From NCBI RefSeq assembly GCF_005876855.1, contig NZ_QLAE01000006.1, positions 1-64,000 on the forward strand: 64,000 nucleotides of DNA, given 5' to 3'. The position numbers and the translations under genes were made by a program. Source of the stretch: Stutzerimonas nosocomialis (GTDB lineage Bacteria > Pseudomonadota > Gammaproteobacteria > Pseudomonadales > Pseudomonadaceae). The notes beneath the pieces were generated by a model. It saw only the letters and a list, made by a program, of their open reading frames with translations, was not told the origin of the DNA and did not search any database. Positions 1 to 64,000 of this stretch are shown in pieces (the first letter of the stretch is position 1; every line of letters begins with the position of its first letter).

Positions 1-819
1 GTCGCCCAGGCGCAGGGCATCGACCTGCCGGAAGGGCTGGAGATCCTCGACCCGGACCTGATCCGCGAGCGCTACGTGCCGCCGATGGTGGAACTGCGCA
101 AGGGCAAGGGCCTCAATGCCCCCATGGCCAGCGCACAGCTGGAGGACTCGGTGGTGCTGGGCACCATGATGCTGGCCCTGGACGAAGTGGACGGCCTGGT
201 GTCCGGCGCCGTCCACACCACCGCCAACACCATCCGCCCCGCCCTGCAGCTGATCAAGACCGCGCCGGGCTACAAGCTCGTTTCCTCGGTGTTCTTCATG
301 CTGCTGCCCGACCAGGTGGTGGTCTACGGCGACTGCGCGGTCAATCCCGACCCGACTGCCGCCGAACTCGCGGAAATCGCCATTCAGAGCGCCGACTCGG
401 CCGCCGCCTTCGGCATCCCCCCGCGGGTGGCGATGATCAGCTACTCCACCGGCGATTCGGGCAGCGGCGAGGAAGTGGAAAAGGTGCGCGAAGCCACCCG
501 CCTGGCTCGCGAGCTGCGCCCCGACCTCGCCCTCGACGGCCCGCTGCAGTACGACGCCGCCGCCATCGAAAGCGTCGGCCGGCAGAAGGCGCCCAACAGC
601 AAGGTCGCGGGCAACGCCACGGTGTTCATCTTCCCCGACCTCAACACCGGCAACACGACCTACAAGGCCGTGCAGAGAAGCGCCAACGTGATCAGCGTCG
701 GGCCGATGTTGCAGGGCCTGCGCAAGCCGGTGAACGACCTGTCGCGCGGCGCGCTGGTCGATGACATCGTCTTCACCATCGCCCTCACCGCCATCCAGGC
801 CGCCAGCAGCGAAGCCTGA
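1..819 (+). CDS. pta: Phosphate acetyltransferase, C-terminal part (5' end outside window)
   Basis: The reading frame is open from the first base and ends at 819, giving 272 residues of the C-terminal phosphotransacetylase domain. Pta converts acetyl-CoA and phosphate to acetyl phosphate and CoA in the cytoplasm, the first half of the Pta-AckA acetate pathway. Family motifs visible are [48 protein letters not shown] and [16 protein letters not shown] near the C-terminus. In Pseudomonas the full enzyme is about 700 residues with an N-terminal DRTGG-type region, which would lie upstream of the window. A GC-rich inverted repeat follows the stop. Confidence 0.95.
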
Positions 820-821
820 TC

Positions 822-859
822 CCCGCGCGCCATCGTCTCCCGGGGCGGTGGCGCGCGGG
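822..859. terminator. GC-rich inverted repeat after pta
   Basis: An 11-bp perfect stem (CCCGCGCGCCA at 822-832 with TGGCGCGCGGG at 849-859) begins a few bases after the pta stop. There is no T-run after it, so intrinsic termination is only possible, not shown. Confidence 0.35.
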
Positions 860-1001
860 CTGCCCGGCGCCCGCCGCATCTGGCGACGATCTCGGCAATA
901 GCTTGCAGTTCTACCCACAATCGTTACCCTTGGCGCCCAAATAATGACCCAAGCGCCAAACACGGGGCCTTCGCCCTGCGCATTTTTCGAGACATCGCAC
1001 G

Positions 1002-1931
1002 ATGCTGAGCTTTCTGCCCCACGTCCTTCGCGGCGCCCTCGCCGGCCTGTTACTGATCCTCAACACGCTCTTCTGGTGCTGGCCGCTGTTCGCCCTGTCG
1101 CTGCTCAAGCTGGTGCTGCCCTTCCCGCTGGCGCAACGGCCGCTGCGCACCGCCATGCACTGGATCGCCGAGTCCTGGATATCGGTGAACAGCTTCTGGA
1201 TGGATCTGGTGCAGCGCACCCGTTGGGACGTGCAGGGGCTTGAGAAGGTGGACATGAGCCACTCCTACCTGGTCACCAGCAACCACCAGAGCTGGGCCGA
1301 CATCCTGATGCTGCAGTACCAGCTCAACCGGCGCATGCCCATCCTCAAGTTCTTCCTGAAGCAGGAACTGATCTGGGTGCCGGTGATCGGCCTCTGCTGG
1401 TGGGCGCTGGAGTTTCCCTTCATGAAGCGCTTCAGCAAGGAATACCTGGCCAAGCACCCGGAAAAGCGCGGCCAGGACCTGGCCACCACGCGCAAGGCCT
1501 GCGAACGCTACCGGACCAACCCGGTGTCGGTGTTCAACTTCCTGGAAGGCACGCGCTTCACCCCGGCCAAGCACGACGAACAGAATTCGCCGTTCACGCA
1601 TCTGCTCAAGCCCCGCGCGGGCGGCATCGCCTTCGTGCTGGACGCCATGGGCGAGCAGCTGACCGCCATGATCAACATCACCATCCACTATCCGGACGGC
1701 AATCCGAGCTTCTGGGACCTGCTGTGCGGGCGCATACGCCACGTGGTGATGCGCATCGAGACGCTACCGATTCCCGCCGAATTCATCTGCAGGAGCTATG
1801 ACCAGGACGAGCAGTACCGGCTCAGCTTCCAGCAGTGGGTGAACCAGCTCTGGCAGGACAAGGACGCCCAGCTCGAGGCGCTGCACCGGGAATACCCGGG
1901 CTCCGCCCGAAGCCCCTCCGACGACCGCTGA
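1002..1931 (+). CDS. PlsC/YihG-type membrane acyltransferase
   Basis: A 309-residue protein of the 1-acyl-glycerol-3-phosphate acyltransferase superfamily. The HX4D catalytic motif is NHQSWAD (H95, D100), and FLEGTRF (E182-R185) is the acceptor-phosphate binding block. One or two hydrophobic helices in the first 45 residues point to inner-membrane attachment. Length and the LVTSNHQSWADI block resemble E. coli YihG rather than PlsC itself, so the role is probably acyl transfer to a lysophospholipid with a specificity I cannot name. It is on the same strand as pta with a 182-bp gap, and converges with the response-regulator gene downstream. Confidence 0.85.
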   Translation: MLSFLPHVLRGALAGLLLILNTLFWCWPLFALSLLKLVLPFPLAQRPLRTAMHWIAESWISVNSFWMDLVQRTRWDVQGLEKVDMSHSYLVTSNHQSWADILMLQYQLNRRMPILKFFLKQELIWVPVIGLCWWALEFPFMKRFSKEYLAKHPEKRGQDLATTRKACERYRTNPVSVFNFLEGTRFTPAKHDEQNSPFTHLLKPRAGGIAFVLDAMGEQLTAMINITIHYPDGNPSFWDLLCGRIRHVVMRIETLPIPAEFICRSYDQDEQYRLSFQQWVNQLWQDKDAQLEALHREYPGSARSPSDDR

Positions 1932-1961
1932 ACAGGCGAGGCCCTGACGGGCCGCCGCAGC

Positions 1962-4109
1962 TCAATGCGCCCCGGCGCCCACCACCGGCAGGCGGCTCCA
2001 GTCGACCTGCTGCGGAAAGCGGCTGGCCTGCTCGTGGCTGAGCCCGGGCGCGACCAGAAACCCCTGCATCACGTGGCAGTCGTGGGCGATCAGCCAGTCG
2101 CGCTGGGCCATGGTTTCGACGCCCTCGGCAATCACTTCCAGCCCCAGGTTGCGCCCCAGATCGATGATGGTGCTGACCACCGCCGCATCGCGGGGTGAAT
2201 CGAGCATGTTGGACACGAACAGTCGGTCGATCTTCAGCGTATCGAGTTCGAAGTGCCTGAGGTAGGCGAGCGACGAGTAACCGGTGCCGAAGTCGTCGAT
2301 CGCCACCCGGACGCCCAGCTTGCGCAGCTTGCTGAGCTTCTCGCAGCTGAGGTCGAGGTCCTGCATCAGTGTCCCTTCGGTGACTTCCAGCTCCAGCTGC
2401 GAAGGCTTCAGCCGGTAATCGTCGAGCAACCGGCTGAGCGTGTCCAACAGCCCGGCCATGGCGAACTGGACCGGGCTGACGTTGATGCTCAGGACCAGGT
2501 CGTCGCCCAGGCGGGGCAGCCATTCCTGGCACTGGCTCAGGCTCTCGCGCATCACCCACTCGCCCACCCGGTTTATCAGCCGCGTCTCTTCGAGCAGGGG
2601 GATGAACACGCCCGGCATCACCTGCCCGCTGCCGTTGCCATCCCAGCGCAACAGCGCCTCGAAGCCCCGCAGGCGGCCGGTGTCGAGCTGGATCTGCGGC
2701 TGGTAGACCAGGCCGAAATCGTTGCGGTCGATCGCGCTGCGCAGGTTCTCCTCCATGATCAGCCGGGCGTGGGCACGGCCGTTCATTTCCCTGGAGAAGA
2801 AGCGGAACTGCTGGCGCCCGGCACGCTTGGCCTCGTACATCGCCATGTCCGCCGAGCGCAGCAGGTCTTCGACGTTCTGCCCGCAATCGGGGAAGCTGGC
2901 GATGCCGATGCTCGCCCCCAGCGTCACCTCGGTGCCCTCGATGCTGTGGCGCACCGAGATCAGCTCGATGAGCTTTTCCGCGACCTTGGCCGCGTCCTCG
3001 GGATGGTCCAGCGAGTCGAGCAACGCGGTGAATTCGTCGCCGCCCATGCGCGCGAGGATGTCGTAGGGCCGCATGCAGGTTTCCAGCAGGCGCGCCACCT
3101 TGCACAGGATCGCGTCACCCGCCTCGTGCCCCAGCGAGTCGTTGATGCGCTTGAAGCCGTCCAGGTCGATGTAGAGGATCGCCATGCGCTTGCCGTTGCG
3201 ATCGACCCGCGCCAGGGCCGAGTCCAGCGCCTGGTGAAAGCCGCGGCGATTGAGCAGCCCGGTGAGCGAGTCGGTCACCGCCTGGGTCTCGAGCTGCACG
3301 TGGAGGTTGCGCACCACCGACATGTCCAGCGCGATCACCACCATCGAGCGCTGCTGGCGCGGCAGCGGCGAGCAGCTCAGCGCCACCGGGAGCGAGCCGC
3401 CGTTGCCGGTGCGCAGCTGCGCCTCGTGGACGCGATAGGTCGCGCCGCTGCGCCAGTGCAGGTAGAAGTCGGTCTCGCGCCAGGCCTCGGGCATCTCCGG
3501 CGCCTCCAGGTGCGCCAGCAAGGGGGTGCCCTTGAGCGCATCGACGGTGGTGTGCAGCATTTGCGCGATGGCCGGGTTGGCGAAGCTGATGATGCCGTCC
3601 TCGCCGACCACCAGAATCCCCTCGGCGGCATTGTTCAGCACCGAGGCGTTGAATGCGCGGGCGCTGTCGAGCTGCTGGCTGAGCAGCTGCAGGTCGCGAC
3701 GGTTGTGTTCGTGGGCCAGCAGCGTGTTGATCTTGTGCTTGAGAACCTGCGGATCGAACGGCTTGAGGATGAAGTCCACGGCACCGGTGGCGTAGCCGCG
3801 CAGCACCGAATCGCGCGTGTGGGCGATGGCCGAGACGAAGATGATGGGCGTGTAGCGGGTGTGCGGGCTGCCGCGCATCAGCCGCGCCACCTCGAAGCCG
3901 TCCATGCCGGGCATCTGCACGTCGAGCAGGACCAGCTCCACATCCAGTTCGAGCAGCGCCTGCAGCGCCGCCTCGCCGGAATTGACGGTGTGCACCTGCC
4001 AGTCGCCGTCGCCCAGCAGAGCTTCCATCGCAACCAGGTTCGCCTCCCGGTCGTCTACGACCAGCAAGGTGCGGGTGCGGGGCTCCGACTTAAGCTGCGG
4101 GCGCGCCAT
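1962..4109 (-). CDS. Response regulator with PAS, GGDEF and EAL domains (c-di-GMP metabolism)
   Basis: 715 residues. An N-terminal receiver (about 14-130) carries the acidic pair DD at 19-20, phosphoacceptor D63 and K in LKPF near 117. A PAS domain follows (about 150-265). The diguanylate cyclase domain (about 275-435) has an intact GGDEF at 356-360 and an I-site RPYD at 347-350, the right distance upstream for product inhibition. The EAL domain (about 450-705) keeps EALLRW (484-489), EVTEGTLM and DDFGTGYSSLAYL. Both catalytic halves therefore look competent, and the net activity cannot be told from sequence. A strong ribosome site (GGAGG) lies 6 bases before ATG 4109. It follows the hybrid kinase gene at 154 bp on the same strand, so it is probably its phosphorelay output. 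Confidence 0.93.
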   Translation of the reverse strand: MARPQLKSEPRTRTLLVVDDREANLVAMEALLGDGDWQVHTVNSGEAALQALLELDVELVLLDVQMPGMDGFEVARLMRGSPHTRYTPIIFVSAIAHTRDSVLRGYATGAVDFILKPFDPQVLKHKINTLLAHEHNRRDLQLLSQQLDSARAFNASVLNNAAEGILVVGEDGIISFANPAIAQMLHTTVDALKGTPLLAHLEAPEMPEAWRETDFYLHWRSGATYRVHEAQLRTGNGGSLPVALSCSPLPRQQRSMVVIALDMSVVRNLHVQLETQAVTDSLTGLLNRRGFHQALDSALARVDRNGKRMAILYIDLDGFKRINDSLGHEAGDAILCKVARLLETCMRPYDILARMGGDEFTALLDSLDHPEDAAKVAEKLIELISVRHSIEGTEVTLGASIGIASFPDCGQNVEDLLRSADMAMYEAKRAGRQQFRFFSREMNGRAHARLIMEENLRSAIDRNDFGLVYQPQIQLDTGRLRGFEALLRWDGNGSGQVMPGVFIPLLEETRLINRVGEWVMRESLSQCQEWLPRLGDDLVLSINVSPVQFAMAGLLDTLSRLLDDYRLKPSQLELEVTEGTLMQDLDLSCEKLSKLRKLGVRVAIDDFGTGYSSLAYLRHFELDTLKIDRLFVSNMLDSPRDAAVVSTIIDLGRNLGLEVIAEGVETMAQRDWLIAHDCHVMQGFLVAPGLSHEQASRFPQQVDWSRLPVVGAGAH

Positions 4110-4263
4110 GTGCCACCTCCACTGCCATCGAGGGCATGACCAGGGTCAGCACCCCGATCGAGTGCATCGGCCGCAGGGCCGGGCCTGCCTGGAGCAGCCC
4201 CTGTTCGGGCTTGGCGTCCTGCCGCGCGCAGGACCTCAATAATGGGTGCAATCCACCTTCTCC

Positions 4264-7200
4264 TTATTTGTCTGCGGAGCGCGTCACCGCTACACCGAGC
4301 CAATGCTCCAGTCGCTCGGCCAGCTCGCTCTGTGCCACCGGCTTGGGCAGATGATCATCGGCCCCCGCCTCGACGCAGCGCTCCTTGTCTTCCTTCATCG
4401 CATGCGCCGTAAGGGCAATGATAGGCACCTGACAGCCGTGTTCGTTCCTCAACCGACGAATAAGTGTGCGTCCATCGAGCTTCGCCGCGCTCATGTCCAG
4501 CAACACCAGGTCGATGGGCTCGTCATCGAAATAGTCCAGCGCCTCCTCGGCATCGGTGGCCGGCACCACCTGCAAGCCGAGCTCGTCCAGCTGAGCGGTC
4601 ATGGTGTAGATGGTGCGCACGTCGTCATCCACCAGCAGCACGCGCTGCCCCAGGAGCGGCTGCTCCACCGCGCCACGCGAGACCGGGCTGTTGTATTCCT
4701 GCGGCCGGAGCAGCGGTCCGATCTGCTCGATGGCCCGCTCCCTGGACAAGGTCACGCCAGCATACCGCTCGAGCCGGCGAAGTTCTTCGCCGTCGAGCGG
4801 ATGATCGATGCCGAGTACCACGCGCGTCCCGCCCAGGGGCCGCAGGCGGTCCAGCGCGGCGAGCAGGTCCAGTCCGTTCGCGCCGTGGTCGATGACCATC
4901 GCGCTGTAGGACTGCTCGGCATACGCCAGGCGCGCCTCGTCGCTGTTGCGCACGACCGTCACGCTGTAGCCGAGGCGTTCCAGATGGTCCCGCAGCGCCT
5001 GGCGCAGGCTGCGGTCCGTTTCCAGCAGGAGCAGGCGAAGCGGGTTGTGTTTCTGCCGGGCCAGCTCGATGAACAGGCGCTCCAGCTCCGCCCGTGGCAC
5101 CGGCTTGACCAGGTAGCGGCTGTCCTCATCGTGCCAGTCGTGGGGCTGGGGCACGCTGCTGATGACGATCACCGACACGTCATGGTGCCGCTCTTCGCCA
5201 CGCACGCTGGCGAGGACCTGCCAGCCACTGTGATCGGGCAACAGCACATCCAGCACGATGGCGGCGAAGCGATTGTTCTTCAGCGCCTGCTGCGCCTCCT
5301 CGGCGCTGTGGCAGACCAGGCTGTCGAACCCATGGTTGCCGGCCGCCTCGGCCACTTCCCTGGCGAATGCGGCGTCGCTCTCGACGATCAGCACCCGGGG
5401 CCGCTGCTGGGCCACCCGCGGCATCGGTCGGCTTTCGGGGCGCGGCTCGCCCCGGGGTTCGGCCGGGCTGGCCAGGGTCACCGGAATCTGCACGGCGAAG
5501 CAGGAACCCTCTCCCGGCGCGCTGGTGAGCGTCACGCGGCCGTCGAGCACCTCGACCAGCTGCCGGGTGATGGCCAGCCCCAGACCGGTCCCGCCGTAGT
5601 GCCGGCTGATCGAACCGTCGATCTGCTGGAAGGCCTGAAAGATGCGCTCGTGCTGCTCGGCGGGGATGCCGATGCCGGTGTCGCACACGCGGATGCGGAG
5701 CGTCTCGCGGTCCGGCGTCTCGTCCTCGCCCTCGGCGACCCGGTCGACGAGGATCTCCACGCTGCCGCGCTCGGTGAACTTCAGCGCGTTGGACAGCAGG
5801 TTGCGCAGGATCTGCTCCAGGCGGGCGCGGTCGCTGCGTATCGCGGTACATACGCCGGGCTCGATCCGCACGCTGAGCGCCAGCCCTTTCTGCTCGGCCA
5901 TCGGCCGCAGGCTTGCCTCGACCTCGCCGAGCAGGTCCTCGAGGTCGAGCGGTTCGACATCCAACTGCATCCGCCCGGCCTCGATCTTGGCCAGGTCCAG
6001 GACGTCGTTGATCAGCTGAAGCAGGTCGTTGCCGGCCCGGTGCATGATGTCGGCGTGGCGAACCTGCTTCTCGGTCAGGTTGCCCGCCGTGTTCTGCCGC
6101 ATCTGGTCGCTGAGGATCAGGATGCTGTTGAGCGGCGTGCGCAGCTCGTGGGACATGTTGGCGAGGAACTCGGACTTGTAGCGGTTGGCCAGCGCCAGTT
6201 CGTCGGCCTGATCGCGCAGGCGCCGTTCCGCGGCCTTGCGGTGACTGATGTCGATGATCACCGCCTGCACCATCAGCTTGTCGCCGGCGCGCATCGGCGA
6301 CAGCCCGACCTCCAGCGGCAGGGGCCGGCCGTCGGCATGCTGGCCGAACAGCTCGCGGTTGCTGCCCATCCGCCGCGGTTCGGCGTTCTTCATGTAGCCC
6401 TGCAGGAGCTCCCGGTGGGTTTCGCGCAACACATCGGGCAACAGCATCTCGACCGGCTGGCCGAGCAGTTGCTGGCGATCGTAGCCGAACATGGCTTCGG
6501 TCTGCCGATTGACCATCGCGATGATCCCGCGCTCGTCGACCAGCGCCAGCGCGTTGGGCGAGGCCTCCACCACGTTGCGAAAGCGCTCCTCGGCGCTTTT
6601 GCGAGCCTGCAGGTCGACCAGGTTGATCACGTGATGCAGGCCGTCTTCACGGCTCAGCTGGGTCAGGCTGACGGCCACCGGCACCAGCGATCCATCGTCG
6701 CGCTGGGCCTGGAATTCCTCCTGATTGGCCGCCATCGGGCCGGCGCGGCTCTCGTCGATCAGCACGCCGGGAACGTAGCGGCTGACGCGCTCGTCGAGCA
6801 GCCCTTCGATGGACGTGCCAAGCAGGCTCGCCGCGCTCTGGTTGGCGAGCTCGATACGGCCGCGGTCATTGCACAGCAAGGTCGCGACGGGCAGCTTTTC
6901 GATCAGCTGGCGGAACCGCGACTCGCGCTCCTGCAGCTTGAGACTGAGGGCACGACTCTCGCGCAGGGTGCGTTCGCGCAGATAGAGGTAGCTGCCGACC
7001 ATCAGCGAGAACAGCAGGGCCGCCGTCAGCGCGCCGAGGAGGCTGAACGGTTGCCGGTTGCCACGCAGGATGGCTTCGTACTCCGGCGTGCTGGCAACCA
7101 CCAGCTGCCAGCTGCGGCCATACATGTATAGGTTGCGGGTGCGCTTGAACTGCGCGCTTTCTGATACCGGCTGGCGCTCGGTGAGCAGGGCCGCGTCCGG

Positions 7201-7986
7201 GTCGGTCGCATCGTAGAGTTGCAGCTGGAACAGGCCGCTGCGCGAGCCGAGGATGCCCTCGAGCAGGTCGTTCAGCCGAAAGGCGCCATGCAGGGTGCCG
7301 GCAAAGGCGGCCCGGCGCTCGTCGCGGGTGGTGGTGGGTGCATTGGGCAGGTACACCGGCAGGTACAGCAGCACGCCGACCTGCACGTGCTGCTCCGTCT
7401 CCTGCTTCAGCCGCAGCGGCCCGGTCATGACCGGCACACCCTTCTCGCGTGCGTTCTCGATGGCCTCCCGACGGCCCGGCTCGCTGAGCATGTCGTAGCC
7501 GACCACCCTGCGGTTGCGCCAGTCGGTGGGGTGAATGAAGTCGACGACCAGATACTCGTCCCGCTCCCCTTCGGGATACATGCGAAAGCCGGGGCGGCCG
7601 TTGCGGCGGATATCGGCAACGAGCTGGGTCAGTGTCTCGGGGGTGGCATAGCGTGCCAGGCTGACCGCCTGGATACCGGGATAGAGGTCCTGGAGCTGCA
7701 ACTGGTCGGTGGCGCGGGTCCAGTCCTCGGGCGTGACCTCGCCACTGCCTGCGACGAAGCCGGACAAGCCACGCAACACCATCTCGTAGGCGCGCATGCG
7801 CTCCTTGAGGGTGTGCTCGATGTCATTGACGGCGAAGACGAAGCGCCGCTCGTCTTCGGCAGCACTGCGCTTTTCAAGGGCTTGCCATTGCCAGCCGACC
7901 CATCCACACAGCCCCGCCAGCAAGGTCAGGGTGACCAATACAGGCAGCCAGGCTCTACGCGAATGGAAAGCGGGGCGACGATCCAT
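4264..7986 (-). CDS. CHASE-PAS-PAS hybrid sensor histidine kinase with three receiver domains
   Basis: 1240 residues. A membrane helix lies at about 13-31, followed by a periplasmic CHASE domain (GIQAVSLARYATPETL, GYDMLSEPGRREA, PVMTGPLRL) and a second helix near 310-335. Two PAS domains follow, then the dimerisation/phosphoacceptor helix NMSHELRTPLNS with H613, and an ATPase domain (NLLSNALKFT, DTGIGIP, GGTGLGLAI). The C-terminus has three receiver-like modules. The first (VLIVESDAAF, VLDVLLPDHSGW) and third (VLLVDDDVRT, VLLDMSAAKLDG, LPKPV) look usable; the middle one (LLLLETDRSL, VIDHGANGLDLL) is degenerate. Ribosome site GAGGAGG precedes ATG 7986. The signal is unknown; CHASE domains sense small extracellular ligands. 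The downstream GGDEF/EAL regulator suggests c-di-GMP output. Confidence 0.92.
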   Translation of the reverse strand: MDRRPAFHSRRAWLPVLVTLTLLAGLCGWVGWQWQALEKRSAAEDERRFVFAVNDIEHTLKERMRAYEMVLRGLSGFVAGSGEVTPEDWTRATDQLQLQDLYPGIQAVSLARYATPETLTQLVADIRRNGRPGFRMYPEGERDEYLVVDFIHPTDWRNRRVVGYDMLSEPGRREAIENAREKGVPVMTGPLRLKQETEQHVQVGVLLYLPVYLPNAPTTTRDERRAAFAGTLHGAFRLNDLLEGILGSRSGLFQLQLYDATDPDAALLTERQPVSESAQFKRTRNLYMYGRSWQLVVASTPEYEAILRGNRQPFSLLGALTAALLFSLMVGSYLYLRERTLRESRALSLKLQERESRFRQLIEKLPVATLLCNDRGRIELANQSAASLLGTSIEGLLDERVSRYVPGVLIDESRAGPMAANQEEFQAQRDDGSLVPVAVSLTQLSREDGLHHVINLVDLQARKSAEERFRNVVEASPNALALVDERGIIAMVNRQTEAMFGYDRQQLLGQPVEMLLPDVLRETHRELLQGYMKNAEPRRMGSNRELFGQHADGRPLPLEVGLSPMRAGDKLMVQAVIIDISHRKAAERRLRDQADELALANRYKSEFLANMSHELRTPLNSILILSDQMRQNTAGNLTEKQVRHADIMHRAGNDLLQLINDVLDLAKIEAGRMQLDVEPLDLEDLLGEVEASLRPMAEQKGLALSVRIEPGVCTAIRSDRARLEQILRNLLSNALKFTERGSVEILVDRVAEGEDETPDRETLRIRVCDTGIGIPAEQHERIFQAFQQIDGSISRHYGGTGLGLAITRQLVEVLDGRVTLTSAPGEGSCFAVQIPVTLASPAEPRGEPRPESRPMPRVAQQRPRVLIVESDAAFAREVAEAAGNHGFDSLVCHSAEEAQQALKNNRFAAIVLDVLLPDHSGWQVLASVRGEERHHDVSVIVISSVPQPHDWHDEDSRYLVKPVPRAELERLFIELARQKHNPLRLLLLETDRSLRQALRDHLERLGYSVTVVRNSDEARLAYAEQSYSAMVIDHGANGLDLLAALDRLRPLGGTRVVLGIDHPLDGEELRRLERYAGVTLSRERAIEQIGPLLRPQEYNSPVSRGAVEQPLLGQRVLLVDDDVRTIYTMTAQLDELGLQVVPATDAEEALDYFDDEPIDLVLLDMSAAKLDGRTLIRRLRNEHGCQVPIIALTAHAMKEDKERCVEAGADDHLPKPVAQSELAERLEHWLGVAVTRSADK

Positions 7987-8047
7987 CCGACCTCCTCAGC
8001 CACTTGCTGGCGCACTATCAGCATTGTGAGAGTCTTCAGGCGCCCCA

Positions 8048-8076
8048 GAGGTTCCGATCGTTTCGATCAGAACCTC
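8048..8076. repeat. Long interrupted palindrome upstream of the hybrid kinase
   Basis: GAGGTTC-C-GATCG-TTT-CGATC-A-GAACCTC forms a near-perfect dyad of two 13-base arms. It sits 62 bp before the kinase start codon and 61 bp after the stop of the OmpA-like lipoprotein gene. No T-run follows it in the direction of the lipoprotein gene, so an operator or an RNA stem in the kinase leader is as likely as a terminator. Confidence 0.5.
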
Positions 8077-8137
8077 CAAACTTGTCACATTATTGGCGAC
8101 AAAAAACCAGCAAGCAGACGGAGGGAGGTCGCGTGTC

Positions 8138-8794
8138 TTACATCTGGATCAGGTTGATCTCGACACGACGGTTCTGCGCACGGCCCGCCTCGGTGCTGTT
8201 GCTGGCGATCGGCTGGCTCGGACCGGCGCCATAGGCCGAGATGCGGTTGGACGGAATGCCGTTGGACATCAGGTAGGACGCCACGCTCTGCGCGCGACGA
8301 TTGGACAGGTCCTGGTTCAGCTGCGCCGAGCCGGTGCTGTCGGTGTGGCCGACGATGTTCACGCCGTTCTTGTTGAATTCCTTGAACACCAGCACCAGCG
8401 AGTTCAGCGTCGGGTAGAAGCTCGAGGAAATGTCGGAGGAGTTGCTGCCGAAGGTGATGTTGCCCGGCATGATCAGGGTCAGCTGATCGCCGTTGCGCTG
8501 CACCTGCACGCCAGTGCCCTGCAGCGTCTGGCGCAGCTTGGCTTCCTGGGTGTCGACGTAGTAGCCGTAGCCGCCACCGGCGGCGCCGCCGACGGCAGCA
8601 CCGATCAGCGCGCCCTTGGTACGGTCCTTCTTGCTCGAGGTGGCCGCGCCGATGACCGCGCCGCTCACCGCGCCAACGCCGCCATAAATGCCGGCCTTGC
8701 CCGCCTGGGACTCACCGGTGTAGGGATTGGTGGTGCAACCGGCAAGCAGTACGAGGCCTGCAGCCACGGCGGTCAGGTTACCCAGCATCTTCAT
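8138..8794 (-). CDS. OmpA-family lipoprotein (YiaD-like)
   Basis: 218 residues with a lipoprotein signal ending LLAGC (C20), so it is lipidated and most likely anchored in the outer membrane. A glycine-rich segment (GAVIGAATSSKK, GALIGAAVGGAAGGGYGYY) follows. It resembles glycine-zipper regions and may insert in or stack on the membrane. The C-terminal OmpA/Pal domain (about 105-218) has the peptidoglycan-binding block VGHTDSTGSAQLNQDLS and NRRVEINLI. Family members tether the outer membrane to the cell wall. Monocistronic on the minus strand. Confidence 0.92.
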   Translation of the reverse strand: MKMLGNLTAVAAGLVLLAGCTTNPYTGESQAGKAGIYGGVGAVSGAVIGAATSSKKDRTKGALIGAAVGGAAGGGYGYYVDTQEAKLRQTLQGTGVQVQRNGDQLTLIMPGNITFGSNSSDISSSFYPTLNSLVLVFKEFNKNGVNIVGHTDSTGSAQLNQDLSNRRAQSVASYLMSNGIPSNRISAYGAGPSQPIASNSTEAGRAQNRRVEINLIQM

Positions 8795-8937
8795 ATGTAC
8801 TTCCTTCGATCATGTTCGGTTATCAAACTGGCCGCCCCGACGGAGCAGGCTCCTGCAGGGCGCGGCAAGATTAACAAGATGAAGCGCAGCGGAGTGGGAA
8901 CCGGCCATCAGAACGATGATCGGTAGGCACTGCCGGA

Positions 8938-9579
8938 TCAGGCGCGCACGAAGGGGTTTTCCCGCATCTCGTCGCCCAGGCGGGTGTCGGCACCGTGCCC
9001 GGCGACCACCTTCGCGTCCTCGTCCAGCCGGTAAAGACGCTGCCTGATCGAACGCTCCAGGGCAGCCCGGTCGCCGCCCCACAGGTCGGTCCTGCCGACG
9101 CCACGACGAAACAGCGTATCGCCGGCGATCAGCAGCTTCGCCTCGGGAAACCAGAAGCTCATCGAGCCCGGCGTATGTCCGGGCGTGTGCAGCGCAACGC
9201 CACAGCCACAGTCCAGCGCCTGGTCGTCGGCCAACCACTGGTCCGGCGCAGGCACCGGCACGTAGGGCACGCCGAACATCCGGCACTGCATTTCCAGGTT
9301 GTCCCAGAGGAACTGGTCGTCCTTGTGCAGGTGCAAGGTGGCGCCGGTCCGCTCCTTCATCTGGCCGGACGCGAGGAAGTGGTCCAGGTGCGCATGGGTG
9401 TGAACGATGCTTACCAGCTTCAGCCCATGGGCCTCCAGGCGCGACAGGATCAGTTCCGGATCGCCGCCGGGATCGACGACGATGGCCTTCTTGGTCAGCG
9501 GATCACCGATGAGGGTGCAGTTGCACTGCAAAGGCCCGACGGGAAAGGTTTCGCGAATCAGGGAAGCGGAGTTCGACAC
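8938..9579 (-). CDS. Metallo-beta-lactamase-fold hydrolase (glyoxalase II-like, YcbL type)
   Basis: 213 residues. The metal site is HTHAHLDH (H62, H64, D66, H67), with further ligands in HTPGHTPGS, AGDTLF and the late histidine in VVAGHGADT. Length and motif spacing fit the YcbL/GloB-like subgroup, which lacks the extra C-terminal domain of true glyoxalase II. Likely role is hydrolysis of S-lactoylglutathione or a related thioester in the cytoplasm; the exact substrate is not determined by sequence. Transcribed alone, in the same direction as the acyl-CoA ligase upstream. Confidence 0.85.
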   Translation of the reverse strand: MSNSASLIRETFPVGPLQCNCTLIGDPLTKKAIVVDPGGDPELILSRLEAHGLKLVSIVHTHAHLDHFLASGQMKERTGATLHLHKDDQFLWDNLEMQCRMFGVPYVPVPAPDQWLADDQALDCGCGVALHTPGHTPGSMSFWFPEAKLLIAGDTLFRRGVGRTDLWGGDRAALERSIRQRLYRLDEDAKVVAGHGADTRLGDEMRENPFVRA

Positions 9580-9662
9580 GGAGAGCCTCGCTGCGGTGGT
9601 GTCATGCCGCGCAGGTTATCAAAGACCTGGCGCGGCATGCCCGTCGCGACGCTGGCGCAGCC

Positions 9663-11354
9663 TCAGAGCGACGACAGTTCCACGCCTCCCTCTTCCTGCC
9701 AGCGGGCGATGTCGACGCGGATGCGCTTCTTGTCGAGCTTGCCGACGCTGGTCTTGGGAATCTCCGAGACCAGGGCGATCTGCGAGGGGATCGCCCATTT
9801 GTTGATCTGCCCCGCGTCCACGGCGGGCTGGAGGAAGTCCTGCAGGGCGCGGGCGTCTAGCGACTGGCCTTGCGCGAGCACCAGCAGCGCGAACGGACGC
9901 TCGCCCCAGCGCTCGTCGGGCACGCCGACCACGGCCACTTCGCGCACCGCCGGATGACGGCTGATGAGGTCTTCGAGGGCCAGCGACGACAGCCACTCCC
10001 CGCCGGTCTTGATCACATCCTTTATACGGTCGCGGATGTCGATGGCGCCGCCGGGATCGATCGAGGCGACGTCGCCGGTATGCAGCCAGCCGCCCTGCCA
10101 GAGCTCTTCGCCCTTTTCCGGCTCGCGAAAGTAGCTTTGCGTCAGCCAGGGCGCACGCAACACCAGCTCGCCCTGGGCAACGCCGTCGGCGGGCAGGAAG
10201 CGCCCGTCCGCCCCCTGGATCGCCGCGTCGACCAGCACCACCGGCACGCCGGCCTTCAGGTAGGCCCGGGTCTGCGCCTCCTCGCCGGCGTCGCGCAGTT
10301 CGTCGCTGATATGCGCGCCGGAAATCAGCGGGCAGGTCTCCGACATGCCGTAGGCCGCCGACAGGCGCATGCCGCGCGCCTTGGCGGCCTCGTAGCAACC
10401 CCGGTTGAGCGCGCTGCCGCCGACGATGATCTTCCAGCCGGCGAAGTCGATGTCCTGGGCGGCGCCGGCGTTGAGCAGCATCTGCACGATGGTCGGCACG
10501 CAGTGGGAGAAGGTGACCTTCTCCCGGCGCCACAGCTCGATCAGCAATTGCGGGTCGTATCGACCCGGATAGACCTGTTTGACCCCGAGCATGGTCGCCA
10601 CGTACGGCATGCCCCAGGCGTGCACATGAAACATCGGGGTGATCGGCATGTAGACGTCACCGGTACGCATCAGCTCCGGGTCTTCCTTGCCGGTCACCGT
10701 GACCGCCGCGGCCAGGGTATGGAGCACCAGCTGCCGATGGGTGAAATACACGCCCTTCGGGTTGCCGGTGGTGCCGGTGGTGTAGAAGGTGGTCGCGACC
10801 GAATCCTCGTCGAAATCGGGGAAGTCGTAGTGCGGCTCGGCCTCGGCCAGCAGCTGCTCGTACTCGCCGAGGCAATCGGGCAGCTCTGCATCGGCCGCGC
10901 CCTGGTCGGCCAGCAGGATGGTCTTCTGCACGCAGGTCAGCTGACCGGCAATGGCCTGATACAGGGGGGCGAACTCGGCATTGACCAGCACGAAGCGGTC
11001 GTCGGCGTGGTTCATGGTGTAGAGAATCTGTTCCGGCGACAGGCGCACGTTGATGGTATGCACCACCGCCCCGATCATCGGGATGGCGAACATGCACTCC
11101 AGGTAGCGGTGACTGTCCCAGTCCATCACCGCCACGGTATCGCCGGCCTTGACCCCGGCGGCGGTGAGCACGTTGGCCAGCCGCGCGATGCGCTGGTTGA
11201 GCGTGGGGTAATCGAAGCGGAGCTGGTCGCGGTAGACGATCTCGCGGGTGCGCTCGTAACGCTTTCCGGATAGCAGCAGCTGCTTGATCAGCAGCGGGTA
11301 CTGGTAGGCGTTGTCCGCTGGTTTGAGGATTCGGGTCTGGAGCATCGGGGGCAT
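9663..11354 (-). CDS. Fatty-acyl-CoA ligase of the AMP-forming family (AlkK-like)
   Basis: 563 residues of the adenylate-forming superfamily: P-loop TTFYTTGTTGNPKG, YGMSETCPLI, LHTGDVASID with RDRIKDVIKTGGEW, and the C-terminal catalytic lysine in SVGKLDKKRIR. These enzymes activate a carboxylate with ATP and then load it on CoA. The N-terminal half (AVVHTINVRLSPEQILYTMNHADD) is typical of the AlkK/medium-to-long-chain group of Pseudomonas. The first codon gives MPPML; the second methionine is an alternative start. No partner beta-oxidation gene is adjacent, so chain length is an inference. Confidence 0.87.
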   Translation of the reverse strand: MPPMLQTRILKPADNAYQYPLLIKQLLLSGKRYERTREIVYRDQLRFDYPTLNQRIARLANVLTAAGVKAGDTVAVMDWDSHRYLECMFAIPMIGAVVHTINVRLSPEQILYTMNHADDRFVLVNAEFAPLYQAIAGQLTCVQKTILLADQGAADAELPDCLGEYEQLLAEAEPHYDFPDFDEDSVATTFYTTGTTGNPKGVYFTHRQLVLHTLAAAVTVTGKEDPELMRTGDVYMPITPMFHVHAWGMPYVATMLGVKQVYPGRYDPQLLIELWRREKVTFSHCVPTIVQMLLNAGAAQDIDFAGWKIIVGGSALNRGCYEAAKARGMRLSAAYGMSETCPLISGAHISDELRDAGEEAQTRAYLKAGVPVVLVDAAIQGADGRFLPADGVAQGELVLRAPWLTQSYFREPEKGEELWQGGWLHTGDVASIDPGGAIDIRDRIKDVIKTGGEWLSSLALEDLISRHPAVREVAVVGVPDERWGERPFALLVLAQGQSLDARALQDFLQPAVDAGQINKWAIPSQIALVSEIPKTSVGKLDKKRIRVDIARWQEEGGVELSSL

Positions 11355-11496
11355 TCCTTTGTTATTGGAGTTGTTGCCCGCACTCTAGAGGGCGGCGGAA
11401 AACCGTAGAACCCGTCGAAAGTGCGATTTTGGCCAGCAGCCATCTCGACCCCGAGGCTCGCCGTGCGATTCCCCACCGACACAGGTTGTAGAACTT

Positions 11497-12126
11497 TCAG
11501 CCCAGTTCGGTCAGCGCCAGCCGCGCGCCCAGCCCCACCAGCACCGCCCCCATCAGGCGATCGAACCAGTGCCCCATGCGGGCGAAACCCGCCCGCACGC
11601 GCCGCCGACTGAACAGCCAGGCGACCAAACAGAACCAGAGTGCCGTGGCCAAGGCGAGGTAGAGGCCGTACCCGGCCTGCACCGCAAGCGGCGTCTGCGG
11701 GCTGATCACCACGGTGAACAGCGAGAGGAAGAACAGCGTCGCCTTCGGATTCAATCCGTTGGTGACGAAGCCGGTGACGAAGGCCCGCCGCCACGACACC
11801 CGGGACTGCTGCGCCTCGGGCTCCAACGCAGCGACGCCCATGGGCCGGGCGCGCAGGGCACGCACGCCCAGATACAACAGATAACCGGCGGCCAGCCATT
11901 TGAAGAGGTTGAACAGCATCACCGACTGCGAGACGATCAGGCCGATACCCAGAAGCGAATACGCGACGTGCACGAGGATGCCGCTGCCCACACCCAGGGC
12001 CGTCCAGCTGCCCACGCGCCGCCCCTGGGTGACGCTTTCACGCACCACCACCGCGAAATCCGGGCCCGGGCTGGCGACCGCCAGCAGATGCACCAGGGCC
12101 ACGGTCAGAAACTCCATCCAGTACAT
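11497..12126 (-). CDS. LysE/RhtB family amino-acid exporter
   Basis: 209 residues, almost wholly hydrophobic with about six predicted membrane helices. The N-terminal signature VHLLAVASPGPDFAVVVRESVTQGRRVG is that of LysE/RhtB permeases, which export amino acids or derivatives such as homoserine and threonine across the inner membrane. Substrate unknown. It is divergently transcribed from the hydroxyacid dehydrogenase with 67 bp between the start codons, so the two may share a control region. Confidence 0.88.
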   Translation of the reverse strand: MYWMEFLTVALVHLLAVASPGPDFAVVVRESVTQGRRVGSWTALGVGSGILVHVAYSLLGIGLIVSQSVMLFNLFKWLAAGYLLYLGVRALRARPMGVAALEPEAQQSRVSWRRAFVTGFVTNGLNPKATLFFLSLFTVVISPQTPLAVQAGYGLYLALATALWFCLVAWLFSRRRVRAGFARMGHWFDRLMGAVLVGLGARLALTELG

Positions 12127-12193
12127 GTCTCATGCTCCGCTCAATGCCGGCTGGCATTCTCGACCAGCCAGGGCCACAACAAAAGGTACAGTC

Positions 12194-13156
12194 ATGACCA
12201 ATCGCCGCGCCGTTTTCCTCGACCTCGCCCCGCTGGACCAGGGCGACCTCGACCTGTCATCGCTACAGGGCGTATTCGACGAGCTGACCTGCCATGAGCA
12301 CACCGCCCCGCAGGACATCGTCGAACGGCTGCAGGGCGCTCAGGTGGCGATCGTCAACAAGGTCGCGCTCGATGCCGAGGCGCTGGCCGCCTGCCCGTCG
12401 CTCGAGCTGATCCTGGTCAGCGCCACGGGCGTGAACAACATCGACCTGAACGCGGCGCGCGAGCACGGGATCACCGTGTGCAACTGCCAGGGCTATGGCA
12501 CCGCGACGGTGGCCCAGCACACCCTCGCCCTGCTGCTGGCGCTGGCCATACGGCTGCCCGACTACCAGCGCGCCGTAGAGGCCGGTCGCTGGCAGGAGAC
12601 CGGCCACTTCTGCCTGCTGGACTTTCCCATCGTCGAGCTCGAAGGCAAGACCCTGGGCCTGCTCGGCCACGGCGAACTGGGCAGTGCCGTCGCGCGACTG
12701 GCCGAGGCGCTCGGCATGCGCGTACTGATCGGCAACCTGCCGGGCCGTCCGGAGCGCGCCGGCCGGCTTTCGCTGGACGAACTGCTGCCGCAGGTCGACG
12801 CCCTGACCCTTCACTGCCCCCTGACCGATGCGACCCGCAACCTGATCGGCGCGCGCGAGCTGGCGCTGCTCAAACCCACCGCATTCGTCATCAATGCCGC
12901 GCGCGGCGGGCTGATCGACGAACAGGCGCTGGCCGACAGCCTGCGCAGCGGGCACCTGGGCGGCGCGGCGACCGACGTGCTCACGGTGGAGCCGCCGGTC
13001 AACGGCAACCCGCTGCTGGCCGGCGACATCCCGCGCCTGATCATCACCCCCCACAGCGCCTGGGGCAGCCGCGAAGCGCGCCAGCGCATCGTCGGGCAGT
13101 TGGCCGAGAACGCCAGCGCCTTCTTCGCCGGCACGCCCAAGCGCCAGGTCGGCTGA
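12194..13156 (+). CDS. D-2-hydroxyacid dehydrogenase (glycerate/hydroxypyruvate type)
   Basis: 320 residues from ATG 12194 (MTNRRAVFLDL). The frame is open further upstream, but that part overlaps the divergent exporter gene and has no family similarity. The NAD(P)-binding Rossmann motif is GLLGHGELGSAVARLAEALG. The active site shows the catalytic arginine in NAARGGLIDE, an acidic residue near DVLTVEPP and the histidine in ITPHSAWGS. This arrangement and VSATGVNNIDL fit hydroxypyruvate reductase/glycerate dehydrogenases (HprA-like), which interconvert hydroxypyruvate or glyoxylate and D-glycerate or glycolate. Substrate is inferred from family only. Confidence 0.87.
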   Translation: MTNRRAVFLDLAPLDQGDLDLSSLQGVFDELTCHEHTAPQDIVERLQGAQVAIVNKVALDAEALAACPSLELILVSATGVNNIDLNAAREHGITVCNCQGYGTATVAQHTLALLLALAIRLPDYQRAVEAGRWQETGHFCLLDFPIVELEGKTLGLLGHGELGSAVARLAEALGMRVLIGNLPGRPERAGRLSLDELLPQVDALTLHCPLTDATRNLIGARELALLKPTAFVINAARGGLIDEQALADSLRSGHLGGAATDVLTVEPPVNGNPLLAGDIPRLIITPHSAWGSREARQRIVGQLAENASAFFAGTPKRQVG

Positions 13157-13225
13157 TCGCGCGGGCAGGCATGCCGCAGCGGCGGCAAGGCTGATAAGCT
13201 TCGCCGCTTTTTCAGAGGAGTCGTC

Positions 13226-14224
13226 ATGGATCCGCGCAGCGAAGTCATCTTGCGCCAGGCCGAGCTGTTCGGCGGCAACCTGCTGCTGGCGGGCCTGCCG
13301 GCCGACGACCTGCTCGGCCATCTGCCGAACGCCCGCGGCTGGAGCTGGCATGCCGGCGACCAGCAGCGCCTGCAGGCGCGCTTCGGGGAGCGCTGCCTGT
13401 TCGGCGTGACCCCGCCGCCGCAGCCCTTCGACGCCGCCGTGCTGTTCCTGCCCAAATCGCGCGAGCTGAGCGACTACCTGCTGCGCGCGCTGGCCAGCCG
13501 GCTGGCGGACAAGCCGCTCTATCTGGTGGGCGAAAAGCGCGGCGGTATCGAACGCGCCGCCCGCCAGCTCGAGGCATTCGGCACCCCGCGCAAGCTCGAC
13601 AGCGCGCGCCATTGCCAGCTCTGGCAGCTGACGGTCAGAGACGCTCCCGACGCCCCGGTGCTCGAGGACCTCGCGCAGCGTTTCACCCTCGACCTGCCCG
13701 ACGGCCCGCTGGAAATCGTGAGCCTGCCGGGCGTGTTCAGCCATGGACGCCTGGACCGCGGCAGCGCCTTGCTGCTGACCCAGCTCGATGACGTTCCGCG
13801 CGGCCGGGTGCTGGACTTCGGCTGCGGAGCCGGCGTGCTCGGCAGCGCCCTGAAGCGACGCTACCCCGAAAGCGAACTGGTGCTGCTGGACGTCGACGCC
13901 TTTGCCGTGCAGAGCAGCCGCATGACCCTTGCCGCCAACCAGCTGCAAGCGGAAGTCATCGCCGCCGACGGGATCGACGGCGCGCCGACCGGCCTTGCCG
14001 CCATCGTCAGCAACCCGCCCTTCCACCAGGGTGTACACACCGACTACCAGGCCAGCGAAACCCTGTTCCAGCGCGCCGCGTCGCATCTGGTGCCGAACGG
14101 CGAACTGCGCCTGGTGGCCAATGCGTTCCTCAAGTACCCCGCCTTGATCGAGGCGGCGCTGGGCCCCTGCCAGACACTGAGCGAGGCCGATGGCTTTCGG
14201 ATTTACCGGGCCAAACGGCGTTAG
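13226..14224 (+). CDS. rsmC: 16S rRNA m2G1207 methyltransferase RsmC
   Basis: 332 residues, the usual RsmC length. The N-terminal domain ([15 protein letters not shown] to about 160) is the degenerate methyltransferase fold that helps bind RNA. The C-terminal domain has the SAM motif [12 protein letters not shown] and the N-acting catalytic motif NPPFHQG. RsmC methylates N2 of G1207 in 16S rRNA of the 30S subunit. Ribosome site AGAGGAG precedes ATG 13226. The manganese-riboswitch leader of the next gene starts about 40 bp after its stop. Confidence 0.94.
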
Positions 14225-14266
14225 CCTGTTGCACAACCGGGTCCGCTTGGGCAAACTCGCGCCCGT

Positions 14267-14394
14267 CCTGGGGGAGTAGTCTCGGCGAGCACCCTGCCCG
14301 CCCGGCGTGCGTCAACATACTTGGTCCACAGACCATGGCGCCCGCGACCAGCGAAGCTGTCACGCAGCCTTCGCCGGCCTGACAAGACCCATGG
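14267..14394 (+). promoter_or_regulatory. yybP-ykoY manganese riboswitch aptamer
   Basis: The conserved L1 sequence GGGGAGTAG (14271-14279), the L3 sequence CGTCAACATACT (14310-14321) and the terminal junction CAAGACC (14383-14389) occur in the order of the yybP-ykoY class. P1 can be drawn as CCTGGG (14267-14272) with CCCATGG (14388-14394, one bulge). The class senses Mn2+ and turns on manganese export genes. The gene downstream is a UPF0016/GDT1 exporter, the expected target. Boundaries are approximate. Confidence 0.88.
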
Positions 14395-14457
14395 CATGAA
14401 CACCTGACCCGGGGGCGGGCAGGTCGTGCATGCCATGGTGAAACGTCGGCCCGCCCC
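14391..14457 (+). promoter_or_regulatory. Expression platform of the Mn riboswitch (competing hairpins)
   Basis: A long hairpin pairs ATGGCATG (14391-14398) with CATGCCAT (14429-14436), ACCTG with CAGGT, and CCCG with CGGG around a GGGG loop. Its 5' arm reuses the ATGG that closes P1 of the aptamer. Its 3' side covers the AGG of a possible ribosome site and the ATG at 14435. A second, exclusive pairing is GGGGCGGGC (14412-14420) with GCCCGCCCC (14449-14457). This fits control of translation start by Mn2+; it is an inference from base pairing. Confidence 0.6.
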
Positions 14458-15058
14458 TTTCGGAACCCGCTTGGAATCGTTCTTCATCCCCACGCTGGTC
14501 GTCGCCCTCGCCGAAATCGGCGACAAGACCCAGCTGCTCGCCCTGCTCCTGGCCGCCCGCTACCGGCAACCCTGGCCCATCATCGGCGGGATGGTCGTCG
14601 CCACCCTGGCCAACCACCTTTTTGCCGGCCTGATCGGCAGCTGGGTATCGAGCACACTGTCGGAAGTCACCCTGAGCTGGATCCTGGCGGCGGCCTTCGC
14701 CGCGGTCGCCGTGTGGAGCCTGATCCCCGACAAGCTCGACGAAGACGAAGCCTCGCGCGGACGCCGCTACGGCCCGTTCTTCGCCACGCTGATCGCTTTT
14801 TTCCTCGCCGAGATGGGCGACAAGACCCAGGTCGCAACTGTGATGCTGGCCGCACAGTATCCGCAGTTCGTTCTGGTTATCCTCGGCACCACACTGGGCA
14901 TGTTGATCGCCAATGTGCCCGTGGTCCTGGCGGGCAACTTTGCGGCCGATCGTCTGCCGCTGACGCTCATTCGTCGCGTAGCAGCTGCAGCGTTCGCCGG
15001 ACTGGCCTTGTATGCCACCTATAAAGCGTTGAGCCTCAGCGGAATGCTGCCTTTCTGA
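14435..15058 (+). CDS. UPF0016/GDT1 (TMEM165) family manganese exporter
   Basis: A 207-residue membrane protein with two copies of the family signature E-x-G-D-K-T: AEIGDKTQLLALLLAA near the N-terminus and AEMGDKTQVATVMLAA in the middle. About six membrane helices form two repeats around a charged linker (DKLDEDEASRGRR). Bacterial members export Mn2+ from the cytoplasm (MneA-type). I chose ATG 14435 because the riboswitch hairpin can occlude it; GTG 14426 and TTG 14471 (giving LESFFIPT, where many homologues begin) are in-frame alternatives. Expression is probably raised by Mn2+ through the upstream riboswitch. Confidence 0.88.
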   Translation: MVKRRPAPFGTRLESFFIPTLVVALAEIGDKTQLLALLLAARYRQPWPIIGGMVVATLANHLFAGLIGSWVSSTLSEVTLSWILAAAFAAVAVWSLIPDKLDEDEASRGRRYGPFFATLIAFFLAEMGDKTQVATVMLAAQYPQFVLVILGTTLGMLIANVPVVLAGNFAADRLPLTLIRRVAAAAFAGLALYATYKALSLSGMLPF

Positions 15059-15142
15059 CTGCCGGCACAACTATCCGAACCCAGGGCCGCTGCGGCATGC
15101 TCGAAGAGGCGCGCCGCAGCCAAACCCAGGAGAGAAGCTGCA

Positions 15143-15586
15143 ATGTCACCGGATGATTGCAAGAAACGTGTCCGTACCCACATCGACCTGAGCTGGAACA
15201 AGGGTCGCCTGGCACTGGCCGAACAACTACAAAGCAAATATTTCACCTACAAGAGCTCGCTGGCCCAGCAACCCCTCGACAGCGCCGGGTTCGCCCAGAT
15301 CGTGCGGGACATCCGCGAGGCGATGCCGGATCTGGAAGTGGTGATCGACGAGTGCCTCAACGACGGCAACAAGGTCATCACCTCCAGCACCCTGATCGGC
15401 ACGCTGGTCAAGCCGGCGTTCGGGCGCCAGCCGAGCGACAAGATCATGGCGATCGCCGCGATGTCGATCTGGACGCTCAATCCGGCGGGAGACATCGAAG
15501 AACTCAATTCGCTCTTCGATATCGATGGCGGGCGTTCCCTGGCCTGTCAGGAAGCGCCCCTGGCGCAGGCACAGCCGCTGGCCTGA
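15143..15586 (+). CDS. SnoaL-like (NTF2-fold) protein of unknown function
   Basis: 147 residues. The pattern of an N-terminal helix ([24 protein letters not shown]), then [39 protein letters not shown] and a final [23 protein letters not shown] strand, is that of SnoaL-like polyketide-cyclase/ester-cyclase proteins. That fold is used for small-molecule binding or isomerisation. No catalytic assignment is possible. Single-gene unit, convergent with the M48 protease gene (17-bp gap). Confidence 0.75.
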
Positions 15587-15603
15587 GCGGCTCGCCTGAA
15601 GGA

Positions 15604-16422
15604 TCAGCGGCCCGAGCGGGCCTGCTCGTACAAGGGCATCACTTTCGGAATGTTCGCCTGCAACGCGGCGATACGGCTGCCGGACGACGGGTGGGTGCTC
15701 ATGAACTCCGGCGGAGCCGAGCCGCCAGCCTGACTCATCTTCTCCCACAGGGTGATGGCTGCATTCGGGTTGTAACCACCACGCGCGGCCAGCTCCAGGC
15801 CGATCAGATCGGCCTCGTTCTCGTTGGCGCGGCTGTTGGGCAGCGTCATCAGGTATTCCACGCCCATGTTGGCCAGCTGCAGGCTGCCATCGCCGAGGCC
15901 GAACGCCGAGCCCAGCTGAGTGGCCATCTGTACCCCATAGGCCTTGGACATCGCCTCTCGTCCGTGCTCGCGCAGGGCGTGGGCGATCTCGTGCCCCATC
16001 ACCGCCGCGATCTCGTCGTCGGTGAGGTTCAGCTTCTCGATCAGGCCGGTGTAGAAGATGATCTTGCCGCCGGGGCCACAGTTGGCGTTCAGCTCCGGAC
16101 TGGCGATCACGTTGACCTCCCAGTCCCACTGCGCCGCATCGGGGCGGAACACCGGCGCCTTGGCGATCAGGCGCTGGCCGATCGCGTTGACGCGCTTGGA
16201 AATGGCGCTGTTCTTGTCCAGCACGCCTTTCTTCGACGCTTCCTGGAGGGTTTCCTGGTACGACTGGGCGTACATCTGGTTGACCTGCTCGGTCGACAGC
16301 ATGCTGAACATGTACTGCTTGCGGTCAACGCCGATGGCTCCGCCGCTGGTGGTATTGACGGCCTGGCAGCCCACCAGCAGCGCAGCGCCGACCAGCATCG
16401 ACAGGGAATGTGGCTTGAACAT
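15604..16422 (-). CDS. M48-family metalloprotease lipoprotein (LoiP/YcaL-like)
   Basis: 272 residues with a lipoprotein signal ending LLVGC (C19). The zinc protease motif is HEIAHAL (H144, E145, H148), with the third ligand glutamate in [18 protein letters not shown]. Such proteases sit at the periplasmic face of the membrane and cleave damaged or misassembled envelope proteins. The absence of further domains (no TPR) separates it from BepA. Divergent from the chemoreceptor gene with a 144-bp gap. Confidence 0.92.
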
Positions 16423-16566
16423 GGTGCTTCTCCGAAAAACGTGGCGCGTATGCTAGAACCGGCCAGAGGCACCGGCAAGCGCGCCAGCGGCCCCATGTGT
16501 CGCAAAATTTCAGTTTTCCGGACCGCAGCCGATAACGGGGCCATACCCATAAGAAGGCTGTTTGCC

Positions 16567-18696
16567 ATGTTTCGATCCGTCCAGACCGCATTCGCCGCGC
16601 TCGCCGGCGCAAGCATCGTCGCCATCATCGCGGCGCTGCTGCTTTATGTGATGTATTCCGGAGCCCGTACCCAGGCGCTCGTCGAATCCCGTACCAGCGC
16701 GATCACCACGACCATGGTCGAGCAGCGCGTCACGGCCCTCGCCCAGCTGCAGATCAGCCGTATCCAGTCGCAGTTGCAGACACCGCTGCTGATCACCGCC
16801 GAGCTCGCCCGGGTCAACTCCCTGACCGGCAAGACCGGCGACGACGGCATGCCGCTGGCCAACCTGCGCCGCGAAGAGCTGATCAACCTGGCCCGCGAAA
16901 CCCTCGTCCAGAACCAGGTGCTGCAGAGCATCTTCATCGCCTGGGAACCGAACGCCATCGACGCCAACGACATCATGTACCGCCGCGATGCGCCCGGCAT
17001 GCTCAACGGCCGTTTCGCCACCTGGCTGCACCGCGACGTCGGCGGCAAGCTCGCCCTCGACACCCTGACCGAGATCGAGAACACCTCGATGCTGCCCACC
17101 GGCGTGCGCGCCGGCGAGTACTACCTGTGCCCGAAGGAAACCCTCAAGCCCTGCGTCGTCGACCCCGCCCCCTACGAGGCAGGCGGCAAGACGACCCTGC
17201 TCGCCTCCTTCAACGCCCCGATCCTGATCGACGGCCAGTTCCAAGGCATCATCGGTGCCGACCTCGAGGTCGACTTCATCCAGCAACTGCTCATCGAAGC
17301 CAACGGCCAGCTCTACGGCGGTGCCGGCGAGATCTCGCTGATCTCCAACAACGGCCGGCTGGCCGCCTACTCGCGCGACCAGTCCATGATCGGCAAACCC
17401 GCCAGCGAAGTGCTCGAGCCCGAGGACCTGGCGCGCGCGCAGCAGCTCAAGGCCGGGGAATACCTCTACCAGATCGACCAGGCGCGCGGGCTGATCAAGC
17501 TGTTCCTGCCGTTCAGCTTCTCCGGCACCGACGCACGCTGGACCCTGGCGCTGGAACTGCCCATCGCCGTGGTGATGCAGGAACACCAGCAACTGATCGA
17601 CACCCTCGCCTCCGACCACGACAGCAACCTGATCGGCATGCTGGTGATCGGCCTGCTGATCGCCGCCGCCGGCCTGGCCCTGGTCTGGATCATCAGCCAT
17701 CGCCTGACCCGACCGCTGCGTCAGATGGTGGTCATGTTGGATGACATCGCCCAGGGCGACGGCGACCTCACGCAGCGCCTGAACGTCGACAGCCGCAACG
17801 AGCTGGGCCAGATCGCCACGGGCTTCAACGCGTTTCTCGCCAAGTTGCAGACGATGATCGGCAACGTGGTCGGCTCGGTGCAGCAGGTCAGCGACGCCTC
17901 GGAAAACACCGCCGACATCGCCATTCGCACCGACAAGGGCGTACAGAAGCAGCTGGCCGAGATCGAACAGGTCGCCACCTCTGTCCATGAGATGACCGCC
18001 ACCGCCCAGGACGTGGCCCGCAACGCCACCCAGGCGGCCGAAGCGGCCAACAATGCCGACCGGGCCGCACGCCAGGGCAAGCAGATCGTCCAGGAAACCG
18101 CCGGCACCATCGGCGACCTGGCCGGCGAGATCGGCCGCGCGGTGGGCGTGGTGCAGACGCTGGCCCGGAACAGCGAGAACATCGATACCATTCTGATCAC
18201 CATCCGCAGCATCGCCGAGCAGACCAACCTGCTGGCCCTCAACGCCGCGATCGAGGCCGCGCGTGCCGGCGAGCAGGGCCGAGGCTTCGCCGTGGTGGCC
18301 GACGAGGTGCGCAACCTGGCGCAGAAGACACAGCAGGCCACGGGCGAAATCCAGAACATGATCCAGCAGTTGCAGGAAGGCACCCGCGGCGTGGTTCAGG
18401 TGATGGAAAACAGCCAGTCGCGCACGCAGCAGAGCGTGCAGCAGGCCAGCGAGGCGGCTCGCGCCCTGGAGTCGATCACCCAGGCGGTGTCGGTGATCAA
18501 CGATATGAATACCCAGATCGCCAGCGCCGCGGAACAGCAGAGCGCGGTCTCCGAGGACATCAACCGCAACGTCAGCAGCATCGGCCAGGTCGCCCACGAG
18601 GTCGCCGGGGGTGCCGAAGAAGCCAGCCGTGCCAGTGCCGGCCTGACCAAGCTGGCCGAGCAGCAGCGCCGCCTGATCAATCAGTTCAAGGTCTGA
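16567..18696 (+). CDS. Methyl-accepting chemotaxis protein with periplasmic Cache domain
   Basis: 709 residues from ATG 16567, which follows the ribosome site AAGAAGG; the longer open frame upstream runs through the M48 leader and is not used. A membrane helix at about 9-30 is followed by a large periplasmic sensor of double-Cache type (to about 350), a second helix (about 355-375), a HAMP domain (about 377-430) and the signalling domain. The hairpin tip [29 protein letters not shown]... lies around 548-585 (stretch abbreviated). There is no CheR-docking pentapeptide at the C-terminus (it ends NQFKV). Ligand unknown; double-Cache receptors often bind amino acids or organic acids. Confidence 0.92.
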
Positions 18697-18700
18697 TGCG

Positions 18701-19321
18701 CTAATTGGCCGGCGTCAGGCATTCCGGGCCGTCGAGGCCCGGATCGTTGACCAGCGTCGCCAGCGGCCGCTCGCGCAGCGGCTGCTGCGGGGCGGCGAGC
18801 AGAGCCTCGAGTTCGTCCAGAGGCGTCTGCGGATCGAGCCAGGCGGCCTGTCCTGCCGCATCGAGAATCAGCGGCCTGCGCAGGCTCGCCGCGGGCAGGG
18901 TCACCACCGCCGCGCTCAGGTAGGTATGCCCCTGTACCGGGTAGGCCTCCCACAACGCCGCGAAATACAGAATCGAACCCTCGCCGGTCATCCAGAACGG
19001 CCGCTTGCGCTGGTTGCCGCGCCATTCGTAGAAGCCATTGGCCGGCAGCAGGCCGCGCCGCTGGCGGAAGGCGTCGCGAAACATCGGCTGCTCGGCCAGG
19101 GTTTCGGCACGCGCCTGGGCCGGCGTGCGGGAGAGATCGGAAAGCCAGGCGGGCGTCAGCCCCCAGCGCACCCGGCTCACGCGCAGGCCCTCGCCGGCAT
19201 CGTGCAGCAACAGGACCGAAGCGCCCGGCGCCAGGCTCCAGTGCGGTTGCTGGTCGGCGGGAAATCCCGGCAGGCGTGCGAAGTCGGGGTTCCAGCGGAA
19301 AAAGGCGAAGCGGCCACACAT
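18701..19321 (-). CDS. SRAP/YedK-family protein with altered active site
   Basis: 206 residues beginning MCGRF, with C2 that in HMCES/YedK forms a thiazolidine crosslink to abasic DNA. The glutamate block LLPANGFYEW is kept. Two positions normally conserved are changed: the asparagine of the N-A-R-x-E-T block reads Q (AQARAET), and the histidine of the IHDRMP block is missing because the segment is shortened to ASLRRPLIL. C-terminal residues (LVNDPG) are still recognisable. The protein may therefore bind single-stranded DNA yet differ in crosslink formation or reversal. It is alone on the minus strand, convergent with the chemoreceptor gene. No LexA box was seen nearby. Confidence 0.88.
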   Translation of the reverse strand: MCGRFAFFRWNPDFARLPGFPADQQPHWSLAPGASVLLLHDAGEGLRVSRVRWGLTPAWLSDLSRTPAQARAETLAEQPMFRDAFRQRRGLLPANGFYEWRGNQRKRPFWMTGEGSILYFAALWEAYPVQGHTYLSAAVVTLPAASLRRPLILDAAGQAAWLDPQTPLDELEALLAAPQQPLRERPLATLVNDPGLDGPECLTPAN

Positions 19322-19357
19322 TTGGCAGAACTCGTCGGGCGGGGGTGAACGGGGGCG

Positions 19358-19618
19358 TCAGCAGATCAGCTCGCCCGGATAGCTGTCCGGCTCGTCGCCG
19401 GGCAAGAGGTCGGCGCCATTGTACTCGGCGATCAGTGACCGCGCCCGCTCGGCATCCGCCTCGGCCACCTGCAGACCCAGCAGGCCGGCAGCGGGCAGCT
19501 CGCCTATCGCGCCGATCAGGTGCTGCCCGGACACGAAGGCCACGATTCCCTCGGCCGCCAGCATGCCGACCAGCATCTGCGCTTCCAGCAGATCGCGCGG
19601 CTCGTAGATACGCTGCAT
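19358..19618 (-). CDS. DUF2007 domain protein
   Basis: 86 residues from ATG 19618 (MQRIYEPRDLLEAQMLVGMLAAEG); GTG 19621 would add one residue. The sequence, ending LPGDEPDSYPGELIC, is a typical DUF2007 'putative signal transducing' protein of Pseudomonas; the biochemical function is unknown. Its start overlaps the stop of the CPXCG gene (TGATG), so the two are translationally coupled. Confidence 0.85.
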   Translation of the reverse strand: MQRIYEPRDLLEAQMLVGMLAAEGIVAFVSGQHLIGAIGELPAAGLLGLQVAEADAERARSLIAEYNGADLLPGDEPDSYPGELIC

Positions 19619-19800
19619 CACTCATCCTCCCGCAACGCAACCAGCTGCCAGTCGACGCCATAGGTGCGAAGGTCGAAGACGATCGGCCGGCAGCAGACCG
19701 GGCAATCCTCGATGTACTGCTGATCCCCTGCGGACAGGTCGAGCACCGCTTCGACCGTCTCTCCGCAGTAAGGGCAAGCATAGTCCTGGGTGTCCAGCAT
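19618..19800 (-). CDS. CPXCG-motif cysteine-rich small protein
   Basis: 60 residues. CPYCGE near the N-terminus and CPVCCRPI further on make a four-cysteine zinc-ribbon-like module. This small family is widespread in proteobacteria and of unknown function. A much longer frame continues upstream of ATG 19800 but is antisense to the acyltransferase gene and is discarded. It is coupled to DUF2007 downstream. Confidence 0.85.
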   Translation of the reverse strand: MLDTQDYACPYCGETVEAVLDLSAGDQQYIEDCPVCCRPIVFDLRTYGVDWQLVALREDE

Positions 19801-19825
19801 CACCGTCTCCCATGTGACTTGTCGG

Positions 19826-19831
19826 TATAAT
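19826..19831 (+). promoter_or_regulatory. Possible -10 element (TATAAT) for the acyltransferase gene
   Basis: A perfect TATAAT lies 60 bp before the start codon in the divergent intergenic gap. No good -35 hexamer is visible at 16-18 bp upstream, so this is tentative. Confidence 0.3.
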
Positions 19832-19893
19832 GACCGTCTAGTTACCGGCCCGATATGCACGCCGACCACGCCGTTATCCCACAAGAGAGCATG

Positions 19894-21051
19894 ATGGACG
19901 AATTCGAAGCCATCCGACCCTACGCCGACGCCGAAGTCCCCACGGTCATGGCGCGTCTGTTCGACGACCAGACCTTCCTCGCGATCCTCGCGCGGTTTCG
20001 CTTTCCCCGCCTGGCGGGCTCCCTCGGCTGGGCGCTCAAGCCGCTGATCGCCCGGTACCTGCGCAAGGAGTTCGCCGGACTTGAGACGGTCGACGCGCTG
20101 CAGGAAAAGATCGAACCCTACATCGACCGCACCATCGAGCGCGCCACCGACGGTATCACCTATTCGGGCCTGGAGCAGTTGCAGCGTGGCCGCGCCTATC
20201 TGTTCCTCGCCAACCACCGTGACATCGTCATGGACCCGGCCTTCGTCAACTACGCGGTGTACCAGGCGGGCCTGCGCACGCCACGCATCGCGATCGGCGA
20301 CAACCTGCTGCAACGCCCCTTCGTCAGCGACCTGATGCGTCTGAACAAGAGCTTCATCGTCCACCGCTCGATCACCGGCCGGCGTGAAAAGCTGGCGGCC
20401 TACCAGCTGTTGTCGGCCTACATCAACCACTCGATCCGCCATGACGGCGAGTCGGTATGGATCGCCCAGGCCGAAGGACGCGCCAAGGACGGGGACGATC
20501 GAACCGACTCGGCGATCCTGAAGATGCTGCACATGAGCCGCAAGGACGAACCCTTCGCCCAGGCCATGGCCGAGCTGCGCCCCACGCCGGTCTCGATCAG
20601 CTACGAGTACGACCCGTGCGACCAGGCCAAGGCGCGCGAACTCTACATCCGCGCCACCACCGGCAGTTACACCAAGGCGCCCGGCGAGGATGACGCCAGC
20701 ATCGCCCTGGGCATCACCGGCTACAAGGGACGGGTGCATGTCCATTTCGGCGCTCCAATGGAGCGCGTCCCCGAGGATGCCAAGCAGTTCGCCGTGGCGC
20801 TGGATCGCGAGATCCTTGGCAACTACCGCCTGTTCCCGGTGAACTACCTGGCCTATCACATGTGGGCCGGCAAGGACCCGGCACTGGAGGTGCCGGACGC
20901 CGCCACCCTGTTCAACGAGCAGGAACTGCAGCGCGCCCATGCCGAGTGGAGCAAGCGTCTGGCGGCCTGCCCGAGCGTGCAGCAGCCCTACCTCGTCGAG
21001 CAATACGCCACCCCGGTTCGCAACCAGTACCAGATCCGCCAGCACGGCTGA
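19894..21051 (+). CDS. PlsC-like glycerophospholipid acyltransferase
   Basis: 385 residues from ATG 19894 (MDEFEAIRPY); ATG 19891 immediately before it is an alternative. The acyltransferase motif is NHRDIVMDP (H-x4-D variant), followed by NKSFIVHRS and WIAQAEGRAKDGDDRTD as the substrate-binding blocks. The protein is longer than PlsC (about 250) and has no obvious membrane helix. It belongs to the family annotated in Pseudomonas as 1-acyl-sn-glycerol-3-phosphate acyltransferase. Acyl donor and acceptor are not defined by sequence. Divergent from the CPXCG/DUF2007 pair. Confidence 0.83.
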   Translation: MDEFEAIRPYADAEVPTVMARLFDDQTFLAILARFRFPRLAGSLGWALKPLIARYLRKEFAGLETVDALQEKIEPYIDRTIERATDGITYSGLEQLQRGRAYLFLANHRDIVMDPAFVNYAVYQAGLRTPRIAIGDNLLQRPFVSDLMRLNKSFIVHRSITGRREKLAAYQLLSAYINHSIRHDGESVWIAQAEGRAKDGDDRTDSAILKMLHMSRKDEPFAQAMAELRPTPVSISYEYDPCDQAKARELYIRATTGSYTKAPGEDDASIALGITGYKGRVHVHFGAPMERVPEDAKQFAVALDREILGNYRLFPVNYLAYHMWAGKDPALEVPDAATLFNEQELQRAHAEWSKRLAACPSVQQPYLVEQYATPVRNQYQIRQHG

Positions 21052-21379
21052 TCCCGACGCCCCGCCCCGCTCGCGCGGGGCGCACCTCCGCCCTCCCGTA
21101 CCGCAGGCCAGCCGTGACCACTCAGGCAGCATTTGCCTCGTTTATGGTCGTTCCTAAGCCGTGGCGTCCTTGACTATAGTGACGCCCGGCTGCACCCTCA
21201 AAACCCCCGAAGGGCCTATCCAGAGCATGCACGACATGCCAGGCGGAACAGCCAGAAGCCCCGGGAACGCCCGCTATCAGGCCAGGACCCCGTGACGCCC
21301 CATCGGCGCCACCCACCCTGCGCCTGAATGACGGCCGCACGATGGTCAATGCGCTTCAGGATTACAGGAATAAGAACAA
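21052..21379. other. 328-bp intergenic region without a gene
   Basis: A GC hairpin (CGCCCCGC at 21063-21070 with GCGGGGCG at 21075-21082) follows the acyltransferase stop and may end transcription. Further on a TTGACT (21170-21175) overlaps TATAGT (21175-21180), but neither has a well-placed partner hexamer. The last 15 bases hold the ribosome site AGGAA of the DUF1329 gene. No small coding frame convinced me. Confidence 0.4.
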
Positions 21380-22741
21380 ATGAAACAAATAATGCTGAAA
21401 ACGGGGGCTCTCACTCTCTCTTTGCTGGCTGCCAGCGCCATGGCGGCGGTGTCGGATTCCGATGCGGCCAAGCTGGGCGCCAGCCTCACGCCGATAGGGG
21501 CGGAAAAGGCCGGCAATGCCGCAGGCACCATCCCCGAATGGACAGGCGGGTTGCCGGAGAATGCCGCACCCGTCACCGATAACGGCTTCGTGACCGATCC
21601 CTTCCCGAACGACAAGCCCAAGTTCGTCATCACCGCCGAGAACGTCGACCAGTACAAGGACAACCTCTCGCCCGGCCAGATCGCCATGTTCAAGCGCTAT
21701 CCGGACACCTACCGGATGCCGGTGTTCGAGACCCGCCGCAGCGCCGCCATGCCGCAGAGCATCTACGACGCCGCCAAGCGCAACGCGACCCACACCAACC
21801 TGGTCCGCGGCGGCAATGGGCTGGAAAACTTCGACACCGCCGTCGCCTTCCCGATGCCCCAGGACGGCCTGGAAGTCATCTGGAACCACATCACCCGTTA
21901 TCGCGGCGGCTCGGCGCGGCGCGTGGTCGCCCAGGCCACCCCGCAGGTCAACGGCAACTACAGCCTGGTCAAGTTCGTCGACGAGGTGATCTACGCCAAC
22001 ACCCTGACCGACTACAGCCCGGAGAAGCACGGCAACGTGCTGTTCTACTTCAAGCAACAGGTCACCGAACCCTCGCGCCTGGCCGGTAACGTGCTGCTGG
22101 TCCACGAGACTCTGGATCAGGTGAAGGAACCGCGCATGGCGTGGATCTACAACGCTGGCCAGCGCCGCGTACGCCGCGCCCCGCAGGTGGCCTACGACGG
22201 CCCCGGCACCGCGGCCGACGGCCTGCGCACCTCCGACAACCTCGACCTGTTCAACGGCGCCCCGGATCGCTACGACTGGAAGCTGGTAGGCAAGAAGGAG
22301 CTGTACATCCCCTACAACTCCTACCGCCTGGATTCGCCGGAGCTCAAGTACAGCGACATCGTCAAGGCTGGCCACATCAATCAGGACCTGACCCGCTACG
22401 AGCTGCACCGTGTGTGGGAGGTCGAAGCGACGCTCAAGAGCGGCGAACGCCACATCTATGCCAAGCGCCACTTCTTCATCGACGAGGACACCTGGCAGGC
22501 AGCGATCGTCGACCATTACGACGGCCGCGGCCAGCTCTGGCGCGTAGCCGAGGCGCATGCCCTGTATTTCTATAACGTGCAGGTTCCGCTGTACGCGATG
22601 GAAACCCTGTACGACCTGATCTCCGGTCGCTACCTGGTGATGGGCATGAAGAACGAGGAACGCAACCCCTACACCTACAACTACAAGGCGCATTCCAACC
22701 AGTACACTCCGGCAGCGCTGCGTAACGCCGGCGTGCGCTGA
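21380..22741 (+). CDS. DUF1329 family periplasmic/outer-membrane protein
   Basis: 453 residues with a Sec signal peptide (KQIMLKTGALTLSLLAASAMAA, cleavage after AMA). Mature blocks such as GAEKAGNAAGTIPEWTGG, FKRYPDTYRMPVF, EVIWNHITRYRGG and GQRRVRRAPQVAYD are those of DUF1329. That family is distantly related to LolA/LolB-type lipid carriers and usually lies next to a DUF1302 outer-membrane protein and an RND exporter. Here no DUF1302 or RND gene is adjacent. Function unknown, possibly lipid or hydrophobic-compound handling in the envelope. Confidence 0.88.
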   Translation: MKQIMLKTGALTLSLLAASAMAAVSDSDAAKLGASLTPIGAEKAGNAAGTIPEWTGGLPENAAPVTDNGFVTDPFPNDKPKFVITAENVDQYKDNLSPGQIAMFKRYPDTYRMPVFETRRSAAMPQSIYDAAKRNATHTNLVRGGNGLENFDTAVAFPMPQDGLEVIWNHITRYRGGSARRVVAQATPQVNGNYSLVKFVDEVIYANTLTDYSPEKHGNVLFYFKQQVTEPSRLAGNVLLVHETLDQVKEPRMAWIYNAGQRRVRRAPQVAYDGPGTAADGLRTSDNLDLFNGAPDRYDWKLVGKKELYIPYNSYRLDSPELKYSDIVKAGHINQDLTRYELHRVWEVEATLKSGERHIYAKRHFFIDEDTWQAAIVDHYDGRGQLWRVAEAHALYFYNVQVPLYAMETLYDLISGRYLVMGMKNEERNPYTYNYKAHSNQYTPAALRNAGVR

Positions 22742-22761
22742 CCGCTCGCCCGCCCTGCAAA

Positions 22762-22784
22762 CGCCCCGCCCTGCGGGGCGTTTT
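22762..22784 (+). terminator. Intrinsic terminator after the DUF1329 gene
   Basis: An 8-bp stem CGCCCCGC / GCGGGGCG around CCT, directly followed by TTTT, 20 bp after the stop codon. Confidence 0.85.
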
Positions 22785-22815
22785 GCATTGTGCGCCGGCA
22801 AAAAATCCGCCCATG

Positions 22816-22842
22816 AAAAAGCCCGCTCGGGAGCGGGCTTTC
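22816..22842 (-). terminator. Terminator of the YajG-like lipoprotein gene
   Basis: GCCCGCTC-GG-GAGCGGGC (22821-22838) flanked by AAAAA on the left and TTT on the right. Read on the minus strand it is a stem followed by a T-run just after the lipoprotein stop at 22861; it could act in both directions. Confidence 0.8.
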
Positions 22843-22860
22843 GAGGACGGGCTCAGAGGA

Positions 22861-23445
22861 TCACTGGGCCAACAGCTGTCCGATGTTCTGGTCGTTGAAG
22901 ACGCGGGTCAGCGCATCGCTGAGCACCTCGCTGACCAGCTTGGTGTTGGTCTGCTCGTTCGGCGCCATGCCGAAGCGCTGGTTCAGCGTCGCCCCGTAGC
23001 GACCGTTGTAACGCCGGCCCCCGTTCTGCGCATCGACGCGGAAGGTGGCGCCGATCGTGGCTTCGGTGACATACAGACCTTCCTTGGGCGACTGGTATTT
23101 CAGGTCCGCCAGGGTCAGGGTCAGTTGAGGCGCGTTGAAGGCATTGGGCGACGGCGTGAAGCCGAGCAGGCGAACCGCGGCTTCGGCCTGGGCCTGCAGC
23201 TTGGGGATCACGTTGTTGGCCGGAACGATGACCGCGCTGGTCTCGGGATAGAGGCCGCCGCGGGTGCCGAGCGTCGACGAGGGACGACCATCCACCACGC
23301 GTACCATGACCGGCTGGCCTTGCCCGACGGGATTGATGGTACCGGTGAGCTTGGGATGCGGATCAAGCTGCTGGGGGCTGTGAGCGCAGCCGACCAGGCC
23401 GAGCGCCGCTACCGTGACAAGACCGAACAACAGGCGTTGCAGCAT
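22861..23445 (-). CDS. YajG-like lipoprotein
   Basis: 194 residues from ATG 23445, chosen because it follows a GGAG ribosome site and starts a clean lipoprotein signal ending GLVGC (C20). The mature part (KLTGTINPVGQGQPVMVRVVDGRPS, AVIVPANNVIPKLQAQAEAAVRLLGF, LTLTLADLKYQSP) is that of YajG, a conserved lipoprotein of unknown function. It has been related to LPS-assembly-like folds and AmpG-linked genes in other bacteria. Monocistronic with its own terminator. Confidence 0.85.
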   Translation of the reverse strand: MLQRLLFGLVTVAALGLVGCAHSPQQLDPHPKLTGTINPVGQGQPVMVRVVDGRPSSTLGTRGGLYPETSAVIVPANNVIPKLQAQAEAAVRLLGFTPSPNAFNAPQLTLTLADLKYQSPKEGLYVTEATIGATFRVDAQNGGRRYNGRYGATLNQRFGMAPNEQTNTKLVSEVLSDALTRVFNDQNIGQLLAQ

Positions 23446-23620
23446 GCTGTCTACTCCAGGTGAGGGTTGAGAAGGAACGGGCCGCAGTATAGCCAGACGG
23501 ACCGGCCGCTGACAGCGAGCCGATCGTAACCGAAACGGACAGAGGGCTGGCAGTCGAAGCGGCGCCAGCGCAGCGGGGCCCGGCGTTCCCGGGCCAATCG
23601 CCCGGGAACGCCGGCGGCCT

Positions 23621-25111
23621 TCAGTACGACAGGCCCAGGCGCTCGTCGGAGCGCGCGGTGACTTCGCGGTACACCTCGGCATCGGCCGCCAGGAGCTTCT
23701 CGCGGGCCGGGAAGATCTCCGCCAGCTTGCTCGCCCAGGCTTGCGACTGGGCTTTCTCCGGGAAGCAGCGCTCGATCAGTTCGAGCATGATCGAGACGGT
23801 GACCGAGGCACCCGGGGAGGCGCCCAGCAGGGCCGCGATACTGCCGTCGCGGGCCGCCACCAGCTCGGTGCCGAACTGCAGGATGCCGCCCTTCTTCGGG
23901 TCCTTCTTGATGATCTGCACACGCTGACCGGCCACTTCCAGGCGCCAGTCCTCGGCCTTGGCTTCGGGGTAGAAGCCGCGCAGCGTTTCCAGGCGATCCT
24001 GCATCGACTGGCGGACTTCCCGGATCAGGTAGCGGGTCAGGTCCATGTTGTCGCGCGCCACGGCCAGCATCGGCTTGAGGTTGCCCGGCCGGATCGACAT
24101 CGGCAGGTCGAGCGGCGAACCGTACTTCAGGAACTTGGTGGTGAAACCCGCGTAAGGTCCGAACAGCAGCGATTTCTTGCCGTCGACCACCCGGGTGTCC
24201 AGGTGAGGCACCGACATCGGCGGCGCGCCGACCGCGGCGAGGCTGTAGACCTTCGCCTGGTGCTGTTTGACGATTTCCTGATTGTCGCAGCGCAGCCACT
24301 GGCCGCTGACCGGGAAACCGCCGAAGCCCTTGCCTTCCTTGATGCCCGACATCTGCAGCAGCGGCAGCGCACCGCCACCGGCGCCGAGGAAGACGAACCC
24401 GGCCTGGATGTCGCGCTCGGCGCCGCCGCGGGTGTCCTTGACCTTCACCCGCCAGCCCTTGCCGCTGCGCTCGAGGTCAGTGACACGCTGGTTGTAGCTC
24501 ACGCTAACGCCCGGCTTGAGGGCCAGGTACTGCAGCAGCTGGTTGGTCAGCGCGCCGAAATTGACGTCGGTGCCGTTCATGGCCCGGGTCGCGGCGATCG
24601 GCTCGTCGGCCGCGCGGCCCGGCATCATCAGCGGCATCCAGTCGGCCATGGTGGCACGGTCTTCGGTGTAGACCATATCGGCGAAGGCGTGATGGCTGCG
24701 CAGCGCCTCGTAGCGCTTGTGCAGATAGGGAACGTTCTTGGCTCCGCGAACGAAGCTCAGGTGCGGGACGGCATTGATGAAGGTCTTGGCCGAACCGAAG
24801 CCTTCGCGATCGCACAGGTGAGCCCAGAACTGCTTGGAGACTTCGAACTGGGTGTTGATGGTGACCGCTTTCTTGATGTCGATCGAGCCGTCGGCCGCCT
24901 CGGGGGTGTAGTTCAGCTCGCACAGACCGGCGTGACCGGTACCGGCGTTGTTCCAGGGATTGGAGCTTTCGACGGCTCCGGCCTCCTGGAGCTCGACGAT
25001 CTCAAGACGGATTTCGGGGTCCAGTTCCTTCAGCAGCACCGCCAGTGTAGCGCTCATGATACCGGCTCCCACCAGTACCATATCCACTGCTTCGCTATCG
25101 TGTTGCGCCAT
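23621..25111 (-). CDS. mqo: Malate:quinone oxidoreductase
   Basis: 496 residues from ATG 25111, preceded by the ribosome site GGAGAAGG; a TTG 15 bases upstream is less likely. The FAD-binding motif is [19 protein letters not shown], and [20 protein letters not shown] is the Mqo hallmark. Mqo is a peripheral membrane flavoenzyme oxidising L-malate to oxaloacetate and passing electrons to ubiquinone, the main malate-oxidising TCA step in Pseudomonas. The PA4642-type gene upstream is its usual neighbour in the genus. Confidence 0.95.
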
Positions 25112-25453
25112 TAACGCCTTCTCCAAAATCGCAGCAAAAACCTGTCACGACCGCCGTATTCGGTGCGTGTGAAACCCTTCAGCCAGACGGGCAGAAACCG
25201 GAGGGGGATTCTGTGCCGTTGGTCGAGCGGGTGCTCGACATGACAGGTCGATCGTCGCCTGCCAGCTCAGAGGCAGGGCTTTTGGCCCTGCCTCTTCCCG
25301 CCTTGGCACCCGGAGCGGAACCCGAGGGTCCGGTCAGCTCTGAACAGGTAGCGAAGCGGGGGAAATCGTTCAGCAATTTTCACCATCGCCTGCGGCGACG
25401 GCGCGCACGATATCACCGATGCGCGGCTTCTTGATGCGAAAAAGGACCTCGAC
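25112..25453. other. 342-bp region between the PA4642-like gene and mqo
   Basis: It contains the inverted repeat GAGGCAGGGC-TTTTG-GCCCTGCCTC (25270-25294). The stem has 10 perfect pairs with no clear T-run, so it may be the end of the upstream transcript or a structure in the mqo leader. I see no convincing gene. Confidence 0.5.
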
Positions 25454-25741
25454 TCAACGGCGCGCGGCCTCGACCAGCTCGATGTAGGGTTGTGCCTGGC
25501 GCTGATCGGCGATCAGCTGGACGAAATCCTGGCCTCGGCTATCACGGGCGTTGAGGTCGTACCCGGCTTCGACAAAGAATCCGAGGAATCGCTCAAAATC
25601 ATCGATGCGCAGCCCACGGTAGGCCTTGATCAGCTTGTGCAGGGAAGCGGGCGTGTCATCGGCCGGCTCCGGTTGCAGAAACAGCTTGATCGACTCGTCA
25701 CCGATTTCCTCGCCAATCACCTGTTTCTTGTCTTTGCGCAT
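25454..25741 (-). CDS. PA4642-family protein of unknown function
   Basis: 95 residues (MRKDKKQVIGEEIGDESIKLFL..., abbreviated), acidic and without membrane segments. The second half (GLRIDDFERFLGFFVEAGYDLNARDSRGQDFVQLI) looks like one ankyrin-type helix-turn-helix, a resemblance only. The family is confined to pseudomonads and relatives and is normally found next to mqo, as here. No function can be assigned. Confidence 0.8.
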   Translation of the reverse strand: MRKDKKQVIGEEIGDESIKLFLQPEPADDTPASLHKLIKAYRGLRIDDFERFLGFFVEAGYDLNARDSRGQDFVQLIADQRQAQPYIELVEAARR

Positions 25742-25957
25742 GCTGCCTCCGGGGGAACGGGTGTTACGGGGCCGGCAGTTTACTCTCGCCGCGCGGCCCG
25801 CTCAACGCGATGATGAGCCTTGCGACGAAGGTCGTACGGCGAACGACCTCCCGCACGCGCGTCGATAATGCGACGATCGAGACGATTCGGGTCAGCGCCT
25901 GCAAACGCCAGGCGGCCCTATACTGGGGCATGCCGACCAGACTGGAGGGTCATCCGC

Positions 25958-27697
25958 ATGTCGCTGCCGCCACTGTTTGCCGCCTGGCGCGAGGTACTGC
26001 AGGTCGGTTATGACGGACGCGCCCTGCGCGGCGACCTCGCCGCCGGGCTGACGGTGGGCATCATCGCCATTCCCCTGGCCATGGCCCTGGCGATCGCCGT
26101 CGGCGTTCCGCCGCAGCACGGCCTCTATACCGTGCTGATCGCCGCACCGCTCATAGCACTCACCGGCGGCTCGCGCTTCAACGTCTCCGGCCCCACCGCC
26201 GCCTTCGTCGTCATTCTGCTACCGATCACCCAGCAGTTCGGGCTCGGCGGCCTGCTGCTGTGCACCCTGCTCGCCGGGCTGATCCTCATCGTCCTCGGAC
26301 TGCTGCGTGCCGGCCGACTGATCAGCTTCATTCCTTACCCGGTGATCGTCGGCTTCACCGCCGGCATCGGTATCGTCATCGCCACGCTGCAACTCAAGGA
26401 CCTGCTCGGCCTCCAGCTCGAAGCCGACCCGCGCCATTACGGCGAGCAGTTGCTCCTGCTGTTTCGCGCCCTTCCCTCCGTCAGCCTTGGCGACACGCTG
26501 ATCGCCCTGCTTTGCCTGGCGACGCTGATCCTCTGGCCACGCTGGGTCCCTCGCGTGCCGGGCCATCTGGTAGCCCTCACCCTCGGCGCCCTGGCGGCCC
26601 TCGCGCTGGAGTCGCGGGGCATCTCGGTCGCGACCCTCGGCGAGCGCTTCCACTACAGTCTCGAAGGCGTCGACCACCCGGGCATTCCACCGCTGCTGCC
26701 GTCGTTCGACTGGCCCTGGAACCTGCCGGGGCCCGACGGGCAACCGCTGACGTTGAGCTACGGCCTGCTGCGCGAACTGCTGGCCCCGGCGCTTGCCATC
26801 GCCATGCTCGGCGCCATCGAGTCGCTGCTCTGCGCGGTGGTGTCCGACGGCATGGCCGGCACCCGGCACGACCCCAACGCCGAGCTGCTCGGCCAGGGGC
26901 TCGGCAACCTGGTCGCACCGCTGTTCGGCGGCATCACCGCCACCGCCGCGATCGCCCGCAGCGCCGCCAACGTTCGCGCCGGGGCGTTCTCGCCGCTGGC
27001 GGCCATCATTCACGCTGGCGTCGTGCTGGTGGCGATCCTCTGGCTCTCGCCACTGTTCAGCTACCTGCCGATGGCAGCGCTGGCCGCGCTGCTGCTTATG
27101 GTCGCCTGGAACATGAGCGAGGCGCCGCACGTGGTGCATATCCTGCGGATCGCCCCAAGGGGCGACGTGCTGGTGCTGCTGACCTGCCTGTCGCTGACGG
27201 TGCTGTTCGACATGGTGCTGGCGGTAGGGGTCGGCTTGCTGCTGGCCGCCGGGCTGTTCGTCAAACGCATGAGCGAACTGACCGACACCACGCCGCTGGC
27301 CGCCGACCGGCAGGGGCCGCTCGAGGGCCTGCCGGGCTCCGTGGCGGCCTATACCATCCGCGGCCCGCTGTTCTTCGGGGCGGCGGAAAAGGCCCTGCAG
27401 GTGCTGCGCAGGTTCAATCCGCAGATCAAGGTGGTGATCGTCGACATGAGCGCGGTACCGCTACTGGACATGACCGCCCTGGCCAGCCTGGAGACGGTGC
27501 TGGACGACTACCGCAAGCGCGACGTGGCGCTGATTCTCAGCGGCTGTCACGCGCGGGTCAGGCTCAAGCTGCGCCGCGCGGGCGTGCATCGCGAACCGGG
27601 GCTGCTCTACGCCAGCGGACTGGAGCAGGCGCGGCGCAAGGCGCTGGAGCTGCTGCAGGCACCCCGGCGCGCCGCCGAGGCGGGCGAGCGACGCTGA
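25958..27697 (+). CDS. SulP-family anion transporter with STAS domain
   Basis: 579 residues from ATG 25958, which follows GGAGGG; the longer upstream frame is rejected. The membrane domain (about 1-430) has the SulP signatures GLTVGIIAIPLAMALAIAVG, ALTGGSRFNVSGPTAAFVV and ATAAIARSAANVRAGAFSP. The cytoplasmic STAS domain (about 455-560) contains VVIVDMSAVPLLDMTAL. DauA/YchM-like members carry sulfate, bicarbonate or C4-dicarboxylates across the inner membrane. Substrate is unresolved. Divergent from the PA4642-like gene. Confidence 0.92.
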   Translation: MSLPPLFAAWREVLQVGYDGRALRGDLAAGLTVGIIAIPLAMALAIAVGVPPQHGLYTVLIAAPLIALTGGSRFNVSGPTAAFVVILLPITQQFGLGGLLLCTLLAGLILIVLGLLRAGRLISFIPYPVIVGFTAGIGIVIATLQLKDLLGLQLEADPRHYGEQLLLLFRALPSVSLGDTLIALLCLATLILWPRWVPRVPGHLVALTLGALAALALESRGISVATLGERFHYSLEGVDHPGIPPLLPSFDWPWNLPGPDGQPLTLSYGLLRELLAPALAIAMLGAIESLLCAVVSDGMAGTRHDPNAELLGQGLGNLVAPLFGGITATAAIARSAANVRAGAFSPLAAIIHAGVVLVAILWLSPLFSYLPMAALAALLLMVAWNMSEAPHVVHILRIAPRGDVLVLLTCLSLTVLFDMVLAVGVGLLLAAGLFVKRMSELTDTTPLAADRQGPLEGLPGSVAAYTIRGPLFFGAAEKALQVLRRFNPQIKVVIVDMSAVPLLDMTALASLETVLDDYRKRDVALILSGCHARVRLKLRRAGVHREPGLLYASGLEQARRKALELLQAPRRAAEAGERR

Positions 27698-27736
27698 GCC
27701 GCCGCCCGCCTCGCCTGCCGGGGCGCCGAGTGCCGG

Positions 27737-28648
27737 TCAGCCGGCGTGCTTCTGCAGGTTGGCCATCATTTCCCTCAGGGCCTCGATGTTGTCCGCCGGG
27801 TGCGCCGCGTTCTCGAAGTTGCAGATCTGCTGCCAGCTCGCCGCCACGTCCTCGGCGTCGAAGCCGGCCTTCGGATCGAACCCGACACCCAGGCTGCGCT
27901 CCCAGCGCACCTTGCCCATCCAGCCGCCGCCCACCTCGAACAGGCCCGAGGTCTCCTGGCAGGCTTCGCTGGCGAGGTAGACCACCAGCGGGCTGACCAG
28001 CTCGGGCTTGAGCTGCTCGAACACCTGCGGCGGGATCAGGCCTTCGGTCATGCGGGTGCCGCCCGTGGGCGCGATGGCGTTGACCAGGATGTTGTTCTTG
28101 CGGCCTTCGAGCGCCAGCGTACGGGTCAGGCCGTAGAGGCCGAGCTTGGCCATGCCGTAGTTGGACTGGCCGAAGTTGCCGTAGATGCCGGAGGTCGAGG
28201 CGGTGAAGATCACCCGGCCATAGCCCTGCTCGCGCATCAGCGGCCAGGCGGCACGGGTCACCTTGTAGGCGCCTTCCACGTGGACCCGATAGACCAGGTC
28301 CCAATCGGCGTCTTCCATCTTGTGGAAGGTCTTGTCGCGCAGGATGCCGGCGTTGTTGACCACCACGTCGACCCGGCCGAAGGCATCGAGCGCGTGCTGC
28401 ACGATCTTCTCGCCATCGGTTACCGAGTCGTGGTTGGCCACCGCAGTACCGCCGGCCTGGCGGATCTCCTCGACCACCCGATCGGCCGCCGAAGCGTTGG
28501 CCCCTTCGCCCTGGGCGCTGCCGCCCAGGTCGTTGACCACCACCCGCGCGCCGTGGCGGGCGAAGGCCAGGGCATGGGCGCGGCCCAGGCCGCCACCGGC
28601 GCCGGTGATGATCACTACCTTGTCGTCGAAGCGGATGGCTTCCGTCAT
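27737..28648 (-). CDS. Short-chain dehydrogenase (3-hydroxyacyl-CoA dehydrogenase type)
   Basis: 303 residues. The cofactor motif is TGAGGGLGRAHALAFARHGA (residues 15-34), followed by VVVNDLGG, VNNAGILRDKTFHKM, and the catalytic S...Y-x3-K in TASTSGIYGNFGQSNYGMAK. The wording of these blocks and the C-terminal extension after the GGGW strand match the dehydrogenase part of peroxisomal multifunctional enzyme 2 (HSD17B4-like). An NAD-dependent 3-hydroxyacyl-CoA or related oxidoreductase is therefore likely. Single gene, divergent from the GDPD gene. Confidence 0.88.
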   Translation of the reverse strand: MTEAIRFDDKVVIITGAGGGLGRAHALAFARHGARVVVNDLGGSAQGEGANASAADRVVEEIRQAGGTAVANHDSVTDGEKIVQHALDAFGRVDVVVNNAGILRDKTFHKMEDADWDLVYRVHVEGAYKVTRAAWPLMREQGYGRVIFTASTSGIYGNFGQSNYGMAKLGLYGLTRTLALEGRKNNILVNAIAPTGGTRMTEGLIPPQVFEQLKPELVSPLVVYLASEACQETSGLFEVGGGWMGKVRWERSLGVGFDPKAGFDAEDVAASWQQICNFENAAHPADNIEALREMMANLQKHAG

Positions 28649-28969
28649 GTGCAGGCTCCTCGAATGTCATGGGTTCTGGATGCGCCGAGTCTCGCCTCGC
28701 ATGCGGTGCCGGGCAATCACCGCGTCGCCAATGAATGGCTCGGCATAAGCATGCAGCCGGAGCAGTCCTGAACAGTCGATGCCCAGGCCAGCGCTCGGGG
28801 CCGATCCCGGGGGCCATCGAAGGTTCTTCGGTGAAAAGCACAAGACCTGCGTCAAGTATCTGCAAAAAGGCGGCAGGCAAAGCGTGCCAGACGCCCTCCC
28901 GCGCCTTGTTGCGGGTCGGAGGGGATGGGCATACTCCGACCGGTATTCCCCTTGGGCTGGAACCCCTCC
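28649..28969. other. 321-bp divergent control region (SDR / GDPD genes)
   Basis: It lies between two divergent start codons, so promoters for both should be here, but I cannot pick convincing -35/-10 pairs. GGAGGGG at 28919-28925 directly abuts an in-frame ATG at 28925 that would give the GDPD protein a 15-residue longer N-terminus. Confidence 0.4.
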
Positions 28970-29908
28970 ATGCTGCGTGTGCTTCGCTTCCTCTTCGCGC
29001 CTGTCTTGCTCATCGCCTCGGTGCTCGGCCTGCTGTTGCTGACCAGCCAGCCCGCCACCCTGCCGGGGGTGCTCGTCCCGTTCGAAGGCGGCCCGCCGCT
29101 GGTCATCGCTCACCGCGGCGGCATGGGGCTGTGGCCGGAGAACAGCCTGTTCGCCTTCGAGCGGGCCACCGCGCTGGGGGTGGACATGCTGGAGATGGAC
29201 GTGCACCTGTCGCGCGACGGCGAACCAGTGGTGATCCACGACTCGACCCTCGAACGCACCACCAACGGCTTCGGCGAGGTCGCCGACCACGACCTGGCCG
29301 AGTTGCAGGCGCTCGACGCCGGTTATCGCTGGACGGCTGACGGTGGCGAAAGCTACCCGTACCGCAACCAGGGCATCGGCATCCCGACCTTCGCCGAGGT
29401 GCTCGAAGCGCTCCCGCAGATTCCCAAAGTGGTCGAGATCAAGGCCCCCGATCCGGCGCTGGAAGCGCGGCTGTGCGAGCAGATCATGAACAGCGGCCAG
29501 CGCGACCGGATCATCGTCGGCAGCTTTCACGACCGCAGCCTGCAACGCTTTCGCAGTCTCTGCCCGACCGTCGCGACATCCGCCGGGGCCAGCTCGGTGC
29601 GCCTGCTGGTGCTGCTCGACCGCATCGGGCTGGGCAGCCTCCTGTCGCCCAGCTACCAGCTCCTGCAGATTCCCGCCCGTCACAGTGGCGTCCAGGTCGC
29701 CACGCCCAGCCTGCTCGACACCGCCGCCGAACGCGGCCTGCGCACCCAGCTGTGGACCATCAACGAGCAGCCCGAAATGCAGCGCCTGCTGGACATGGGC
29801 GCCGATGGGCTGATCACCGATTACCCCGACCGAGCCCTGCATCTGCTGCGCCTGCGCTACAACGCCGACGAGGACCGGGACCTGTCCGACGAGCCGGACG
29901 ACGCCTGA
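28970..29908 (+). CDS. Glycerophosphodiester phosphodiesterase (GDPD), membrane-anchored
   Basis: 312 residues from ATG 28970. A hydrophobic N-terminus (LRFLFAPVLLIASVLGLLLL) gives a signal anchor, so the catalytic domain is probably periplasmic. The TIM-barrel active site shows AHRGGMGLWPENS, EMDVHLSRDGEPVVIHD, VEIKAPDP and the closing GADGLITDYPDRAL. It hydrolyses glycerophosphodiesters to an alcohol and glycerol-3-phosphate. ATG 28925 is an alternative start. The DnaA-box repeat array begins about 70 bp after its stop. Confidence 0.9.
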   Translation: MLRVLRFLFAPVLLIASVLGLLLLTSQPATLPGVLVPFEGGPPLVIAHRGGMGLWPENSLFAFERATALGVDMLEMDVHLSRDGEPVVIHDSTLERTTNGFGEVADHDLAELQALDAGYRWTADGGESYPYRNQGIGIPTFAEVLEALPQIPKVVEIKAPDPALEARLCEQIMNSGQRDRIIVGSFHDRSLQRFRSLCPTVATSAGASSVRLLVLLDRIGLGSLLSPSYQLLQIPARHSGVQVATPSLLDTAAERGLRTQLWTINEQPEMQRLLDMGADGLITDYPDRALHLLRLRYNADEDRDLSDEPDDA

Positions 29909-29980
29909 GGGGCGCCGACCTGGCTGTTTTTCAACCAGCTTGACGCAAGGCCCGCCGTTTCACCGCTGCGCCGGTGTTTA

Positions 29981-30434
29981 CTCATGTTATCCACAATCCC
30001 GTCCACAGCATTCGTGGATAAACCGCTCGAAACGAATCGGCTGCTGCGCCATTCCCTGCAAGCGCGCCCTTGACCGAAAGGCCCGTGATATGCATTCCAG
30101 AGCCACCGACCGCCATCGATCAAAAAATGAACGCCTCGCGCCAGACCTACTGGCGCCAGCGTTTCGCTCGCCCACCCCAAGGTTATCCACAGAACATTGC
30201 ACAGTGATCGGGGATAACCATTCGAAGCGGACCGGCCGCCGCATCAATTCCCACAGCTTCCCCTTGACTAGGCGGCCCTCAACATGCGTGCGAGACGCCC
30301 TCACCGGTATCGATCAAAAACTGAGCGCCCGACTCCAGCCTTACTGCCGTCAGCGTTTCGTTCGCTCACCCCAAGGTTATCCACAAAACCTTGCACAGCG
30401 ATCGGGGATAACTATCGGCGTTGTTCACAAGGCA
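29981..30434. repeat. Three tandem ~195-bp units, each opening with a DnaA-box pair
   Basis: TTATCCACA, the consensus DnaA box, occurs at 29987-29995, 30183-30191 and 30377-30385, spaced 196 and 194 bp. In every unit exactly 20 bases later comes GGATAA, the inverted half (CGTGGATAA in unit 1, CGGGGATAA in units 2 and 3). Between them is a conserved CACAG. The spacers of units 1 and 2 are also alike: CCTTGAC near the middle, then ATCGATCAAAAA, then CAGCGTTTCG and CACCCCAAGG just before the next box. Unit 3 is truncated after the box pair, and TTGTTCACA (30421-30429) is a further degenerate box. No gene fits this stretch. A DnaA-binding locus of datA/DARS type is an inference. Confidence 0.85.
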
Positions 30435-30521
30435 GGCTATCGGCCCGATTGGTTCCGCTGCGATGAATCGACAGGCGCAGCGGCATAAGCTCACCCTCAC
30501 CCCTGAGTCGAGGATCTGCTG

Positions 30522-30632
30522 ATGCCGTCTTTCTCCCTGTTTCACAGCCTGCTTGCCGCCTATGCCTGTGCCGCCAGCGGCGCCGCCAGCGCCGACCCTT
30601 CGCCCGTGTCCGCCGCCGCGCTGGCGAGGTAG
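30522..30632 (+). CDS. Possible 36-residue exported peptide
   Basis: ATG 30522 opens a short frame ([20 protein letters not shown]...) ending at TAG 30632. It has a hydrophobic start and alanine-rich stretch that could act as a signal sequence; a weak AGGA lies 8-10 bases upstream. No homologue is recognised and the codon content could arise by chance in GC-rich DNA. Confidence 0.2.
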
Positions 30633-30679
30633 GGCCCCGGGCGCTACCCTGCCTGGCTCTTCAACCCTCGGAGTCGATC

Positions 30680-31267
30680 ATGCCCCTGCGTTCAATCTGC
30701 GTGTTCTGCGGCGCCAGCACCGGTGCCAATCCGGTCTATCGTGAGGCCGCCGTTGCCCTCGGCCAGGCCCTTGCCGGGCGAGGCCTGACACTGGTCTATG
30801 GCGGCGGCGCGGTAGGCCTGATGGGCGTGGTGGCCGATGCGGCGATGGCCGCCGGTGGCGAGGTGATCGGCATCATTCCGCAAAGCCTGCAGGACGCCGA
30901 GATCGGCCACCGGGGCCTGACGCGCCTGGAAGTGGTGGACGGCATGCACGCCCGCAAGGCCCGCATGGCCGAGCTGTCCGACGCGTTCATCGCCCTGCCA
31001 GGAGGACTCGGCACACTCGAGGAGCTGTTCGAAGTCTGGACCTGGGGACAACTGGGCTACCACGGCAAGCCGCTGGGCCTGCTCGACGTGAACCACTTCT
31101 ATACCAAGCTGAGCCATTTCCTCGACCACCTGGTGGAAGAAGGCTTCGTCCGCCCCCACCATCGCGACATGCTGCAGCGCAGCGAGACAGCCGAGGGCCT
31201 GCTGCAACAGCTCGAAGCCTGGGAACCGCTGGTGGTACCCAAGTGGGACGACCGCGCGCCTCGCTGA
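30680..31267 (+). CDS. LOG-family nucleotide 5'-monophosphate phosphoribohydrolase
   Basis: 195 residues with the Rossmann-like LOG fold: [13 protein letters not shown] at the start, [41 protein letters not shown] containing the PGGxGTxxE motif. Related enzymes release the base from nucleoside 5'-monophosphates (cytokinin activation in plants; PpnP/PpnN-type nucleotide turnover in bacteria). In a pseudomonad a nucleotide-salvage role is more likely than hormone production. A Pribnow-like element was not identified upstream. Confidence 0.9.
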
Positions 31268-31304
31268 GGCCGGAACCCCGGGCGGCGGCCATGATCCCAG
31301 CTTC

Positions 31305-31793
31305 ATGGAACAGCCCCGCCTGCTTGCCGATGCCATGCTCGGCGGGCTCGTGCGCTGGTTGCGCGTACTCGATTGCGACACCGCCTACGACCCCGCCCTT
31401 ACCGATGCCGAGCTCGTGGCGCTGGCCGCGCGCGAGTCGCGCACGCTGCTGACCCGCGACCGCCACCTGCTGACCTTCCTGCGCCCTCGGTCGGCGCTGC
31501 GCATCCGCCACGACGCGCCGCTGCAGCAGCTGCGCCAGGTGGTCGACGCCTGCGCGATCACGCCGCCGCCGACGCTGTTTCGCCGCTGCCTGGTCTGCAA
31601 CAGCCCGCTGCGGCAGGCCAGTGACGAGCAGGTGGCCAAGGCCCCGCCGTCGGCACGCGCCTTTGCCGAGCCGATGCGTCATTGCCCGGTATGCGACCGT
31701 CTCTACTGGCTCGGCTCGCATACCCGGCGCATGCGCGCCACGCTGGCACGGACCTTTCCCGAATGGTCAGCCCTGCGCGGCAACGAACCTTGA
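31305..31793 (+). CDS. Mut7-C RNase-domain protein
   Basis: 162 residues. The N-terminal PIN-like half has LLADAMLGGLVRWLRVLDCDT and LLTRDRHLL, typical of the Mut7-C (DUF82) domain. The C-terminal zinc ribbon has CLVC and CPVC pairs. The domain is predicted to be a ribonuclease by relation to PIN nucleases and the C. elegans Mut-7 C-terminus; bacterial function is not established. It lies 37 bp downstream of the LOG gene, probably in the same transcript. Confidence 0.85.
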   Translation: MEQPRLLADAMLGGLVRWLRVLDCDTAYDPALTDAELVALAARESRTLLTRDRHLLTFLRPRSALRIRHDAPLQQLRQVVDACAITPPPTLFRRCLVCNSPLRQASDEQVAKAPPSARAFAEPMRHCPVCDRLYWLGSHTRRMRATLARTFPEWSALRGNEP

Positions 31794-31916
31794 GCGCCTG
31801 CCTGGCAGCCCCTAGGCTCTTGCAGGGTCGGCACGCGTCGCGCCGGCCGCTGTCCAAGCTGCTACACAGCGTCTTCGCGCCTGACCGGGCGCGGAGCCCA
31901 ACGCAAGGAGATCGCC

Positions 31917-32330
31917 ATGTTCACCTATGTCTGCCTCGGTACCAACGACCTGCCCCGCGCCATCCGTTTCTATGACCCAGTGATGGCGGCGCTCGGACAT
32001 GCACGCTGCGAGACGGGCGACGAGCCGGGATGGGAAGACTGCGTGGGCTGGGGACAGTACGAGGACGAAGGCCGGCGGGAACTGGCGCTTTGGCTGCAAA
32101 GCCCGTTCGATGGTCATGCCGCCACGTCGGGGAACGGGACGATGGTGGCGCTGGTGGCGAAAACCTGGGAACAGGTCCAGGGCTTCCATGGCGCAGCGCT
32201 GGCCCACGGAGGAAGCTGCGAAGGCCCGCCGGGACTGCGCCCCCAATATGCGGCGGACTTCTACGCCGCCTACGTGCGCGACCCGGACGGCAACAAGCTC
32301 GCCGCCGTCTGCCGGGGGCGCGTCCAATGA
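31917..32330 (+). CDS. VOC-family (glyoxalase/bleomycin-resistance fold) protein
   Basis: 137 residues with the paired beta-alpha-beta-beta-beta pattern of vicinal oxygen chelate proteins: FTYVCLGTNDLPRAIRFYDPVM at the start and FYAAYVRDPDGNKLAAVC at the end. The metal-ligand positions are not all obvious, so it may be an isomerase/dioxygenase relative or a binding protein. The stop overlaps the start of the DUF2726 gene (ATGA). Confidence 0.82.
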   Translation: MFTYVCLGTNDLPRAIRFYDPVMAALGHARCETGDEPGWEDCVGWGQYEDEGRRELALWLQSPFDGHAATSGNGTMVALVAKTWEQVQGFHGAALAHGGSCEGPPGLRPQYAADFYAAYVRDPDGNKLAAVCRGRVQ

Positions 32331-32806
32331 GCTGGCTCGCCCTGACCCTGGTGGTGTTCGGCTGCTTCGTCGCCGTGTTCTATATCAAGAATCGCCAGAT
32401 GAACCATCCGGCGCTGCAGTTCCCCTATCGCCTCAAGGCCAGCCCCCTGTCGGCCGACGAGCTGGCGCTGTACGAGCTGCTCGGCAAAGCGGTGGGCGAG
32501 CGTTACCGGATACTGGTCAAGGTCCGTGCCGCCGACGTGGTGGACGTCACCGCGGTGCCGCGCCGGGCGCCCTGGTATCATGCCGTCAACCGCATTGGCG
32601 CCGGCCATTTCGACTTCCTGCTCTGCCGCAAGGACGACCTGGGCGTGGTCTGCGCCATCGAGTACACCGCCAGCCCGGCGGAACAGGAACCCTTCATCGA
32701 GCAGCTCTGCCAGAGCATCGACCTGCCACTGGTCAGGCTCAGCGCAGAGCGGGCGCGCTCCTTCAGCGAGGTTCGGAACGCACTCGAAGCGGTGCTGCCT
32801 GCCTGA
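32327..32806 (+). CDS. DUF2726 protein with N-terminal membrane anchor
   Basis: 159 residues from ATG 32327, coupled to the VOC gene by a 4-base overlap. One membrane helix (WLALTLVVFGCFVAVFYI) is followed by a cytoplasmic domain with LSADELALYELLGKAVGERYRILVKVRAADV, HFDFLLCRKDDLGVVCAIEY and LPLVRLSAE, the DUF2726 pattern. DUF2726 looks like a restriction-endonuclease-fold remnant (D...E-x-Y order) and is of unknown function. Confidence 0.78.
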   Translation: MSWLALTLVVFGCFVAVFYIKNRQMNHPALQFPYRLKASPLSADELALYELLGKAVGERYRILVKVRAADVVDVTAVPRRAPWYHAVNRIGAGHFDFLLCRKDDLGVVCAIEYTASPAEQEPFIEQLCQSIDLPLVRLSAERARSFSEVRNALEAVLPA

Positions 32807-32854
32807 CGCCGCCTGCCGGCGATTCGGCGCCCTCTTCCGACTGCAGGAGCCGCC

Positions 32855-33358
32855 ATGGCCGGCCTGTTGCGCAATATCCTGACCCTGCTGTGGGCGCTGC
32901 TGCGCCCTGGCGGCGCCCGCCCGGCCGACCGGCTCGTCACGCGGTTTCGCGTCACCCCGCTGGATATCGGGCTGTCGCGGCTCAAGAGCGATCGCTACCT
33001 GCAGCTGACCGAAGCGGCCCAGCTCGACTTCCTGGTGCGTACCGGGCTCATCGGCACGCTGATGCGCCATCGCTACAATTTCGTCAACGCCTCGGCGACC
33101 GTGCGTTACGCCAGGCCCATCACGCTTTTGTCCCGGGTCAGCGTTGCTTCCCGCGTCGCGTACATCGATGCCCGCTTCGCCTACTTCGAGCACCGCTTTG
33201 AGGTGGCGGGCGCCGAGTGCGCCTGCGTGCTGATAAAGATGAAGTTCAAGCAGGGAAGGCGCACCATCGAGCCCGCCCAGATCCTCGGGCCGGTCGGCGC
33301 GGCGCAAAAGCCCGAACATCTGCAGCGCTGGGATGACCTGCTGGATCGCTGGCCCTGA
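32855..33358 (+). CDS. Hotdog-fold thioesterase-like protein (THEM6 type)
   Basis: 167 residues. A hydrophobic start (GLLRNILTLLWALLRPGG) is followed by FRVTPLDIGLSRLKSDRYLQLTEAAQLDFLVRTGL and YNFVNASATVRYARPITLLSRV, which is the 4HBT-like pattern of THEM6/acyl-CoA thioesterase relatives. Substrate unknown. Possibly co-transcribed with the VOC/DUF2726 pair (48-bp gap). Confidence 0.75.
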   Translation: MAGLLRNILTLLWALLRPGGARPADRLVTRFRVTPLDIGLSRLKSDRYLQLTEAAQLDFLVRTGLIGTLMRHRYNFVNASATVRYARPITLLSRVSVASRVAYIDARFAYFEHRFEVAGAECACVLIKMKFKQGRRTIEPAQILGPVGAAQKPEHLQRWDDLLDRWP

Positions 33359-33420
33359 CGGGAGGGCCGGCACATCCTGGACTCTCCGCTGTCTACTAGC
33401 CAACCTGCAACGAACTGCCC

Positions 33421-34443
33421 ATGCGCTGGAAAAGCTACCTGAGCCGCACGCTCGAACTCGTCTCCACCCTCATCCGCCGCTACCCGGGCACCGTCGCCGT
33501 GTTCGGCTTCTGCTCGGGCCTCGCCAGTTTCGTGCTGGTGGACCGGCAAGCCGGACTGGCCAAGGTCGTGGCGCTGGTGATGCTGGTCAGCTGGGTGTGG
33601 CTGATGCTGGAGAACAGCCTGCGCCGCTTCATCGAGCACCGGTTCGGCTGGCAGCTGCCGCCACCGCTGCTGCGCTATGCGACGCAGATGGTTCACCAGG
33701 AAAGCCTGTTCTTCATCATTCCCTTCTTTTTCGTCACGACGACCTGGAACAGCGGTCAGGCGGTATTCACCCTGCTGCTCGGCTGCGCGGCGCTGGTTTC
33801 GCTGGTCGACCCGCTGTACTACAGGTGGCTGGCGCCCCGTCGCTGGGTGTACCTGGCCTTCCATGCCCTGACGCTGTTCGCGGTGCTGCTCACCGCGCTG
33901 CCGATCATCCTGCACCTGTCGACGCCGCAGAGTTACCAGCTTGCCCTGGGCATCGCCGTCCTGCTGGCGCTGCCCAGCTTCAGCTCGCTGTTTCCGGACT
34001 GGGGCTGGCGACGCGGCGTGGCGATCTGCGCGCTGGCCGCCATGGTGGGGCTGGCCGGCTGGTACGGCCGGGCGTGGGTGCCGCCCGCCACCCTGTGGCT
34101 GACGGACGTCGCGGTCAGCAGGAGCATGGACAATGCCAGGCGCGAGCCGGGCCAGAGCCTGCGCCGCCTCGGCAGCGCGCAGCTCCAGGCCGACGGGCTG
34201 TACGCCTACACCGCTATCAATGCCCCGCGCGGCCTCAAGGAACGCATCTACCATGAGTGGATGCACAACGGCAGGCGCGTCGACCGCATCGCGCTGGACA
34301 TCAACGGCGGCCGCAAGCAGGGCTACCGCGCCTGGAGCCACAAGCGCAACTTCCCGCAGGACCCGGTGGGGCGCTGGCGCGTCAGGGTCGTGACCGAGGC
34401 AGGCCAGATGATCGGCACGCTGCGCTTCGAAGTCACCCCATAG
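33421..34443 (+). CDS. DUF5924 membrane protein with C-terminal DUF2914-like domain
   Basis: 340 residues. About eight hydrophobic helices occupy residues 20-220. The last ~110 residues are soluble (VAVSRSMDNARREPGQSLRRL, GLYAYTAINAPRGLKERIYHEW, GRWRVRVVTEAGQMIGTLRFEV) and resemble DUF2914, a beta-sandwich likely outside the membrane. The role is unknown. ATG 33421 has no strong ribosome site. Confidence 0.72.
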   Translation: MRWKSYLSRTLELVSTLIRRYPGTVAVFGFCSGLASFVLVDRQAGLAKVVALVMLVSWVWLMLENSLRRFIEHRFGWQLPPPLLRYATQMVHQESLFFIIPFFFVTTTWNSGQAVFTLLLGCAALVSLVDPLYYRWLAPRRWVYLAFHALTLFAVLLTALPIILHLSTPQSYQLALGIAVLLALPSFSSLFPDWGWRRGVAICALAAMVGLAGWYGRAWVPPATLWLTDVAVSRSMDNARREPGQSLRRLGSAQLQADGLYAYTAINAPRGLKERIYHEWMHNGRRVDRIALDINGGRKQGYRAWSHKRNFPQDPVGRWRVRVVTEAGQMIGTLRFEVTP

Positions 34444-34500
34444 GCCGACCGAACCCTCGGGCCCGTTGCGGTTCATAAGAGCATGACCGGGGAGCTCGGC

Positions 34501-35028
34501 ATGACCTACTGGGAACGCATCGTCTCGACGCTGGCTTCGGAGTTTTCCGACATTCCGGACGTGGAAGAAGCCACGCGAGTCGTCACGCGACTGACCTTCG
34601 CCGCCGTGCTGGGCGGCCTGGTCGGCTACGAACGCGAGCGCAAGGGCAAGGCGGCGGGCCTGCGGACCCACATGCTGGTCTCGCTGGGCTCGGCCCTGTT
34701 CGTCCTCACCGCCCTGCAGGGCGGCGTGCCACGCGACGATGTCTCCCGGATCATCCAGGGGATCGTCACCGGCATCGGCTTTCTCGGCGCGGGGACCATT
34801 CTCAAGGGCAGCACCATCCAGGAAGTCCAGGGGCTGACCACCGCGGCCGGCATCTGGCTGACGGCGGCGATCGGCGTCGCGGCCGGGCTGGGCAACGAGG
34901 CCACGGCGGTCTTCAGCACGCTGCTCGCACTCGCCGTGTTCATCCTCATGCCCGGACTCGAACGCCACGCCGCGCGTCGCGCCGGCCGACGCCGCAAGCG
35001 TCGCCGCGGTCGGGAAGAGGCGCCCTGA
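34501..35028 (+). CDS. MgtC/SapB-family membrane protein
   Basis: 175 residues from ATG 34501, placed 6 bases after GGGGAG; an in-frame ATG at 34483 is an alternative. Signature blocks are TFAAVLGGLVGYERERKGKAAGLRTHMLVSLGSAL and IVTGIGFLGAGTILK, then AAGIWLTAAIGVAAGLG. Four to five helices precede a very basic tail (RRAGRRRKRRRGR). It lacks the long C-terminal ACT-like domain of Salmonella MgtC, so a role in Mg2+ limitation is a family-based guess. Confidence 0.87.
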   Translation: MTYWERIVSTLASEFSDIPDVEEATRVVTRLTFAAVLGGLVGYERERKGKAAGLRTHMLVSLGSALFVLTALQGGVPRDDVSRIIQGIVTGIGFLGAGTILKGSTIQEVQGLTTAAGIWLTAAIGVAAGLGNEATAVFSTLLALAVFILMPGLERHAARRAGRRRKRRRGREEAP

Positions 35029-35062
35029 CGGCACGCCGAGCCGGAGCTCCCGTGGCGTCCGC

Positions 35063-35770
35063 TCAGAGCACCACGGGCAGGCGGCGAACCAGGCGAATCT
35101 CCTCGGTCGAGAGCGTCACGCCATAGGCGATGATCTCGACGCCGGCCGCCCTGGCCTCGGCGAGGGCGGCGGCGTAGGCGGGGTCGATTTCCGCCGCCGG
35201 ACGCACCGCTTCGATGCCGCTGAGGTTCACGCAGTACAGCAGTACGGCCCGGACACCCTCGCGCGCCAGCGCGGCCAGCTCGCGCAAATGGCGCGTGCCC
35301 CGGCTGGTCACCGCATCGGGAAAGGCCGCCACATGGCCTTCATCGAACCCCAGCGTGACGCTCTTGACCTCGACATAGGCCGGGCCTTCGGGGAATTCGA
35401 GGCGGAAGTCGACCCGGCTGTTCTCCGCGCCGTAGGGCACTTCACGTCGCAACGCCGTGAACCCGGCCAGCTCCTCGATCACCCCGCCACGCAAGGCCTC
35501 TTCCACCAATGAATTGGCCCGGGCGGTATTCACGCAGGCCAGCCGGCCCTGCGGCGTCTCGGCCAGCTCCCAGGTCGCCGCGAGCTTGCGCCTGGGGTCG
35601 CTGGAGCGCTGAAACCAGACGCGCCCGCCCTCGCTCATGCAGTTGAGCATCGAACCGGTATTGGGGCAGTGAATGCACAGGTGCTCGCCTTCGGCGGTCA
35701 CCACATCGGCGAGAAAGCGCTTGTACCGGCGCAGCAGCCGCCCTTCCTCCAGGGGTGTGGAAAAACGCAT
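35063..35770 (-). CDS. sfsA: SfsA family DNA-binding/nuclease-like protein
   Basis: 235 residues from ATG 35770, whose start overlaps the stop of the aminotransferase gene (TGATG). Family blocks: [47 protein letters not shown] and [16 protein letters not shown]. The D...E-V-K arrangement is nuclease-like. E. coli SfsA was described as a sugar-fermentation stimulation protein; its molecular role is still debated. The frame continues upstream of 35770 but only antisense to nothing useful and inside the aminotransferase gene. Confidence 0.92.
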
Positions 35771-36942
35771 CAGCCGGCCCAGCTCTGCAGACCGCGGGCG
35801 ATGCGCTCGACAGCCTGCTCCAGGCGCGGCACCTGCTGGGTGTAGGCGAAGCGCACATGGTGTCCGGCCAGGTGGCGGCCGAAATCCAGGCCCGGGGTAA
35901 AGGCCACGTGCTCGGTCTCGAGAAAATGCTGGCAAAAACGGTAGGCGTCCCCGCCGAACGCGCTGATGTCGGCATACAGGTAAAAGGCGCCTTCGGGCTC
36001 GACGGCGATACCGAATCCGAGTTCGCGCAGCGCCGGCAGCAGAAAATCGCGGCGCCGCCCGAATTCGGCCCGGCGCGCCTCGAGGATCTCGAGCGTCTGC
36101 GGCTCGAAACAGGCCAGCGCCGCGTGCTGCGCCATGGTCGGCGCACTGATGTAGAGGTTCTGCGCCAGCTTCTCCAGCTCCGGCACCGCCTCGGGCGGCG
36201 CGACCAGCCAGCCCAGGCGCCAGCCGGTCATGCCGAAATATTTGGAGAAACTGTTGAGCACGAACGCCGAGTCGTCCACCTCCAGCGCACTGGCGGCGTC
36301 CATGCCGTAGGTCAGCCCGTGGTAGATCTCGTCGACGACCAGATGACCACCGCGGGCCTTGATCGACGCGGCCAGGGCCGCCAACTCGTCGCGCGAAAGC
36401 ACCGTTCCGGTGGGGTTGGCGGGCGAGGCGACCAGCGCGCCGACGCTGTCGCGGTCCCAGTGCCGCTGCACCAGCTCGGGCGTGAGCTGGTAGCGGGTCT
36501 GCGGTCCGACCGGGACCAGCTGCGCCGCCCCCTCGATCAGCCGCAGGAAGTGCCGGTTGCAGGGATAGCCGGGATCGGCGAGCAACCAGTGCTTGCCCGG
36601 ATCGACCAGCAGGCCGCTGGTCAACAGCAAGGCGCCCGAGCCTCCGGGAGTAATCATGATCCGTTCGGGGTCAATAGCTAGCTTGTAGCGCTGCGCGTAG
36701 AAACCCGCGATGGCCTCGCGCAGCTCCGGCAGCCCACGGGCAGCCGTGTAACGCGTGTGTCCGGCGGCCAGCGCAGCCTGTCCGGCAGCGATGATAGGGG
36801 CGGCGGTGGTGAAATCAGGCTCGCCGATTTCGAGGTGAATCACATCGTGCCCCTGGGCCTGCAATTGATTGGCACGCGCCAGCAATGCCATGACATGAAA
36901 AGGTTCGATTGCCCGGCTGCGAGCGCTGTAAGACGAGGTCAT
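35770..36942 (-). CDS. Class I/II pyridoxal-phosphate aminotransferase
   Basis: 390 residues of fold-type I. The PLP lysine is in [41 protein letters not shown] and the C-terminal arginine of HVRFAYTQ are conserved. It is close to the AspC/ArAT-like enzymes listed as 'probable aminotransferase' beside dksA in Pseudomonas. Donor and acceptor are undefined. It is translated just ahead of sfsA and is divergent from dksA. Confidence 0.9.
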
Positions 36943-37132
36943 CTGACCGTCCTTGAGACATAAAAATTGAATTCTACCGAAGGTCTCTCACACGCCGCAG
37001 CCACCGTGATCGCCGGGAGTAGCGCACCCCGATTCGATCTGGTAAGTTCGCCCGCTTGCAGCCGCAGGGCCGGCACGGGTCGGCGAGGGACCACTCACCT
37101 GCGCAATGGACATAGCGAGAGGCGTTCATCCA

Positions 37133-37579
37133 ATGGCCATTCTTAAAGAAACACAAACCAGCAACCAACTGATTCGCGCCTTCGAGCCCTACAAGGAAAC
37201 CGCCGGCGAGGAGTACATGAGCGACAAGATGCGCGCTCACTTCTCCGCCATCCTGAACAAGTGGAAACAGGAACTGATGGAAGAGGTCGATCGCACCGTC
37301 CATCACATGCAGGATGAAGCGGCCAACTTCCCGGACCCTGCCGACCGCGCCAGCCAGGAAGAAGAATTCAGCTTGGAACTGCGTGCCCGTGACCGCGAAC
37401 GCAAGCTGATCAAGAAGATCGACGAAACCCTCCAGCTGCTCGAAGACAACGAGTACGGCTGGTGCGACTCCTGCGGCGTCGAGATCGGCATCCGCCGCCT
37501 CGAGGCTCGTCCTACCGCCACCCTTTGCATCGACTGCAAGACCCTGGCGGAAATCAAGGAAAAGCAGCTCGGTTCCTGA
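37133..37579 (+). CDS. dksA: RNA polymerase-binding transcription factor DksA
   Basis: 148 residues from ATG 37133 (MAILKETQTSNQ). The coiled coil (about 30-110) carries EEVDRTVHHMQDEAANFPDPADRASQ, whose tip aspartates (DPAD) enter the secondary channel of RNA polymerase. The zinc finger is CDSCG...CIDC. DksA with ppGpp represses stable-RNA promoters and activates amino-acid promoters in the stringent response. A terminator follows at 37588. Confidence 0.95.
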   Translation: MAILKETQTSNQLIRAFEPYKETAGEEYMSDKMRAHFSAILNKWKQELMEEVDRTVHHMQDEAANFPDPADRASQEEEFSLELRARDRERKLIKKIDETLQLLEDNEYGWCDSCGVEIGIRRLEARPTATLCIDCKTLAEIKEKQLGS

Positions 37580-37587
37580 TCCCGAAC

Positions 37588-37613
37588 GGGGCGCTTCGGC
37601 GCCCCGCTTCATT
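37588..37613 (+). terminator. Terminator between dksA and gluQRS
   Basis: An 8-bp stem CGGGGCGC / GCGCCCCG with a TTCG loop, 9 bp after the dksA stop, followed by CTTCATTTA. The weak T-run may allow read-through into gluQRS. Confidence 0.7.
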
Positions 37614-37635
37614 TATATCTCCCCGTTCCGCTCCC

Positions 37636-38547
37636 ATGCCCCATCAGCCAGCCCGCGCGCCTACCGCTGATCCATACGTGGGCCGCTTCGCCCCCACGCC
37701 CAGTGGCTACCTTCATTTCGGCTCGCTCGTCGCGGCCCTGGCCTCCTTTCTCGACGCCCGCGCGGTGAACGGCCGCTGGCTGCTGCGCATGGAGGACCTC
37801 GACCCACCAAGGGAAATGCCCGGCGCACAGACGGCGATTCTCGACGCGCTGCAGGCCTACGGCTTCGAATGGGACGGCACGCTGGTCAGGCAGAGCGAGC
37901 AGCATGATCGCTACCAGGCCGTCATCGACACGCTGCTCGCCGATGGCCATGCCTACGCCTGCACCTGCTCGCGCAAGCAGCTCGAAGCCTACCCGAGCGT
38001 CTATCCCGGCTTCTGCCGTGACGCCGGAAAATCCGTCGAACAGGCCGCCATCCGGGTACGGGTGCCCGCGCGCGAGTTCGGCTTCACCGATCGCGTGCAA
38101 GGTCCGTTCAGCCAGCAGCTGGCGCGCGACGCCGGCGACTTCGTGATCCGCCGCCGCGACGGGCTCTACGCCTACCAGCTGGCCGTGGTGCTCGACGATG
38201 GCTGGCAGGGCGTGACGGACGTGGTTCGCGGCGCCGACCTGCTGGACTCCACGCCGCGCCAGCTGTTCCTGCAGCAGCTGCTCGGCCTGCCGCAGCCGCG
38301 CTACCTGCACGTGCCGCTGATCGTCCAGCCCGACGGCCACAAGCTCGGCAAGAGCTACCGCTCGCCGCCGCTGCAGGCCCACGAGGCGCCGCCCTCGCTG
38401 TTGCGGGCCCTGCGCGCGCTGGGCCAGCGCCCTCCCGCGGAACTGACCGGCGCGCCGCCGCGGGAAATCCTCGCCTGGGCGATCGCCCACTGGGACGCCG
38501 GCGCCATCCCCCGCAGCCCGACCCTGGCCGAGGCGCAACTGAGCTGA
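37636..38547 (+). CDS. gluQ: Glutamyl-Q tRNA(Asp) synthetase
   Basis: 303 residues from ATG 37636. The class I signature is PTPSGYLHFGSL (HIGH-like) and the second signature HKLGKSYRS (KMSKS-like). The zinc site is formed by C-x-C (YACTCSRKQ) and Y-x3-C (YPGFC), and the anticodon-binding domain of GluRS is absent. GluQRS charges glutamate onto the queuosine base at position 34 of tRNA-Asp. The dksA-gluQ pairing is conserved across gammaproteobacteria. Confidence 0.95.
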   Translation: MPHQPARAPTADPYVGRFAPTPSGYLHFGSLVAALASFLDARAVNGRWLLRMEDLDPPREMPGAQTAILDALQAYGFEWDGTLVRQSEQHDRYQAVIDTLLADGHAYACTCSRKQLEAYPSVYPGFCRDAGKSVEQAAIRVRVPAREFGFTDRVQGPFSQQLARDAGDFVIRRRDGLYAYQLAVVLDDGWQGVTDVVRGADLLDSTPRQLFLQQLLGLPQPRYLHVPLIVQPDGHKLGKSYRSPPLQAHEAPPSLLRALRALGQRPPAELTGAPPREILAWAIAHWDAGAIPRSPTLAEAQLS

Positions 38548-38650
38548 GGCGACGGTCCGCGACCCGAGGTTGCCTGCCGCCCTTACTTGCAGCTTGCGGC
38601 TCGCGGCCTGCCGCTTCTACCATCCCTGCACTTCAATCCCGAGACCCGCC

Positions 38651-38827
38651 ATGTACATCTACCGACTGGTACTGCTTCTGGTCGTGGGGATCTATCTGTT
38701 CTCGCCGGCGATCATGGACTGGTGGATCGACCCCAACGAGGCCTGGTATCGCCCCTACCTGCTGTGGCTGATCCTGATCGTGGTGACCTTCATCCTGCAG
38801 AGCCAACGCGATGCTGACGAGCTTTAA
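38651..38827 (+). CDS. cbrX: CbrX-like small membrane protein translationally coupled to cbrA
   Basis: 58 residues (MYIYRLVLLLVVGIYLFSP..., abbreviated) with two membrane helices around a short WWIDPNEAWYRP loop. Its last 17 bases overlap the start of cbrA in another frame. In P. putida the small gene cbrX at this place is reported as needed for cbrA translation; the same layout is seen here. It may also contact CbrA in the membrane. Confidence 0.85.
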   Translation: MYIYRLVLLLVVGIYLFSPAIMDWWIDPNEAWYRPYLLWLILIVVTFILQSQRDADEL

Positions 38828-41759
38828 CCTGAGCTACCTGATCCTGATCAGCGCGGTCTACCTGTTCGTGCTGTTCGGCGTCGCCTGGGTCAGCGAACGC
38901 GGAAAGATTCCACGCTGGATCATCCGCCATCCGCTGGTCTATACCCTCTCGCTCGGCGTGTACGCCAGTGCCTGGGCCTTCTATGGCACGGTCGGCCTGG
39001 CCTACCAGTACGGCTACGGCTTCCTCGCGTCCTACCTCGGCGTCTGCGGCGCCTTCCTGCTGGCGCCGGTGCTGCTCTATCCGATCCTGCGGATCACCCG
39101 CACCTACCAGCTGGCTTCGCTCGCCGACCTCTTCGCCTTTCGCTTTCGCAGCACCTGGAGCGGCGCGCTGACCACGCTGTTCATGCTGGTCGGCATGCTG
39201 CCGCTGCTGGCCCTGCAGATCCAGGCGGTGGCCGACGCCATCGGCATCATGACCCTGGAACCCCTGCAGGAGCGGGTGGCCCTGGGTTACTGCGTGCTGA
39301 TCATGCTCTTCACCATCCTGTTCGGCGCCCGCCATATCGCCACCCGGGAAAAGCACGAGGGGCTGGTGTTCGCCATCGCCTTCGAATCGGTGGTCAAGCT
39401 GGTCACCTTCAGCGCCATCGGCCTCTATGCGCTCTATTCGGTCTTTGGCGGCTTCGGTGAGCTGGAAACCTGGCTGCTGCAGAACCAGTCGGCGCTGGCC
39501 GCCCTGCACACGCCGCTGCAGGAAGGCCCGTGGCGGACCCTGCTGCTGGTGTTCTTCGCCTCGGCGATCGTCATGCCGCACATGTACCACATGACCTTCA
39601 CCGAGAACCTCAACCCGCGCGCCATGGTCAGCGCCAGCTGGGGGTTGCCGCTGTACCTGTTGCTGATGAGCCTGGCGGTGCCGCTGATCCTCTGGGCCGG
39701 CCTCAAGCTCGGCGTGACTACCAATCCGGAATACTTCACGCTCGGCCTGGGCATCACCCTGGGCAACGAGACCCTTGCGCTGATCGCCTTCATCGGCGGG
39801 CTGTCCGCCTCCAGCGGGCTGATCATCGTCAGCACCCTGGCGCTCTCCGGCATGGCCCTCAACCACCTGGTGCTGCCGCTCTACCAGCCGCCGACCGAAG
39901 GCAACATCTACCGCTGGCTGAAGTGGACCCGGCGCGGGCTGATCTTCGCCATCATCATGGCCGGCTACGGTTTCTACCTGCTCCTGGGCGCCGAACAGGA
40001 CCTGTCGAACCTGGGCATCGTCGCCTTCGTCGCCACGCTGCAGTTCCTGCCCGGCGTGCTCTCGGTGCTCTACTGGCCGACCGCCAACCGGCGCGGCTAC
40101 ATCTGCGGCCTGCTGGCCGGCATCGGCGTGTGGGTGGTGACCATGCTGCTGCCGCTGGTGGGCAACCTCGACGGCTTCTACATCCCGCTGTTCAACGTGG
40201 TCTACGTGCTCGACGACACCAGCTGGCACCTGGCGGCCATCGCCTCGCTTGCGGTCAACGTGCTGGCCTTCTCCCTCGTCTCGCTGTTCACCGAGGCCAG
40301 CCCCGAGGAAAAGAGCGCCGCCGAAGCCTGCGCGGTGGAAAACGTCCGTCGCCCGCAGCGCCGCGAGCTGATGGCCGCCTCCCCGCAGGAATTCGCCGCG
40401 CAGCTGGCCAAGCCGCTGGGCGCCAAGACCGCCCAGCGCGAGGTGGAACAGGCCCTCCATGACCTGCAACTGCCGTTCGACGAGCATCGCCCCTACGCCC
40501 TGCGCCGCCTGCGCGACCGGATCGAGGCCAACCTGTCCGGCCTGATGGGGCCGAGCGTCGCCCAGGACATCGTCGAGAACTTCCTGGCCTACAAGCACGG
40601 CACCGAGGCCTACGTCACCGAAGACATCCACTTCATCGAGAACCGGCTGGAGGACTACCACTCGCGCCTGACCGGCCTTGCGGCCGAGCTCGACGCCCTG
40701 CGCCGCTACCATCGTCAGACCCTGCAGGAGCTGCCGATGGGGGTCTGCTCCCTGGCCAAGGACGAAGAGATCCTGATGTGGAACCGGGCCATGGAGGAAC
40801 TCACCGGTATCCCCGCGCTGCAGGTGGTGGGCTCGCGCCTGTCGACCATCGCCGATCCCTGGAAAAGCCTGCTGCTCGGTTTCATCCGCCAGCCCGAGGA
40901 ACACCTGCACAAGCAGAAGCTGCCGCTCGACAGCAGCAGCCGCTGGCTCAACCTGCACAAGGCGGCCATCGACGAGCCGCTGGCACCGGGCAACAGCGGC
41001 CTGGTCCTGCTGGTCGAGGACCTGACCGAAACCCAGGTGCTGGAAGACCGGCTGGTCCACTCCGAACGCCTGGCCAGCATCGGTCGCCTGGCCGCTGGCG
41101 TGGCGCACGAAATCGGCAACCCGATCACCGGCATCGCCTGCCTGGCGCAGAACCTGCGCGAGGAGCGCGAAACGGACGGCGAAATCGTCGAGACCAGCAA
41201 CCAGATCATCGAGCAGACCAAGCGCGTCTCGCGCATCGTCCAGTCGCTGATGAGCTTCGCCCATGCCGGCGGGCGCCAGCAGCAGCTCTACCCGGTCAGT
41301 CTGGCCGAGGTGACGCGCGACGCCATCGGCCTGCTGTCGCTCAACCGACGCCAGACCGAGGTGCAGTACTACAACCTCTGCGACCCCGACCACCTGGCCG
41401 AGGGCGACCCGCAGCGCCTCGCCCAGGTACTGATCAACCTGCTCTCCAATGCCCGCGACGCCTCCCCGCAGGGAGGGGCCATCCGGGTGCGCAGCGAAGC
41501 CTCGGAACAGACCGTCTACCTGATCGTCGAAGACGAAGGCAGCGGGATTCCCAAGGCCATCCAGGACCGTCTGTTCGAGCCGTTCTTCACCACGAAGGAC
41601 CCCGGAGAAGGCACCGGCTTGGGGCTTTCACTGGTCTATTCCATCGTGGAAGAGCATTATGGCCAGATAAATATCGACAGCCCGGCCGATCCGCAGACTC
41701 AGCGCGGCACCCGAATCAGGGTGACTCTGCCACGGTATGTCGAGGCGACAATCGCTTAA
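38811..41759 (+). CDS. cbrA: Sensor histidine kinase CbrA with SLC5 transporter domain
   Basis: 982 residues. The first ~500 form a 13-helix sodium/solute symporter-like domain (YASAWAFYGTVGLAYQYGYG, HMYHMTFTENLNPRAM). A STAC-like linker and a PAS domain (about 620-720) follow. The kinase core has VAHEIGNPITG with H766, then NLLSNARDASP, DEGSGIP and GTGLGLSLVYSIVEEHYG. CbrA controls use of amino acids such as histidine, arginine and proline and can itself carry histidine in P. putida. It phosphorylates CbrB, encoded 62 bp downstream. Its start lies inside cbrX. Confidence 0.96.
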   Translation: MLTSFNLSYLILISAVYLFVLFGVAWVSERGKIPRWIIRHPLVYTLSLGVYASAWAFYGTVGLAYQYGYGFLASYLGVCGAFLLAPVLLYPILRITRTYQLASLADLFAFRFRSTWSGALTTLFMLVGMLPLLALQIQAVADAIGIMTLEPLQERVALGYCVLIMLFTILFGARHIATREKHEGLVFAIAFESVVKLVTFSAIGLYALYSVFGGFGELETWLLQNQSALAALHTPLQEGPWRTLLLVFFASAIVMPHMYHMTFTENLNPRAMVSASWGLPLYLLLMSLAVPLILWAGLKLGVTTNPEYFTLGLGITLGNETLALIAFIGGLSASSGLIIVSTLALSGMALNHLVLPLYQPPTEGNIYRWLKWTRRGLIFAIIMAGYGFYLLLGAEQDLSNLGIVAFVATLQFLPGVLSVLYWPTANRRGYICGLLAGIGVWVVTMLLPLVGNLDGFYIPLFNVVYVLDDTSWHLAAIASLAVNVLAFSLVSLFTEASPEEKSAAEACAVENVRRPQRRELMAASPQEFAAQLAKPLGAKTAQREVEQALHDLQLPFDEHRPYALRRLRDRIEANLSGLMGPSVAQDIVENFLAYKHGTEAYVTEDIHFIENRLEDYHSRLTGLAAELDALRRYHRQTLQELPMGVCSLAKDEEILMWNRAMEELTGIPALQVVGSRLSTIADPWKSLLLGFIRQPEEHLHKQKLPLDSSSRWLNLHKAAIDEPLAPGNSGLVLLVEDLTETQVLEDRLVHSERLASIGRLAAGVAHEIGNPITGIACLAQNLREERETDGEIVETSNQIIEQTKRVSRIVQSLMSFAHAGGRQQQLYPVSLAEVTRDAIGLLSLNRRQTEVQYYNLCDPDHLAEGDPQRLAQVLINLLSNARDASPQGGAIRVRSEASEQTVYLIVEDEGSGIPKAIQDRLFEPFFTTKDPGEGTGLGLSLVYSIVEEHYGQINIDSPADPQTQRGTRIRVTLPRYVEATIA

Positions 41760-41821
41760 TCTGATGAGGCGGCGGACCGTGTTTCAGGCCGGCTCGCCGC
41801 AAAGACGTCGAGAGAGTTTTG

Positions 41822-43234
<1,413 letters not shown>

Positions 43235-43276
43235 TCGATTGCGAAGCGGTGTTACCTCGACACGATCACGTAACAG

Positions 43277-43316
43277 AAAACCGGGTTCATCGGTAACGAG
43301 GAACCCGGTTTTTTTA
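43277..43316 (+). terminator. Strong terminator of cbrB
   Basis: AAAACCGGGTTC pairs with GAACCCGGTTTT, followed by a run of T's; 43 bp after the cbrB stop. It insulates crcZ from cbrAB transcription. Confidence 0.92.
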
Positions 43317-43372
43317 TGGCAGCGCCGCGCACGCTCGCCTCAACCCATTGATTTAAAAGGATTTACAAAAGC

Positions 43373-43388
43373 TGGCACGGCACCTGCT
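43373..43388 (+). promoter_or_regulatory. Sigma-54 promoter of crcZ
   Basis: TGGCAC-GGCAC-CTGCT matches the -24/-12 consensus with GG and GC eleven bases apart (first base of TTGC is C). Position relative to cbrB and the RNA start at about 43398 fits the CbrB-dependent crcZ promoter of other Pseudomonas. I did not locate CbrB operators with certainty. Confidence 0.85.
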
Positions 43389-43397
43389 ATATCTCCT

Positions 43398-43755
43398 GCA
43401 TAACAACAATAACAAGCAGTCCTCAAATAAGAATAAGACGTAACGGCTCTAGCAGAACAACAACAAGAAGGCAGAGACGCAGCTAACTGATTCTTTTGGA
43501 GTCGACTTGCCGGCGGGGCTTGCCCCACGACCAGACCGAGAACAATAAAACTGCCCCCAGGCAGCGCCCGAACTGGTTGGATGACGGCAATATCAGCGAC
43601 CAAAGCAATCCGTTTGCTATTGGCTCCCGGATGGGGAGCTTCCTGGTGACGCACCGGGACGGACGACCAATAAAAACAACACGTCCGTAAAACCAATAAT
43701 AAAAAAGCACGTACCACATTAGGGGGGAGCTTCGGCTCCCCCCAGTGCTTTGCGC
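43398..43755 (+). ncRNA. crcZ: CrcZ small RNA (Hfq/Crc antagonist)
   Basis: A gene-free stretch beginning GCATAACAACAATAACAAGC, close to the known 5' end of CrcZ. A-rich CA motifs (A-A-N repeats) occur at 43402-43415, 43425-43438, 43456-43469, 43541-43550, 43669-43680 and near 43691-43706, matching the multiple Hfq sites of the family. The 3' end is a terminator stem. Length is about 355 nt. CrcZ sequesters Hfq (with Crc) and so lifts catabolite repression. Exact ends are estimated. Confidence 0.9.
43722..43755 (+). terminator. Terminator of crcZ
   Basis: GGGGGGAGC-TTCG-GCTCCCCCC (43722-43743), a nine-pair stem with stable tetraloop, extended by outer pairing of AAAGCAC with GTGCTTT. Confidence 0.88.
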
Positions 43756-43861
43756 CCTCCCCTCGCTTTGACACCTCACCTCGCTTCGTTCACCATCCAT
43801 CCATTCCGGCCGTGACCCCGTCCGCTGGCCGATCCGCCATTTCGTCACACAGTGCTCCCCC

Positions 43862-45262
43862 ATGCTGAAAAAGCTGTTCCAGTCATTTCGTTTACCCTCG
43901 CGCCGTTTCCCGCACCCTCGCCGGACGCCCGAAATACTGACCAGCCGGCAACATTCCCTCAAACGCAACGAAATCAGCCGCTATGCCGTGAGCGTCGTCG
44001 AACGGCTCCAGCACGCCGGCTACGAGGCCTATGTGGTGGGCGGTTGCGTGCGTGATCTGCTGCTGGAACTCGAACCGAAGGACTACGACGTGGCCACCAG
44101 CGCGACGCCCGAGCAGGTTCGCGCGGAGTTCCGCAACGCGCGGGTCATCGGTCGTCGCTTCAAGCTCGTACACGTGCATTTCGGCCGTGAGATCATCGAG
44201 GTCGCCACCTTCCGCGCCAATCATCCGGAGCCGGACGAGGATGCCGACGCCGGCCAGCAGGCCTCGCGCCACGAAAGCGGCCGCATCCTGCGGGACAACA
44301 TCTACGGCACCCTCGAGGACGACGCGCAGCGCCGCGACTTCACCATCAACGCCCTGTACTACGACCCGTCCACCGAGCGCATCCTCGATCACACCCACGG
44401 TGTGCACGACATCCGCAACCGCCTGATCCGACTGATCGGCGACCCCACGCAGCGCTACCAGGAAGATGCGGTGCGTATGCTTCGCGCCGTGCGTTTCGCC
44501 GCCAAGCTGGATTTCGAGATCGAGAAGCACAGCGCCGCGCCGATTCGCCAGCTGGCACCACTGCTGCGCGACATCCCCTCTGCCCGCCTGTTCGAGGAAG
44601 TGCTGAAGCTCTTCCTCAACGGACGCGCCGAGCGCACCTTCGAACTGCTGCTCGAATACGACCTGTTCGCCCCGCTGTTCCCGGCCAGCGCCGAAGCTCT
44701 GGAGCACAACCCCGAATACACCGGCACCCTGATCCGTCAGGCACTGGCCAACACCGACCTGCGCGTCCGCCAGGGCAAGCCGGTCACCCCGGCGTTCCTG
44801 TTCGCCGCGCTGCTCTGGCCCGCACTGCCGGCGCGCGTGCTCGAACTGCAGGAGCGCGGGATGCCGCCGATCCCGGCGATGCAGGAAGCGGCCCACGACA
44901 TCATCTGGGAGCAATGCCAGCGCATCGCCATCCCCAAGCGGTTCTCCATCCCTATCCGCGAAATCTGGGACATGCAGGAGCGCCTGCCGCGTCGCCATGG
45001 CCGCCGCGCCGACCAGCTGCTGGAAAACCCGCGCTTCCGGGCCGGCTACGATTTCCTGCTGCTGCGTGAAAGCGCCGGCGAGGAGACCGACGGCCTCGGC
45101 GACTGGTGGACCGACTACCAGGAAGCCAGCGACAGCGAACGTCGCAGCATGATCCGTGACCTCAGCAGCAAGGACGATGGCAGCGGCGCCCCGCGCAAAC
45201 GTCGCCGCAGCGGACGCAAGCGCCGCGGGCCGGCCTCCGACGCCCCGGCTGCGGCCGACTGA
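43862..45262 (+). CDS. pcnB: Poly(A) polymerase I
   Basis: 466 residues. The nucleotidyltransferase site is YVVGGCVRDLLLELEPKDYDVATSA with the D-x-D pair, followed by ARVIGRRFKLVHVHFG and RRDFTINALYYDP. The basic C-terminal tail (RKRRRSGRKRRG) fits PcnB rather than CCA-adding enzyme. It adds 3' poly(A) tails that promote RNA decay. ATG 43862 gives a basic N-terminal extension (KKLFQSFRLPSRRF) typical of the bacterial enzyme. folK starts one base after its stop. Confidence 0.95.
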   Translation: MLKKLFQSFRLPSRRFPHPRRTPEILTSRQHSLKRNEISRYAVSVVERLQHAGYEAYVVGGCVRDLLLELEPKDYDVATSATPEQVRAEFRNARVIGRRFKLVHVHFGREIIEVATFRANHPEPDEDADAGQQASRHESGRILRDNIYGTLEDDAQRRDFTINALYYDPSTERILDHTHGVHDIRNRLIRLIGDPTQRYQEDAVRMLRAVRFAAKLDFEIEKHSAAPIRQLAPLLRDIPSARLFEEVLKLFLNGRAERTFELLLEYDLFAPLFPASAEALEHNPEYTGTLIRQALANTDLRVRQGKPVTPAFLFAALLWPALPARVLELQERGMPPIPAMQEAAHDIIWEQCQRIAIPKRFSIPIREIWDMQERLPRRHGRRADQLLENPRFRAGYDFLLLRESAGEETDGLGDWWTDYQEASDSERRSMIRDLSSKDDGSGAPRKRRRSGRKRRGPASDAPAAAD

Positions 45263-45263
45263 G

Positions 45264-45782
45264 ATGGAAAGGGTCTACATCGGCCTGGGCAGCAACCTCG
45301 CCGAGCCCGAACGCCAGCTGCGCGAGGCCGTGCAGGCGATCGCCGCGCTGGAGCAGTCGACCCTGCTGGCCGTCTCGCCTTTCTATGCCAGCGACCCGCT
45401 CGGTCCGCCCGATCAGCCGCGCTACGTCAATGCGGTCGCGGCGCTGGCGACCGCGCTGGAACCGCTGGACCTGCTCGATGCCCTGCAGCGCATCGAGCTG
45501 ACCCAGGGCCGCGAGCGCAAGGCCGAGCGCTGGGGGCCGCGCACCCTGGACCTGGACATTCTCCTGTTCGGCGACCGGCTGATCGCGGAACCGCGGCTGC
45601 AGGTCCCGCACTATCACCTGCACGCACGCGCCTTCGTGCTCTACCCGCTGGCCGATGTCGCCCCGGCCGACCTGCGCCTGGCCGACGGCCGAAGCCTCGC
45701 GCAACTGCTTGCCGAATGCCCCTTCGCCGGCCTCGACCGGCTCGATCAGGAGCCTGCGATCCCCACGGACGAGCCCCGGTAA
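45264..45782 (+). CDS. folK: 6-hydroxymethyl-7,8-dihydropterin pyrophosphokinase
   Basis: 172 residues from ATG 45264, one base after the pcnB stop, so translation is probably coupled. Key motifs are YIGLGSNLAEPERQL, SPFYASDPLGPPDQPRYVN and RWGPRTLDLDILLFGD, which holds the Mg-binding D-x-D. It transfers pyrophosphate from ATP to the dihydropterin in folate synthesis. The frame continues upstream inside pcnB but is not used. Confidence 0.95.
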   Translation: MERVYIGLGSNLAEPERQLREAVQAIAALEQSTLLAVSPFYASDPLGPPDQPRYVNAVAALATALEPLDLLDALQRIELTQGRERKAERWGPRTLDLDILLFGDRLIAEPRLQVPHYHLHARAFVLYPLADVAPADLRLADGRSLAQLLAECPFAGLDRLDQEPAIPTDEPR

Positions 45783-45802
45783 CAGTCAAGTAACAGTCGC
45801 GA

Positions 45803-45832
45803 TTGACTTCACCCGTTCCCATCGGGACTATA
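45803..45832 (+). promoter_or_regulatory. Candidate sigma-70 promoter of panBCD
   Basis: TTGACT (45803-45808) is followed after 17 bp by GACTAT or after 18 bp by ACTATA (to 45832), in the 160-bp folK-panB gap about 110 bp before panB. Confidence 0.45.
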
Positions 45833-45942
45833 AGCGCCCTCCCGGTAACGCATCGTCTTGGGGCGTAACGCCCGAGCCTGCACTGTGACGCAGCAGATGC
45901 CAACTTTCGATCCCTGACCAAGGGTCCACAGAGGACGGCGCC

Positions 45943-46743
45943 ATGCCAGACGTAACCCTGACCACGCTGCAAGGGCTCAAGCAGAAAGGCGAGAAGATCG
46001 CCATGCTCACCTGCTACGACGCCATCTTCGCCAAGACCGCCAGCGAGGCGGGCGTGGAAATGCTGTTGATCGGCGACTCCCTGGGCATGGTCCTGCAGGG
46101 CCACGACAGCACCCTGCCCGTGACCGTCGCGGAGATGGCCTACCACACCGCCTGCGTCAAACGAGGCAATCGCGGGGCGATGATCGTCGCCGACCTGCCG
46201 TTCATGGCCAACGCCACCACCGAACAGACGCTGAACAATTCCGCCGTGCTGATGCAGGCCGGCGCGCACATGATCAAGCTCGAAGGTGCCGCCTGGCTGG
46301 CCGAATCCATCAGCCTGCTGGCCGAGCGCGGCATTCCGGTCTGCGCCCACCTGGGCCTCACGCCCCAGGCGGTCAACCTGTTCGGTGGCTACAAGGTGCA
46401 GGGGCGCCAGGATGCCCAGGCGCAGAAGCTGCTGGCGGACGCCAAGGCGCTGGAACAGGCCGGCGCGGCCATGCTGCTGCTCGAATGCGTCCCCAGCGAA
46501 CTCGCTGCCCGCATCACCCAGGCGGTCGCCATTCCGGTGATCGGCATCGGCGCCGGCAGCGCCACCGACGGCCAGGTGCTGGTGCTGCACGACATGCTCG
46601 GCCTGTCGCTGACCGGCCGCTCGCCCAAGTTCGTCAAGAACTTCATGCAGGAGCACGGCGACGTGGCCTCGGCCATCGCCGGCTACGTCAAGGCCGTCAA
46701 GGCCGTCGAATTTCCCGCGGCCGAACATGGGTTTTCCGCATGA
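45943..46743 (+). CDS. panB: 3-methyl-2-oxobutanoate hydroxymethyltransferase
   Basis: 266 residues, the normal PanB length. Blocks: [40 protein letters not shown] and [50 protein letters not shown] (described in parts). It adds a hydroxymethyl group from methylene-tetrahydrofolate to alpha-ketoisovalerate, the first step of pantothenate synthesis. Its stop overlaps the panC start by four bases (ATGA). Confidence 0.96.
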
Positions 46744-47597
46744 AGACAGTGCATAGCGTAGCCGAGCTGCGCCAGGCGGTCGGCGAGGCCCGGCGCAACG
46801 GGGCGTCGATCGGTTTCGTGCCGACCATGGGCAACCTCCATGCCGGCCACATTTCCCTGATCGAGCGCGCCCGCCAGCAGTGCGGATTCGTGGTCGCGAG
46901 CGTCTTCGTCAACCCGCTGCAGTTCGGCCCCAACGAAGACCTGACCACCTACCCGCGCACCCTCGCGGCGGACCAGGAAAAGCTCGAAGAGGCCGGCTGC
47001 GACCTGCTGTTCGCTCCGTCCGTCGACGAGATGTACCCCCGCGGCATGACGCTGCAGACGGTCGTCAGCGTGCCGGCCGTGTCCGAAGGGCTCTGTGGCG
47101 CCAGCCGACCGGGCCACTTCGATGGTGTCTCGACCGTGGTGAGCAAGCTGTTCAACATGGTGCAGCCGGACGTCGCGGTGTTCGGCCAGAAGGACTACCA
47201 GCAGTTGGCGGTGATCCGCGCGATGGTGCGCGACCTCGACATTCCCGTGCAGATCATCGGCCAGCCCACCGCCCGCGCCGAGGACGGCCTGGCCCTGTCT
47301 TCGCGCAACGGTTACCTGACCGAGCAGGAGCGCGCCACCGCCCCGGCCATCTACCGGACGTTGCAGGGGCTCGGCCAGTCGATCGAATCCGGCCAACAGG
47401 ATTTCGCGGCACTGATCGCTCGGGGCCTGGGCGAGCTGCAAGCCGCAGGGCTGCGCCCCGACTACCTGGAGATACGCGACGCCGATACCCTCGGCGCCGC
47501 GCAGCCCGGCTCCGCCCGCCTGGTGCTGGTGGTGGCGGCCCATCTCGGCAAGACCCGCCTGCTCGACAACCTGGTGGTCGAGCGGCGCCCTTGCTGA
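46740..47597 (+). CDS. panC: Pantothenate synthetase (pantoate-beta-alanine ligase)
   Basis: 285 residues from ATG 46740, overlapping panB. HIGH-type motif [10 protein letters not shown], then [21 protein letters not shown] and SSRNGYL, the ATP-site KMSKS equivalent. It condenses pantoate and beta-alanine with ATP. panB, panC and panD form one pathway run. Confidence 0.96.
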
Positions 47598-47670
47598 CCC
47601 GCCCGCAACCTTGAACACCACCGGGGCTTCGGGCACACTCTGCGCCGCCCTGCCCCACGGAGGAACCGAC

Positions 47671-48051
47671 ATGCACGCCATCATGCTCAAGGCCAAACTG
47701 CACCGCGCCGTGGTTACCCACTCCGTGCTCGATTACGAAGGCTCTTGCGCCATCGACGGGGACTGGCTGGACCTGGCCGGGATTCGCGAATACGAGCAGA
47801 TCCAGATCTACAACGTCGACAACGGCGAGCGCTTCACCACCTACGCGATTCGCGGAGAGGAAGGCTCGAAGATCATTTCGGTCAACGGGGCCGCCGCTCA
47901 CAAGGCCGGCGTCGGGCATCGCCTGATCATCTGCGCCTATGCGCATTACAGCGAAGCCGAGCTGGCCAATTTCAAGCCTCACGTCCTCTATATCGGGGCG
48001 GACGGCGACCTCAGCCACACCAGCAACGCCATTCCGGTACAGGTGGCCTGA
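47671..48051 (+). CDS. panD: Aspartate 1-decarboxylase proenzyme
   Basis: 126 residues from ATG 47671 after the ribosome site GGAGGAA. The self-cleavage site is G24-S25 in YEGSCAID, which makes the pyruvoyl cofactor. Other conserved parts are [13 protein letters not shown] and NGAAAHKAG. It supplies beta-alanine to PanC. A terminator follows. Confidence 0.96.
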
Positions 48052-48380
48052 ACGGCCGCCGACCGATGAGTACCAAGCCCGGACCGTCCCGACGTTCCGG
48101 GCTTTTTTCATTCGAGCCCGGGACGCGCGGCAAGCGCGGTGCCCGCAGAGTTTGCAGCGCGCCGGAACGTACCGGGCTTTTTGCATGTCTGAGAGCAGTC
48201 TCTCCGGGTGCAGGATGCGCCCTTCGCCGCTCCGGCAGTGCCGGAGCGGTTCGCGCCTGACGCATTCAGGAAGAGTGCCTGGCGTGCCAGCACACACCAG
48301 GCCGAAATGCGGCGGCGCCAGCACGGTGTCGCCAGGAGCCCATGATCAACGGTCTGTCATGCAAAGGAAGCCGCACTACC
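48052..48380. other. 329-bp region between panD and pgi
   Basis: It contains the panD terminator, a second GGGCTTTTT stretch near 48173-48182, and a perfect palindrome CCGCTCCGGC-AGT-GCCGGAGCGG at 48227-48249 that resembles a REP-type element. The last 60 bp should hold the pgi promoter, but no clear hexamers were found. Confidence 0.5.
48075..48108 (+). terminator. Terminator of panD
   Basis: AAGCCCGGA (48075-48083) pairs with TCCGGGCTT (48096-48104) and runs into TTTT. Confidence 0.85.
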
Positions 48381-50045
48381 ATGACGCATTACCAGAATCC
48401 CCTTGATGTCACTGAGCTGTCGTCCTGGAAAGCCCTGGGCGATCACCGCCTGGCCATGCAGGACTTCAGCATGCGCGAGGCCTTCGCCAGCGATCCCAGG
48501 CGTTTCGAGTCCATGTCCGTATCGGCCTGCGGCCTGTTCCTCGACTATTCGAAGAACCTGGTCACGCCCGAGACCCTGAACCTGCTGTTCAACCTGGCAC
48601 GCGAAGCGGGCGTCGAGCAGGCCACACGGGCGATGATGTCCGGCGAGCCCGTCAACGCGTCGGAACAGCGCCCGGTCCTCCATACCGCGCTGCGTCGCCC
48701 CATGGGCGAAAGCGTGATGGTGAACGGGCAGAACATCATGCGCGACGTCCACACGGCGCTGGCGCAGATGACCGACATCGTCAGCCGCATCCACAACAAC
48801 CTCTGGCGCGGCTTCAGCGACAAGACCATCACCGACGTGGTGAACATCGGCATCGGCGGCTCCTTCCTCGGCCCGCAGCTGGTGTCCGAAGCGCTGCTGC
48901 CGTTCACCCAGCATGGCGTGCGCACCCATTACCTGGCCAACATCGACGGCAGCGAGTTCCGCGAAGTGACCGCCAAGCTGAACGTCGAGACCACCCTGTT
49001 CATCATCTCCAGCAAGACCTTCGGCACCCTCGAAACCCTGAAGAATGCCCAGGCCGCGCGCACCTGGTATCTGGGCAAGGGCGGCACCGAGGAAAAGCTC
49101 TATCGCCATTTCATCGCCGTGACGAGCAACAAGCAGGCGGCGATCGACTTCGGCATCCGCGAAAAGAACATCTTCCCCATGTGGGACTGGGTCGGCGGCC
49201 GCTACTCGCTCTGGTCGGCCATCGGCCTGCCCATCGCGCTGGCCATCGGCATGTCCAACTTCAAGGACCTGCTTTCCGGCGCCTACAGCATGGACTGCCA
49301 TTTCCAGAACGAGCCGTTCGAGCGCAACATGCCGGTGCTGCTGGCGATGCTCGGAGTCTGGTATCACAACTTCTGGGGCGCGCAGAGCTACGCGTTCCTG
49401 CCGTACGACCACTACCTGCGCAACTTCGTCAAGCACCTTCAGCAGATGGACATGGAGTCCAACGGCAAGAGCGTGCGCCAGGACGGCACGCCGGTATCCT
49501 GCGGTACCGGCCCGGTGATCTGGGGCGGCGTCGGCGCGAACGGCCAGCACGCCTATCACCAGCTGCTGCACCAGGGCACCCCGCTGATCCCGGCGGACTT
49601 CATCGTCCCGGTCGTCAGCCACAACCCGGTCGCCGATCACCACGAATGGCTGTATGCCAACTGCCTGTCCCAGAGCCAGGCGCTGATGCTCGGCAAGAGC
49701 CGCGCCGAGGCGGAAGCCGAGCTGCGCGCCAAGGGCCTGGACGAAGCCGAAGTGCAGCGCCTGGCGCCGCACAAGGTGATCCCGGGCAATCGCCCCAGCA
49801 ACACGGTGGTGATGGAAACCATCAGCCCCGGACGATTGGGCGCGCTGATCGCCCTGTACGAGCACAAGGTCTTCGTCCAGGGCGTGATCTGGGGCATCAA
49901 CTCATTCGACCAGTGGGGCGTGGAACTCGGCAAGGAGCTGGGCAAGGCGGTCTACAACCGCCTGACCGGCTACGACTCCCCTCCGGCCGAAGACGCCTCG
50001 ACCCAGGGTCTGGTCGACTACTTCCGCGGCCGCCATCGCGGCTGA
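48381..50045 (+). CDS. pgi: Glucose-6-phosphate isomerase
   Basis: 554 residues from ATG 48381 ([16 protein letters not shown]); an in-frame ATG at 48342 upstream is less likely. Conserved parts: [49 protein letters not shown] and the two PGI signatures, with catalytic E in the [25 protein letters not shown] region. It interconverts glucose-6-phosphate and fructose-6-phosphate, in Pseudomonas mainly for gluconeogenesis and the Entner-Doudoroff cycle. Confidence 0.96.
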
Positions 50046-50058
50046 CCGGCACGGTACG

Positions 50059-50088
50059 AAAAAGCCAGGGCAGGTGCCCTGGCTTTTT
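50059..50088. terminator. Bidirectional terminator between pgi and the ChaN-like gene
   Basis: AAAGCCAGGGCA-GG-TGCCCTGGCTTT, with A-run before and T-run after, placed between two convergent genes. Confidence 0.9.
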
Positions 50089-50112
50089 CGTTTCACCGCA
50101 AAAACCTGGCGC

Positions 50113-50991
50113 TCAGTCTTTCCGAAAGGATGCGCAATGGTCCTGCGCCGGCGGCGCCGGCGTAAACCAGACGAAATCCGCCTGCCGCGCACCGATCGGC
50201 TCCCCCGGCTCCGCCAGTATCAGCACCCGGGTTTCACCCCGGGCCTGCAAGTCGTCCAGATGCAGCGGAACGCCCAGGTCGCGGCGCACATGGAAGGCAC
50301 CGGCGATCAGCACCGCCGGGCTCGGCGCCTCGAGCAGCCGCTCGGCCATGCGTCGGTCGCGGTGCTGCTGCACCGCCAGCATCGCGGGCAGCTGCGATTC
50401 GGGCAGCATGCCGCAGTGCGACTCGGCGATCTGTGCCAGCAGCATCCGCCGTGGCGCCTCGGCGGTGGAGGCCTGCCCCTCGAGCGCCGCCCCGCTGCGA
50501 TAGAGCGCGACGATCTCCTCGCGGTCCAGGTTGGCGGCCAGCAACGGGTAGGGCTGCTCAAGGGTATGGAGGACCAACGGCCCGTAAAGCGTCCAGTCCC
50601 AGCCGTCCTGCCAGCCCAGCGCCGAGGGCAGGTCCACCGGCTCGCCACGCCGGAACTCGGCCTGGACCTGGCTTACCCGCGCCTGCTGGTCGGGGTTGAA
50701 CATCTCCAGCAGCAGACTGCCAGGCATGCGGACCTGCCCCAGGGCCTGCAGCAACCACACCTGCAACGCATGGTGGTCGGGATTGTCGTGGCGCTCGCCG
50801 ATCAGCAGCCGGTCGGCGCGCGACAACCGGGCCACCAGCTCGTCCGGCTGCAGCCGCTCGCCGCTGCGCAGGTCGAGGATCGTGCCGACCTCGGGGTGGT
50901 CGCGCCCTTCGCTGCCCTGCCAGTCGGGCAGTGGCGCCAGCGTCTTGCAGCCACCCAGCATGATGATGATCCAGCAGCACAGCAGACGCAT
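50113..50991 (-). CDS. ChaN-family (DUF399) lipoprotein
   Basis: 292 residues from ATG 50991, chosen because it follows a GGAGG-type ribosome site and starts a lipoprotein signal (RLLCCWIIIMLGGC, lipid on C15). Core blocks are RLLIGERHDNPDHHALQVWLLQAL, LLLEMFNPDQQARV and SPAVLIAGAFHVRRDLGVPLHL. ChaN relatives bind haem as a dimer at the membrane and are linked to iron uptake. No iron-uptake gene is adjacent, so the role is family-based. Convergent with pgi. Confidence 0.85.
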   Translation of the reverse strand: MRLLCCWIIIMLGGCKTLAPLPDWQGSEGRDHPEVGTILDLRSGERLQPDELVARLSRADRLLIGERHDNPDHHALQVWLLQALGQVRMPGSLLLEMFNPDQQARVSQVQAEFRRGEPVDLPSALGWQDGWDWTLYGPLVLHTLEQPYPLLAANLDREEIVALYRSGAALEGQASTAEAPRRMLLAQIAESHCGMLPESQLPAMLAVQQHRDRRMAERLLEAPSPAVLIAGAFHVRRDLGVPLHLDDLQARGETRVLILAEPGEPIGARQADFVWFTPAPPAQDHCASFRKD

Positions 50992-51129
50992 CCTGACCCT
51001 CCTCTTCGGTTCGACCGCCAGCGGAACGCAGCCTTCGACCCTTCGATATCGTGCCGAAAGGCCTCGGGGGCAGCCCTTGGCAAACGCAGGCATCGGCGGA
51101 TAATGCCGGGCCAACGCCCGGAGGACCCG

Positions 51130-51462
51130 ATGATACGACTATGCGCCACGACCGCGCTGCCGGAAGGCCAGAGCCGGGGCTTCGTCTTGCAGGGTGACCG
51201 GCTGCTGGCGGTGCGCCGCGACGGCCGGGTCCACGTCTACCTCAACCGCTGCCCGCACCGTGGCATCCCGCTGGAGTGGGAAGCCGACCGCTTCCTCGAC
51301 GACAGCGGCAGCCTGATCCAGTGCGCGACCCACGGCGCGCTGTTTCTGATCGAGTCCGGCGAGTGCGTGGCCGGCCCCTGCGCCGGCGAAAGCCTCACCG
51401 CCGTCCCGAGCACCGAGGAAGACGGCGGCATCTGGCTGCACGATACCCCCTGTGACGGTTAA
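51130..51462 (+). CDS. Rieske [2Fe-2S] protein
   Basis: 110 residues from ATG 51130. The cluster ligands are C-P-H (NRCPHRGIPLEW) and C-x2-H (IQCATHGALF), in a compact ferredoxin-type Rieske domain without a membrane anchor or oxygenase domain. It may be an electron carrier or a small redox subunit; no partner oxygenase lies nearby. It is 60 bp upstream of dsbD on the same strand and may be co-transcribed. Confidence 0.87.
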   Translation: MIRLCATTALPEGQSRGFVLQGDRLLAVRRDGRVHVYLNRCPHRGIPLEWEADRFLDDSGSLIQCATHGALFLIESGECVAGPCAGESLTAVPSTEEDGGIWLHDTPCDG

Positions 51463-51522
51463 CCCCGGGCAGCGGACGCAACGGGCGGGTATCATGGGCG
51501 GATCATCCGAAACGAGGCCGCC

Positions 51523-53292
51523 ATGCGACGCCTGCTGAGTCTGCTGCTCCTGATCATCGCGCTGCCCGCCAGCGCCGGGCTGTTCGACAGCCGTCCGAGC
51601 CCGACCCTGGGCGGCCTGAACAACAGCGCCGACTTCCTGCCCGTTCGCGAAGCCTTCCGGCTCACGCTGGTGGAAGCCGCCCCTGAGCAGGTGACCCTGC
51701 GCTTCGTCGCCGCCGACGGCTATTACCTGTACCGGCACAGGCTCAGCTTCGCGACCTCGACCGAAGGCGTGACCCTGGGGGATCCGGTCCTGCCGGGGGG
51801 CGTACACAAGACCGACGAGTACTTCGGCGACGTGGAGGTCTATTACGGCGTGCTCGACGTGCAGCTGCCGATCAGCAACCCCCAGGACAGCCCGTTCACG
51901 CTGCAGGTCGGCTACCAGGGCTGCGCCGACAAGGGCCTGTGCTATCCCCCCGAGACCGAGACGCTCAGCCTCGGCAATGGCGCACAGGCCGCCCGCGACG
52001 GGACGGATGCCAGCGGTGCGGCGGGTCTGAGCTGGCGCTCGGTGGCGCTGTTCTTCCTCGCCGGCGTCGGCCTGACGTTCACCCCCTGCGTACTGCCGAT
52101 GCTGCCGATCCTTTCCGGCCTGGTGTTGCGCGGCAAGATCGGCGGAATGCGCAGCTTCCTGCTCGCCCTGACCTACGTGCTCACCATGGCCAGCGGCTTC
52201 GCCATCCTGGGCGCGCTGATGGGCGTGTTCGGCGCTGAGCTCAATCTGCAGGCTCGTCTGCAATCGCCCTGGGTGCTGGTGCCCTTCGCCCTGTTCTTCG
52301 TCGCTTTCGCGATGGCCATGTTCGGCCTGTTCGAACTGCGCCTGCCGCAAGCCCTCGCCGGCCCGCTCGACCGCCTGGCCGGCAACGCCCGCGGCGGCTC
52401 GTTTACCGGCGCCGCCATGCTGGGCGCGGTCTCGAGCCTCCTGGTGTCGCCCTGCGTCTCCGCCCCGCTGGCCGGTGCGCTGCTGTACATCAGCGCCAGC
52501 GGCGATGCGCTGGGCGGCGGCGTCCAGCTGCTCGCGCTGGGCCTGGGCATGGGCACGCCGCTGGTGGTATTCGCTACCGGCGGCGGAGCCCTGCTGCCCA
52601 AGAGCGGCGCCTGGATGATCGCGGTGCGCAACACCTTCGGCGTCCTGCTGCTGGGCGTCTCGGTGTGGATGCTCGAGCGCGTGCTGCCCGGTCCGGTTGC
52701 GCTTGCCCTCTGGGGCCTGCTCGCCGCCGGTAGCGCGCTGTTTCTCGGCGCCCTGGAGTTCACCGTCAAGAGCCCGCGCGCGAAGCTCGCCCAACTGCTC
52801 GGGCTCGCGTTGCTGGTATACGCGCTGGCCGCCTGGGTCGGTGCGCTGCAGGGCGCCAGCGACCCGACCCGACCACTGCACCGCGCGGGGCTGGTCCAGA
52901 CCGGCCAGCCCGCATCCGCGGCCGAAGGCTGGCATACCCTGTCCACCCCGGCCGAACTCGACGCCCAGCTGGCGGCGGCCAGCGCCGCAGGCCAGGCGGT
53001 GATCCTCGACTGGTATGCCGACTGGTGCATCAGCTGCAAAGTGATCGAGCGCGAGGTGTTCGCCGATCCGCAGATCGCGCCGCGCCTGGCCGACTATCGC
53101 CTGCTGCGCTTCGACATCACCGAAAGCAACGCCGAACAGCGCCGCCTGCTGGATCGTTACCGGCTGTTCGGGCCGCCGGCCATCCTGTTTTTCGATGGCC
53201 GGGGCCGCGAACTCGAGCGATCGCGCGTCGTCGGCGAGATCAACGCGCCGGCATTTGCCGAACGCTTGACCGTGGTCGATGCCGCCCGATAG
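51523..53292 (+). CDS. dsbD: Thiol:disulfide interchange protein DsbD
   Basis: 589 residues. Signal peptide ending PASAG; periplasmic alpha domain with the redox cysteines in GCADKGLCYPP; eight-helix membrane domain with TPCVLPMLPILSG and SPCVSAPLAGALLY; C-terminal thioredoxin domain with WYADWCISCK (about residues 502-505). It passes electrons from cytoplasmic thioredoxin to periplasmic DsbC and DsbG and to cytochrome c maturation. Gene order dsbD-aroQ-accBC is standard in Pseudomonas. Confidence 0.95.
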   Translation: MRRLLSLLLLIIALPASAGLFDSRPSPTLGGLNNSADFLPVREAFRLTLVEAAPEQVTLRFVAADGYYLYRHRLSFATSTEGVTLGDPVLPGGVHKTDEYFGDVEVYYGVLDVQLPISNPQDSPFTLQVGYQGCADKGLCYPPETETLSLGNGAQAARDGTDASGAAGLSWRSVALFFLAGVGLTFTPCVLPMLPILSGLVLRGKIGGMRSFLLALTYVLTMASGFAILGALMGVFGAELNLQARLQSPWVLVPFALFFVAFAMAMFGLFELRLPQALAGPLDRLAGNARGGSFTGAAMLGAVSSLLVSPCVSAPLAGALLYISASGDALGGGVQLLALGLGMGTPLVVFATGGGALLPKSGAWMIAVRNTFGVLLLGVSVWMLERVLPGPVALALWGLLAAGSALFLGALEFTVKSPRAKLAQLLGLALLVYALAAWVGALQGASDPTRPLHRAGLVQTGQPASAAEGWHTLSTPAELDAQLAAASAAGQAVILDWYADWCISCKVIEREVFADPQIAPRLADYRLLRFDITESNAEQRRLLDRYRLFGPPAILFFDGRGRELERSRVVGEINAPAFAERLTVVDAAR

Positions 53293-53440
53293 ATCATTGC
53301 GCCAATCTCCAGACATATTGCTGCCATTTACTTCGATCCAGTAAGCGACTGGACAGTCAGCGCCGGGTTCGGGCATAGTTTTGCCCTTCACTGGCCAGCC
53401 CCTTGCGCATGGCCCGCGAGCAGAACAACAAGGAACCCCC

Positions 53441-53884
53441 ATGGCCACCATCCTGGTCCTCCACGGCCCCAACCTGAACATGCTCGGCACCCGCGAGCCC
53501 GGCGTATATGGCGCCGTGACCCTGGCCCAGATCAATCAGGATCTGGAGCAGCGCGCACGCGACCAGGGCCATCACCTGCTGCACCTGCAGTCCAACGCCG
53601 AGTACGAACTAATCGAGCGCATCCACGCGGCGCGTGGCGAAGGCGTGGACTTCATTCTCATTAATCCGGCCGCCTTCACACATACAAGCGTGGCGTTACG
53701 TGACGCATTGCTGGCGGTGAGCATCCCATTCATCGAAGTGCACCTGTCCAACGTGCACAAGCGTGAACCTTTCCGTCATCACTCCTACTTTTCCGACGTG
53801 GCGGTAGGGGTGATCTGCGGCCTCGGCGCCAGCGGTTATCGGCTCGCCCTGGAGGCTGCCCTGGAACAACTCGCCGCCTCCTAG
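53441..53884 (+). CDS. aroQ: Type II 3-dehydroquinate dehydratase
   Basis: 147 residues from ATG 53441 ([16 protein letters not shown]). The active site has the tyrosine in REPGVYG, the [17 protein letters not shown] block, [17 protein letters not shown] with the catalytic histidine. It dehydrates 3-dehydroquinate in the shikimate pathway. 80 bp upstream of accB. Confidence 0.96.
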
Positions 53885-53964
53885 AGACGAGCGCGACGCG
53901 CAACGCGCATCGCGACGCCCGGGAAGCGATTGCTAACCTTTGAACTCACCGGAGTCATTGCTTC

Positions 53965-54417
53965 ATGGATATTCGCAAAGTCAAAAAACTGATCGAGCTG
54001 CTGGAAGAGTCGGGCATCGACGAGCTCGAGATCCACGAAGGTGAAGAATCGGTGCGCATCAGCCGCCACAGCAAGCAGCCGATGATGTCGCAGCCGATGT
54101 ACGCACCGGCCCCCGCACCGGCCCCGGTCGCCGCTGCGCCCGCCGCCTCCGCCGAAGCTCCGGCTGCAGCCCCTCAGCTCAACGGCACCGTGGTGCGTTC
54201 GCCCATGGTCGGCACCTTCTACCGCGCCGCCTCGCCAACCTCGGCGAACTTCGTCGAAGTCGGCCAGACCGTCAAGAAAGGCGACATTCTCTGCATCGTC
54301 GAAGCCATGAAGATGATGAACCACATCGAAGCTGAAACCAGCGGCACCATCGAATCGATCCTTGCGGAGAATGGTCAGCCGGTCGAATACGACCAGCCGC
54401 TGTTCACCATCGTTTGA
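53965..54417 (+). CDS. accB: Biotin carboxyl carrier protein of acetyl-CoA carboxylase
   Basis: 150 residues. N-terminal helical part ([18 protein letters not shown]) that binds AccC, a proline/alanine linker ([19 protein letters not shown]), and the biotinyl domain with EAMKMMN, biotin on K116. Together with AccC it performs the first half-reaction of fatty acid synthesis. accC follows 17 bp downstream. Confidence 0.96.
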
Positions 54418-54434
54418 ACCGCGGAGAGCCTGCG

Positions 54435-55784
54435 ATGCTGGAAAAAGTACTGATCGCCAACCGTGGCGAGATCGCCCTGCGAATCCTGCGCGCATGCAAG
54501 GAGCTGGGCATCAAGACGGTCGCGGTCCACTCCACCGCTGACCGTGAACTCATGCACCTGGCACTGGCCGACGAGTCGGTGTGCATCGGCCCGGCCCTTG
54601 CGACCAACTCGTACCTGCACATCCCGGCGATCATCGCAGCGGCGGAAGTGACCGGCGCGACCGCGATCCATCCGGGCTACGGCTTTCTCGCCGAGAACGC
54701 CGACTTCGCCGAGCAGGTCGAGAAATCCGGCTTCGTCTTCGTCGGCCCGAAAGCCGACACCATCCGCCTGATGGGCGACAAGGTCTCGGCCAAGGATGCG
54801 ATGAAGAAAGCCGGCGTGCCGACCGTTCCCGGTTCCGACGGCCCGCTGCCGGAAGACGAGGAAACGGCCCTGGCGATCGCACGCGAGGTCGGCTACCCGG
54901 TCATCATCAAGGCGGCAGGCGGCGGCGGTGGTCGCGGCATGCGCGTGGTGCACCACGAGGAAGACCTGATCAAGTCGGCCAAGCTGACCCGCACCGAAGC
55001 CGGTGCCGCGTTCGGCAACCCGATGGTCTACCTGGAGAAGTTCCTCGGCAATCCGCGCCACGTGGAAGTGCAGGTGCTGTCCGACGGACAGGGCAATGCG
55101 ATCCACCTCGGCGACCGCGACTGCTCGCTGCAGCGCCGCCACCAGAAGGTCATCGAGGAAGCGCCCGCCCCCTTCATCGACGAGAAGGCCCGCGCCGAAG
55201 TGCTCAAGCGCTGCGTCGACGCTTGTATCGAGATCGGCTATCGCGGTGCCGGCACCTTCGAGTTCCTCTACGAAGACGGCCACTTCTATTTCATCGAGAT
55301 GAACACCCGCGTCCAGGTCGAGCACCCCGTCACCGAAATGGTGACCGGCGTCGACATCGTCAAGGAGATGCTGCGCATCGCCGGCGGCGACAAACTCTCG
55401 GTCAAGCAGAGCGACGTGGTGATCCGCGGCCACTCGGTGGAATGCCGGATCAACGCCGAAGACCCGTCGACCTTCCTGCCGAGCCCCGGCAAGGTCAAGC
55501 ACTTCCATGCACCGGGCGGCAACGGCGTACGCGTCGACTCGCATCTGTACAGCGGTTACACGGTACCGCCGAACTACGACTCGCTGATCGGCAAGCTGAT
55601 CACCTACGGGGCGACCCGCGAGGAAGCGATGCAGCGCATGCGCAACGCGCTGGACGAGATCGTCGTCGACGGCATCAAGACCAACGTGCCGCTGCACCGC
55701 GATCTGGTCCGTGATCCCGGCTTCTGCAAGGGCGGCGTTAACATCCACTACCTGGAAAAGAAACTGGGAATGGATAAGCACTGA
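54435..55784 (+). CDS. accC: Biotin carboxylase subunit of acetyl-CoA carboxylase
   Basis: 449 residues from ATG 54435 ([18 protein letters not shown]). ATP-grasp glycine-rich loop [13 protein letters not shown], catalytic [36 protein letters not shown] (conserved catalytic R and E) and the C-terminal [13 protein letters not shown]. It carboxylates biotin on AccB using ATP and bicarbonate. A terminator lies just after it. Confidence 0.97.
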
Positions 55785-55812
55785 GCGCCACGCGCTATCA
55801 TGTGCACCTGAC

Positions 55813-55840
55813 AAGGAGCGGCCCTGCCGCTCCTTTTTCT
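55813..55840 (+). terminator. Terminator of accBC
   Basis: AAGGAGCGG-CCCTG-CCGCTCCTT followed by TTTCTTTT, 28 bp after the accC stop. Confidence 0.9.
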
Positions 55841-55885
55841 TTTCCGCACCCTGGGCTTGCAGGGTGCCTCCGCAGAGGACGCCCC

Positions 55886-56764
55886 ATGCCCTGGTTGCAA
55901 TTGCGCATCGCCATCAGCCCTGAGCAGGCCGAGCCGCTCGAAGACGCCCTGCTCGGGGTCGGCGCCGTATCGGTAACCTTCATGGATGCCGAGGACCAGC
56001 CGATCTTCGAGCCGGACCTGGGCACCACGCCGCTGTGGACTCACACCCACCTGCTCGCCCTGTTCGAGGCCGACGTCGATGCCGATGCGCTGCTGGCCCA
56101 CCTGCAGCTGCTCACCGGCGGCACCCTTCCGGAGCACCAGCTCGAGCGGATCGAGGACCAGGACTGGGAACGCAGCTGGATGGACAACTTCCAGCCCATG
56201 CGCTTCGGTCGACGGCTGTGGATCGTGCCCAGCTGGCACGACGCGCCGGAACCCGAGGCCGTGAACCTGCTGCTCGACCCGGGACTCGCCTTCGGCACCG
56301 GCACCCACCCGACCACCGCGCTGTGCCTGGAATGGCTGGACGCGCAGGACCTGGCCGGCACAACCGTGCTCGACTTCGGATGCGGCTCGGGCATTCTCGC
56401 CATTGCCGCGCTGCTGCTCGGCGCCGAGCACGCGGTCGGCACCGACATCGACCCGCAGGCGCTCGAAGCCTCGCGCGACAACGCCGAGCGCAACCGCATC
56501 GCCGCCGAACGCTTCGAGCTGTTCCTGCCGGAGCAGTTGCCCGCAGGCCAGGCCGACGTCGTGGTGGCCAACATCCTCGCCGGGCCGTTGGTGGCCCTCG
56601 CCGGACAGATCACCGAACGCGTGCGCCCGAGCGGCCGTCTCGCGCTGTCGGGCATCCTCGCCGAGCAGGCCGAGGACGTCCGAGCAGCCTACGCGCAGGC
56701 GTTCGAACTCGACCCGACCGCGATCAAGGACGGCTGGGTGCGCATCAGCGGCGTACGCCGTTGA
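55886..56764 (+). CDS. prmA: Ribosomal protein L11 methyltransferase
   Basis: 292 residues from ATG 55886 ([21 protein letters not shown]). The N-terminal substrate-binding domain is followed by a linker ([24 protein letters not shown]). The SAM domain has [34 protein letters not shown] and the NILAGPL motif. It trimethylates lysines and the N-terminus of ribosomal protein L11. Confidence 0.96.
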
Positions 56765-56864
56765 GCGGGAACCGGCCGCTGCCGGATGTGGGGGCCGGGC
56801 GGCCGCTTGCCGACTGCCGGCGGGCATGCGCTAGACTAGCGGCTGTTTTTGGCCGGACCACCGC

Positions 56865-58082
56865 ATGAGCAGCTTCGTCACCCAGTGCCCCCATTGCCGC
56901 ACCAGCTTTCGCGTCAGCCGCGCCCAGCTCGGCGCGGCGCAAGGGGTGGTCCGCTGTGGTGCCTGCCTGGAAGTGTTCAATGCCGCGCGCCAGCTGCTGG
57001 TGAACCAGAACGTCCGGGCGATGCCCGCCCCGCCTCCACCGCCCGCCCCGCTCAAACCCAAGGCCGACCAGGATACGCTGTGGATTCACGACGACCTGGA
57101 CCTCGACCACCTGGACCTGGACGAGGAGCTGGCCAAGCTCGAGCAACAGGAACTGCAGCTGTCGCGCGAGTTCATGGAGCTGGAGCAGCGCGCCACCACC
57201 GGCGCGTTCACGCGCCCGAACCAGGGCGAACAGGACGCACTCGACGAGGCCTGGGCGGAGCAGCTGCTGCGTGACGAATCGACTCCGCCCGCCGCCACCC
57301 CGTCGCCCGCCCCGCAGCGCGAGGTGAGCTTTGCCCCGGTCACCGCCGACGAACCGCTCCCTCCGACGCCACTGACGACCTCGACCCAGCCCTTGCGGAC
57401 CGCGGCGGCAGAGGAGCCCACCGCCGAGGCGGCGGCAACGCCGACCGCCCTGGCGACCGAGGAGCCCGCACCGAAACGCCGCAAGTCCAGGCGCGCCGGC
57501 GACAACCCCAAGCATGAGGCCGATCCGGAACCGGACCGGGAGGGGCTGTTCGATCTCGACGACGAACCCCTGGAGCTGGAGTGGCAGAAGCCCAAGAGCC
57601 CCTGGGGCAGCAGGCTCGGCTGGGGCGCGCTGACGCTCCTTGCGCTGCTCGCCCTCGGCGCCCAGTACGCCACCTATAACTTTGACGAACTGGCGCGACA
57701 GGATCGGTATCGCCCCTGGTTCGAATGGGTCTGCCCGACCCTGGGTTGCGAGGTGCCGGCCAAGGTCGACATCGCCCAGGTCCGCAGCAGCAACCTGGTG
57801 GTACGCAGCCATCCCGATTTCAGCGGCGCGCTGGTGGTCGACGCGATCCTCTACAACCGAGCGCCCTTCTCGCAGCCCTTCCCCATGCTCGAGCTGCGCT
57901 TTGCCGACATCAACGGCCAGCTCATCGCCAGCCGGCGTTTCAAGCCCGGCGAATACCTCGCCGGGGAGCTCGCCGGCCAGGTGGACATGCCCCCGCAGAC
58001 GCCCATCCACATCTCGCTGGACATCCTCGACCCGGGTCCGAGGGCCGTCAATTACAGCCTGAGTTTCCACTCGCCGGAGTGA
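56865..58082 (+). CDS. Zinc-ribbon DUF3426 membrane protein
   Basis: 405 residues. The N-terminal zinc ribbon has C8/C11 and C31/C34 (CPHC, CGAC). A long low-complexity acidic/alanine-proline linker (about 50-235) follows, then one membrane helix (WGALTLLALLALGAQYATYNF) and a C-terminal DUF3426 beta domain (VRSSNLVVRSHPDFSGALVVDAIL, FPMLELRFADINGQLIASRRF). The family is conserved between prmA and dusB in Pseudomonas; function unknown. Confidence 0.88.
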   Translation: MSSFVTQCPHCRTSFRVSRAQLGAAQGVVRCGACLEVFNAARQLLVNQNVRAMPAPPPPPAPLKPKADQDTLWIHDDLDLDHLDLDEELAKLEQQELQLSREFMELEQRATTGAFTRPNQGEQDALDEAWAEQLLRDESTPPAATPSPAPQREVSFAPVTADEPLPPTPLTTSTQPLRTAAAEEPTAEAAATPTALATEEPAPKRRKSRRAGDNPKHEADPEPDREGLFDLDDEPLELEWQKPKSPWGSRLGWGALTLLALLALGAQYATYNFDELARQDRYRPWFEWVCPTLGCEVPAKVDIAQVRSSNLVVRSHPDFSGALVVDAILYNRAPFSQPFPMLELRFADINGQLIASRRFKPGEYLAGELAGQVDMPPQTPIHISLDILDPGPRAVNYSLSFHSPE

Positions 58083-58170
58083 TCGGGACGGGGCTTTCGG
58101 GCGCCATCGGGCCGCATCCGAACCTTTGGCGATAAGGTTGCGACTGTTCAGAATTTGTTCAAAACAATCT

Positions 58171-58206
58171 TTATCCGGTCATGCAGAGCGGGTATTATGC
58201 CCACCC
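58171..58206 (+). promoter_or_regulatory. dusB-fis promoter region with GC-rich discriminator
   Basis: -10 element TATTAT (58193-58198) with a weak -35 candidate TTATCC (58171-58176, 16-bp spacing) and an A/T-rich upstream stretch (from 58152). The bases just after the -10 are GCCCACCC. A C-rich discriminator at a fis promoter is the feature that makes it sensitive to ppGpp and DksA in E. coli. Confidence 0.5.
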
Positions 58207-58259
58207 TTTTTTGCTGTCCCCGATCGACCTAACAAGCAGGCCCAAACCAGGGAATCTCA

Positions 58260-59273
58260 ATGTCAGCGGTACGTATCGGCCCTTACACCTTGTCCAATCG
58301 TCTGATCCTCGCGCCCATGGCCGGCGTGACCGATCAGCCGTTTCGCCAGCTGTGCCGTCGCCTGGGTGCGGGCCTGGTGGTTTCGGAGATGGTGACCAGC
58401 GACGTGCGCTTGTGGAACAGCCGCAAGTCGCGCCTGAGGCTGCTGCACGAGGGGGATCCGGAGCCTCGTTCGGTGCAGATCGCCGGCGGCGACGCGCAGA
58501 TGCTGGCCGAGGCGGCGCGCCGCAATGTCGAGCTCGGGGCGCAGATCATCGACATCAACATGGGTTGCCCGGCCAAGAAGGTCTGCAACAAGGCGGCCGG
58601 CTCGGCGCTGATGAAAGATGAGCGCCTGGTGGCGCAGATACTCGAAGCGGTGGTCGGTGCGGTGGACGTCCCGGTGACGCTCAAGATCCGCACCGGCTGG
58701 GATCGGCAGAACCGGAACGGCGTGACCGTTGCCCGGATCGCCGAGCAATCGGGAATCGCCGCGCTGGCGGTGCATGGCCGGACCCGCGCCGACCTTTACA
58801 CCGGCGAGGCCGAGTACGAGACCATCGCGCAGATCAAGCAGTCGGTGGGCATCCCGGTATTCGCCAATGGCGACATCGACTCGCCACAGAAGGCCCGCCA
58901 GGTCCTGGCGCACACCGGGGCAGACGCCCTGCTGATCGGACGGGCCGCCCAGGGGCGGCCGTGGATCTTTCGCGAGATCGACCATTTCCTGGCGACCGGC
59001 GAATTGCTGCCGGCGCCGGCGCGGGAAGAGATCGAGGGCATTCTGCTCGAACATCTCGACCAGCTGTATGGGTTCTATGGTGATGTGATGGGCGTGCGAA
59101 TCGCGCGCAAGCATGTGGGCTGGTACCTGTCCACGATGCCGGGGGCGAAGGCATTCCGCAGCACGTTCAATCGACTGGACGAGCGGGAAGCACAATGCGC
59201 CAGTGTTCGGGCCTTTTTCTCCGAATGCCGGACGGGCCCTGTTTCAGGGGAAGGGGACGAGGTAGCCGCATGA
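58260..59273 (+). CDS. dusB: tRNA-dihydrouridine synthase B
   Basis: 337 residues. FMN/substrate motifs: [21 protein letters not shown], the catalytic cysteine in [40 protein letters not shown] and NGDIDSP. It reduces uridine in the D-loop of tRNAs with NADPH. It overlaps the fis start by four bases (ATGA), as in all gammaproteobacterial dusB-fis operons. Confidence 0.96.
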
Positions 59274-59593
59274 CGACAATGATGACCGACACACTGGTAA
59301 CTGGAACGACATCCGTGAGCGACAACATCAACCTGAAGCAGCACCTGAACACGCCGAGCGAAGCGGGGCAAACCCTGCGCGGCAGCGTGGAGAAGGCGTT
59401 GCGCAACTATTTTGCCCATCTCGAGGGCGCCGAAGTCACGGATGTGTACGACCTGGTGCTTTCGGAAGTCGAGGCCCCGCTGCTGGAAACCGTGATGGAT
59501 TACGTCAAGGGCAACCAGACCAAGGCTTCCGAACTGCTGGGCCTGAACCGCGGCACGCTGCGCAAGAAGCTCAAGCAGTACGACCTGCTCTGA
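59270..59593 (+). CDS. fis: Nucleoid-associated protein Fis
   Basis: 107 residues from ATG 59270, coupled to dusB. The C-terminal helix-turn-helix [20 protein letters not shown] is the Fis DNA-binding region; the middle helices ([18 protein letters not shown]) form the dimer. Fis bends DNA, activates rRNA promoters and shapes supercoiling during rapid growth. Its length is the same as that of other Pseudomonas Fis proteins. Confidence 0.96.
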
Positions 59594-59714
59594 AGCCGCT
59601 GCAAGCCTGAAGCCGGGAGCGCCACGTCGAGCACCGGCAGTGCGTCAATGCCAGGCTTCGAGCATCGCTTCCCGCTCACCCGTCTCTCTTCTTTCCCACT
59701 CCAATGGCTCCGAA

Positions 59715-61319
<1,605 letters not shown>

Positions 61320-61324
61320 CCGCC

Positions 61325-61399
61325 GGTGGATGGCTTCGGCCATCCACCCTACACGGAACGCCAGACATCGTAGGGTGGATAACGCTCCGCTTATCCACC
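61325..61399. repeat. Paired palindromic element between purH and purD
   Basis: First hairpin: GGTGGATGGC-TTCG-GCCATCCACC (61325-61348). Second: GGTGGATAA-8 nt-TTATCCACC (61374-61399). In addition ATCCACCCTAC (first) can pair with GTAGGGTGGAT (second), so the two arms can form one larger structure. I recall similar GTAGGGTGGATAA elements being dispersed in P. stutzeri-group genomes. The second hairpin's arms resemble DnaA boxes (8 of 9 bases) on both strands. Confidence 0.75.
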
Positions 61400-61436
61400 G
61401 AGCGGGCCAAAGGCCAGCCTCCAACGGGAGAGAGAA

Positions 61437-62720
61437 ATGAACGTACTGATCATCGGCAGCGGCGGTCGCGAACACGCCCTGGCCTGGAAAGTCGCGCAGG
61501 ACAAGCGCGTCGAGAAAGTTTTCGTCGCGCCGGGCAATGCCGGCACGGCTACCGAAGCCAAGTGTGAGAACGTCGCCATCGACGTGCTGGCCATCGAGCA
61601 GCTTGCCGATTTCGCCGAAAAGCATGTCGCGCTGACCATCGTCGGCCCCGAAGCCCCGCTGGTCAAAGGCGTCGTCGACCTGTTCCGCGCCCGCGGGCTC
61701 GCCATCTTCGGCCCCACCGCCGCCGCGGCCCAGCTGGAAGGCTCGAAAGCCTTCACCAAGGACTTCCTGGCGCGCCACGAGATCCCGACGGCGAGCTACC
61801 AGAATTTCACCGAGGTCGAGCCGGCCCTGGCCTACCTGCGCGAGAAAGGCGCCCCCATCGTGATCAAGGCCGACGGCCTCGCCGCCGGCAAGGGCGTCAT
61901 CGTCGCCATGACCCTGGAGGAAGCCGAAGCGGCCGTGCGCGACATGCTGTCGGGCAACGCCTTCGGCGACGCCGGTGCACGGGTGGTGATCGAAGAGTTC
62001 CTCGAGGGCGAGGAAGCCAGCTTCATCGTCATGGTCGACGGCACCAACGTCCTGCCGATGGCCACCAGCCAGGACCACAAGCGCGTCGGCGACGGCGACA
62101 CCGGCCCGAACACCGGCGGCATGGGTGCGTACTCCCCCGCCCCGGTGGTGACGGACGAGGTCCACCAGCGGGTGATGGACGAGGTGATCTGGCCGACCGT
62201 CAGGGGCATGGCCGCCGAAGGCAACGTCTACACCGGCTTCCTGTATGCCGGCCTGATGATCGACAAGTCCGGCGCGCCCAAGGTCATCGAGTTCAACTGC
62301 CGCTTCGGCGATCCGGAGACGCAACCGATCATGGTGCGCCTGGAGTCGAGCCTGGTCCTGCTGGTCGAGGCCGCACTGGCGCGCGCGCTGGACAAGGTCG
62401 AAGCCCGCTGGGACCCGCGCCCGACGGTCGGCGTGGTGCTCGCCGCCGGTGGCTATCCGGGCGACTACGGCAAAGGCGAGGTGATCGAAGGCCTGGATGC
62501 GGCCGCGGCGCTCGACGGCAAGGTGTTCCATGCCGGTACGGCGCTGCGTGACGGCCAGGTCGTGACGTCCGGGGGCCGTGTCCTCTGCGCGACGGCCATC
62601 GGCAGGAGCGTCGCCGATGCCCAGCAACAGGCCTATCGCCTGGCCGAGAAGATCCGCTGGAACGGCTGTTTCTACCGCCACGATATCGGCTATCGGGCGA
62701 TTGCCCGCGAGCAGGCATAG
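61437..62720 (+). CDS. purD: Phosphoribosylamine-glycine ligase
   Basis: 427 residues starting [24 protein letters not shown]-grasp domain: [43 protein letters not shown] (split across the catalytic loop) and [12 protein letters not shown]. It makes glycinamide ribonucleotide in the purine pathway. ATG 61437 follows GAGAGAGAA. retS lies 119 bp downstream. Confidence 0.97.
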
Positions 62721-62780
62721 CGCCCGAACAACCGCTCGGCGAAATCAGCCCAAAGTCCAATGGTAAACCCCCTTTGCGCA

Positions 62781-62809
62781 TTACAGCGCCTTGGGGGCAT
62801 GGCTATAAT
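62781..62809 (+). promoter_or_regulatory. Candidate sigma-70 promoter of retS
   Basis: TATAAT (62804-62809) with a weak -35 TTACAG 17 bp upstream (62781-62786), 30 bp before the GTG start. Confidence 0.45.
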
Positions 62810-62839
62810 CCGCTGTCATACCCCTGAAGGGACTTCGCC

Positions 62840-64000
62840 GTGAGCCGGCTTTGGATTGCCATCGGTATCGTTTGCTGCCTGCTGCTGACGGCCTGGAGCC
62901 CTCAGCCGGCGCAGGCCTTTCCGGTACCCCCTTCGGCCGGCGCCGGTGACTCCCCGCAAGAGGACGACCACCATCCGAACTGGCGACTGCTGATCGACGA
63001 ATCCGGACGCCTGTCCCTGGACGAGGTCCTCGCCCAGCGCAACCTGTTCCAGCGCCTCGACAAGCTCTCCTATACCGCTCCGGCCAGCGACAAGGCCATC
63101 TGGCTGCAGGTCAGCCTGGACGGCGACGCCGATCCCAGCTGGCTGTGGCTGTTCGCGCCGCGCGTCCAGCTGCTGGATTTCTACCTGCTGCGCGGCAACC
63201 AGCTCGAGCAGCATATTCGCAGCGGCGAGCAGCAGCCCATGAGCAGCCGACCGCTACCGGCCCGCGCGTACCTGTTCTCGCTGCCCAATGACGAGCGCGC
63301 GCGCGAGGTCTATGTGCGCATGCAGTCGAACCATCCGCTGATGGCCTGGTTCCAGATCATCGACGAGACCGGGCTGGTCAGCCAGGAAAAGCCGGCCTAT
63401 CTCTTCGGCGCGCTGCTCGGCGCGCTGGCGCTGCTGATGATCCACAACCTGCTGCGCTTCGCCTACACCCTGAGCTACACCTACATTTCGCTGGGCCTGC
63501 TGCATGGCGCGCTGCTGGCGTGCACCGCCGCAAACCTCGGGCTGCTGGCCGTGTGGGTGCCGGAGCTCGGCTTCAGGCAATCACTGGTCGCCGACGTCTC
63601 GGCGCTCTGCGCGTGTCTTGCGCTGCTCTCGTTCACCATTGGCTTCTTCCGCTATCGGCCGAGGCGCTGGGTGAACTGGCTGATCGGCATCGAGCTGTGC
63701 GCGGTGGCGATCTTCACCCTGGTCATTCTGCTGACCGGCTGGCTCTGGCACAGCTGGCTGATCTATTCGCTGGTGCTGGTCGTGGCGATCAGCGTTCCGG
63801 CGGTCGCGATCTATCACTGGCGCCAGGGCTATCGTCCGGCGCGCCTGGTGGTCGCCGGGATGCTGCTGTTCAACACGGGTTTCGCCTTTTTCGTGCCGGT
63901 GCTGTTCGGCCTCGACCAGCTCAATCCCGGCTGGCTGGTCAGCGGTGTGTTCAGCGTCGCCACCATCAGCGGCATGGTGCTGAGCTTCGCCCTGGTCGAA
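62840..64000 (+). CDS. retS: RetS-like hybrid sensor kinase, N-terminal part (runs off the window)
   Basis: From GTG 62840 the frame stays open for 387 codons to the window end. A signal peptide (residues 1-29, cleaved after AQA) is followed by a periplasmic 7TMR-DISMED2 beta domain (DESGRLSLDEVLAQRNLFQRL, ...WLWLFAPRVQLLDFYLLRGN). The seven-helix membrane domain starts at about residue 183 (AYLFGALLGALALLMIHNLL). The kinase and receiver domains would follow outside. Position directly after purD is that of retS in P. aeruginosa, where RetS binds and inhibits GacS. A LadS-like paralogue is the main alternative. Confidence 0.85.
   Translation, partial: MSRLWIAIGIVCCLLLTAWSPQPAQAFPVPPSAGAGDSPQEDDHHPNWRLLIDESGRLSLDEVLAQRNLFQRLDKLSYTAPASDKAIWLQVSLDGDADPSWLWLFAPRVQLLDFYLLRGNQLEQHIRSGEQQPMSSRPLPARAYLFSLPNDERAREVYVRMQSNHPLMAWFQIIDETGLVSQEKPAYLFGALLGALALLMIHNLLRFAYTLSYTYISLGLLHGALLACTAANLGLLAVWVPELGFRQSLVADVSALCACLALLSFTIGFFRYRPRRWVNWLIGIELCAVAIFTLVILLTGWLWHSWLIYSLVLVVAISVPAVAIYHWRQGYRPARLVVAGMLLFNTGFAFFVPVLFGLDQLNPGWLVSGVFSVATISGMVLSFALVE

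Follow-up and report, generated by a model that had tools for sequence, protein, structure and literature searches.

A candidate tandem array of three DARS-type DnaA-reactivating units in Stutzerimonas nosocomialis

Organisation of the array

The DNA analysed here, a 64-kb stretch of the Stutzerimonas nosocomialis genome (referred to as the window), carries three copies of the DnaA box TTATCCACA between a glycerophosphodiester phosphodiesterase-like (GDPD) gene and a LOG-type gene, both of which were used as synteny markers (Table 1). All three copies lie on the forward strand, at intervals of 196 and 194 bp. Eight boxes within one mismatch of TTATCCACA occur in the window compared to a shuffle mean of 3.05, and eight or more were reached in 0 of 100 shuffles. 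Across the genome the exact sequence occurs 21 times, against ten for the reversed control.

Each copy begins a 35-bp module with the frame 9-3-9-5-9, consisting of a forward box (core positions 1-9, identical to TTATCCACA in all three units), 3 bp, a weak forward box (13-21), 5 bp and an inverted box (27-35). We refer to these as boxes III, II and I, respectively. In the window units box III is the strongest, box II mostly retains TNCACA and box I is partial. A first-pass annotation of this DNA had recognised the three consensus boxes and their spacing, as well as a GGATAA exactly 20 bases after each box with CACAG in between, and these observations hold in every unit. It had described each unit as a pair of boxes, but CACAG is a half-site of the middle DnaA box, so that each unit contains three boxes rather than two. 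Similarly, the third unit had been taken as truncated, but the conserved blocks form a flank upstream of each box group (approximately -66 to -20) and unit 3 is therefore complete. The degenerate fourth box noticed there is TTGTTCACA, around which no unit was detected by the profile model R1 described below. The segment 30067-30221 is 77% identical to 30261-30415. A non-coding RNA reading was dropped, as no Rfam match was obtained at E<=1 within 29500-30900.

Table 1. Features at the array locus, and the two canonical units located elsewhere in the same genome
Feature	Location	Strand	Description
GDPD-like gene	28925-29908	+	NF053857 (1.6e-46) and PRK09454 (6.4e-31), both below curated cut-offs
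Fis-type position, unit 1	29922-29936		GGCTGTTTTTCAACC, degenerate, 2 mismatches to Fis consensus, A/T-only centre; -65 from core 1
Unit 1 core	29987-30021	+	III 29987-29995 (+) TTATCCACA; II 29999-30007 (+) weak CCGTCCACA; I 30013-30021 (-) TTATCCACG
Fis-type site, unit 2	30118-30132		GATCAAAAAATGAAC, exact match to GNNYANNNNNTRNNC; -65
Upstream element, unit 2	30143-30164		about -40 to -20 (limits approximate); inverted-repeat character, CTGGCGCCAG at 30150-30159
Unit 2 core	30183-30217	+	III 30183-30191 (+); II 30195-30203 (+) weak; I 30209-30217 (-) TTATCCCCG
Fis-type site, unit 3	30312-30326		GATCAAAAACTGAGC, exact match to GNNYANNNNNTRNNC; -65
Unit 3 core	30377-30411	+	III 30377-30385 (+); II 30389-30397 (+) weak; I 30403-30411 (-) TTATCCCCG
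Single degenerate DnaA box	30421-30429	+	TTGTTCACA, 3' of unit 3; 1 mismatch to TTWTNCACA
LOG-type gene	30680-31267	+	TIGR00730 (4.4e-62), over curated cut-off
Canonical unit	contig C5, 71738-71841		
Canonical unit	contig C8, 72629-72729		

Profile searches, copy number and chromosome position

DARS and datA were worked out in E. coli, where DARS speeds the release of ADP from DnaA, extra copies leading to over-initiation, and datA stimulates the hydrolysis of DnaA-bound ATP with IHF. To relate the window units to these loci we used two profile models, each built without any unit from E. coli or the S. nosocomialis genome: R1 from 29 array units, and R2 from 20 canonical units (those with strong boxes II and I) of other genomes. 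The E-values of both are rough, by the tool's own statement. Across 31 sources (164 kb), R1 retrieved the window units (1e-17, 9.4e-16 and 1.2e-10), a second pair of units on contig C15 (1.7e-14 and 2.3e-9), the canonical units (1.2e-8 and 3.9e-8), DARS1 (7.7e-6) and, weakly, the DARS2 core (1.7e-3), while the datA region gave no match at E-values up to 5. The relation also held in the other direction, with R2 over 141 kb matching DARS1 (1.4e-8), the DARS2 core (2.2e-4) and unit 1 (2e-6), although units 2 and 3 were matched only weakly (0.0061 and 0.022) and a partial match in datA (0.0033) was comparable to these.

Searched against the whole genome, R1 gave E-values of 3.3e-9, 2.9e-16 and 2.8e-14 for units 1, 2 and 3. 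Seven units in total were found at E<=1.1e-6, three in the window, two on C15 and one each on C5 and C8, so that the array is not the sole site; four further matches had E-values of 0.05-1.1. The C15 units (34852-34949 and 35074-35161) lie approximately 220 bp apart on one strand, and the first has the box I sequence TTGCCCACA.

Matches to R1 at E<=0.01 were present in all 119 family genomes searched, ranging from 1 to 33 per genome (raw counts, with rough E-values). In three genomes that were mapped (G048, G063 and G066), 60 matches fell into 26 clusters, of which 14 contained multiple units, and all 14 were confined to a single strand. Two clusters of eight units each were observed on one contig (G066:C1, 290307-296361 and 5755364-5756556), on opposite strands and approximately 0.29 and 0.16 Mb from the contig ends.

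Beyond the family, positive genomes at E<=0.001 carried 1-6 matches and made up 10/12 of the same order, 11/25 of the rest of the class and 46/116 of the rest of the phylum, the last figure counting 66 unlisted genomes without a match as outside the class (the list being ordered by kinship). The 46 genomes outside the class had 1-2 matches each, many to the core only, and R1 is therefore not specific: its E-values may be underestimates, or the origin of the element may predate the class. Near full-length matches (model positions 4-105 and 3-103) were seen in two genomes outside the class, G669 and G794; here, too, DARS-like units may predate the class, or the model may be too loose. The element, or something resembling its core, is thus not confined to pseudomonads, but the high copy number seems to be theirs.

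The first-pass annotation had placed the array far from dnaA, which indeed lies on another contig (C26) outside the window. Measured from dnaA as a fraction of the half chromosome, the position of the array was 0.428-0.519 in 13 Stutzerimonas genomes (mean 0.464 +/- 0.027); this count left out G029, G032, G033 and G038, where dnaA and modules are also on one large contig. Such a position may be a simple product of symmetric inversions. The corresponding values in E. coli, calculated from what we take to be the oriC coordinate, are 0.412 for DARS2, 0.201 for datA and 0.659 for DARS1. The array pointed towards dnaA in all 13 Stutzerimonas genomes measured, but units elsewhere keep no single orientation rule and we draw nothing from this.

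Gene neighbourhood and sites flanking the core

A concern of the first-pass annotation, that the array might be absent from close relatives, was not borne out. A DNA search with 29909-30540 gave matches in 41/56 genus genomes (its own included), mostly as module-sized blocks, and the exact three-box pattern was present in 54/56 Stutzerimonas genomes (all but G009 and G024) and in 21/242 other family genomes; the reversed-pattern control gave 0 among the genomes listed. Twenty Stutzerimonas loci picked by this pattern share one neighbourhood, with a membrane-protein gene and MgtC in 20, SDR in 17, LOG in 15 and GDPD in 2, while among 20 other family loci picked in the same way GDPD was found in 10 and LOG in 6.

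When loci were instead picked by similarity of the GDPD protein, modules were present on the GDPD strand in 50/58 of those examined (58 of 80 named loci, the distant L133-L154 being left out). Eight loci had no module (L094, L101, L122, L123, L125, L130, L131 and L132), of which L130, L131 and L132 are not Pseudomonas by their titles, and L094 and L123 hold two canonical-type modules each under a looser rule. GDPD itself was absent at E<=1e-40 in 23/33 genomes of other genera. Around 145 exact TTATCCACA anchors in GDPD-picked loci (L076-L129), a partner box was found at +12 forward in 77 and at +26 inverted in 78, compared to a median of 0 at other offsets, the anchors being from related loci and thus not independent; this test was restricted to the GDPD-picked set, an earlier set (L035-L074) having been partly picked by motif.

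Modules were classed by the relative strength of their boxes in the 20 Stutzerimonas and 54 GDPD-picked loci: 177/212 were swapped (strong box III), 32 canonical and 3 equal. The two types coexist within arrays, the first slot being canonical in 5/20 Stutzerimonas loci. The canonical pattern (<=1 mismatch) was found in 125/148 Pseudomonadaceae genomes from 17/19 genera (control 0), and across the class the three-box pattern (<=2 mismatches) was present in 216/370 genomes compared to 1/370 for the reversed control; outside the family, the matches listed had mostly strong boxes II and I by eye.

Conservation extended upstream of the core but not downstream. In the array units compared, information per position was 1.26 and 1.18 bits in the core compared to 0.04 and 0.09 bits downstream, and nothing comparable was kept at +36 to +95 in 61 nonredundant Stutzerimonas units (0.04 bits per position). 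Within the upstream element, arrays of two genera kept A(-40), CC(-37,-36) and GGCCT(-24 to -20). Further upstream, ATCGATCAAAAA had been proposed as a partial IHF match; it has two mismatches to that consensus, and we rejected this assignment for the window because these bases form the start of an exact Fis-type site, at exactly -65, in units 2 and 3. The degenerate position of unit 1 has the same offset. The Fis consensus GNNYANNNNNTRNNC is loose, with 83 exact matches in the window, but just two of them have an A/T-only centre and one of these is the unit 2 site.

To determine whether the offset is general, Fis-type sites within one mismatch at -67 to -65 were counted in unit sets thinned at 65% identity, with other windows of the same sequences as background. 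They were present in 59/63 Stutzerimonas array units (background mean 2.2, maximum 7), 42/60 Pseudomonas array units (3.2, maximum 14), 11/22 canonical units of the family (0.7, maximum 3) and 19/23 canonical units of other Gammaproteobacteria (0.8, maximum 3). Exact sites were found in 26/63, 8/60 (background maximum 5), 4/22 and 8/23, respectively. Since the canonical loci were picked by their core pattern, only the flank, and not the core, counts as independent evidence in these units. The window contains a fis gene at 59294-59587 (NF001659, E 4.2e-40, over cut-off), 29 kb from the array, which perhaps reflects just local gene order. Approximately 2 kb after fis, two TTATCCACC boxes separated by 8 bp stand back to back between long ORFs (61374-61399).

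IHF-like sites at -100 to -94, counted as sites rather than units, numbered 14 among 23 canonical units outside the family (background 0.40) and 13 among 22 canonical units within it (0.17), compared to 5 among 63 Stutzerimonas (0.52) and 6 among 60 Pseudomonas (1.58) array units. Both canonical units of the S. nosocomialis genome have such a site at exactly -98 (0 and 1 mismatch), while no IHF-like site within one mismatch was found in the three units of the window array, the best near -98 having 4-5 mismatches. Between modules, an IHF-like site in one orientation was found at +56 to +79 from the module start in 26/74 nonredundant spacers of GDPD-picked (Pseudomonas) loci (shuffle mean 0.40, maximum 4), compared to 3/78 Stutzerimonas spacers. 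In Pseudomonas segetis (L126 / L060) the spacing alternates between 192-193 and 167-168 bp, corresponding to a two-module unit repeated three times, and IHF-like sites of 0-1 mismatch are found between its modules.

Interpretation and comparison with E. coli loci

Comparison of sequences establishes how the three boxes of each unit are arranged, that a Fis-type site accompanies them, that the place is conserved and that the cores are related to those of DARS. The locus is very probably a selected DnaA-binding site of DARS-like architecture, and the suggestion in the first-pass annotation that it controls DnaA is well supported by the three-box geometry, the place and the fixed distance of the Fis-type site, while datA-like action and plain titration remain rivals to DARS-type action. 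As the most economical account, and the likeliest of those considered, we propose that it is a tandem array of three DARS-type DnaA-reactivating units acting by ADP release. We consider this full statement to be evenly balanced, because it can stand no higher than its least certain step, action by ADP release, for which the considerations on either side are of about equal weight. Nine of nine checked DnaA residues, including R227, L290, R285 and R334, are identical to those of E. coli, as are 323/467 aligned residues.

In the proposed model, a unit would be a small non-coding DnaA assembly site comprising a Fis-type site, an upstream element and the 35-bp three-box core. DnaA would bind the strong box III and then fill the weaker boxes II and I cooperatively, and the head-to-head arrangement of DnaA at boxes I and II would loosen bound ADP. 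The apo-DnaA could then leave and take up ATP, enlarging the ATP-DnaA pool before initiation. At the window array the helper protein would be Fis rather than IHF, and repetition of units may add capacity or cooperativity. The strongest argument against a DARS-type reading is the weakness of box II, a box central to the E. coli mechanism, the order of affinities being swapped in the array. Also counting against it are the lack of an IHF-like site in the window units when both canonical units have one, the loose Fis consensus with its 8/60 exact sites in Pseudomonas arrays compared to a background maximum of 5, the weak R2 matches of units 2 and 3 beside a comparable one in datA, the datA-like IHF sites in Pseudomonas spacers and the limited specificity of R1.

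The main alternative, passive titration, would make the units cooperative high-affinity sinks that lower free DnaA and leave its nucleotide unchanged. Strong box III in 177/212 modules, the weak box II and a real sink capacity of up to 33 units per genome all speak for it, but a sink needs neither a fixed three-box geometry nor an inverted box nor a Fis-type site at fixed distance, yet all are conserved, and the array does not adjoin dnaA but is found 0.43-0.52 of the half chromosome away in 13 Stutzerimonas genomes; we regard titration as unlikely, though a serious contender. We judge it distinctly improbable that same-direction boxes of neighbouring units, joined by bending through IHF (or Fis), hydrolyse DnaA-ATP in the manner of datA. 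Strong boxes on the same strand, often approximately 160-205 bp apart, would suit such a mechanism, as would the IHF-like sites at +56 to +79 in 26/74 GDPD-picked spacers (compared to +65 in datA) and the partial R2 match at datA (0.0033). However, a three-box core is missing from datA (best frame 7, 9, 5), the window array has no IHF-like site within one mismatch and Stutzerimonas spacers have such sites in only 3/78; we downgraded this reading since DARS-type cores share both the core frame and the Fis-type site at -65 and R1 finds nothing at datA.

That the array is a DnaA/Fis-responsive regulatory region of the adjoining GDPD or LOG gene would fit its intergenic place, and other bacteria have promoters under the control of DnaA and Fis. 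Modules persist, however, at Stutzerimonas loci without GDPD (present in 2/20) or LOG (15/20), their position relative to LOG varies (ahead of it, behind it or flanking it), and a similar pair occurs between ornithine cyclodeaminase and SDR genes in L071. The shifting gene order lowers the LOG promoter reading in particular, and we consider a regulatory region highly improbable. Least probable of all, and scarcely credible, is an ordinary dispersed repeat without function. The first-pass annotation had named many similar copies elsewhere as a sign of such a repeat, and copies are indeed numerous (four more in this genome and 1-33 per family genome, with matches in 119/119). They do not behave as an ordinary repeat, for which identity over the whole element and no fixed place would be expected: only motif positions are kept among the array units compared, the place is conserved across two genera and 14/14 multi-unit clusters in three genomes are on a single strand, which together make them unlike an ordinary mobile repeat.

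If the arrays recharge DnaA as DARS-type units, replication timing in much of the family would depend on repeated sites instead of two, and the swapped affinities and absent IHF sites would reveal the box and the bending protein required for the reaction. A broader hypothesis, which we put forward only tentatively and think rather doubtful, is a distributed form of DnaA control in pseudomonads. Genomes would carry as many as 33 DARS-type units, many of them in tandem arrays on one strand whose box affinities are swapped so that box III nucleates, and these would make up a third functional class, next to DARS1/2 and datA, in which array dosage sets the nucleotide state of DnaA. We know of no account of how pseudomonads reset DnaA. 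Among the papers listed from open-access PubMed Central, none concerned DARS in Pseudomonas by its title or start of abstract, though a few (for example PMC5397419, PMC10218098 and PMC6090056) contain both words; absence there is weak evidence.

The comparison with E. coli loci made in the first-pass annotation proved more apt for DARS than had been claimed, the 35-bp geometry being that of the DARS1 and DARS2 cores, while datA remains a rival. DARS1, which lies in the bioD-uvrB gap (both genes were found there), has the 9-3-9-5-9 frame with boxes I, II and III scoring 8, 9 and 8 of 9, and the DARS2 core has the same frame with scores of 8, 8 and 8. The latter was placed at L033:1136-1170 (E. 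coli K-12) using published deletion primers as quoted in a passage of PMC4585315; a candidate near L033 1436-1480 was ruled out by the primer positions. A second element with the DARS core frame (L033:1452-1486, scores 6, 9, 7) is present 316 bp from the DARS2 core, and DARS2 itself may hold two core-like elements. According to passages of PMC5742627, both DARS loci have identical spacing, with box I opposite to boxes II and III, and head-to-head DnaA on boxes I and II is their prominent feature, while the essential boxes 2, 3 and 7 of datA run in one direction with one IHF site. Passages of PMC4245941 describe Fis and the DARS2 core as kept in species related to E. coli; the word Pseudomonas does not occur in its main text.

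The window units share with datA the same-direction strong boxes approximately 160-200 bp apart, and in some Pseudomonas arrays the resemblance extends to IHF-like sites in between. E. coli datA has an IHF consensus at +65 following box 2, which we infer to be its IHF site, and its box 3 is at +162. In contrast to the window array, with an inverted box in every unit and no IHF-like site (1 mismatch), datA has no inverted box I in register and gives no R1 match and a weak partial R2 match.

DARS2 has the core spacing of the window units and carries both Fis and IHF sites beyond its box III, the side on which the Fis-type sites of the window array also lie. It differs in that its two IHF sites are closer to the core (59-87 bp, as read from the consensus and the 3-bp gap given in PMC4245941) and Fis, by our reading, is farther away, whereas the window array has a Fis-type site at -65 (exact in 2/3 units), no IHF-like site in 3/3 units and a tandem arrangement. 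With DARS1 the window units share a three-box core of identical 35-bp spacing with box I opposite to II and III, boxes I and II being head to head, and DARS1 is matched by both R1 and R2 and has an inverted-repeat-like flank on its box III side. DARS1 is, however, a single unit with a consensus box II and a weaker box III, the reverse of the consensus box III and weak box II in the array units, and lacks an exact Fis match at the equivalent position. With respect to the strength of boxes I and II, it is the two canonical units of the S. nosocomialis genome that fit DARS, box II being weak and box I partial in the window. The canonical DARS-type cores of Gammaproteobacteria differ from the window units in their strong boxes II and I and in carrying IHF-like sites at -100 to -94 (14 such sites in the set of 23 units from outside the family), and share with them the core frame and a Fis-type site at approximately -66 (19/23).
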